Positions 1-40,719 of a stretch of DNA of 40,719 bases are shown piece after piece. Source of the stretch: an uncultured Bacteroidota bacterium (GTDB lineage: Bacteria; Bacteroidota; Bacteroidia; 2-12-FULL-35-15); NCBI GenBank assembly GCA_903870175.1, contig CAIQBY010000048.1, positions 1 through 40,719 on the forward strand, in the 5' to 3' direction. The first letter of the stretch is position 1, and every line of letters begins with the position of its first letter. The position numbers and the translations under genes were made by a program. The notes beneath the pieces were generated by a model. That model saw only the letters and a list, made by a program, of their open reading frames with translations, ran no database searches and was not told the origin of the DNA.

Positions 1-40
1 ATAAAGTGTTGATTAATTAAAATAAATCATTTGAATTAAA

Positions 41-64
41 AAGTCCCGAATTTCTTCGGGACTT
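41..64 (-). terminator. Intrinsic terminator-like hairpin downstream of the minus-strand gene 128..709
   Basis: Perfect 10-bp inverted repeat AAGTCCCGAA-TTTC-TTCGGGACTT; on the minus strand it is followed by TTTTAATTC. Confidence 0.7.
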
Positions 65-127
65 AAACCTTTCATTTTCTTAATTACGTTATTGAACCAC
101 AATGGTAACTATCTGGCTTCTCGGACC

Positions 128-709
128 TTAGCCCAGCGTTCCTTTAGCTTGCACATAAATATCTATTTCAGTGCCTTTCACTTGTTTTTCGATCAGCATC
201 GATTTGTTGTCGCTCGACCCTGCAAAGGCAAATTTATCTTCCGTATCTGCATGCAGTTTTGCATATCCTTCCAATAAATGTGCGCCTTTTGGCACGTCAT
301 AAACCAAATCAATGGTGCCTGACAAACGACCGTTGGAAGGCACCAAATTTAATACCTGAGTAATTACCGGCGATTTGCCGCCACCCTGTTTTGCCTCGCC
401 ATAATTGCTGCTCAATAATGTTGGCAAATCATTACCGCAATTTGCCTGCACATACGTTGCGTTGGTTCGCATATCATCTTTTATGCTGTCGAGCATTACC
501 AAAGCCGACACAAAATCTTTTTTGTTTACAAAGCCATACATCTGTTTTATTTTTTTGTCGATGTCGGGGAAAGCTGCTGGTGGTAAAGGAAATGCAGGAT
601 TGCCATCCATGCCTTCAAAAATTAAATAATACAAGTCGAGCAATTTTGCTCTGCCGAATTCCATAAAAGCCAAACTTGCTTTTAATGGTGTGTTAGGATT
701 TAATGCCAT
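128..709 (-). CDS. Hypothetical protein (193 aa)
   Basis: Long ORF with ATG start, no recognised domain; followed by a terminator hairpin. Confidence 0.75.
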   Translation of the reverse strand: MALNPNTPLKASLAFMEFGRAKLLDLYYLIFEGMDGNPAFPLPPAAFPDIDKKIKQMYGFVNKKDFVSALVMLDSIKDDMRTNATYVQANCGNDLPTLLSSNYGEAKQGGGKSPVITQVLNLVPSNGRLSGTIDLVYDVPKGAHLLEGYAKLHADTEDKFAFAGSSDNKSMLIEKQVKGTEIDIYVQAKGTLG

Positions 710-821
710 GATCTGATTTTTTTTATTTGTTTATGACATCAAAGGTAGTTTTCAGTAAGTCCAAATTAGCCTGATTTGGATTTCATGGTTTTATTAGAGT
801 TCTTCACATATTAATTCAGAA

Positions 822-896
822 CGTCATTGCGAGGATTTTTCATCCGAAGCAATCCCTGTATTTAAATGAGATTGCTTCGCTACGCTCGCAATGACG
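822..896. repeat. REP/MITE-like intergenic palindromic repeat
   Basis: Outer arms CGTCATTGCGAG (822-833) / CTCGCAATGACG (885-896), inner arms CGAAGCAATC (845-854) / GATTGCTTCG (870-879). Confidence 0.8.
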
Positions 897-916
897 AACG
901 TATAATTCGAAAACGT

Positions 917-1330
917 TTATTGTTTCTTTATTTTTAATACTTCATGTAATTTAAAAAGCTTCGAAGCGCAATCAGGTGGCATCCCATAAGTAATTAAATC
1001 CTGTTCGGTTTCGCCTCCTTTAATTCTAAAAAATATTTCTGATAAAAATTCATTCCACAATATTTTTCCTTCTGTAGCCGAAACTTTCGATGCCGGAATA
1101 TCGCTTTTTAATTTCCCTTCAAAAAATTTCTCCTTCACTTCTATTTTATCCAAATGAGAACCTATCGTATCCAAAGCAATTCTTCGGGGACCGAAATGAA
1201 CCTGCAACTTTCTTATTATAGGTCTGTCCTTAACTATATCAATAAATGTCTGACAATCTTCGTCTTTTAAAATTTTATTTGAAATTGATTCTTCTTTGGT
1301 TACACGTTTTTTAGGATTCTTGCTTTTCAT
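917..1330 (-). CDS. Hypothetical protein (137 aa)
   Basis: ORF with ATG start; lysine-rich N-terminus; no recognised domain. Confidence 0.6.
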   Translation of the reverse strand: MKSKNPKKRVTKEESISNKILKDEDCQTFIDIVKDRPIIRKLQVHFGPRRIALDTIGSHLDKIEVKEKFFEGKLKSDIPASKVSATEGKILWNEFLSEIFFRIKGGETEQDLITYGMPPDCASKLFKLHEVLKIKKQ

Positions 1331-1553
1331 GATTTATTTTTTTTAGTGAAAATTAATTTTTTCTAAAGGTAATCCCGATTTTACCCGAAACCTATTTAAA
1401 TCGTCTTTCTTATAAATACCATACGAAAATCGAAAAACACTATACACTATATTAGCAGGTGTTAAATCGCCTTAAAACGAATATTTTGGCAATTGAAGTC
1501 AAAACGGCAGGTTATTACCTGTAAATACCCGATTTGGAGACCAAAATTCTTGA

Positions 1554-1742
1554 TTACGGAAATGATTTCCGTAACCTCGGAACTGATTTCCGAGACCTCG
1601 GAATTGATTTCCGTAACCTCGGAATTGATTTCCGAGACCTCGGAAATGGTTTCCGTAACCTCGGAACTTGTTTCCGAGACCTCGAAAATCTGTTTCGAAC
1701 CCTCGGAAATGATTTCCGTAATCACGGAAATCATTTCCGAGG
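1554..1742. repeat. Tandem array of nine 21-bp quasi-palindromic units
   Basis: Units begin at 1554, 1575, 1596, 1617, 1638, 1659, 1680, 1701, 1722; consensus CCTCGGAANTGATTTCCG(TAA/AGA), with alternating TAA/AGA ends in the first six. Confidence 0.9.
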
Positions 1743-1863
1743 TCGAGAATTTGGGTTCCTTTTTCAGGAATTGGAAATTGTGGGAGTGATTTTTGGGTTG
1801 TTTGAGTAATTAAATTATGAGAAAATTTTGGAAAAGGATGGTTGCTGATGATTTTTAATATTA

Positions 1864-1892
1864 TTGAAGTAAAGAATTATTTAGTACTTTTG
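1864..1892 (+). promoter_or_regulatory. Candidate Bacteroidota promoter upstream of 1956..2537
   Basis: TTG (1864-1866), 18 nt spacer, TACTTTTG (1885-1892), matching the TTG / TAnnTTTG pattern. Confidence 0.4.
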
Positions 1893-1955
1893 GGAGAGTA
1901 AAATTGATAAATGGTTGTACTTATTAATAATGTTTAAAACAATAATAAATATAAT

Positions 1956-2537
1956 ATGAAAACTTATAAACTTTTTTTCTTTGGAATTATTTGTTTGCTA
2001 TTAGCGAATTGCACTGCGCAACAAAAATCACTCGATATAAAAAACTTTAGTATTAAGTATGCCTGGCTTCATACAAAAGATGCTGATAGTTCTCATATAT
2101 ATTGTTTGCTTGGTGAAGGAGTAGCTAAAACTCCTTATTCATCGAGAACGGATAGTATTATTAATAATTGGATAGCGAAACATCAGAATGCGATTGTTGT
2201 TGCAAATACTACTACTACAAATTTTCATAAAGACGGTAATAATTTGATAATGACTTTTTGTTGGGTAATACAACAGAATGATACACTTAATAATTATTTA
2301 GTTAGAAATGGTTGCTTCCCAAAAGAGGAAATGGAAAGGAATAAAACTTGGGAAGAAATTCCTGATATTAAAAAACGTGAAGAAACAAAAACTGATTTTC
2401 CTGTTTCAGAATATCCATTACCGAAAATAGAATTGCTTGTAGACAAAAAACTTGATGAGAATTTTATGCTTCAAATTGCATCTGCCGAAAAATTTGCAAG
2501 AAATAATAAACTTGGCATTTGGTCGGATAAAAAATAA
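1956..2537 (+). CDS. Lipoprotein; C-terminus resembles the end of a thermonuclease (SNase)-like fold
   Basis: Lipobox LLLANC; C-terminal DTLNNYLVRNGCFPK...ASAEKFARNNKLGIWSDKK resembles SNase homologues. Confidence 0.7.
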   Translation: MKTYKLFFFGIICLLLANCTAQQKSLDIKNFSIKYAWLHTKDADSSHIYCLLGEGVAKTPYSSRTDSIINNWIAKHQNAIVVANTTTTNFHKDGNNLIMTFCWVIQQNDTLNNYLVRNGCFPKEEMERNKTWEEIPDIKKREETKTDFPVSEYPLPKIELLVDKKLDENFMLQIASAEKFARNNKLGIWSDKK

Positions 2538-2615
2538 TATTTCTCCTTTGCAGATATTTTTTCTCCTGCGAACATTCTATACAAAAAAATAGCACTATAC
2601 TTTAAACACAAAAAG

Positions 2616-2637
2616 TTGTTGATGATAACATCAACAA
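2616..2637. promoter_or_regulatory. Perfect 9-bp inverted repeat (operator or hairpin candidate)
   Basis: TTGTTGATG-ATAA-CATCAACAA between 1956..2537 and 2772..3674. Confidence 0.45.
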
Positions 2638-2656
2638 TAGCTTAACCACAGTACTC

Positions 2657-2704
2657 ATTTCCGTAATTTCGAAAAACCGTCTTCGACCTATAGCATTTTG
2701 GGTG
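2657..2704. repeat. 48-bp dispersed intergenic repeat, copy 1
   Basis: ATTTCCGTAATTTCGAAAAACCGTCTTCGACCTATAGCATTTTGGGTG; 43/48 identical to 3770..3817. Confidence 0.85.
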
Positions 2705-2771
2705 CACTTTCTTATTTATAATTTATTCCTGTATCTTTTTTATTAATTGCCGTTATAAGAATAAAAAATAT

Positions 2772-3674
2772 ATGAAGAAAATTATTCTCCCTATCGTATT
2801 TATTATTTTATGTGCCTCTTGTTTTCAGAAAAAACTGAATAAACCTTTTTCATATTCTAATTTTACTCTTCCGCCGGGCACTGTAAAAATGAATGAGAAT
2901 TTATTTGTGGATGCACAGGAAATAAGAAATGTAGATTATCTCGAATTTATGCAGTGGACGAAGCAACTATTTTCTCCTGAAAGTGAAGACTATAAAAAGA
3001 TTCTGCCCGACACAAATGTCTGGATTAAAGACCCGAAATTTTATAACAACCCCTATACTGTTTATTATTTAAGGCATCCTGCATATCATAATCATCCGGT
3101 GGTAGGCATCAATTATGAGCAGGCACAGGCTTTTTGCAAATGGCGGTCGGATAGAGTTATGGAATTTATCCTGTTAACAAAAGGTGTTTTAAAGAATAAT
3201 CCTGCACCTACAAAAGAAAATTATTTTACTATCGAACGATATTTTAATGGCAAGTTTGGGAAAGTAAATGATGATATTTATTTGAATTATTATCCTCAAT
3301 ATTCCTTAATTGATACATCACTTTATTTAAAAATTGTTCCGTTTGCTGATTCATTAAATAAAGAAAAACTGAAACATAGTTTTCATAAAAAAGATAAAGA
3401 AAAGAAGCTGGAAATATGGTGCAGAGGAAGAGACATAAAACCAAACAACTATGATATAACAAGGCCTGTATCAATGATGAAATCAGATAAAATCATTTTT
3501 ATTGAAAATATAAAAGGCAATGTAAGAGAATTAACTGCGGATAAAAACCTATCCTTTGGCGGTTCCTTTTTTGATTCCTGCGACACGATAATGAAAACCA
3601 ATTTCTATAAAAATACCGAACCAAATTGGTATACCGGTTTCCGATGCAAATGCAGTTATGTAAAATGGAAATAA
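2772..3674 (+). CDS. SUMF1/formylglycine-generating-enzyme-like lipoprotein (GldJ/GldK-type fold)
   Basis: Lipobox ILCASC; HPVVGINYEQAQAFCKWRSDRV; NVRELTADKNLSFGGSFFD...YTGFRCKC. Confidence 0.75.
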   Translation: MKKIILPIVFIILCASCFQKKLNKPFSYSNFTLPPGTVKMNENLFVDAQEIRNVDYLEFMQWTKQLFSPESEDYKKILPDTNVWIKDPKFYNNPYTVYYLRHPAYHNHPVVGINYEQAQAFCKWRSDRVMEFILLTKGVLKNNPAPTKENYFTIERYFNGKFGKVNDDIYLNYYPQYSLIDTSLYLKIVPFADSLNKEKLKHSFHKKDKEKKLEIWCRGRDIKPNNYDITRPVSMMKSDKIIFIENIKGNVRELTADKNLSFGGSFFDSCDTIMKTNFYKNTEPNWYTGFRCKCSYVKWK

Positions 3675-3769
3675 TAAAAACCGGCAGCAGCGATTATTAT
3701 CAGCAACAAACATTTTTCGCTTATGGCAATTATGTAGTAGTTTCATGTCACTATATAATCTCAGAAGCG

Positions 3770-3817
3770 ATTTCCGTAATCTCGAAAAACCGTCTTCGAC
3801 ATGTATCATTTTGGATG
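3770..3817. repeat. 48-bp dispersed intergenic repeat, copy 2
   Basis: ATTTCCGTAATCTCGAAAAACCGTCTTCGACATGTATCATTTTGGATG; 43/48 identical to 2657..2704. Confidence 0.85.
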
Positions 3818-4004
3818 TTGCTGCAGAATTTGGAATTATAAAAACAGATAGATAAAACTTATTTCCAAAAAGACTTACATATATATAAGAGTGAAAAAAT
3901 AAAAATAAGGTTTTCAGGAATCTCGAATTATTAACAATCGCCGCATTATTATTTTTATACATTTGCATGACTGACATTTTAAATATTACTAATTAAAAAC
4001 AAAA

Positions 4005-4586
4005 TTGAATATGAAAAAGATACTGATTATAGGTGTTTGTGTTGCTTTATTTGCGTGCAACAAAAATGGAAAAGACGGACAGAATCAAACTAAAGGTACT
4101 ACTATACTATGGGCGGAAACTGCGGAGAGTAATTTGCCGATGGTTCAGGATACCATGTGGAGCAAAGAGCAATGGGACAAGGCGTATAAGATGGATAAGC
4201 CCGCAATTTTTCATTCGATTAAAAATGCAGTCATGAATGGAAAGTTGAAAGCATATACCTGGTACCCTGACGGAGAAATGACCACAAAAGAATTTGAAGC
4301 TATTCTCTCTTCTTGGGATTCTACCGCTACTGTACAAGATGTAAATAATCCGGGAACATTAATTACTGGACCTGTTAAGATTACTCTAACACCCGACGAT
4401 ATGATAGAAATGAGGTTTGATGAAAAGATAGAATTTGATACCGTATCGTTTTCGGTAAACAAAAAAGTTTCTGTGATTCAATTTATAGGATATAAAATAA
4501 ATCCCGGTACGCGTGAAGTAATGGGCAAGAAAAAGCTGTTTGACGTAAAACTGCCTGATGCAAATAATATGGATAAAAAGAATTAA
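4005..4586 (+). CDS. Lipoprotein, hypothetical
   Basis: MKKILIIGVCVALFACNKNG lipobox (ATG at 4005 or 4011); TACATTTG at 3958. Confidence 0.75.
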   Translation: MNMKKILIIGVCVALFACNKNGKDGQNQTKGTTILWAETAESNLPMVQDTMWSKEQWDKAYKMDKPAIFHSIKNAVMNGKLKAYTWYPDGEMTTKEFEAILSSWDSTATVQDVNNPGTLITGPVKITLTPDDMIEMRFDEKIEFDTVSFSVNKKVSVIQFIGYKINPGTREVMGKKKLFDVKLPDANNMDKKN

Positions 4587-4596
4587 GATAGTTACA

Positions 4597-5067
4597 ATGA
4601 GATACTTTTCAATTCTATTTGTAAAAATTATTACTTGTTTATTTTTATTTTCGGGATGCGGTACTCAACAAATTGATAAGAGCAAAACGGCTGCCGCTGA
4701 AATTATCAATGCTGATAAAGCGATGAGTGAAATGGCGATGAAAGAAGGGTTTTATACAGCTTTACTTTTTTATGCCGATGACAGTGTGGTGAAACCTAAT
4801 GAAGGTGCATTTCCTATCATCGGTAAAAAAGCATTGATAAACTATTGGAAGGGAAAACAAGGACCGACAAATATAAGTTGGGAACCATTTAAAGCAGAAG
4901 CCTCGATATCAGGTGATTTGGGATATACACTCGGCAATTGGAAAATAGTGAACAAAGACACTATATTAAATGGTAATTATTATACTATCTGGAAAAAGCA
5001 AAGTGATGGGAAATGGAAGTTTGCAGTGGATGGTGGTAATAATACACCAAGTTCAAGCAAAAAATAA
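4597..5067 (+). CDS. DUF4440/SnoaL-like (NTF2 fold) lipoprotein
   Basis: Start reassigned from 4558 to 4597 (MRYFSILFVKIITCLFLFSGCGTQ lipobox); body matches a DUF4440-like pattern (EIINADKAMSEMAMKEGFYTALLFYADDSVV...GYTLGNW...YYTIWKKQSDGKWKFAVDGG). Confidence 0.75.
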   Translation: MRYFSILFVKIITCLFLFSGCGTQQIDKSKTAAAEIINADKAMSEMAMKEGFYTALLFYADDSVVKPNEGAFPIIGKKALINYWKGKQGPTNISWEPFKAEASISGDLGYTLGNWKIVNKDTILNGNYYTIWKKQSDGKWKFAVDGGNNTPSSSKK

Positions 5068-5106
5068 GTATTAGTTTTTATTCAAACTGAATAATTAATA
5101 AAGTAA

Positions 5107-5143
5107 AAACCCGTTCGCAATATTATTGTGAACGGGTTTCTTA
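5107..5143. terminator. Bidirectional terminator hairpin between convergent genes
   Basis: AAACCCGTTC (5107-5116) / GAACGGGTTT (5130-5139) plus flanking T and A runs. Confidence 0.75.
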
Positions 5144-5165
5144 TTTCTAGATGATTAATTTCTTA

Positions 5166-6101
5166 TTATTTCCCGAGCCATTTATAATAAGGCTTTTTAG
5201 CATCAGGAGTAGGCTCGTCAGTTTTCTTTTTATTAAATCTCCAGCCAATAGTTATTTCATGAGTTCCGGAAGACTGAGCTGCAATACCCATCGAGGAAAA
5301 CTCGTAAGAATAATTAAAAACAAAATTAGTACATAGCCTTGCTCCTACTCCTACAGCTATACTTGAATTTTTATAAGCAGGTGTCAGCCATATTTTATTT
5401 TGAAACATTATTGGTATCGCCAATTCATAATGCATTGGGGCATTTTGCGGCATGGCAACAATTGCTGTAGGGTCGATAGCCCATGATTTATTGAAAGCAA
5501 CTTTATAACTGATGTGCCCCTGATATTGCGGAGTTAGATAATACAGATGTGTGTCCATTGTTTTATTCATCAAAAATTGCGGAGCGGAAAAACCAATATC
5601 CAGCACACGATTATGATATAAAATCCCGAAACTTGCAGTAAACAAAGAAGAAGTTCTGTTGGCATTCAATGCAACAGGGTCGTCCTGTGCACCTTTGCTG
5701 GATAGGTCAAGATGGTTTTCGAGAACGCCAACACCGATACCAAAACTAAGGAAATGAAATCCTGAAAGGTGAACATGATACGCATAACTAAGGTTGGCTG
5801 AGATATTGGTAAATATACCTGCCTGCTGAGATGTAACGTTTCCTCCCAGTCCCATATTTTTATAAATAAGTCCATCTGCAAAAACAGATTTTGTTTCAGG
5901 CGCTCCTGAAATACCCATCCAGTCTCTTCGATAAGTACCGAATGCTTCGAAATTATCGCCGGCACCGGCATAGGCAGGCGACAGCGAAAATTTATTTATC
6001 ACATATTGATTACTTAGTGAAAGTTGCTGAGCAACCATCCTGTTTGATAACAAACAATAAACAATAGTGAATAAAAATAAAGTGGCAGCTGTTTTTTTCA
6101 T
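5166..6101 (-). CDS. PorP/SprF family T9SS-associated membrane protein
   Basis: Signal peptide; QQLSLSNQYVINKFSLSPAYAGAGDNFEAFGTYRRDWMGISGAPETKSVFADG is typical of PorP/SprF N-termini. Confidence 0.9.
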   Translation of the reverse strand: MKKTAATLFLFTIVYCLLSNRMVAQQLSLSNQYVINKFSLSPAYAGAGDNFEAFGTYRRDWMGISGAPETKSVFADGLIYKNMGLGGNVTSQQAGIFTNISANLSYAYHVHLSGFHFLSFGIGVGVLENHLDLSSKGAQDDPVALNANRTSSLFTASFGILYHNRVLDIGFSAPQFLMNKTMDTHLYYLTPQYQGHISYKVAFNKSWAIDPTAIVAMPQNAPMHYELAIPIMFQNKIWLTPAYKNSSIAVGVGARLCTNFVFNYSYEFSSMGIAAQSSGTHEITIGWRFNKKKTDEPTPDAKKPYYKWLGK

Positions 6102-6110
6102 TTCTATTAA

Positions 6111-7433
6111 TTATTTTGTTAATATATTAATGTTTCCTTTCACAGCAGGTTTGTCATCACAAGTGATAATGTAATAATACGGCCCATCCGGAAGTTTTTT
6201 GCCATTGCTGGTACCGCCCCAGTCGTTATTATATCCATCCTGCGAATATACAAGCACGTTCCACATATTGTAAATACTGATTTTGCAGGATTGATACGCT
6301 TCTTTATTTGCAATAACGAGATAATCATTTATGCCATCACCATTAGGAGTAAGGATATTGGAAGTAGTACCAACGGAATCGGGGATTGGAAGTTTATCGA
6401 TTGTAATATCTGCAGAACTTTTACATCCATTTGCGTCGGTACCCGTAACCGTAAAAACTCCTCCTTGGGATACAGTAATACTCCTTGTAGTATCAGAATT
6501 GTTCCACCAAAGATATGTATCTGCACCACCTGCTAAAAGCGTTATGGTTGTTCCATCATAAAAAGAATTCCAAAGTATTGGTGGAGCATTTGCAAAAATA
6601 GAAACAACAGGCAGCGGATGAACAGTAATAGTATTAACTGCGCTGGTATCTCTGCAACCATTAGCAGTAACAGCAATTACAGAAACTCCGAAAGGACCTG
6701 TAGAACCATAAACATGTACTGCATTTCCGGAAGTAGAAGCATGATTTCCGTCGCCAAATGTCCAGTAATAATAATCGGGTGAAGGATTGTTAGTTGTTGT
6801 ATTTGTGAAAAGTGTACTGTCGTTTGCACATGTGGTAGAAACAGTAAATTGTGCTGACGGCACAGGATATACCTGTGTGGTTTTGACAGCAAATGCACTA
6901 CACCCTTTATCTGAAACACAAATAAGTTTTGTCTGATATATCTGAGCCACACCGCAAGTATAAGTTACAGTATCAGTAGTATGAGTATCAGTAAAATCAA
7001 CTGTGCCATCATTATTAAAATCCCATTGACTCTGTGTAATTGTTCCTGAGTTAATGGTGGACAGCCCGAAGTAAGTGGCTTTTTTAAGTGCACAAAGATT
7101 ATCTACCCTGAAGTTTACATTGGGAAGAGGGTCGATAACAACATTTTTTGTAATAGAATCCGGTGTGCCAAAGTTAGGTGTAATCTTTAGTTTTACTGCA
7201 AAAGTACCTGTAGTAGTAAAAAGATTAATAATTGTTTTTCCATTTGCTGTATAAGTTCCCGTTCCGGTTAAATCCCATTTCCAGGAAGCAATAGCTGAAT
7301 CGGCAAGAGAAGATGACGCAACTAATGTAGTTTGATTTCCAAAACAAGTCTGGGTATAAATGAAGTTGGGATTCTGACAGAAACTTATGGTGGCAAACAG
7401 TAAGAACAGGAATGAAGTAACTAATTTTTTCAT
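6111..7433 (-). CDS. PKD-domain secreted protein with gliding-motility/T9SS type B C-terminal domain
   Basis: PKD motifs (YYWTFGDGNHASTSGNAVHVYGSTG); C-terminal ILTPNGDGINDYLVI...ISIYNMWNVLVYSQDGYNNDWGGTSNGKKLPDGPYYYII. Confidence 0.9.
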   Translation of the reverse strand: MKKLVTSFLFLLFATISFCQNPNFIYTQTCFGNQTTLVASSSLADSAIASWKWDLTGTGTYTANGKTIINLFTTTGTFAVKLKITPNFGTPDSITKNVVIDPLPNVNFRVDNLCALKKATYFGLSTINSGTITQSQWDFNNDGTVDFTDTHTTDTVTYTCGVAQIYQTKLICVSDKGCSAFAVKTTQVYPVPSAQFTVSTTCANDSTLFTNTTTNNPSPDYYYWTFGDGNHASTSGNAVHVYGSTGPFGVSVIAVTANGCRDTSAVNTITVHPLPVVSIFANAPPILWNSFYDGTTITLLAGGADTYLWWNNSDTTRSITVSQGGVFTVTGTDANGCKSSADITIDKLPIPDSVGTTSNILTPNGDGINDYLVIANKEAYQSCKISIYNMWNVLVYSQDGYNNDWGGTSNGKKLPDGPYYYIITCDDKPAVKGNINILTK

Positions 7434-7644
7434 TTTATAATGATTTAAATCTTAATTCTGTTTAACTTTTGTGAATGATAAAATCAAAATTATTTTAAAC
7501 TATTTATTTTATCGCAACAAATGTAAAAAATATATCATACGAAAACAAAAAATAACTCATCAATGTATGAATTTATCCAATGAACACTTTTATATGTCAG
7601 TTATGTTTGTATTTTTGTTTATTCAATAAATTTAAATCAGATTA

Positions 7645-10167
7645 ATGATGAAAAAGTTAATTATCCTATCCATAGCAGTTTTTAGTGTCAGCCTTCCTTT
7701 TAGTGCTCAGGAATTATTAAAGAATAAAGATAATGCTCATACAGGGGAGATATTATCGGCGGCAATTAATTTTGATGCAACATTTATTGTTACCGGCGGG
7801 GTTGACAAACGGGCAGAAGTATGGGATGCCAAGTCGGGCGATAAAATGAAAGTATTCGCACAATCTGCTTCAGTTACTACAGCAGCTTTCAGTACTAATG
7901 GAAAATATTTTGCTACCGGATCTGCTGATGGAAAAATAATTTTGTTTGATGCTAAAGAGTGGAAGCTTAAAAAAATACTTAAAGAACATACTCTTGATAT
8001 TACATCACTTTCCTTTAATCCAATCAATGATTATTTTGTAACCGGGTCGAAAGATAATAATGCAAAAATATGGGATGGCGTTTCAGGTGGTTCCTTATTT
8101 ACATTGAGAGGACATACCAAATCAGTAAATGCTGTTGCTTTCAGTCCTGATGGTAAAAGTATAGCAACAGGTTCTGCTGACAATACAATAAAAATATGGG
8201 ATGCAAGTACCGGAACCATGAAAAGTTCTATTGAGGCAGGTTCGAAGGAAGTAACAGCCATAGCCTGGAGTGCGGACGGAAAATACATTGTAAGCGGCGG
8301 CCTGCAAGGTGCTGTAATAATTTGGGAAGCTATTTCAGGAACAAAAATGATGGAGACAGATTTTAAATCACAGGTAAATAGTATTGCTATCAGTCCGGAT
8401 GTTCAATACCTTGCTGTTGCCGGTGCCAGTAAAAAAATATCTATCTGGAATATAGAAACGAAAGCTTTAACAAAAGAATTTGAAGCACATGATAAAGATA
8501 TTAATGCCATTGCTTTTTCTGACAAAGGGAATATTTTTATTTCGGTGAGTAATGATGCAAGCCTGAAAATATGGGATGTCGGTAATTTGAAAATAGGAAA
8601 GAAAAAATATATGAAAGATGCAGGAGAGCCGAAATTATCAACTACAGGTCTTGCTTTAAATGATGATAACCATAATGGGATAATTGAAAACCCGGAGAAG
8701 CCAACAATTAATTTCATACTTAAAAATTCTGGCAAAGGGCAAGCTTATAACTTAGTTGCAAAAGTTTCAATTGATGCAACAGTTGTTGGATTACATTATG
8801 AAAAGGAAATTCCTATTGGTAATCTCGAGGCGGATAAATACATCAGTGTTTCTATTCCTGTTACTACAGATTCTACATTGGAAACTGCTGCAGGTACTTT
8901 CACTGTGGAGATAGTGGAAGGAAATGGATTTAATGCGTCTCCTTTAAAAGTAAACTTTCAGACACGCGGTGGTGTAAGTTATAGTTACGTAATGGTTACA
9001 AGCCATGCATATAGTTCTGCCACAGGCAAAGCAGAAGTAGGAGCACCTATTACATTAAGATTAAAACTTAAAAACACTTCGAGCGGAGAAGCAAGAAACG
9101 TAAAAATAAATTACGCATTTCCTCCGGGAGTGATGGCTGTAAATAAACTTTCCGAGCTTATTCCTAAAATTGCACCTGCTGATGAAAAAGAAGTGAGTGT
9201 GGAGTTTTATGCTTCAAAAGAATATACAAAACCGAAAATTAATATTGGTCTTAATTTAGAGGGTGCGTATACGAATGCTAATGATTTAGTGCTTGAAGTA
9301 AAAATGAATGAAGCATTACCGACTACTGAAATTGCTATTTCGCAACCGGTAGCTGCCGCTGAATTGCCTGAAAAACCAATGTTTCGCGGTAGCGGTGACC
9401 CGCTGAAAGGACTTAATGTTTCCAAATCAAAAGATATGGTGATAGGAAATTATTACGCACTTGTTATCGGAATAGATAATTACAAAGGAACCTGGCCGCA
9501 ATTAAAAAATGCTGTAAATGATGCAAAAGCAATTGAATCAATGTTGAAAGCACAATATAAATTTGACAACTTTAAGTCGCTTTATAATGAGCAGGCAACT
9601 CGTGAAAATATTATTGCACAGTTGGAATTGCTTGTTGCCAATGCAAAACCACAGGACAATGTATTTATTTATTATTCTGGGCATGGAGATTATAAACAGG
9701 ATTTGAATAAGGGATTTTGGGTGCCGGTTGATGCCGCTACAAATTCAACGTCCAAGTACATTTCCAATGCCGATATACAAACGTATCTTGGAGGAATAAA
9801 ATCGAAACATACATTGTTGGTTGCTGATGCATGCTTCAGCGGTGATATTTTCAGAGGCAATACTTTATCTGTTCCGTTTGAAGAGTCGGAGAAATACTAT
9901 AAGGAAGTTCATAGTTTATCTTCCCGTCAGGCAATGACTTCGGGCGGACTTGAACCTGTAATGGATGGAGGGAAAGATGGCCACTCTGTTTTTGCGTATT
10001 ATTTCCTGAAAACATTAAATGACAATTCAAATAAATATTTAGATGCAAGTCAGATATTCAATAAAATCAAAATTCCGGTAATAAATAATTCGGAACAAAG
10101 TCCGAAGCTTGCACCAATAAAAAACACAGGTGATGAAGGAGGACAGTTTCTTTTTATAAAGAAATAA
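7645..10167 (+). CDS. Secreted WD40 repeat protein with C-terminal caspase (peptidase C14) domain
   Basis: Signal peptide; seven WD40 units (e.g. HTKSVNAVAFSPDGKSIATGSADNTIKIWD); CARDB-like middle region; caspase YYALVIGIDNYKG...VFIYYSGHGD...LLVADACFSGD. Confidence 0.9.
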   Translation: MMKKLIILSIAVFSVSLPFSAQELLKNKDNAHTGEILSAAINFDATFIVTGGVDKRAEVWDAKSGDKMKVFAQSASVTTAAFSTNGKYFATGSADGKIILFDAKEWKLKKILKEHTLDITSLSFNPINDYFVTGSKDNNAKIWDGVSGGSLFTLRGHTKSVNAVAFSPDGKSIATGSADNTIKIWDASTGTMKSSIEAGSKEVTAIAWSADGKYIVSGGLQGAVIIWEAISGTKMMETDFKSQVNSIAISPDVQYLAVAGASKKISIWNIETKALTKEFEAHDKDINAIAFSDKGNIFISVSNDASLKIWDVGNLKIGKKKYMKDAGEPKLSTTGLALNDDNHNGIIENPEKPTINFILKNSGKGQAYNLVAKVSIDATVVGLHYEKEIPIGNLEADKYISVSIPVTTDSTLETAAGTFTVEIVEGNGFNASPLKVNFQTRGGVSYSYVMVTSHAYSSATGKAEVGAPITLRLKLKNTSSGEARNVKINYAFPPGVMAVNKLSELIPKIAPADEKEVSVEFYASKEYTKPKINIGLNLEGAYTNANDLVLEVKMNEALPTTEIAISQPVAAAELPEKPMFRGSGDPLKGLNVSKSKDMVIGNYYALVIGIDNYKGTWPQLKNAVNDAKAIESMLKAQYKFDNFKSLYNEQATRENIIAQLELLVANAKPQDNVFIYYSGHGDYKQDLNKGFWVPVDAATNSTSKYISNADIQTYLGGIKSKHTLLVADACFSGDIFRGNTLSVPFEESEKYYKEVHSLSSRQAMTSGGLEPVMDGGKDGHSVFAYYFLKTLNDNSNKYLDASQIFNKIKIPVINNSEQSPKLAPIKNTGDEGGQFLFIKK

Positions 10168-10203
10168 TCACAACTTTTATTGACGTTTGAACTGAAACTA
10201 TTT

Positions 10204-13200
10204 ATGGAAAAAATAAAAAGACTTTTTTTGTTCAAACAAGTTTTTGTATTCATCATTCAACTTGCAGCATCCTGTTTCCTATTAACCAACACCGTTTCCG
10301 CACAGCGAAATAATTTCCAGACCTATTCACTTGAAGAAGGACTGCCTCAAAACACCGTATATTGTATCACTCAGGACAAGCGCGGTTATTTATGGTTAGG
10401 CACTGATGGCGGCGGCATTTGCAGGTTTGATGGAATAAGTTTCAAGACTTTTGATAAGAGTAATGGATTTAAAGGTGATAATGTCCGTTCGATACTTCAC
10501 GATAGTAAAGGAAGAATATGGGCAGGGACAAGGAAGGAAGGAATTATATTATATGATGGTCTTACCTTAAAAAACATAGGAGCAAAATCGGGACTAAAGG
10601 GCAGCAGTGTTATATCTCTATTAGAAGATAAGGATGGTACAATATGGGCAGGGACTGACGATGCGGGGCTGAATAGAATTACTCAGATAGGTAAAGATTC
10701 CTTTAATATTAAAGTTATTGATGAAACAAAAGGATTAAGCAACAATGCAGTTTTTGATATTCATCAGGATAAAAATGGAAGGCTTTGGCTTGCAACTTAT
10801 GGCGGAATCAATATCGTATATATTACCAAGGATTCAGTACAAATCAATCAGCTGAAAGGAGGCAGAGATATTCCTTCTGACCAGATACTTTCTATTGCTG
10901 AAGATTTGGAGGGAGGGTTATGGTTCGGTACATTAGAGGATGGCGTATTTAGAATTGCACCATCAAAATATGGAAAGTTTGAAGCAAAAGAATTCAGGCT
11001 CGAAATGATGTCGCGAAAGATTACCGCATATAATAAGTTCAATGGCTTTAATGCGAATGGAATCTGGAAAATATTTCTCTCGAGTGAAAACGAACTTTGG
11101 TTTGCTTCATTGGAGAATGGTATTATCCGTCAGCGAATGAGCAACACTTCAAATGATGCTTCCACAAAATATATTTTCGAACATTATACCGATAAAGAAG
11201 GATTACCGGGCAATCAGATACTTTCTTTTTATGAAGATACGAAAGGAAATATTTGGATTGGAACAAATGGTTTTGGTTTATGTAAATTTTTAGGAAACAA
11301 GTTTTCTCATTATTCTGTTAAAGATGGATTGGGAAGTAACATGGTTTACGATATTGATCAGGATTCGTTGGGAAGCATGTGGGTGGCAACAGGCGGTGGC
11401 GGCCTTTCTGAAATGCAGACCGTAAAAGGAAATCCTGTTTTCAAGAATTATACTATTAAAGAAGGACTCGGAGGAAATTCTATTGCGAGTATTGCTGTCG
11501 GGAAATCGATACATAATCAATATGTATGGTCAGCGATTACTGAAAGCGGCATCAGCAAATTTGATGGTAAAAAATTTACCAACTTCAATTCAAATGACGG
11601 ATTAATTGACAATAGTGCATATTGCATTTATGTGGACGATAAAGGCATTGTGTGGACGGGAACTAAGGATGGTATCAGCAGATACGATGGCAAAAAATTC
11701 CTTAATAAAACAATGGAGGATATGAAATTCACAGATAAAGATGTGAATGTAATTATTGAAGATATGGAAGGTGATATTTGGTTTGGTACCGGCGGAGGAC
11801 TAGCTAAATATGGCGGTGACGGAGTGATTACAACTTATGATGAAGCGGAAGGATTGATGTACAAGGAAATAAAATCGTTGATTGAAGGACCTGATGGAAA
11901 TATTTGGATAGGCACAAGTAACGGTGGATTGTATGTGTATGTAAGGAAAGAGAAAGGCAAAGTGAAGATACATAAATTTGCCAATGACAGTTTGTTAAGT
12001 TCAAATTCCATTCGGTCAATTATATTTCAGGACAATGAAAACCTTATTGTAGGAACTGATAAAGGATTCGATAAAATCACTTTCAATAAGAAAAGAAAAA
12101 TTACTTCTGTGAGAAATTACGATGCTTCGGATGGCTTTGTGGGTGTGGAATGTAATGACAATGCAATATATAAAGATAACAGAGGAAACATTTGGTTTGG
12201 TACTGTAAAAGGGCTTACAAAATATACTCCATCAGCAGAACGGGTGAACAGAAAAGCTCCGCAAACGCATATCACCAATATAAAATTGATGAATAAGGAT
12301 GTGGTCTGGAACACCAAAACAGATTCGATAACACCGTGGTTCGGCTTGCCTATTCATCTTAAACTGCCTTATAACGAAAATCATATTACGTTTCAGTTTG
12401 CCGCCATATCGCTTGATAATCCTACGAAAGTTCGTTTCCGCTATCAGCTGGAAGGTCTGGAAGATGAGTGGTCGCCGATAACTAAACGTACTGAACGCGA
12501 TTATCCGGTATTGCCTCCGGGTACTTATAAGTTTAAAGTGAGTGCTGCCGGTGCCAATGGAATATGGAGTGATCCCGAAGTTATTTCTGTTATTATTAAT
12601 CCGCCCTGGTATCGTACTTATTGGTTTTATGCCATCTGTTTAATTACGGTGCTCTTTAGTATATATTCGTTTATTAAAGTTCGTGAGCAAAGTCTTATTA
12701 AGGAAAAACGTGTGCTCGAAGAAAAGGTAATTGAACGTACTACTGAAGTAACGCATCAAAAGGAAGAGATTGAAAAACAAAAAAGTCTGATTGAAGAAAA
12801 AAATAAAGATATTACTGACAGTATAAATTATGCCGAACGTATTCAACAGGCTTTCCTTCCTGATGTTCAGCGAATGAAGAATGCTTTGCCTGATTCATTT
12901 GTTTTGTTTCATCCACGTGATATTGTAAGCGGAGATTTTTACTGGTTTAATGAACTGGATCGTAAACAATCGAAAATGTTTTTGATTGCTGCAGCCGATT
13001 GTACAGGACATGGAGTGCCGGGCGCATTTATGAGCATGATTAATACTTCGCTGCTTAATGAAACAGTGAATGCAAAAAAGATTATCAAGCCCAATTTGAT
13101 TTTGGATGAAGTGCGAAGAAGTATTATTACATTGCTGAAACAAACAGGTGAACAGGGTGGACAAAAAGACGGGATGGATGTGGCTTTGGTAAGATTAAAA

Positions 13201-13584
13201 TTGACAACTGACAAAATTACACTTGACTATGCAGGTGCCAACAACTCTTTGTATTTAATACGAAACGACAATAGGGAAGTACTCGAAGAGGTTGACCCTG
13301 ACCCAATGCCTGTGTCGGTGAGCGACCGTACTTATGATTTTACTAACAATGCACTCGAACTTAAAAAAGGTGATACCTTTTATATTTTTACTGACGGATA
13401 TGCCGACCAGTTTGGCGGACCTAAGGGTAAGAAATTCAAATATCCTCCCCTAAAGAGATTGCTTGTATCTATTCAGGATAAGACAATGGATGAGCAACGC
13501 GAAATATTGAATACTACGATACAAAACTGGATGGACGGTTTTGAGCAGGTAGATGATATTTTGATTATCGGTGTGAGAGTGTAA
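10204..13584 (+). CDS. Two-component-regulator-propeller (Reg_prop) / Y_Y_Y / TM / coiled-coil / SpoIIE (PP2C) phosphatase sensor
   Basis: Start moved to 10204 (MEKIKRLFLFKQVF...). Repeated D.G.IW.GT..GG motifs; Y_Y_Y region RFRYQLEGLEDEWSP...YPVLPPGTYKFKVSAAG; TM WYRTYWFYAICLITVLFSIYSF; SpoIIE DIVSGDFYWF...AAADCTGHGVPGAFMSMI...FYIFTDGYADQFGG. Confidence 0.9.
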   Translation: MEKIKRLFLFKQVFVFIIQLAASCFLLTNTVSAQRNNFQTYSLEEGLPQNTVYCITQDKRGYLWLGTDGGGICRFDGISFKTFDKSNGFKGDNVRSILHDSKGRIWAGTRKEGIILYDGLTLKNIGAKSGLKGSSVISLLEDKDGTIWAGTDDAGLNRITQIGKDSFNIKVIDETKGLSNNAVFDIHQDKNGRLWLATYGGINIVYITKDSVQINQLKGGRDIPSDQILSIAEDLEGGLWFGTLEDGVFRIAPSKYGKFEAKEFRLEMMSRKITAYNKFNGFNANGIWKIFLSSENELWFASLENGIIRQRMSNTSNDASTKYIFEHYTDKEGLPGNQILSFYEDTKGNIWIGTNGFGLCKFLGNKFSHYSVKDGLGSNMVYDIDQDSLGSMWVATGGGGLSEMQTVKGNPVFKNYTIKEGLGGNSIASIAVGKSIHNQYVWSAITESGISKFDGKKFTNFNSNDGLIDNSAYCIYVDDKGIVWTGTKDGISRYDGKKFLNKTMEDMKFTDKDVNVIIEDMEGDIWFGTGGGLAKYGGDGVITTYDEAEGLMYKEIKSLIEGPDGNIWIGTSNGGLYVYVRKEKGKVKIHKFANDSLLSSNSIRSIIFQDNENLIVGTDKGFDKITFNKKRKITSVRNYDASDGFVGVECNDNAIYKDNRGNIWFGTVKGLTKYTPSAERVNRKAPQTHITNIKLMNKDVVWNTKTDSITPWFGLPIHLKLPYNENHITFQFAAISLDNPTKVRFRYQLEGLEDEWSPITKRTERDYPVLPPGTYKFKVSAAGANGIWSDPEVISVIINPPWYRTYWFYAICLITVLFSIYSFIKVREQSLIKEKRVLEEKVIERTTEVTHQKEEIEKQKSLIEEKNKDITDSINYAERIQQAFLPDVQRMKNALPDSFVLFHPRDIVSGDFYWFNELDRKQSKMFLIAAADCTGHGVPGAFMSMINTSLLNETVNAKKIIKPNLILDEVRRSIITLLKQTGEQGGQKDGMDVALVRLKLTTDKITLDYAGANNSLYLIRNDNREVLEEVDPDPMPVSVSDRTYDFTNNALELKKGDTFYIFTDGYADQFGGPKGKKFKYPPLKRLLVSIQDKTMDEQREILNTTIQNWMDGFEQVDDILIIGVRV

Positions 13585-13911
13585 ACCTACCTTCAAATGA
13601 TTGATTTAATTAAATACTTGACTAAGCATTTTCATATAGAAGCATTACATTCATCAACAAAAACACCACCACTATTTTCTTCATTCCTTTTATATTAAAA
13701 ATGAAATTACAAACAAATGTAAATAATAATAACTACAACAAAATACTTTCAATAAATCTAAATCCATTTCATAATTTAGTTCAAATACACAATTAACACC
13801 TTTATTTGACTGAAAATATTAATGAAATGTCAATTTTGTCCAAATAAATCAACCTGTTTTAAAACTGATTTACAAGCAATTAAGAACCAAAAACCATCGA
13901 AGAAGACCATA

Positions 13912-14130
13912 ATGCAGTACTATCGAACGATTGGGTTGTATTATCTTACGGTTGTATTATACTATCGCACGATTATACTGTATAACCTTGAGATAATGTA
14001 ATACTATCTCAAGGTTATACAGTATAATCGTAGGGTTGTACTATACTATCGTTCGTTAGGCACCATACAATCGTAAGTTAGTACTATATTATCGAAAGGT
14101 TACACTGTATTATCTTGCCATTATGCCGTA
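13912..14130. repeat. Degenerate 21-bp-period array with a 26-bp perfect inverted repeat at its centre
   Basis: TATCG/TATCT-like registers at 13921, 13942, 13963, 13984, 14005, 14026, 14047, 14069, 14090, 14111; central CGATTATACTGTATAACCTTGAGATA / TATCTCAAGGTTATACAGTATAATCG. Confidence 0.85.
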
Positions 14131-14395
14131 TTTCGCTCTTATTTGAGTATTCAGGCTAAATCACCTTAAATTTATTAAAAGTAATTTCAGAAGCAAGTCT
14201 ATGTAAAGTGTGAAATAAATAACATATAGAGATGAAACTCACAACTTGAAATCGGATTTGTGGACAGGCTTCGTTGTTAAATTATAATTTCATTTACTTA
14301 AAATAACCCTCTCCTTTAATTTAATGTTCATCTTTCGGTTCTTACATTTTTCAAGAATTAAATTTCAGTACTTCTTCCAATATATTTTAATTCAG

Positions 14396-14413
14396 CAGTG
14401 AGTTTTATCACTG
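14396..14413. promoter_or_regulatory. CRP/FNR-like palindrome upstream of 14480
   Basis: CAGTGA-GTTTTA-TCACTG, perfect 6+6 inverted repeat with TGA-N6-TCA core. Confidence 0.4.
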
Positions 14414-14479
14414 TTATTTTTGATAAACCTCATCGGTTGGCTATAGAATTTACTATAATATTGCAGAAAAATAAAGAAA

Positions 14480-15085
14480 ATGGAAACTACAACTAAGTCA
14501 ATTACCGATAGTGTAATTGAAGGATTAAAAAAAGCAATTTCGGAACTGGAAGAGTTCCGTTTGCAACTTGCACTTGGCAAAGCCGAAGCAGAAGATAAAT
14601 ATGAAGAAGCAAAGAAAAATTTCAATGAAATTATTTCTGACTTCAAAATAAAACTTAGTGAAGGTAATGCAAAGGCATCCGAATTGAAAGCAAAACTGGA
14701 TGAACTTATGGTTCAGCTTGCCTTGGGAAAAGCAGAAACAAAAGATGTTTTTGATGAACAAAGAAAGAAAATTTCTAAAGCAATTCAGGAAATTGAAAAC
14801 TTTATACTTAACAATCCTTTGGGAATTAAACTTGAATCGAAACTGAAACTGGAGCTGGAGAAATTTAAAATCAAGATGGAAATTCTTCATCTTCGTTACA
14901 CTCTTGGTAAAATGGATGTGAAAGATAAATTTGAATCTCAAAAGAAAGAATTCGTTAAGAAAATGGAGGATTTGAAACATACTTTTTCTAAACACGAGCC
15001 TGAATTGAAAGAGAATTTAGAGCATTTTAGTAAAGAGATGAACGAGGCAATTAAACATCTAAAAAATGCGTTTGTAAAACATTGA
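14480..15085 (+). CDS. Helical coiled-coil protein with three internal repeats
   Basis: FRLQLALGKAEAEDKYEEAKKNF / MVQLALGKAETKDVFDEQRKKI / LHLRYTLGKMDVKDKFESQKKEF. Confidence 0.85.
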   Translation: METTTKSITDSVIEGLKKAISELEEFRLQLALGKAEAEDKYEEAKKNFNEIISDFKIKLSEGNAKASELKAKLDELMVQLALGKAETKDVFDEQRKKISKAIQEIENFILNNPLGIKLESKLKLELEKFKIKMEILHLRYTLGKMDVKDKFESQKKEFVKKMEDLKHTFSKHEPELKENLEHFSKEMNEAIKHLKNAFVKH

Positions 15086-15341
15086 ACCAATCTCTTGGTT
15101 ATTACTTAGGTGAAGAAGCCGCCCATAATGCAATAAGAAAGACGAGCATTGATTGGTAACATATCCAATGAATCCATCACAAACCGGCTTATTTTGCTAA
15201 TGGAAAAAAATCACAAAAGACATTGTTAACAAATTGAAACTAGAAATGCTCCGCTTGATTGTGACAGATAGTAAAGCGAGAGCAGAAGATTTGGAAACTG
15301 AAGGTTGAATTTTGAGAAGCCTATCTTTAATCCAAATAAAA

Positions 15342-15371
15342 AAGTCCTGAAGAAATTCAGGGCTTTTTTTA
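15342..15371 (+). terminator. Intrinsic terminator
   Basis: AAGTCCTGA-AGAAAT-TCAGGGCTT followed by a T-tract. Confidence 0.75.
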
Positions 15372-15585
15372 TTGTTTTTATTGTGCGCTATTGCAGGAAT
15401 AAAATTTAGAAAATGCAGAATTATAAATAGAAACAGGAAATATTTAATTTTTAAATACTGTTGTATCTACTGCAAATACTGACATTCCAATTGCTGGTCT
15501 GTCTAATTTTTTTGCTCTCTGAAAAAGTTGATTCCTCCCAATAAAACCAAAGAGTGATGATGGGAGTGCCTAAAATCACTGCTGT

Positions 15586-15603
15586 CGTTGATTTACTTCA
15601 TTT
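15586..15603. promoter_or_regulatory. CRP/FNR-like palindrome upstream of the adhesin operon
   Basis: GTTGA-TTTACT-TCATT (core 15589-15600), 29.5 nt centre-to-start upstream of GACTTTTG (15624-15631). Confidence 0.35.
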
Positions 15604-15679
15604 CGTGGCTATTGTTTCCTTTCGACTTTTGTGGCATAAAATAATTCAAACAATTAAAATCACATTAATAAATAATAAA

Positions 15680-16093
15680 ATGAAAACACAGGATAAAGTA
15701 ATAGGGATGCTAATCGGAATCATACTAATTAATATAAGTATTACTACAATACTTATTGCAAAAAGTAATAATGCTTCAAATTTTGTTTCATCTGACAAAA
15801 CAAGTGTAGACGCGTATAACCTTTTTATTGCAGATGATGCAAACGTAAATATACAGGTAGTAAAAAATGGTGGAGACACAAATCTTCAGATTTCTTTTAA
15901 TGGAAACGAAGGCAGTACCGGAATGTTTTCCATTTACAATGCCTCCAATCAATTGATAACAGAGTTTCAAATTGATTTGAAACAGGTGCCTAATTATGCA
16001 AGTATAAATCTAACCGAATTTGCATCAGGAACTTATACTTGTAACCTTACAACATCAGTAACTGTGAATCTTTCGCATTTTACAATTAATTAA
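15680..16093 (+). CDS. Small exported protein with T9SS-like C-terminal sorting region
   Basis: Start moved from 15554 to 15680 (MKTQDKVIGMLIGIILINISITTILIA); C-terminus FASGTYTCNLTTSVTVNLSHFTIN resembles type A sorting tails. Confidence 0.65.
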   Translation: MKTQDKVIGMLIGIILINISITTILIAKSNNASNFVSSDKTSVDAYNLFIADDANVNIQVVKNGGDTNLQISFNGNEGSTGMFSIYNASNQLITEFQIDLKQVPNYASINLTEFASGTYTCNLTTSVTVNLSHFTIN

Positions 16094-16132
16094 TAATATT
16101 TCTAAAATACAGGTCACTATAAAAAATAAGTC

Positions 16133-19100
16133 ATGAAAAAGTTCATATTCTCTATCGCATTATTATCAATTGGATTAATATCTTATGCCCAATTGATAAC
16201 ACCATTTTCAATACGTTACACGGTAACACAGAAAGGTGATATAGTAATTATAGGTAACACAGCCACTAACTGCGGAACAGGTTCTTCCTGCACTAACGGC
16301 AACTGCGCAACAGCACATGCCGAAATGCCGCCACATGGATTAGCGGTAGATAATGATTTTATAAATACTTATATTGATATAGATAATGATGCATCTACAT
16401 TTATGTCGAGCAGCGACAGTTTGAATCTGCCATTTTGCAGCCAGATAACTTTTGCAGGATTATATTGGGGTGCAGGCGGAACTGTTGGCGACCCTGATGG
16501 TTCACACTGGGCAACAAGAAACACATTGAAATTAAAATTAAATAATGGTGCATATCAAACTCTTACTGCTGATGCAACTTACGATAATAATACAGGATAT
16601 AAATCCTACCATAATTTTAAAAACATTACAAGTTTAGTTTCTGCTGCAGGAATAAAAGGACGATACACCATAGCAAATATGCCTATTCTAAATGATAACG
16701 GCACAACCAAAAACCGTTGGGGAGGATGGGTAATAGTTGTTGTTTTTAAAAATGACTTGCTTGCACAGAAAAATTTAACTGTTTTTAATGGCTTGACAAA
16801 TGTGTCGGCAGCTAATACCACATCGGATTTGCCAATAAGTGGTTTTTTTACTCCACCTACAGGACCCATAAGTCTTGAATTAGGTTTAGTGACTTATGAT
16901 GGTGACAGAGGTGTTGATAATACATGTACAAATATCTACAAAGGAGATTCTCTTTTGTTTAAAAGTGCAGGAGGTTTCGTTCCAATATTTGATGCGATAC
17001 ACCCAAAGAATGATGTTTTCAATAGTACTATTTCTTATAATGGAGTATTGACACCTTTCCGAAACCCCAGTTTTAATAATACATTAGGGCATGATGCTAA
17101 TATATTTATTCCTGATAATTCCACAAAAAATTATATCAGTAACAGTGCAACAACTGCTATTCTGCGCCAAAAAACAGGTGGCGAAACTTATTTAACTCAG
17201 GTGGTAACCACAGCCATAGATGTATATGAACCTGATTTGCGCGGAGGTCTGAATGTTGTTGATTTGAATGGAGGCGTGACTAATCCCGGTGATACATTGG
17301 AATATACAATGGTTATAAAAAACATTGGGTCCGACCCATCAGTCAATACATATGTACTCGACACACTTCCGCCAAGTGTAACTTTTGTTCCCGGTTCAAT
17401 ACGCATTACTGCTGGTCCTAATGCAGGTTATAAAACAGATGTAACTGGTGATGATCAGGGAGATTTTTTCACTTCAGCAAAATCTTTGAAAATAAGAATC
17501 GGAACAGGAGCCAATGGTGCCACTGGTGGCGAGGTGAATAATATTCCTCCTTTTGCTGACAGTACGCAAATTAAATTTAAAGTAGTAACCACTAATAATT
17601 GCACCATTTTACTTTGTAATAATATTATTCAGAACAGATTTTGGGTAGTAGGTACAGGAAATTATTCGGGCAATACTTATAGTAATGGAAGCAATATTAA
17701 TATTCTGGACAAGAATGGCTGTCCTCTTTCAGGAACCACCAATACATTGATAAGTGCTACAGTATGCGCCGGACCAACTGCTTCATGCAATTCAAATATC
17801 TGCGTTGGAGGCACAATACATTTATCAGTTCCTGCCGTTTCAAATGCAACTTACACTTGGAGCGGTCCTGATGGATTTACATCAACAGTACAAAATCCTG
17901 TTATTACTAATGCAACATTGGCTATGGCTGGAACATATACAGTAATTATAAGTTCATTGCCTAATTGTAATTATGCAACAACAACTACAGTTATTGTAAA
18001 CGCTCCTCCTGCAACACCTATTGTCAGCAGTAATTCACCTGCTTGTACTAATAGTAATATTAATTTGAGTACAGCAACAGTTTCTGGAGTAACTTATAAC
18101 TGGTCAGGACCAAACGGATTTACATCAACGAATCAAAACCCTGTTATTGCTAATGTTTCAACTGCAATGGCAGGAACTTATAGTTTAACATTAACCAACA
18201 ATACTACGGGATGTACTAGTAGAACAGGAACCACCGCGGTAACAATATTGCCATTGCCGATTGCACCAACTGTAAGCAGCAACTCTGCCGTATGCGAAAC
18301 CGCAACAATCAATCTGACTGCAGGAACAATGACAGGAACAAGTTATTCATGGACAGGACCAAACGGATTTACATCAACTGATCAGAATCCGATTATTCCA
18401 AATGCTACTCTTGCAATGAATGGTGTCTATAATTTAATAGTAACCGATGCAGCTACAGGATGTGCTTCCGTTAACGGAACAGGAACAACAACAGTTGTTG
18501 TAAATCCATTGCCAATAGCGCCGACAGTTACCAGCAACTCTGCTGTATGCGAAACTGCAACAATCAGTCTGACTACAGGAACGATGACTGGTACAACATA
18601 CTCCTGGACAGGACCAAACGGATTTACATCCACAGATCAGAATCCGATTATTCCAAATGCTACTCTTTCAATGAACGGTGTCTATAATTTAATTGTTACC
18701 GATGCGGCTACAGGATGTGCTTCCGTTAACGGAACAGGAACAACAACAGTAGTTGTAAATCCATTACCGGTTGCACCTTCAATAAGCAGCAACTCTGCTG
18801 TATGCGAAACTGCAACAATCAGTCTGACTACAGGAACGATGACTGGTACAACATACTCCTGGACAGGACCAAACGGATTTACATCAACTGATCAGAATCC
18901 GATTATTCCAAATGCTACACTTGCAATGAACGGTGTCTATAATTTAATTGTTACCGATGCAGCTACAGGATGTGCATCCGTTAATGGAACCGGAACAACA
19001 ACAGTTGTTGTAAATCCATTACCGATAGCGCCGACAGTAAGCAACAACTCTGCCGTATGCGAAACCGCAACAATCAATCTGACTGCAGGAACAATGACAG

Positions 19101-20725
19101 GAACAAGTTATTCATGGACAGGACCGAACGGATTTACATCAACTGATCAGAATCCGATTATTCCAAATGCTACTCTTGCAATGAACGGTGTCTATAATTT
19201 AATAGTAACCGATGCAGTTACAGGATGTGCTTCCGTTAACGGAACAGGAACAACAACAGTAGTTGTTAATCCATTACCGATAGCACCAACCGTAAGCAGC
19301 AACTCTGCTGTATGCGAAACTGCAACAATCAATCTGACTGCAGGAACAATGACTGGAACAAGTTATTCATGGACAGGACCAAACGGATTTACTTCAACAG
19401 ATCAGAATCCGATTATTCCAAATGCTACTCTTGCAATGAACGGTGTCTATAATTTAATTGTTACCGATGCAGCTACAGGATGTGCATCCGTTAATGGAAC
19501 CGGAACAACAACAGTTGTTGTAAATCCGTTACCAACTGTAACAGCTAATACATCTTCAACAAATATATGTGATGGTTCAAGTATAACATTAACAGGAAGT
19601 GGCGCTACAAGTTATAGCTGGACAGGAGGAATTACCGATGGACTATCATTTATTCCATCATCATCAGGAACTTATATAGTAACAGGAACCGACATTAATG
19701 GCTGTAGTAACAGCGCATCTGTAAATATTATTGTAAACCCTCTACCGTTAGTTATTGCCAACGAGTCCTCAGCAATAATATGCAAAGGCTCAAGTCTAAC
19801 GTTAACAGGAAGCGGTGCTTCAACCTATATCTGGACTGGTGGCGTAACAGATGGTATTTCATTCGCGCCTTTAACAAGCGGAACTTATACTGTAATAGGT
19901 ACTGATGAAAACGGCTGCAGCAGCACTGCATCAATAAGTGTTACGGTTGATATCCTTACTGTAACAGCAAACGCATCCTCCACAAGCATTTGTCATGGTT
20001 CATCAATCACATTGACAGGCGGCGGTGCATCAACTTATAGCTGGACAAATGGTGTAACAAATGGCGTAGCGTTTATTCCTGAAACAACAGCAAGTTATAC
20101 CGTAACAGGTACTGATGAAAATGGATGCACAAATACATCTTCAGTAAGCGTTTCTGTTGAGGCACTTCATACTGTTGATTCTATTCCAAACCAGATTTTA
20201 TGCAGCAATTCCAATACTGTTGCAATTGAATTCACCGGTAATAGTGAAAGTGGTTTCGACTGGACAAACAGTAATACTTTAATTGGCTTAGCATCAAACG
20301 GAACCGGCAATATCGCCTCTTTTACAGCAACAAACCCGGGACCAAGTCAAATTGTAGCAACTATAACCGTAACTCCAATTGCAAACGAATGTCCTGGCGT
20401 AAGCACCAGTTTCACTATCACTGTAAATTATTGTCTTCATATTGAATTCTTCATTCCCGAAGGCTTTTCACCGAACGGTGATGGTATCAACGACTTATTT
20501 GTTATCAGAGGAATTGATAATTACCCGACAAATAAATTCGTAATCTTTAACCGTTGGGGTAATAAAATATATGAAGCTAGTCCTTACCAAAATAAATGGG
20601 ATGGAACTACATCGTTGGGATTAACCGTTGGAGGCAATGAATTACCAGTCGGTACATATTTCTATATTCTTGATTTAGGTGACGGCTCTGACATAATTAA
20701 AGGAACAATTTATCTTAATAGATAA
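16133..20725 (+). CDS. Large SprB-like adhesin: DUF11 region, Ig-like repeats, T9SS type B C-terminal domain
   Basis: Signal peptide; DUF11 motif (LRGGLNVVDLNGGVTNPGDTLEYTMVIKNIG); many Ig-like repeats; C-terminal EGFSPNGDGINDLFVIRGIDNYPTNKFVIFNRWGNKIYE...GTIYLNR. Confidence 0.92.
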   Translation: MKKFIFSIALLSIGLISYAQLITPFSIRYTVTQKGDIVIIGNTATNCGTGSSCTNGNCATAHAEMPPHGLAVDNDFINTYIDIDNDASTFMSSSDSLNLPFCSQITFAGLYWGAGGTVGDPDGSHWATRNTLKLKLNNGAYQTLTADATYDNNTGYKSYHNFKNITSLVSAAGIKGRYTIANMPILNDNGTTKNRWGGWVIVVVFKNDLLAQKNLTVFNGLTNVSAANTTSDLPISGFFTPPTGPISLELGLVTYDGDRGVDNTCTNIYKGDSLLFKSAGGFVPIFDAIHPKNDVFNSTISYNGVLTPFRNPSFNNTLGHDANIFIPDNSTKNYISNSATTAILRQKTGGETYLTQVVTTAIDVYEPDLRGGLNVVDLNGGVTNPGDTLEYTMVIKNIGSDPSVNTYVLDTLPPSVTFVPGSIRITAGPNAGYKTDVTGDDQGDFFTSAKSLKIRIGTGANGATGGEVNNIPPFADSTQIKFKVVTTNNCTILLCNNIIQNRFWVVGTGNYSGNTYSNGSNINILDKNGCPLSGTTNTLISATVCAGPTASCNSNICVGGTIHLSVPAVSNATYTWSGPDGFTSTVQNPVITNATLAMAGTYTVIISSLPNCNYATTTTVIVNAPPATPIVSSNSPACTNSNINLSTATVSGVTYNWSGPNGFTSTNQNPVIANVSTAMAGTYSLTLTNNTTGCTSRTGTTAVTILPLPIAPTVSSNSAVCETATINLTAGTMTGTSYSWTGPNGFTSTDQNPIIPNATLAMNGVYNLIVTDAATGCASVNGTGTTTVVVNPLPIAPTVTSNSAVCETATISLTTGTMTGTTYSWTGPNGFTSTDQNPIIPNATLSMNGVYNLIVTDAATGCASVNGTGTTTVVVNPLPVAPSISSNSAVCETATISLTTGTMTGTTYSWTGPNGFTSTDQNPIIPNATLAMNGVYNLIVTDAATGCASVNGTGTTTVVVNPLPIAPTVSNNSAVCETATINLTAGTMTGTSYSWTGPNGFTSTDQNPIIPNATLAMNGVYNLIVTDAVTGCASVNGTGTTTVVVNPLPIAPTVSSNSAVCETATINLTAGTMTGTSYSWTGPNGFTSTDQNPIIPNATLAMNGVYNLIVTDAATGCASVNGTGTTTVVVNPLPTVTANTSSTNICDGSSITLTGSGATSYSWTGGITDGLSFIPSSSGTYIVTGTDINGCSNSASVNIIVNPLPLVIANESSAIICKGSSLTLTGSGASTYIWTGGVTDGISFAPLTSGTYTVIGTDENGCSSTASISVTVDILTVTANASSTSICHGSSITLTGGGASTYSWTNGVTNGVAFIPETTASYTVTGTDENGCTNTSSVSVSVEALHTVDSIPNQILCSNSNTVAIEFTGNSESGFDWTNSNTLIGLASNGTGNIASFTATNPGPSQIVATITVTPIANECPGVSTSFTITVNYCLHIEFFIPEGFSPNGDGINDLFVIRGIDNYPTNKFVIFNRWGNKIYEASPYQNKWDGTTSLGLTVGGNELPVGTYFYILDLGDGSDIIKGTIYLNR
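18263..19537. repeat. Five in-frame tandem 255-bp (85-aa) repeats in the adhesin gene
   Basis: Unit starts at 18263, 18518, 18773, 19028, 19283; unit AP(T/S)(V/I)...NSAVCETATI.LT.GTMTGT.YSWTGPNGFTSTDQNPIIPNATL.MNGVYNLIVTDA.TGCASVNGTGTTTVVVNPLP. Confidence 0.95.
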
Positions 20726-20761
20726 TAACATTAGTAATTACAATTATTAAATATAAAAAAA

Positions 20762-21703
20762 ATGAAAACGTTCAATAAAATAGCATTCTTAATGGCTCTT
20801 GCACTTAGCGGATTAACCATGAATGCACAGCAGGATGCAATGTACACCCATTATATGTATAATACATTGGTAGTAAATCCCGGTTATGCAGGTAGCAGAG
20901 ATGCACTCACTGTTACCGCGCTCGACAGGTCGCAATGGGTCAACTTCAATGGCGCTCCCATAACACAGACTTTAACAATGCATACCCCGCTGCTCAATCA
21001 GCATATCGGAATTGGGTTATCTGCAATGAATGATAAAATTGGTCCTGTAAATAATTCTTCTGTATTTGTTGATTTTGCTTACATTATGAAGCTTACCGAA
21101 AAATCAAAATTAGCTTTAGGATTAAGTGCCGGTGCTGATATTTTACAGGCAAATTTGAACACATTAAAGTTGGATGAACAAACCGACCCTGTATTTCTTA
21201 ACAATATAAATCATCGTGCAACGCCTAACTTCGGCTTTGGTGCTTATTATTATAGAGAACGTTTTTATGCAGGTGTTTCAATTCCGAATATGGTTGAAAA
21301 TAATTATTCGGCAATTGATGAACCCAATGGAAATACGCTCGTTGGAAAGCAAAGCAGACATTATTTCTTCATCGCCGGCACAATGATAAATTTAGGCGAC
21401 AACGTTGGTTTTAAACCTACAACTTATGTAAAAGTAACAGCCGGAGCACCAGTCGAAGCTGACCTTACAGCATCATTCATTTTTATGAAAAAGTTATTGG
21501 TCGGTGTCATGTTTCGTACTGGTGACGCTTTCGGAGCCTTGGTCGGTGTTGATATTAATGACCAGTTCCACGTTGGTTATTCTTACGACTGGTCTTACGG
21601 TCTTCAAACTTTCAAGTATAATCAGGGAAGTCATGAAATTGTATTAAGGTATGATTTTATATTCTTCGACAAGAAAAGAATTCGTTCACCAAGATATTTT
21701 TAA
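20762..21703 (+). CDS. PorP/SprF family T9SS-associated membrane protein
   Basis: NAQQDAMYTHYMYNTLVVNPGYAGSRDALTVTALDRSQWVNFNGAPITQTLTMHTPL. Confidence 0.93.
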   Translation: MKTFNKIAFLMALALSGLTMNAQQDAMYTHYMYNTLVVNPGYAGSRDALTVTALDRSQWVNFNGAPITQTLTMHTPLLNQHIGIGLSAMNDKIGPVNNSSVFVDFAYIMKLTEKSKLALGLSAGADILQANLNTLKLDEQTDPVFLNNINHRATPNFGFGAYYYRERFYAGVSIPNMVENNYSAIDEPNGNTLVGKQSRHYFFIAGTMINLGDNVGFKPTTYVKVTAGAPVEADLTASFIFMKKLLVGVMFRTGDAFGALVGVDINDQFHVGYSYDWSYGLQTFKYNQGSHEIVLRYDFIFFDKKRIRSPRYF

Positions 21704-21724
21704 TCATTTTAAAATCTTAAAATC

Positions 21725-23728
21725 ATGAAAAAGTTAATTATTCCCGCACTCTTAATTATAGGGATAGGTTTTAATGTTATTGCTCAAAAAAAATCAATGG
21801 ACATTAATAGTATAATGGAAAATAATCCTAACACCGGCACAGTTGCTGCTCAGCAAAAGTCCGATAAGGAATTGAAAGCTGATAAATTTTATTCAATTTA
21901 CGCTTTTGATAAAGCAATTGATAAATATGTTCATACCAAAAATTTAACTACCGAAGGTCAACGAAGACTCGCCGAAAGTTACCATAAAAGGGACATGAAT
22001 ATTCAGTCCGAAATCGCATATTCAAAATTAATCAACTCCAATAATGGCGTAATACCTGATGATTTTTACAACTACGCAATGGTTCTAAATTCAAATGGCA
22101 AATACGACCAGTCTAAAATATGGATGGAAAGATTCAAGGATTTAAAACCCAACGACCTTCGTGCGAAAAATTATGCAGCCAACAATGCTGAACTTAATAA
22201 TTTATTAAAAGATGATGGAAAGTATAAAATTTCACATCTCGATTTGAACACTGATGCCGAAGATTTTGGCACTTGTTATTATAAAAATAAAATAGTCTTC
22301 TCTTCAAGCCGCGAAACACCCAAACTTATTGAACGAAAATACAATTGGAACAATAAACCCTTTCTCGATATGTATGTGTCCGAAGTGGATGGTGACCAGT
22401 TGAAAAAACCCGAAAATTTTAGTAAGATTTTGAATTTTAAATGGCACGACGGTCCCGCAAGCTTTAGTAATGACGGCAACTTTATAGCTTTTACAAGAAA
22501 TGATTACGATGGTGCAGGCGAAGATGGTATTGTAAAAATACAACTTTATTTCAGTACTTTTAAAGATGGACAATGGACAAAACCCGAAAGTTTTCCTTTC
22601 AATAATAAAAATTATTCTGTCGGTCATCCTTGTTTGACATCCGATGGAAATACCCTATACTTTGCTTCCGATATGCCCGGAGGATACGGAGGAGCAGATA
22701 TTTACAGAGTTACAAAAGATGAAAAAGGAAACTGGAGTACACCCGAAAATCTTGGCGACAAAATTAATACTGAAGGTGATGATATGTTCCCTTTTTTTGA
22801 AGAAAACAGCGAAGTATTATTCTTCTCGTCCAACGGACGTATGGGTTTAGGAGGATTAGACAACTTTGTATGTGCCGTCAATGGAAAAGAATTTGGTAAA
22901 GTAAGAAACATGGGATATCCTGTAAATACACAATATGACGACTTTGCACTTATTATTAACGACAAATTTGCAAAAGGATATTTTTCATCTAATAGAGTAG
23001 GTGGCAAAGGCGATGACGATATATATTCCTACGAATTATTGAAAGGGCTCGATATTGGAAAACGCCTGAAAGGAGTTGCCAAAGATAACTCCGGAAACCC
23101 AATTCCACAGGCATTTATCCAATTGCTCGACAATACCGGCAATGTCATTGATACACTCACTGCCAGTGATAAAGGAGCATATTCTTTTTTGATTGATAGC
23201 GACAGAAATTATAAACTAATAGGCAAAAAGCCTGCATACATTGAAGGAGAAACACCTGTAAATTCTTTCGGAAAAGAATTCGTTTTATTTGCCGATATTA
23301 CACTCGATAAAATTCCTGAAACAATAGCAAAGAAAATTGAAGTAGGTGCCGATTTAGGAAAAATCATTTCATTAAAACCCATCTATTTCGACTTTGATAA
23401 ATATGATATTCGACCCGATGCAGAAATAGAATTAAAACAGATTGTAAAGTATATGAATGCATATCCCAACATGGTTGTAGAGCTTGGTTCACACACTGAT
23501 TGCAGAGGCATCAAAGAATATAATCAGGTTTTATCCGACAAAAGAGCAAAGGCCTCAGCCGAATACATCAAAGCAAGAATCACCAATCCCGAACGCATTT
23601 ATGGCAAAGGATATGGTAAATCAAAATTGGTGAATAACTGCGCCTGCGATGCCAATCTTGTTTCTTATTGTACCGAAGAACAGCATCAGTTGAACAGACG
23701 CACGGAATTTGTTATTATTAAAAAGTAG
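21725..23728 (+). CDS. OmpA-family protein with TPR-like, PD40 and carboxypeptidase-regulatory-like regions (PorE-type architecture)
   Basis: PD40 motifs (GHPCLTSDGNTLYFASDMPGGYGGADIY); OmpA C-terminus YFDFDKYDIRPDAEIELKQIVKYMNAYPNMVVELGSHTDCRG...DKRAKASAEYI. Confidence 0.92.
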   Translation: MKKLIIPALLIIGIGFNVIAQKKSMDINSIMENNPNTGTVAAQQKSDKELKADKFYSIYAFDKAIDKYVHTKNLTTEGQRRLAESYHKRDMNIQSEIAYSKLINSNNGVIPDDFYNYAMVLNSNGKYDQSKIWMERFKDLKPNDLRAKNYAANNAELNNLLKDDGKYKISHLDLNTDAEDFGTCYYKNKIVFSSSRETPKLIERKYNWNNKPFLDMYVSEVDGDQLKKPENFSKILNFKWHDGPASFSNDGNFIAFTRNDYDGAGEDGIVKIQLYFSTFKDGQWTKPESFPFNNKNYSVGHPCLTSDGNTLYFASDMPGGYGGADIYRVTKDEKGNWSTPENLGDKINTEGDDMFPFFEENSEVLFFSSNGRMGLGGLDNFVCAVNGKEFGKVRNMGYPVNTQYDDFALIINDKFAKGYFSSNRVGGKGDDDIYSYELLKGLDIGKRLKGVAKDNSGNPIPQAFIQLLDNTGNVIDTLTASDKGAYSFLIDSDRNYKLIGKKPAYIEGETPVNSFGKEFVLFADITLDKIPETIAKKIEVGADLGKIISLKPIYFDFDKYDIRPDAEIELKQIVKYMNAYPNMVVELGSHTDCRGIKEYNQVLSDKRAKASAEYIKARITNPERIYGKGYGKSKLVNNCACDANLVSYCTEEQHQLNRRTEFVIIKK

Positions 23729-23747
23729 AGTTCTTTGTTTTATTCAA

Positions 23748-23779
23748 AACACCATTCTGAAATAGAATGGTGTTTTTTT
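23748..23779 (+). terminator. Intrinsic terminator of the adhesin operon
   Basis: AACACCATTCT (23748-23758) / AGAATGGTGTT (23764-23774) followed by a T-run. Confidence 0.85.
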
Positions 23780-23847
23780 ATTTCTGTAATAAGTAATAAT
23801 TACAAACCATTTACATTTCTTAAATAGTGATTAAAGCCTCCTCTTAT

Positions 23848-23893
23848 AGTGATTAAGTTCATTGGTTCCAATTCTCTTTACAAATTACTTTTG
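23848..23893 (+). promoter_or_regulatory. CRP/FNR-like site plus promoter upstream of 23930
   Basis: AGTGA-TTAAGT-TCATT (core 23850-23861); TTG 23862-23864; TACTTTTG 23886-23893. Confidence 0.45.
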
Positions 23894-23929
23894 CAACTGA
23901 TAATTAATAAACAAATAAAAAATAAAATC

Positions 23930-24811
23930 ATGAAAAAGTATTTAATTTTATTCGGAATTTCCGCACTATTGGCTTGCAACACAGGAGTTAAAAAACATAC
24001 TGTACTCGAAGATAGTTTGGCAAATGTGAATGGAGGAATCAGAAACGAAAATCAAATAAAGGATTCTCTTCTTCATAACAAAGAAGCCGCACTTGACGAA
24101 TTTGTTGCGTCTTTCAATGAAATACAGGATAATCTGAACCAAATTAAGGAAAAGGAAAAAATCATTTCTATAAGTTCAAAAGGTTCTGAATTTAAGAAGT
24201 CGAGCAAAGACCAGATTATAAGCGACGTTCAATCTATCTATGATTTATTAGGCAAGAATAAATTAAAAGTTGCAAATCTTAGCAAAAAGTTAAAAGATTC
24301 CAACATAAAAATTGATGATCTTGATAAGGCAATAAACAACCTTTCTGTTCAGCTAACAGATAAAGAGACAGCAATAACCGACTTGAAAAGCCAGCTTGAG
24401 AAACTTAATGTTGATTTTAAAAATCTTAAAATGGAGTATATAGAAGAGAAACAGGAATCACAATTAAAAACAGAAAAGTTGAATACTGCATATTATGTTG
24501 TTGGCACTACAAAGGAACTTAAAAAGAATGGCATTGTTACCAAAGAAGGCGGTTTTATTGGCATTGGCAGAGTAACTGAGTTGAGCAATTTAAATCCAGC
24601 TTATTTTACAAAGATTGATATTACTCAAGTTAAGGAAATTCCAGTGTCGGCAAAGAAAGTGAAACTTATTACCAATCATCCCGAAACATCATATAAAATG
24701 GTGGAAGGAGCAAATTCAATTATTAGAATTGATATAACCGACCCTGAACAATTCTGGAGCATTTCAAAATACTGCATCATTACTGCCGATAAAAAGGAAG
24801 GTGCCGAATAA
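23930..24811 (+). CDS. Coiled-coil lipoprotein (293 aa)
   Basis: Start moved from 23849 to 23930 (MKKYLILFGISALLACNTG lipobox); central heptad-rich region. Confidence 0.8.
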   Translation: MKKYLILFGISALLACNTGVKKHTVLEDSLANVNGGIRNENQIKDSLLHNKEAALDEFVASFNEIQDNLNQIKEKEKIISISSKGSEFKKSSKDQIISDVQSIYDLLGKNKLKVANLSKKLKDSNIKIDDLDKAINNLSVQLTDKETAITDLKSQLEKLNVDFKNLKMEYIEEKQESQLKTEKLNTAYYVVGTTKELKKNGIVTKEGGFIGIGRVTELSNLNPAYFTKIDITQVKEIPVSAKKVKLITNHPETSYKMVEGANSIIRIDITDPEQFWSISKYCIITADKKEGAE

Positions 24812-24851
24812 ACAAATTAGTCAAAAGTAATAACCAAGGTCAATAAAGTTC

Positions 24852-24895
24852 TTGATTTTAATCACTCTAGATTTGGAGTGATTAACGTTATTTTG
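24852..24895 (+). promoter_or_regulatory. FNR-like palindrome plus -7-like element upstream of the pps pseudogene
   Basis: TTGAT-TTTA-ATCAC (24852-24865), centre 29.5 nt upstream of TTATTTTG (24888-24895). Confidence 0.4.
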
Positions 24896-24933
24896 CATAT
24901 CCGTTTAAAAATCAAATTAAATAATACATAATA

Positions 24934-27350
24934 ATGAAAAAATATAATCCTGACAAGCCGTTTGAATTAATAAAAAAGTTCAAAAATATTTCGGTGAATG
25001 ATGTAGCCATTGTCGGCGGCAAAAATTCTTCCTTAGGGGAAATGTTCAGTAACCTGAGTGTGAAAGGAATCAATGTTCCTGACGGATTTGCAACTACAAG
25101 TTATGCTTATTGGAAATTTCTTGACGATAATAATATCAGGAAAAAACTAATTGAATTGATGAACAAGCTTGATAAAAAAGCCTTCACAAATCTTAAAGAA
25201 ACTGGTGCCGCAGCTCGTCAATTAATTCTGAATTCTGAAATTCCCGATGAACTGAATAAAATAATTACCTCCGAATATAAAGTTTTATATAGCAATAAAG
25301 AATTGGGAGAAGTGGCGGTAAGAAGCAGTGCAACAGCAGAAGACTTGCAGGGCAACACGAATCTTTCCTGAATATAAAAGGAATAGACAATGCTCTTGCT
25401 GCTGTAAAAAAATGTTATGCTTCCTTATTTACCGATAGAGCAATAAAGTACAGGGAAGACAATGGTTTCGAACACATGAAGGTTGCTCTTTCAATAGGAA
25501 TTCAGAAGATGGTAAGGTCGGATATTGCCAGTTCAGGGGTTTGTTTTACGCTCGAACCGGAATCGGGTTTTACTGATATTATATTAATTACCGGCATATG
25601 GGGACTTGGCGAAAACATTGTGCAAGGGGTTGTTTCACCTGATGAATTTCTTGTTTTCAAACCGACATTAAAGTTGCGAAAGAGAGCAATAGTAAACAAG
25701 AAAATCGGAAGCAAGGCATTGACAATGGTTTATAGTGATACTGATGGAAAAACCGTTATCAATATTGATACTCCGGCAAAGAAGCGAGAATTGTTCGTGT
25801 TGAATGATGAAGAGATTGCAACTCTTGCAAAGTGGGCTCTGATAATAGAAGAACATTACGGAAAGCCCATGGATATTGAGTGGGCGAAGGATGGAATTAC
25901 AAATGAATTGTTTATTGTTCAGGCTCGCCCGGAAACAGTTCAGAGCAGAAGGAACCCTTTTATCCTGAAAGAATATAAGTTATTGACGAAAGGAAAATTG
26001 CTGGCAGAAGGATTATCTGTAGGAAATAAAATAGCAACCGGCAAAGCTCGTTTCCTTGAATCGCCTACTGATGCTGATAAATTGCGCCCGGGTGAAATAT
26101 TAATAACTGAAATTACAAGTCCGGATTGGGACCCGATATTGAAAAGAGCAGCAGCAATTATTACAAGTAAAGGCGGACGAACAAGTCATGCTTCCATTGT
26201 TGCCAGAGAGATTGGCGTGGCTGCAATTGTTGGAACAGGTGATGATGTATTGAAAATAAAAGATGGCGATGTGATTACTGTTTCCTGCGCTGAAGGCGAG
26301 AAAGGATATATTTACGAAGGAGAACAAAAGTGGACGGAAAAGGTAATTGATTTCAGAAATATAAAGATGCCTGAAACAGAACCTATGTTGATATTGGGCG
26401 ACCCGGACAGAGCATTTCAATTATCCTTTTATCCGAATAAAGGAGTAGGTTTAATGCGGCTGGAGTTTATCATCAGCAATGCAATTAAAATTCATCCGAT
26501 GGCATTGGTTAAGTTCAATGAATTGAAGGATGACAACATTAAAAATGAAATTGATGAACTCACTCATCATTATCTGAATAAAAAAGAATATTTCTCTGAT
26601 AAGCTTGCACAGGCAGTGGCAACAATCGCTTGCGCCTTTTATCCTAAAGATGTAATAGTGAGGATGAGTGATTTTAAAACAAATGAATATTCCAATTTGA
26701 TTGGCGGAAAAGATTTTGAGCCGGAGGAAGAAAACCCAATGCTTGGTTTCAGAGGCGCTTCCAGGTATTACAGCGACAGATATAAAGAAGGTTTCCGATT
26801 GGAATGTGAGGCAATGAAAATAGTGCGTAATCAAATGGGATTAACAAATGTGAAACTCATGATTCCTTTCTGCAGAACTGTGGAGGAAGGGAAGAATGTG
26901 ATAAACATTATGGAAAAATATGGATTGAAACGTGGTGAAAACGGGTTAGAGATTTATGTGATGGCGGAGATTCCGAGCAACATTATTTTAGCTGAAGAAT
27001 TTGCAAAAGTATTTGACGGTTTTTCCATTGGTTCAAATGATTTGACACAGCTGACACTTGGTATCGACAGGGATTCTACCATTATAAGCAGTTTGTTTGA
27101 TGAACAGAATGCAGCTCCGAAAAAAATGTTTGAAATGGTAATAAACACAGCTAAAAAATGCAATAAAAAAATCGGTTTATGCGGACAGGCACCAAGCGAC
27201 CATGCCGAATTTGCTGCGTTTTTGGTGGAGCAAGGCATAGATAGTATTTCTTTTACACCTGACGCTTTAATCAAAGGCATTGAAAACATTAATAAAGCAG
27301 AGGAGAAAATGAAAATGGATAAAAAAGAAATGAAACCGCTGAAAGTATAA
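24934..27350 (+). pseudogene. ppsA: Phosphoenolpyruvate synthase, interrupted by a frameshift near 25348
   Basis: ORF 24934..25371 ends VAVRSSATAEDLQGNTNLS*; another frame continues from 25350 as GQHESFLNIKGIDNALAAVKKCYASLFTDRAIKYRE... into ORF 25476..27350 (GGRTSHASIVAREIGVAAIVGTGD). The expected PDASFA segment is missing. Confidence 0.9.
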
Positions 27351-27520
27351 TAATATAATTTATGAAAATCATCCGTTAATTGGATTTAGATGTTGAAACC
27401 GTTGTTATAGGAAATCAAATTCAAATAGAATCTTTGAATTTGCGTAAGAATTGAAGATTTTTAATCTGAAAAGTAAAGAATATTTATTGAAACCACACCT
27501 CGGAGGGCATATAAACCGTA

Positions 27521-27566
27521 ATATGATATAAGTCATATAATGAGAGCAGGCAGACGAATATCTTTG
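27521..27566 (+). promoter_or_regulatory. CRP/FNR-like palindrome plus -7 element upstream of the desaturase
   Basis: ATATGA-TATAAG-TCATAT (27521-27538), centre 29.5 nt upstream of TATCTTTG (27559-27566). Confidence 0.5.
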
Positions 27567-27586
27567 CTGATTAAAACATTAAATTA

Positions 27587-28675
27587 ATGAAGACAATAAA
27601 ATTCGTTTCGCACGACAAACAACAACATGATTTTGCAGCAGCAGTGCGTAAAAACGTACATAATTATTTTGCCGAAAGGGGGCTTTCAACCAAAGGAAAC
27701 ACTCAAATAGTAATTAATACAATTGTAATGTTGATATTATATGTCGGTTCTTTTGCACTGCTTTTTATGGTAAAAATGAATCCCTGGATTGCATTTATTA
27801 TGTCCGTAATTATGGGTATCGGTTTGGCAGGCATTGGTATGGGAACAATGCACGATGCCGTACACCATGCGTATTCAGGCAAAGAATGGATAAATAAATT
27901 ATTTGGCGGAACACTTTATTTAATAGGAAGCAATGTTTTTAATTGGGAAATTCAGCATAATATTTTGCATCATACTTACACAAATATTGATGGATACGAC
28001 CAGGATATTGAATCGAAAGGACCGATACGATTGTCGGAACATGCACCGCTCAAAAAGATTCATAAATATCAATACATTCATGCTTTTTTCTTCTATGGAA
28101 TGATGACCATTTCAAAATTGGTGAAAGATTTTTCCCAATTAATAGTCTATAATAGAGAAGGAATTACGAGGCGATATAATTTTAATCCGACAGTTGAATA
28201 TATCAAAATGGTTATACTTAAACTACTTTATTTATTTGTAATAATCGGATTGCCGATTATATTTACCACATTGACGTGGTGGCAGGTTGTAGTAGGGTTT
28301 TTGCTGATGCATTGGACAGCCGGTTGTATTTTAAGTGTGGTATTTCAAATGGCACATGTTGTAGAAGGGACGGAAGAACCGATGCCTGACGCAGAGGGAG
28401 TTATCCCAAATGATTGGGCCGTTCATCAATTGCGCACTACATCCGACTTTGCAAGACATAATCATTTCCTTAACTGGTATGTTGGCGGTTTAAACTTTCA
28501 GATTGAACATCATTTGTTTCCAAATATTAGTCACGTGCATTATCCTAAAATTGCACCTATTGTTGAGAAAACTGCAAAACAATTCGGTTTTGATTACAAT
28601 TTAAAACCGACATTTCGAAAAGCATTTATGTCGCATGTCCGCAGGTTAAAATTGTTAGGACAACCCGCTATTTAA
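27587..28675 (+). CDS. Membrane fatty acid (acyl-CoA) desaturase
   Basis: Histidine boxes HDAVHH, HNILHHTYTN and FQIEHHLFPNISHVHYPKIAPIVE. Confidence 0.93.
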   Translation: MKTIKFVSHDKQQHDFAAAVRKNVHNYFAERGLSTKGNTQIVINTIVMLILYVGSFALLFMVKMNPWIAFIMSVIMGIGLAGIGMGTMHDAVHHAYSGKEWINKLFGGTLYLIGSNVFNWEIQHNILHHTYTNIDGYDQDIESKGPIRLSEHAPLKKIHKYQYIHAFFFYGMMTISKLVKDFSQLIVYNREGITRRYNFNPTVEYIKMVILKLLYLFVIIGLPIIFTTLTWWQVVVGFLLMHWTAGCILSVVFQMAHVVEGTEEPMPDAEGVIPNDWAVHQLRTTSDFARHNHFLNWYVGGLNFQIEHHLFPNISHVHYPKIAPIVEKTAKQFGFDYNLKPTFRKAFMSHVRRLKLLGQPAI

Positions 28676-28813
28676 CATTCCTAAACGAATTTTTAAGTTT
28701 TTTTAATTCAATATTTTTCAAGAAAAGGAAAATAAACCATAATTTCCTAAAATATAATTACCTATATTTTAATGAGTAAAGTGAAGTTTTTTTACAATAA
28801 TAATTGAAAAATG

Positions 28814-28843
28814 TTGCGAGAAAGCAAAAATTATCTATATTTG
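28814..28843 (+). promoter_or_regulatory. Promoter of rpsT
   Basis: TTG (28814-28816), 19 nt spacer, TATATTTG (28836-28843). Confidence 0.65.
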
Positions 28844-28895
28844 CACCCCGTATGTAAAGATAGGACAATTAATAAGTTAAAAATAAAAGTAAAAA

Positions 28896-29153
28896 ATGGC
28901 AAATCACAAATCAGCAATCAAAAGAATCCGTTCTAACGATGCGAAAAGACTTAGAAATAGATATCAGGCAAAAACAATGCGTAATGCATTGAAAGATTTA
29001 AGAGAAGATGCAAGCAAAAAGTCAGCTTCTGAAAAACTTCCAAAAGTAATTGCTATGGTAGATAAATTAGCAAAGAAAAGTGTTATTCACAAAAACAAAG
29101 CTGCTAATATAAAATCAAAATTAACTAAAAAAGTAAACGCTCTTAAAGCCTAA
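28896..29153 (+). CDS. rpsT: 30S ribosomal protein S20
   Basis: MANHKSAIKRIRSNDAKRLRNRYQAKTMRNALKDL...VHKNKAANIKSKLTKKVNAL-type S20 sequence. Confidence 0.97.
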   Translation: MANHKSAIKRIRSNDAKRLRNRYQAKTMRNALKDLREDASKKSASEKLPKVIAMVDKLAKKSVIHKNKAANIKSKLTKKVNALKA

Positions 29154-29180
29154 TACTCTTTAATAAATAGAAAATATGGA

Positions 29181-29209
29181 AAGCTCTGCAAGTTTGCGGG
29201 GCTTTTTTT
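29181..29209 (+). terminator. Intrinsic terminator after rpsT
   Basis: AAGCTCTGCA / TGCGGGGCTT (with G-U pairs) followed by a T-run. Confidence 0.75.
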
Positions 29210-29241
29210 ATGATTTTTGTTACTTTTATAAACCAATTTCA

Positions 29242-29940
29242 ATGGACGATTACAAACAACCTTTCGGGATAAAATCCTGGGCAGAAGAAGACAGGCCTCG
29301 CGAAAAATTGTTAGGCAAAGGGAGGCATGTACTTACCGAAGCTGAGTTAATTGCAATTTTAATCGGGTCGGGAAGCAAAGATGAAACGGCTGTAGAATTA
29401 TCAAAACGCATATTAATCAGCGTTGGCAATAATTTAAATGAATTGGGAAAATTATCAGTGCAGGAACTGATAACATTTAAAGGAATTGGTGAAGCGAAAG
29501 CAATAAGCATAATTGCCGCATTGGAATTAGGGAGAAGAAGAAAAGAAACGGAAAATGTTAAACGTGAAAAAATTACAATAAGCAAAGATGTATTTGAGAT
29601 AATGAAATCGTCGATGTTAGATTTGCCTCACGAAGAGTTTTGGTTGTTGATTTTGAACAGAGCGAATGCAGTAATAAAAAAGGAATTGATAAGCAGAGGC
29701 GGAGTTACAGGGACAGTAGTAGATACTAAAATTATTTTCAAAACGGCTGTCGAACATTACGCCAGCTCAATAATTGTTTGTCACAATCATCCTTCAGGTA
29801 ATTTAAAACCAAGTGATGCAGATATTAAAATTACAAAGAATATAAAAGAAGCAGGAAAAATAATGGAAATCCCATTGGCAGATCATTTAATAATAACTGA
29901 TGAAGGTTATTATAGTTTCGCAGATGAAGGAATGCTTTAG
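29242..29940 (+). CDS. radC: RadC family protein (JAB/MPN domain)
   Basis: Start moved from 29176 to 29242 to exclude the terminator; KSWAEEDRPREKLL...LTEAELIAILIGSG...HNHPSGNLKPSDADI. Confidence 0.95.
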   Translation: MDDYKQPFGIKSWAEEDRPREKLLGKGRHVLTEAELIAILIGSGSKDETAVELSKRILISVGNNLNELGKLSVQELITFKGIGEAKAISIIAALELGRRRKETENVKREKITISKDVFEIMKSSMLDLPHEEFWLLILNRANAVIKKELISRGGVTGTVVDTKIIFKTAVEHYASSIIVCHNHPSGNLKPSDADIKITKNIKEAGKIMEIPLADHLIITDEGYYSFADEGML

Positions 29941-29946
29941 AAAATT

Positions 29947-31101
29947 ATGAGTCAACTCAAGATAATTACAATAATAGGCGCTCGTCCACAAATAATAAAA
30001 TCTGCTGCTTTGAGTAGAGCAATCAGGAATAAATTTTCTTATCAATTGAAAGAAGTAGTTGTGCATACAGGACAGCATTATGATGATAATATGTCTAATG
30101 TGTTTTTTAATGAATTGGAAATTTCAAAGCCAAATTACAATCTTAATGTCGGTTCAGGGAGTCATGGAAAACAGACAGGAATGATGATTGAAGGAATTGA
30201 AGAAATATTATTAATTGAGAAACCGAATTGCGTTGTCGTTTATGGGGATACAAATTCAACACTCGCAGGAGCTTTGGCAGCATCAAAAATTAATATTCCG
30301 GTTATACATATTGAAGCAGGATTACGATCGTATAACAAATCGATGCCAGAAGAAATTAATCGTATTATGTGTGATCATGTTTCAACACTTTTATTTTCTC
30401 CCACTAAGACTGGTTTTAATAATCTGGTAAAAGAAGGATTCAAGGAAAATAGTGAACCGCCTTATTCTATTAACAATCCAAAGATAATTCATTGTGGAGA
30501 TGTAATGTTTGACAATAGCTTATACTTCTCGTCGATTGCAGAGGAAACAACAGCTATACTTAAAGAGAATAATCTTGAAGAAGAAAAATATATTTTAGCA
30601 ACAATTCATCGAGATAACAATACTGACAATGCAGTTCGATTAAACTCTTTATTTAATGCAATTAATAAGATTGCTAAAGAAAATAAAATTAAAGTTGTGA
30701 TCCCCATACATCCTCGTACCGCTAAGTTGTTGCCAAAGAATCTTAATTCTTCATTATATTCAGAAATAAAAATAAGCGAATACATTAAGATAATAGATCC
30801 AGTTTCTTTTCTTGAAATGATTGCACTTGAAAAAAATGCTCAACTAATAATGACGGACAGCGGAGGAGTTCAGAAAGAAGCTTTCTTTTTCAAGAAACCA
30901 TGTATAATTTTACGTCAGGAAACTGAATGGATAGAATTGGCCGAATGCGGCTCGGCGATAACAGCTGATGCTATCGAACAAAATATTATAGACGCGTATA
31001 ATATTTTTTTAAGCAAAAAAAAATTAGTTTTCCCTAATATTTTTGGTGGTGGTAAAGCTTCTGAATTTATTTGTAGTGAAATTATTAAACAAATAAACTA
31101 A
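29947..31101 (+). CDS. wecB: Non-hydrolysing UDP-N-acetylglucosamine 2-epimerase
   Basis: IIGARPQIIKSAALSRAI; VVHTGQHYDDNMSNVFF; VYGDTNSTLAGALAASK; HIEAGLRSYNKSMPEEINRI; TDSGGVQKEAFF. Confidence 0.95.
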   Translation: MSQLKIITIIGARPQIIKSAALSRAIRNKFSYQLKEVVVHTGQHYDDNMSNVFFNELEISKPNYNLNVGSGSHGKQTGMMIEGIEEILLIEKPNCVVVYGDTNSTLAGALAASKINIPVIHIEAGLRSYNKSMPEEINRIMCDHVSTLLFSPTKTGFNNLVKEGFKENSEPPYSINNPKIIHCGDVMFDNSLYFSSIAEETTAILKENNLEEEKYILATIHRDNNTDNAVRLNSLFNAINKIAKENKIKVVIPIHPRTAKLLPKNLNSSLYSEIKISEYIKIIDPVSFLEMIALEKNAQLIMTDSGGVQKEAFFFKKPCIILRQETEWIELAECGSAITADAIEQNIIDAYNIFLSKKKLVFPNIFGGGKASEFICSEIIKQIN

Positions 31102-31104
31102 ATT

Positions 31105-32409
31105 ATGTTGTTAGTTTACACTCATAAAATAACACATCGTAATAAATATATTTTTAACCTTTTGTTTAAAGATATTCTTGGTATTGATTTTAAACTTACT
31201 CCCGATAGAGAGGAATTCAAGTTATATGAAGGGGCAAAACTGAGTTATACCAATAGCCCAATTGGGGATGAATTATTTTTTGTTTCGCGTAATTTACTTT
31301 TTGAAACAGGAATAACAGAACAGAATATTTCTGTATTAGAATTCAACAACAATAAAGTTTTTTTTGCAACAGGGAAAGCATCTGTTTTTCCCTTTGATAT
31401 TTTTGCAGCAAGCTTTTATTTAGTATCTCGTTATGAAGAGTATTTGCCTCATATACGAGATGAACATGACAGGTTTGATGCAAAAGATAGCTTGGCATTT
31501 ATGAATGGCTTTCTTCAAAAGCCAATGATAAATATTTGGACTGGATGGATGAAAAAAATACTAATTCAAAAATTTCCTGAACTTGTTTTCCCTGAAAAGA
31601 AATATGAATTTATTTCTACAATTGATATTGACAACGCTTATGCATATCGAGAAAAAGGCCTTGCCAGAACGGTTGGTGGTTATTTAAAATCTTTATCCAC
31701 TTTTAACATTCCTGAATTAGCTGAGCGAACACAAGTATTATTAGGAAATGAAAAAGATCCATATGATACATATGATTTTCAGTTGGATATTTTAAAGAAA
31801 TTTAAATTCAAAAGCATCTATTTTTTTCTCTTAGGCGATTATGGAGTGAACGATAAGAATCTGCCAATAGAAAGTAAAAAATTCCAATCATTAATAAAAA
31901 TGCTTGGTGACTATGCAGATATTGGAATTCACCCTTCTTATGGTTCAAATAAAAGCAAGGAACAATTGAAAAAAGAAGTTTCACGTTTATCAAAAGTTCT
32001 GCATAGGGATATAACAAAAAGCCGTCAGCACTTTTTAAAATTAACTTTGCCTGAAACATATCGTAATTTAATTGACCTTGATATAATAGATGACTATACG
32101 ATGGGATTTGCCACACAGGTTGGATTCAGGGCTAGTATTTGCAGCACTTTTAATTTTTATGATTTGGATAATGAAGTAGAAACTAAATTAAGAATCCACC
32201 CTTTTGTAATAATGGAAGGCACTTTAAAATATCATATGAATGTTCATCCGGAAGATGCGCTGCAGAAAATTAAACCTCTTATAGATGAGGTAAGAGCAGT
32301 TAACGGTGTATTTATAAGTCTTTGGCATAATGATACTATAAACAATCAAAATATTTGGCAAGGTTGGCAGAAGGCATATGAAGAGATGGTAAAATATGCG
32401 ACCACTTAA
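31105..32409 (+). CDS. Polysaccharide deacetylase-like protein
   Basis: EFISTIDIDNAYAYREKGLARTVGGYLKSL; DIGIHPSYGSNKSKEQLKKE; ISLWHNDTIN. Confidence 0.8.
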   Translation: MLLVYTHKITHRNKYIFNLLFKDILGIDFKLTPDREEFKLYEGAKLSYTNSPIGDELFFVSRNLLFETGITEQNISVLEFNNNKVFFATGKASVFPFDIFAASFYLVSRYEEYLPHIRDEHDRFDAKDSLAFMNGFLQKPMINIWTGWMKKILIQKFPELVFPEKKYEFISTIDIDNAYAYREKGLARTVGGYLKSLSTFNIPELAERTQVLLGNEKDPYDTYDFQLDILKKFKFKSIYFFLLGDYGVNDKNLPIESKKFQSLIKMLGDYADIGIHPSYGSNKSKEQLKKEVSRLSKVLHRDITKSRQHFLKLTLPETYRNLIDLDIIDDYTMGFATQVGFRASICSTFNFYDLDNEVETKLRIHPFVIMEGTLKYHMNVHPEDALQKIKPLIDEVRAVNGVFISLWHNDTINNQNIWQGWQKAYEEMVKYATT

Positions 32410-32427
32410 TTTTGCAAGGATTAAAAA

Positions 32428-33321
32428 ATGCTAAAACAAATTGTATTAAAATATACACCTGATTTTTTGCTGAAACTAGGAAAACGATTTAAGAAATATA
32501 TTCGCAGGCATCAATTGAATAAACAGCAAAACTCTAATACTGGAATTGCAAAGCAAAGATTAATTGATGATTTTAAAAAAATCGGGTTGAAAAATGGAGA
32601 TTCAGTTTTAGTGCATAGCAGCTTAAGCAAAATTGGATATATAGAAGGAGGAGCTAATACAATTGTTGACGCATTGCTTGATACAATTGGTGAAACGGGG
32701 ACACTTTTATTTCCTTCTTTCCCTGCATCAGGAAGAAATAAAGATTATTTGGAAGAGCATCCTTTTTTCGATGTTAAAAATACCCCTTCAAAAATGGGGA
32801 GTATTACTGAATATTTCAGACAGCTGGATAATGTTTCTCGAAGTATACACCCTACAGATTCTTTATGTGCAAAAGGTCCTTTGGCTGATTATTATACTAA
32901 TTCGCATTATGGACAGTTAACACCTTATAATGAATTTTCGCCCTTCAGAAAACTTTGCAACAAAAGAGGAAAAATCTTAATGCTCGGAACAACTTTAAAT
33001 GGTGCTTGTACTAACCTGCATACACTGGAAGATGCCGTGGAATTTAAGTTCCCGATATATGATAAAAAAATATATTCAGTTGAAATTATTGATTCAGAAG
33101 GGAATAAATCTGAGGTTAAAACAAAAGTCCACAACCCAGAATATTCTGCAAAACGAAACTGCGATGCACTAAAACCAATGTTTGAAAGAGAAAATGTGCT
33201 GGTAAATGGGATGATTGGTGAAGCAAAAAGTATGTTGATTGATGCAGATATAATGCTGGAATCAATGATTAGGAATTATAAAGAAAAAGGAATAACAATG
33301 TATACTCCTTTTGGAAGTTAG
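32428..33321 (+). CDS. AAC(3)-family N-acetyltransferase
   Basis: GLKNGDSVLVHSSLSKIGYIEGGANTIVDALLDTIGETGTLLFPSF; SRSIHPTDSLCAKGPLADY; GTTLNGACTNLHTLEDAV. Confidence 0.88.
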   Translation: MLKQIVLKYTPDFLLKLGKRFKKYIRRHQLNKQQNSNTGIAKQRLIDDFKKIGLKNGDSVLVHSSLSKIGYIEGGANTIVDALLDTIGETGTLLFPSFPASGRNKDYLEEHPFFDVKNTPSKMGSITEYFRQLDNVSRSIHPTDSLCAKGPLADYYTNSHYGQLTPYNEFSPFRKLCNKRGKILMLGTTLNGACTNLHTLEDAVEFKFPIYDKKIYSVEIIDSEGNKSEVKTKVHNPEYSAKRNCDALKPMFERENVLVNGMIGEAKSMLIDADIMLESMIRNYKEKGITMYTPFGS

Positions 33322-33330
33322 TTAAAATAG

Positions 33331-34323
33331 ATGAACATATATATTACACTTGATTATGAAATATACTTTGGTAAAAACCATGGGACAGTTGAGAAATGTA
33401 TTATTTTTCCTACCTCAGAACTTATTCGAATTGCCGATAATCATGGTGTAAGATTTTCTTTTTTTGTTGATTGCGGTTTTATTATTAAGCTTGCCGAATA
33501 CAAAATAAAATATCCACATCTTGAAAAAGATTACGACTCAATAACTCAACAAATAAAATACCTTTCAGATACAGGTCACGATATTCAGTTGCATATTCAC
33601 CCGCACTGGGAGGATAGTTATTACGATGGAGAACGTTGGATTATAAATATAAAAAGATACAAATTAGTTGATTTCAATGAAGCAGAAATATCAGATATTG
33701 TATTTAGATACAAAAAAGTATTAACTGAAATTACAGGTAAAGCTATTTTCGCTTATCGTGCTGGAGGCTGGTGTTTACAACCTTTTTCAAAACTTAAAAA
33801 AGCGTTTAAGGAAAACCAAATCACTTTGGATAGTAGTGTTTTCCGAAAAGGATTTTATTCTTCTGAACATTATTCATACGATTTCAGAAATGCACCCAAT
33901 AAAGATATTTATACCTTTGATGTCAAACCTGAAAAGGAAAATTTAAAAGGATATTTCACCGAGTTGCCTATAAGTGCAATCAGAAATTCACCATTATTTT
34001 TCTGGAAATTATTTCTGCTAGGGCGTAAAAACACTTATTTGCATAAGCCATTGGGAGATGGAAAGGCTATGCCTGCTCCAGGGCAACGTAAAACAATGTT
34101 GACTCAATATACTGATTGTCCAGTTTCAATTGATGGATACAATGCTAATCTATTGCAGAAAGCACTGCGTAGTTTAAAGAGAAAAGAATTTAATCACATG
34201 GTTGTAATTGGACATCCAAAGGCGTTATCAAGATATTCGATAATGAAGTTGGAAGAGTTTGTGGAAAAGAATAAGGGCGAACATAATTTTACAACGTATT
34301 CAAAAATGTTCAGAAATAAATAA
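33331..34323 (+). CDS. Polysaccharide deacetylase-like protein
   Basis: YITLDYEIYFGKNHGTVEKC; RFSFFVDCGF; DIQLHIHPHWEDS; FAYRAGGWCLQPFSKL; VVIGHPKALS. Confidence 0.85.
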   Translation: MNIYITLDYEIYFGKNHGTVEKCIIFPTSELIRIADNHGVRFSFFVDCGFIIKLAEYKIKYPHLEKDYDSITQQIKYLSDTGHDIQLHIHPHWEDSYYDGERWIINIKRYKLVDFNEAEISDIVFRYKKVLTEITGKAIFAYRAGGWCLQPFSKLKKAFKENQITLDSSVFRKGFYSSEHYSYDFRNAPNKDIYTFDVKPEKENLKGYFTELPISAIRNSPLFFWKLFLLGRKNTYLHKPLGDGKAMPAPGQRKTMLTQYTDCPVSIDGYNANLLQKALRSLKRKEFNHMVVIGHPKALSRYSIMKLEEFVEKNKGEHNFTTYSKMFRNK

Positions 34324-35244
34324 ATGATAACTTTTGTAGAACATAAAAATATCAATAAACAGAAGTGGGATACCTGTATTGGCAATAGTTCCAACACTTC
34401 CATATTTGTTTATTCCTGGTATTTGGATATTGTTTCTGAAAATTGGTCAGCATTGATATTAAATGATTACGAAGCGGTTTTCCCTATTGTTTCAAAATCA
34501 AAATATAAGATAAGTTATTTGTATCAGCCCTATTTTACAAGGTATTTTGGAGTTTATTTTCAGTTAAGATTCGATGAGAAAATAGTTAATGAATTTATTA
34601 ATGCCATTCTCGAAAAGTATAAATACATTGACATTTGCCTGCACGAATCAAATATCACAAAGAATAACGAACTTGAAATAAAAAACAGAAAGTTTCAATC
34701 ACTTGATTTGAAATTTCCTTATGTAACCATTCAAAAAAGCTATTCTGAAAACGCAAAACGGAATGTTAAGAAAGCTGTCAAGGCCAGCCTGAAAGTAGAA
34801 CAAGACATATCACCTGAAAAAATTGTAAGTCTTTTTAAAACTACAAAAGGAGGAGATCTGGAAATATTTAATGCCAAAGATTATGCTGTCTTAATTAATT
34901 TAATGAACTACTGTATTAAAAATAATAAAGGACAATCATTTGCAGTTTACGATGGCGATATATTGTGTGCTGCAGCTTTTTTTATGTTTAATAACAATAT
35001 ATTTACATATTTGAAAAGTGGTCTAACAGATGAAGGTAAAGCCAAAGGGGCAATGTATTTTTTAATGGATTATTTCATTAAAGAAAATTCCGGAAATGAT
35101 TATCTTTTAGATTTCGGTGGTTCATCAGTAGAAAGCGTGGCTCAATTTTATAAAAAGTTTGGAGCAAAAGATTGTGTATATTTACAAATTAAAAAAAACA
35201 AATTGCCTCGACTAGCTAAGTGGATTAAAAAATTAAAGAATTAA
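34324..35244 (+). CDS. FemAB/GNAT-like acyltransferase
   Basis: SENAKRNVKKAVKASLKVEQDIS; FAVYDGDILCAAAFFMFNNNIFTYLKSGLTDEGKAKGAMYFLMDYFI; DFGGSSVESVAQFYKKFGA. Confidence 0.8.
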   Translation: MITFVEHKNINKQKWDTCIGNSSNTSIFVYSWYLDIVSENWSALILNDYEAVFPIVSKSKYKISYLYQPYFTRYFGVYFQLRFDEKIVNEFINAILEKYKYIDICLHESNITKNNELEIKNRKFQSLDLKFPYVTIQKSYSENAKRNVKKAVKASLKVEQDISPEKIVSLFKTTKGGDLEIFNAKDYAVLINLMNYCIKNNKGQSFAVYDGDILCAAAFFMFNNNIFTYLKSGLTDEGKAKGAMYFLMDYFIKENSGNDYLLDFGGSSVESVAQFYKKFGAKDCVYLQIKKNKLPRLAKWIKKLKN

Positions 35245-35248
35245 ATTT

Positions 35249-35896
35249 ATGGTACATATCTTAGGAGCAAACAATTCTCTTTTCAATCAATACATCTCTG
35301 AAATACGTGATGAAAAAACACAAAAAGACAGTATGCGTTTTCGTCGAAACATGGAACGTATGGGAGAAATAATGGCTTACGAAATAAGTAAAACGTTGAT
35401 ATATGAGACGGTGGAAATTACTACTCCTCTTGGCATTGCTAATATTCCGCTTATTAAAGATCAGCCAGTTATAGCAACTATTTTACGTGCAGGATTACCA
35501 CTTCATCAGGGGATATTAAATTACTTTGACAGTGGGCATAATGCTTTTGTTTCTGCTTATCGCAAACATCATAAAGACGGTACATTTGATATAAATGTTG
35601 AATATTTATCAAGCCCGGATTTAACTGATAAGGTTTTAATATTATGCGACCCAATGCTTGCAACAGGAGCTTCAATGGTATTAACCTATAAGGCATTGAT
35701 GCAACGTGGCAAGCCTCGTCATACACACGTCGTATCTGTTATCGCAAGTTTGGAAGGTGTGGAATATGCAAAAAAATATTTGCCAGAAAATGTAACTTTA
35801 TGGTGCGGCGCAGTTGATGATGAATTAACTGCTCACTCATACATTGTTCCCGGATTGGGTGACGCAGGCGACCTTTCGTATGGAACCAAAATTTAA
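35249..35896 (+). CDS. upp: Uracil phosphoribosyltransferase
   Basis: ATILRAGLPLHQGILNYFD; LILCDPMLATGASMVLTYKALM; VPGLGDAGDLSYGTK. Confidence 0.93.
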   Translation: MVHILGANNSLFNQYISEIRDEKTQKDSMRFRRNMERMGEIMAYEISKTLIYETVEITTPLGIANIPLIKDQPVIATILRAGLPLHQGILNYFDSGHNAFVSAYRKHHKDGTFDINVEYLSSPDLTDKVLILCDPMLATGASMVLTYKALMQRGKPRHTHVVSVIASLEGVEYAKKYLPENVTLWCGAVDDELTAHSYIVPGLGDAGDLSYGTKI

Positions 35897-35907
35897 TATT
35901 TCTTAAT

Positions 35908-36395
35908 TTGAACTCCTGGTGGGAAATTTTTTCTGTTTTTTTATTGAGTACAGTAAAATTTGTTTTTGGAGGTGTTCCGCTTGCATTAACCTATAATTTC
36001 TCTTTTTTCGAATCCGTTACAGTTACTTCTATTGGCGGATTTACAGGTTGCATTTTTTTGTTTTTTTAAGTGAAAAGTTAATTATCAATTACCGACATCG
36101 AATTGCAAATAAAATTCATCACACTAAAAAGAGTGCAATAAAAAAAGTATTTACCAAGAAAAAAAGATTTATCATCAAAATAAAAACACAATTTGGATTA
36201 GTAGGTATAGCCGCGCTCACCCCATTATTGTTATCTATTCCACTAGGATGTTTTGTTGCTGTCAGATATTTTAAACACAAACAACGTGTATTAATATATA
36301 TGTTCACATCAGTTATTCTCTGGTCGACTGTCTCTTATTATTTATACAAACCATTAATTAATGCCATACGAACATATTTTTTTGATTTAGGATGA
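35908..36395 (+). pseudogene. Small membrane protein split by an apparent -1 shift at T-runs (pseudogene or recoded gene)
   Basis: Frame 1 (TTG at 35908) MNSWWEIFSVFLLSTVKFVFGGVPLALTYNFSFFESVTVTSIGGFTGCIFLFF*; the -1 frame continues FVFLSEKLIINYRHRIANKI...FGLVGIAALTPLLLSIPLGCFVAVRYF. Confidence 0.7.
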
Positions 36396-36705
36396 ATTTT
36401 TGGTTACATTTGATTAATTTTAAAAGACTATTTTGGAAATTGCATTTTGAAAGCCTAGAATATATAATTCCAATATCCATTATTACTTGCAAAGCCTAAA
36501 TTTTATATCTTGATTATTGTAGTAATCTACTTTATTATTGTTGCATAAATATTTGAATAATAGTTGTATTTTTATTCTTATAATTAGTTTCATTCACAAC
36601 TACTCACTATTAATATAAAACACTGTAAGTTACTTTTAAGACTTCCAATTATTATAACGTTCATTTACAATTTTTTAATTATTTCTAACAATGATTTAAT
36701 GAATA

Positions 36706-37180
36706 ACCTCGAAGCAGAGTGTTGAGGTATAATGTTGCTCGAACAAACTGAATTGGTTTTTATGCAACTGTTATAAGTACTTTCTCTTCTCCTTGATTCT
36801 GAATATACTTTTGAATTACATCCTCATTTTCGTATTATCCAACAGTATTGACGTAATAACCACTTGATGAAGCCGAAAAAGTTCTTTTGCTGATACTTTT
36901 TATTGTTCGCACTATCATTTCAACAGAAAACTTCGGAACGCCTTCATCAAAAAACGTACATGATTTTCATCAGCACCTACCTCTACAAAATGTATTTCAT
37001 TATGTTCTTGAATTCCTTTACAAACTTCAATCAATCTCTTTTCAATCTGTTTAGACAAAACCCTTCTCCGATATTTTAACGGAAAAACACAATGTAAACC
37101 AACAAACTTTTATTATGCCTCTTATGAATATGTTCATTCATTTTGCAAACATCCTACTTTTTTACGCACTCCCGAGGGAG
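36706..37180 (-). mobile_element. Degraded IS200/IS605-type element
   Basis: TnpA remnants flanked by hairpins ACCTC...GAGGT (36706-36728) and CTCCC-GA-GGGAG (37169-37180). Confidence 0.65.
36770..37141 (-). pseudogene. IS200-like transposase (TnpA) remnant
   Basis: Reverse-strand fragments in shifting frames: MNEHIHKRHN; QIEKRLIEVCKGIQEHNEIHFVEVGADENHVRFLMKAF; MIVRTIKSISKRTFS; NEDVIQKYIQNQGEE. Confidence 0.8.
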
Positions 37181-38170
37181 AGCCTCTAGGAATTATTTGA
37201 ATAAATCCAAAGAAATAATTATAGTATTGTTAAACTTATTTAATTTTTCGAGTTCCTATTAATAAAATTGAAATTTATATTTGTATTTCAAATATTTGAA
37301 GACATTTTTTACATAAAAATCATTTAATCACTAGAATAATTATCAATCAATAAAGCATCACCACCCTCTAACTTTAAGTAGGGAAAAGAATTAGTACTTA
37401 AAAAAATAGTATTTTAATAGTATATGCCGCAGTTTGTAACACTTCGCCTTTGTTTAAGTAAGAAGACAGTGATTGGGGTACTAGAGTGTTAAAAAGATAA
37501 TATTAGGAATCAATGATAGAAAAAACAGGTCAATTTTAATAAATGCTCCACAACTCTAATTTAAACTTCATAGCCAAAAAGAATGTTCATTTATAATCAT
37601 TTACGTTTCTATTTTTTTCTTTATGAATAAAAAAAGAATTTACATTAATAAATGGGAGAAAACAGTATATTTTTTATTCTCTGCTGAAAATATTTGTATC
37701 TATTGAAAAAAACAAATTTAATCTAATTTTCAATCATAATGGTTAAAACAGGAACATTAAGAAGTAATTTTAAAATAAAGTGAAACTCAGTTATATGATT
37801 AGGAGATAAAGGTATACTCCCTAATGCTTCTAACGCACTAGTTAATAAAATCAAAATATAACCAAGGGGCTCGAAATTAAATACAGTTCAATTAGATTAG
37901 GAATTATTTACTTGACCCTTTTTAGCATAAGAAATTTTACTCCTCAATTTACACGTCCAATAAAAGTATCAATGAAATATAAGTGATTGGGAAGGTAATT
38001 GATTAAAAAAACACCAGATTCATTTTTGAATTACAGTATTCGTGCTTATTCGACTGGCTTAATTAATAAGCTGATAACAATAATTATTTAGCTCATTAAA
38101 TAAAATAATTAAATTACTTTTGTGCCTTAATAAAATGAAATATAGAATCGGGAATCCGAAAGAATAATTA

Positions 38171-40719
38171 ATGGAATCAACTAAAGTAAGACAAACATTT
38201 TTAGATTTTTTTAAGTCGAAAGGGCATGAAATAGTTCCTTCGGCACCTATGGTAGTAAAAAACGACCCTACTCTGATGTTTAACAATTCGGGTATGGCGC
38301 CGTTCAAGGATTTGTTTTTGGGCAATGCTCCGATAAAATATCCGCGTGTGGCTGATACTCAGAAATGCCTGCGTGTGAGCGGCAAACACAATGATTTGGA
38401 GGAAGTAGGTGTAGATACCTATCATCATACTATGTTCGAAATGCTTGGCAACTGGAGCTTTGGCGATTATTTCAAGAAGGATGCCATCACATGGGCTTGG
38501 GAATTGCTTACCGATGTATATAAAATAGATAAAAGCAGATTGTATGTTACCGTGTTCGAAGGCAGTGCTGACGATGGTTTGGGGTTTGATCAGGAAGCTT
38601 ATGATTTGTGGAAACAATTTATTCCGGAGGGTAGAATATTAAAAGGAAATAAAAAAGATAACTTCTGGGAGATGGGCGAAATGGGCCCTTGCGGACCATG
38701 TTCGGAAATACATTGTGATATCCGCACGGATGAAGAAAGGAAAAAGATTGATGGCAAAACGCTTGTCAATGCCAGTCATCCGCAGGTTATCGAGATATGG
38801 AACAACGTATTCATGGAGTTCAACCGCAAGGCTGACGGCAGTTTGGAGAAATTACCTGCTCAGCATGTAGATACCGGGATGGGCTTCGAACGTTTGTGCG
38901 TAATACTGCAAGGCAAACAATCGAATTACGATACCGATGTTTTTAGACCTGTATTGGATAGAATTGAGGAATTATCAGGGCTGAGATATAAGCCGCAGGA
39001 TGAAGAAAAACATCAGAAACAATTAATAATAAATATTGCAATGCGCGTAATTGCCGACCACATACGCGCAATTTCATTCAGCATTGCCGACGGACAATTA
39101 CCTTCCAATACGGGCGCAGGATATGTGATTCGAAGAATTTTAAGACGCGCAATTCGTTATGGTTATCAATCACTGAACCTGAAAGAACCGTTCATGTATC
39201 GTCTGGTGCCGGTGCTTGCTCATCAAATGGGACATGCCTTTCCGGAATTGTCTTCACAGAAATTATTGATTGAAAAAGTAATTAAGGAAGAAGAGATTTC
39301 ATTTTTCAGAACCTTGGAAAATGGCTTGAAACGTATCGATCAGGTATGTATTACTGTATCCAATGACAAGAAAACTGTCGTGGATGGGTTCACCGTTTTT
39401 GAGCTATATGATACATTCGGCTTTCCGCTTGATTTGACTTCATTGATTGCCAGAGGGTATGGCTTAAGCATTGACGAGAGTGGATTTATGAAAGAGCTGG
39501 AGAAACAGAAAAACCGTTCGCGTGATGCAGGTATAATTAATACTGGGGATTGGATTCTAGTTAATAGAAATAGAGAAAACATTAATAGGGGAGCGAATGA
39601 AGCGATGGCTCACGATATGAGTGATATGGGAAACCTGTTTATTGGTTATGATAAATTGGAATCGGAAGTGTTTATACATAAGTATAGAAAGATAAAAGCA
39701 AAAGGGAAAGAACAATTTCAATTAGTCCTAAACCAAACCCCATTTTATGCCGAAAGCGGTGGACAAGTTGGTGATAAAGGAACTTTAGAGTCTACTAATG
39801 AAAAAATTAATATAAGTGATACTAAAAAAGAAAATGGAATTATTATTCATTTTACAGATACTTTACCAGAAATTCTAACACAAAGTTTTATTGCAAAGGT
39901 TAACAGTGAAAAAAGAACCTTGACAGAGAACAATCATAGTTCTACACACTTGCTGCATGCTGCATTGCGTAAGGTGTTGGGAACGCATGTGGAACAAAAA
40001 GGTTCACTTGTAAATGATGAACATTTGCGTTTCGACTTTTCACATTTCTCAAAAGTAACTGATGAAGAAATAGCAGAAATTGAAGCTATTGTAAACCATA
40101 AAATAAGAGAAAACATTGCCGGTGATATTAAAGAAATGGCGATAGACTCTGCTCGTAAGTTAGGCGCTATGGCTTTGTTTGGCGAAAAATATGGAGATAC
40201 TGTTCGTGTAGTTACATTCGATAAAAACTATTCCATAGAATTATGCGGCGGAACACATGTACCTGCAACAGGACAAATTGGATTATTTAAAATAGTTTCT
40301 GAGTCTGCTGTTGCGGCAGGCATCCGACGGATAGAAGCAATAACTTCGGACAAAGCGGAAGAATTCTTTAACAACCAGACTCATTTAGTAAATGAAGTAA
40401 AACTATTGCTGAAAAACCCTAAAGATGTTGTGAAAAGCTTGCAGGGATTGATAGAACAGAATTCTGAACTTCAGAAACAAATTGATTCCATGCTTCGCGA
40501 CAAAGCAAAAATGCTGAAATCAGAATTGATTGCCAGGAAAGAAACAATAAACGGAATTAATTTTATTGCTGAGCGAATTGATTTGGATTCGGCTGAAGCT
40601 ATCAAAGATTTATCTTTTGAACTCCGCTCGCAAATTGACAATCTGGTATTGGTACTTGGCGCTGATGTGAAAGGGAAACCAAGTTTGTCGGTTATTATTT
40701 CGGATAATCTGGTGAAAGA
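38171..40719 (+). CDS. alaS: Alanine--tRNA ligase, partial (runs off the window end)
   Basis: Missing from the ORF track because it has no stop in the window; [51 protein letters not shown]...; ELCGGTHV near 40241. Frame open where I checked it. Confidence 0.96.

Follow-up and report, generated by a model that had tools for sequence, protein, structure and literature searches.

CRP/FNR-type palindromes at fixed distances from TAnnTTTG promoter elements in an uncultured Bacteroidota bacterium, and a response regulator as their candidate activator

The window analysed here, a stretch of 40,719 nucleotides from an uncultured Bacteroidota bacterium (contig CAIQBY010000048.1 of assembly GCA_903870175.1), carries on its + strand five units that are the subject of this report. 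These are a gene for a coiled-coil protein of 201 aa (14480..15085), having no Pfam match; a type IX secretion adhesin operon of four genes (15680..23728), encoding in turn a protein with a weak Por_Secre_tail match (15680-16093), a protein with Ig domains and CHU_C (16133-20725), a PorP/SprF protein (20762-21703) and an OmpA/PD40 protein (21725-23728); a gene for a putative lipoprotein of 293 aa with a coiled-coil region and again no Pfam match (23930..24811); a phosphoenolpyruvate synthase/PPDK-like gene, pps (24934..27350), read as two frames (24934-25371 and 25476-27350); and a gene for a fatty acid desaturase (27587..28675).

Ahead of all five units we found a TGA-N6-TCA palindrome at a class II distance from a -7 element of the TAnnTTTG type on the + strand. 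At the adhesin operon promoter, TGATTTACTTCA (15589..15600) lies at gap 23, with its centre 29.5 nt from the box GACTTTTG (15624..15631, one base off consensus), and ahead of the 23930 gene TGATTAAGTTCA (23850..23861) lies at gap 24, with its centre 30.5 nt from the box TACTTTTG (23886..23893). Upstream of pps, TGATTTTAATCA (24853..24864) has gap 23 and centre 29.5 to the box TTATTTTG (24888..24895, one base off), and is also at gap 23 from an exact TACTTTTG box on the - strand (24829-24822). The desaturase, finally, is preceded by TGATATAAGTCA (27524..27535) at gap 23 and centre 29.5 from TATCTTTG (27559..27566). These four class II sites, together with a class I site at the coiled-coil gene, had been pointed out in an earlier note on this DNA, and all of them were found, coordinates and centres included. 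For the coiled-coil promoter that note had proposed a class I arrangement alone. The class I site is indeed there, as a perfect CAGTGA-N6-TCACTG palindrome (14396..14413, core at 14399) at gap 45 and with its centre 51.5 nt from the box TAATATTG (14456..14463, one base off), but a palindrome that had been overlooked, TGATAAACCTCA (14421..14432), lies at gap 23 from the same box, giving a class I and a class II site in tandem, 22 bp apart and sharing one box. No such site was found upstream of rpsT or alaS in the window, as had been noted before. On its own, the TGA-N6-TCA core is present at 18 places in the window, in agreement with the earlier view of the spacing as the informative part; with at most one mismatch and gap 23/24, the + strand of the window holds five sites, as compared to a mean of 0.3 in block shuffles.

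A possible local regulon had been proposed, but the coupling proved to be genome-wide. By pattern searches of the genome over ranges of palindrome-to-box spacing, with the other spacings serving as control, palindrome and TAnnTTTG box were found to be coupled with peaks at gaps 23/24 and 45 only. At gaps 23/24 (centre 29.5/30.5 nt from the box, class II) 32 sites were observed against 3.5 expected (p ~4e-20), and at gap 45 (centre 51.5 nt), the sole class I peak genome-wide, 14 were observed against 1.9 expected (p ~1e-8), which is the enrichment over controls that had been called for. Most peak sites were intergenic, and only 3 of the 32 fell inside open reading frames of at least 100 aa, compared to 12 of 23 off-peak sites. 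Among the genes behind peak sites were those for cbb3 CcoNO, cytochrome c, NadA, a 2-oxoacid oxidoreductase, a benzoyl-CoA-reductase-like protein and a universal-stress (Usp) protein. A -33 TTTG signal was absent from the class II promoters, but equally absent from the comparison set. The 18 cores in 40 kb might suggest a product of chance in AT-rich DNA, rich in palindromes and boxes; this explanation was rejected on the spacing-specific peaks in the histograms, with the p-values given above, and on conservation, and we give it practically no weight. The five promoters, with their predicted sites, are most likely members of a genome-wide regulon of a CRP/FNR-type activator.

Conservation of the sites, another expectation of the earlier note, holds across the genus, where the palindrome–box coupling recurs. 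The desaturase site is kept at gap 23 before the orthologues of four relatives (G032, G022 with one mismatch in the box, G034 and L037), and was found neither in G020 and G011 nor in more remote homologues. Before pps, the site is conserved in G016, G033 and G001. Tandem sites at gaps 45 and 23 precede the operon downstream of the REC-CRP gene, described below, and frequently also the kinase gene, in numerous genomes across the genus.

The candidate regulator, here called REC-CRP, is composed of Response_reg, cNMP_binding and HTH_Crp_2 domains, and its gene, together with that of a PAS histidine kinase, adjoins the cbb3 genes and has tandem sites on its flanks. It has the acidic pair, phospho-Asp, Thr/Ser and Lys of a response regulator, with D9, D52 and K104 invariant in 30 of 30 REC-CRP proteins and Thr or Ser at position 82 in all 30; the recognition Glu and Arg are likewise invariant (30/30). 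It holds a single Cys, beside the phospho-Asp, and lacks the four-Cys [4Fe-4S] ligand set of FNR. The PDB matches of the kinase PAS domain were mostly the heme oxygen sensors DosP and FixL, whose heme-ligand His is conserved, with the Arg of the heme pocket mostly kept alongside it; the heme itself is a prediction. Of 48 other genomes sampled from the class, 31 had REC-CRP-like genes, often next to sites of this type; at the level of the phylum, REC-CRP was present in 27 of the 103 genera sampled. At 16 of 29 REC-CRP loci across the class, a class II site (box with at most one mismatch, 10 of them exact) preceded a neighboring gene, with no clear neighboring class II site at loci L177, L178, L181-L183, L187, L191-L193 and L199. 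Among 36 genomes, the median number of matches per Mb was 5.3 with REC-CRP and 2.0 without (p 3e-4). We consider, with good confidence, that the shared activator is most likely the REC-CRP response regulator. One shared CRP/FNR-type activator, as suggested earlier, is supported by these results, but instead of a plain CRP or FNR such a fusion protein is the likelier candidate, and FNR-like proteins may share its sites.

Two such FNR-like proteins, L004 and L002, are encoded in this genome, and the sites could instead be primarily their FNR boxes, with oxygen sensed via an iron-sulphur cluster and REC-CRP a minor partner. L004, with CX2CX5C and one further Cys, could be aligned over its whole length to FNR structures, including every Cys position of the cluster ligands, so that by this alignment it has the four-Cys [4Fe-4S] ligand set, with the cluster itself predicted; L002 (CX2CX4CX5C) matches FNR too, and the two proteins share the E-x-x-S-R recognition helix with FNR. 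The number of sites also correlates with the number of other, non-REC CRP-family genes about as well as with REC-CRP (Spearman 0.63 and 0.59, respectively), and a weak peak remains in G013 and G027, which lack REC-CRP. However, three genomes having REC-CRP as their only kind of CRP-family protein (G012, G034 and G020) retain the peak, at 54 against 12.2 expected (p ~1e-18), and in five genomes without REC-CRP the peak is weak (28 vs 14.9). A close orthologue of L004 is lacking in the genus (31% identity at best), and clustering of the sites around the REC-CRP operon is seen across families. We thus regard a primarily FNR-driven regulon as unlikely.

Far less probable still is a cAMP-CRP-like carbon regulon, in which a nucleotide-sensing CRP would use the palindromes as its class I/II sites. 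The TGA-N6-TCA motif and the class I/II geometry are common to CRP, pps is a carbon-flow gene and the cNMP_binding fold is present in REC-CRP, but the position of CRP Arg180 is Thr, Ser, Lys, Pro or Asn in REC-CRP, so that a contact to the additional G in GTGA would not be expected, and no GTGA preference was seen among the 32 sites. Furthermore, the cAMP-contacting Glu72 and Arg82 of E. coli CRP are, by a by-eye reading, not kept in REC-CRP, and the targets are respiratory and anaerobic. An E. coli-like cAMP-CRP is hence disfavored by both residues and motif. HcpR and HcpR2 are also CRP/FNR family regulators found in Bacteroides (PMC1274295), but as a known-motif explanation HcpR2 was rejected on its motif, GTAACnnnnGTTAC; its regulon in most Bacteroides consists of hcp genes only (PMC1274295).

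Returning to REC-CRP as activator, we infer the following mechanism. A CRP/FNR-fold dimer would bind TGA-N6-TCA centred 29.5-30.5 nt upstream of TAnnTTTG (about -41.5) and act as a class II activator, joined at some promoters by a second dimer that lies exactly 22 bp farther upstream (about -63), in class I position and on the same side of the helix. REC-CRP would be phosphorylated by the PAS histidine kinase whose gene adjoins its own, and would act when oxygen is low or respiration is reduced; the two FNR-like proteins, with their cysteines for an iron-sulphur cluster, may use the same sites. Such a pathway would resemble FixL-FixJ-FixK, for which the FixLJ-FixK2 cascade of rhizobia is a close comparison (PMC6710368, PMC6515984), in having a PAS histidine kinase, a receiver domain, a CRP/FNR-fold activator and a cbb3 oxidase target, but here the receiver and CRP/FNR domains are in one protein, as if the FixJ and FixK roles were merged, and the promoters are of TAnnTTTG type. 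In place of the LuxR-type output of FixJ, REC-CRP has cNMP_binding and HTH_Crp_2. With FNR of E. coli and Aliivibrio (5E44, 8QTO) the system shares TGA-N6-TCA half sites, class II/I positions and low-oxygen targets, whereas REC-CRP has a receiver domain in place of the N-terminal Cys cluster. In E. coli CRP promoters, too, the activator is found at two set positions that differ by two helical turns, but here the positions are set from the TAnnTTTG -7 element and the likely activator is a response regulator.

A non-exhaustive search of the open-access literature gave no description of this motif, of the geometry or of a REC-CRP regulator for the group, in which few regulators and motifs for global low-oxygen control have been described. 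On balance we lean towards a master low-oxygen pathway of much of one Bacteroidota-type class, in which the response regulator itself would be the CRP/FNR activator, placed at fixed -41.5/-63 positions on TAnnTTTG promoters and controlling itself together with neighboring respiratory and stress operons, and to which this lineage would have recruited the type IX secretion adhesin operon and the fatty acid desaturase. The outcome is a testable motif, a placement rule for activators at TAnnTTTG promoters and a candidate for the master regulator, by which regulons of many uncultured genomes would become predictable from sequence alone. Because a fatty acid desaturase requires oxygen, 'anaerobic' alone is insufficient as a description of the regulon; a scan of genome contigs with the desaturase as query gave two loci only.

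A search of the window's own assembly (3.95 Mb) was performed for TGA-N6-TCA palindromes followed by a TAnnTTTG −7 box over a range of distances. Gaps of 9–39 nt between palindrome and box gave 83 matches, of which gap 23 accounted for 22 and gap 24 for 10, compared to 1.76 per gap elsewhere (p ~4e-20), showing the coupled motif proposed in the earlier note to be enriched over control. At gaps of 34–60 nt there was a single peak, at gap 45, with 14 matches versus 1.88 (p ~1e-8; 4e-7 after correction for 27 gaps). Measured from the palindrome centre to the box, gaps 23/24 and 45 equal 29.5/30.5 and 51.5 nt, the very distances that had been read by eye in the window. If the −7 element of promoters of this type begins near −11 or −12, as we presume, the sites should be centred at about −41.5 (gap 23/24, here called class II) and about −63 (gap 45, class I). 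The bases between the half sites lean towards T/C, T, A, A, A and A/G.

Upon checking the window sequence, all palindromes and boxes named in the earlier note, before a coiled-coil gene (14480), an adhesin operon, the 23930 gene, pps and a desaturase gene, were found where it had placed them, and rpsT and alaS lacked an upstream site, as it had said. For the coiled-coil gene, where only a class I site had been described, a both-strand scan (≤1 mismatch) added the palindrome TGATAAACCTCA at 14421, exactly 23 nt upstream of the TAATATTG box. Class I and class II sites thus stand 22 bp from each other in this promoter, and every one of the five units has a class II site; on the plus strand of the window there were five such sites against 0.3 in block shuffles (≤1 mismatch). 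On the minus strand, too, the pps palindrome is paired with a class II box, an exact TACTTTTG at 24829 (palindrome and box together 24864–24822), directed antisense into the 23930 gene and possibly forming a bidirectional or antisense promoter. The pps gene itself (24934–27350) is split into two frames, of which 24934–25371 stops within the PPDK_N domain and 25476–27350 holds the remainder, with a portion of the domain absent in between. Either a pseudogene or an error in the assembly could account for this; in relatives pps is intact, with open frames of about 800 aa.

Only 3 of 32 peak sites lay within open reading frames of at least 100 aa, compared to 12/23 matches outside the peaks (Fisher p 7e-4), and one of the three (23850) falls merely in an upstream extension of the window's lipoprotein frame. 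A gene start just downstream was seen for 21/32 peak and 10/23 off-peak matches, a higher proportion that did not differ significantly. The downstream set is one of low-oxygen, redox and respiration genes, including a CcoNO fusion of cbb3 oxidase downstream of a small CcoS-like frame, an operon with a c-type cytochrome (NorC-like by eye, with only weak cytochrome c matches in NCBIfam), a cytochrome c, a 2-oxoacid:acceptor oxidoreductase pair, a protein near benzoyl-CoA reductase subunit C (scoring slightly under the threshold of that family) and an acyl-CoA-ligase-like protein with a second dehydratase-type protein behind it, as well as NadA, a flavin reductase and a universal stress protein. 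At three loci of this genome (L023, L042, L057), sites lie upstream of benzoyl-CoA-reductase/2-hydroxyacyl-CoA-dehydratase-like genes and a DUF2889 gene, which suggests an anaerobic CoA-thioester pathway in this group.

Matches at gaps 22–25 were present in all 36 genomes of the genus, in most of them, though not in a few (e.g. G026, 5 versus 5), far above a reversed-pattern control. G032, G034 and the metagenome locus L037 retain the desaturase site at gap 23, as does G022 with one box mismatch, but among the homologues compared it was absent from the closest orthologue (G020), from G011 and from more distant ones. A gap 23 site (one box mismatch) with a second palindrome 22 bp upstream precedes the pps orthologue in each of G016, G033 and G001.

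Six HTH_Crp_2 proteins are encoded in the window's genome: two in which a receiver domain is fused to a CRP/FNR domain (REC-CRP; L001, L003), two FNR-like proteins with clustered cysteines (L002, L004) and two others. On contig C166, genes for a 401-aa PAS histidine kinase and a 352-aa REC-CRP adjoin a divergent metal-ATPase gene, CcoI-type by eye, and are separated by about 7 kb from ccoS-ccoNO. Sites in tandem, at gaps 45 and 23, stand before the kinase gene (one box mismatch) and, with exact boxes, before both the Usp operon directly behind REC-CRP and the cbb3 genes; the same arrangement was found in most fetched REC-CRP loci of the genus. REC-CRP relatives occurred in 32/198 genomes of a wider phylum sample, all in the window's class, where 31 of 48 other sampled genomes, plus the window's own, had one. 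Among 29 of these REC-CRP loci, 16 had a class II site before a neighbouring gene (box ≤1 mismatch, gaps 22–25 accepted); in 10 the site was exact and in 6 it stood in tandem with a gap 45 site. Genes for universal stress proteins are among these neighbours, together with genes that by eye are lactate-dehydrogenase-like and HemN-like. The co-occurrence of REC-CRP genes and class II sites across families is what argues most strongly that REC-CRP binds them.

With REC-CRP presence counted by open-frame length and among the matches listed, three genomes having REC-CRP as their only CRP-family genes (G012, G034, G020) kept the peak, with 54 matches versus 12.2 (p ~1e-18; strongest in G020, 28 versus 4.6), while five genomes without it had 28 versus 14.9, chiefly from G013 and G027. 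Across the 36 genomes, median hits per Mb were 5.3 with and 2.0 without REC-CRP (p 3e-4), with its presence counted in the same way. However, the number of other CRP-family genes correlated with hits per Mb equally well, and the sites are therefore likely shared between REC-CRP and other CRP-family proteins.

At the metal-ATPase/PAS kinase intergenic region of locus L174 (6980–7140, minus strand), palindromes TGAGGTCGGTCA and TGACTTTCGTCA lie 22 bp apart, at gaps 45 and 23 to the TATTATTG box, and the second of these palindromes has another exact box at gap 45. Near the other REC-CRP gene, L003 (L045 9035; L175), are genes for a multi-PAS kinase, a receiver-only protein and an AraC-like protein, several of which have class II sites upstream.

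The receiver residues required for phosphorylation are present in REC-CRP, and its recognition helix has invariant Glu and Arg but lacks the Arg by which CRP reads GTGA, which fits a TGA half site. PDB matches of the kinase PAS domain were mostly heme oxygen sensors (DosP, FixL); their heme-binding His was retained in all wider-class kinases with a confidently aligned PAS domain, the FixL Arg in most, and some had a segment close to that of FixL (HIIGIGREV). Our best reading is a low-oxygen response in which, as oxygen falls, a FixL-like, presumably heme-binding kinase would phosphorylate REC-CRP, acting as a fused FixJ/FixK-like activator at these sites. Such a pathway would work like FixL-FixJ-FixK, but REC-CRP is neither a FixJ, because it has no LuxR-type output, nor an FNR, because it has no cysteine cluster; the motif also differs from that of Bacteroides HcpR2. 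A metagenomic CRP/FNR regulon study covering bacteria of this group took its matrices from E. coli and from MalR of Bacteroides. Under one predicted low-oxygen site, the window encodes a 1530-aa protein (16133–20725) that carries Ig domains and a CHU_C signal for type IX secretion and shares its operon with PorP/SprF and OmpA-like proteins, and environmental control of such type IX adhesins would be of interest.
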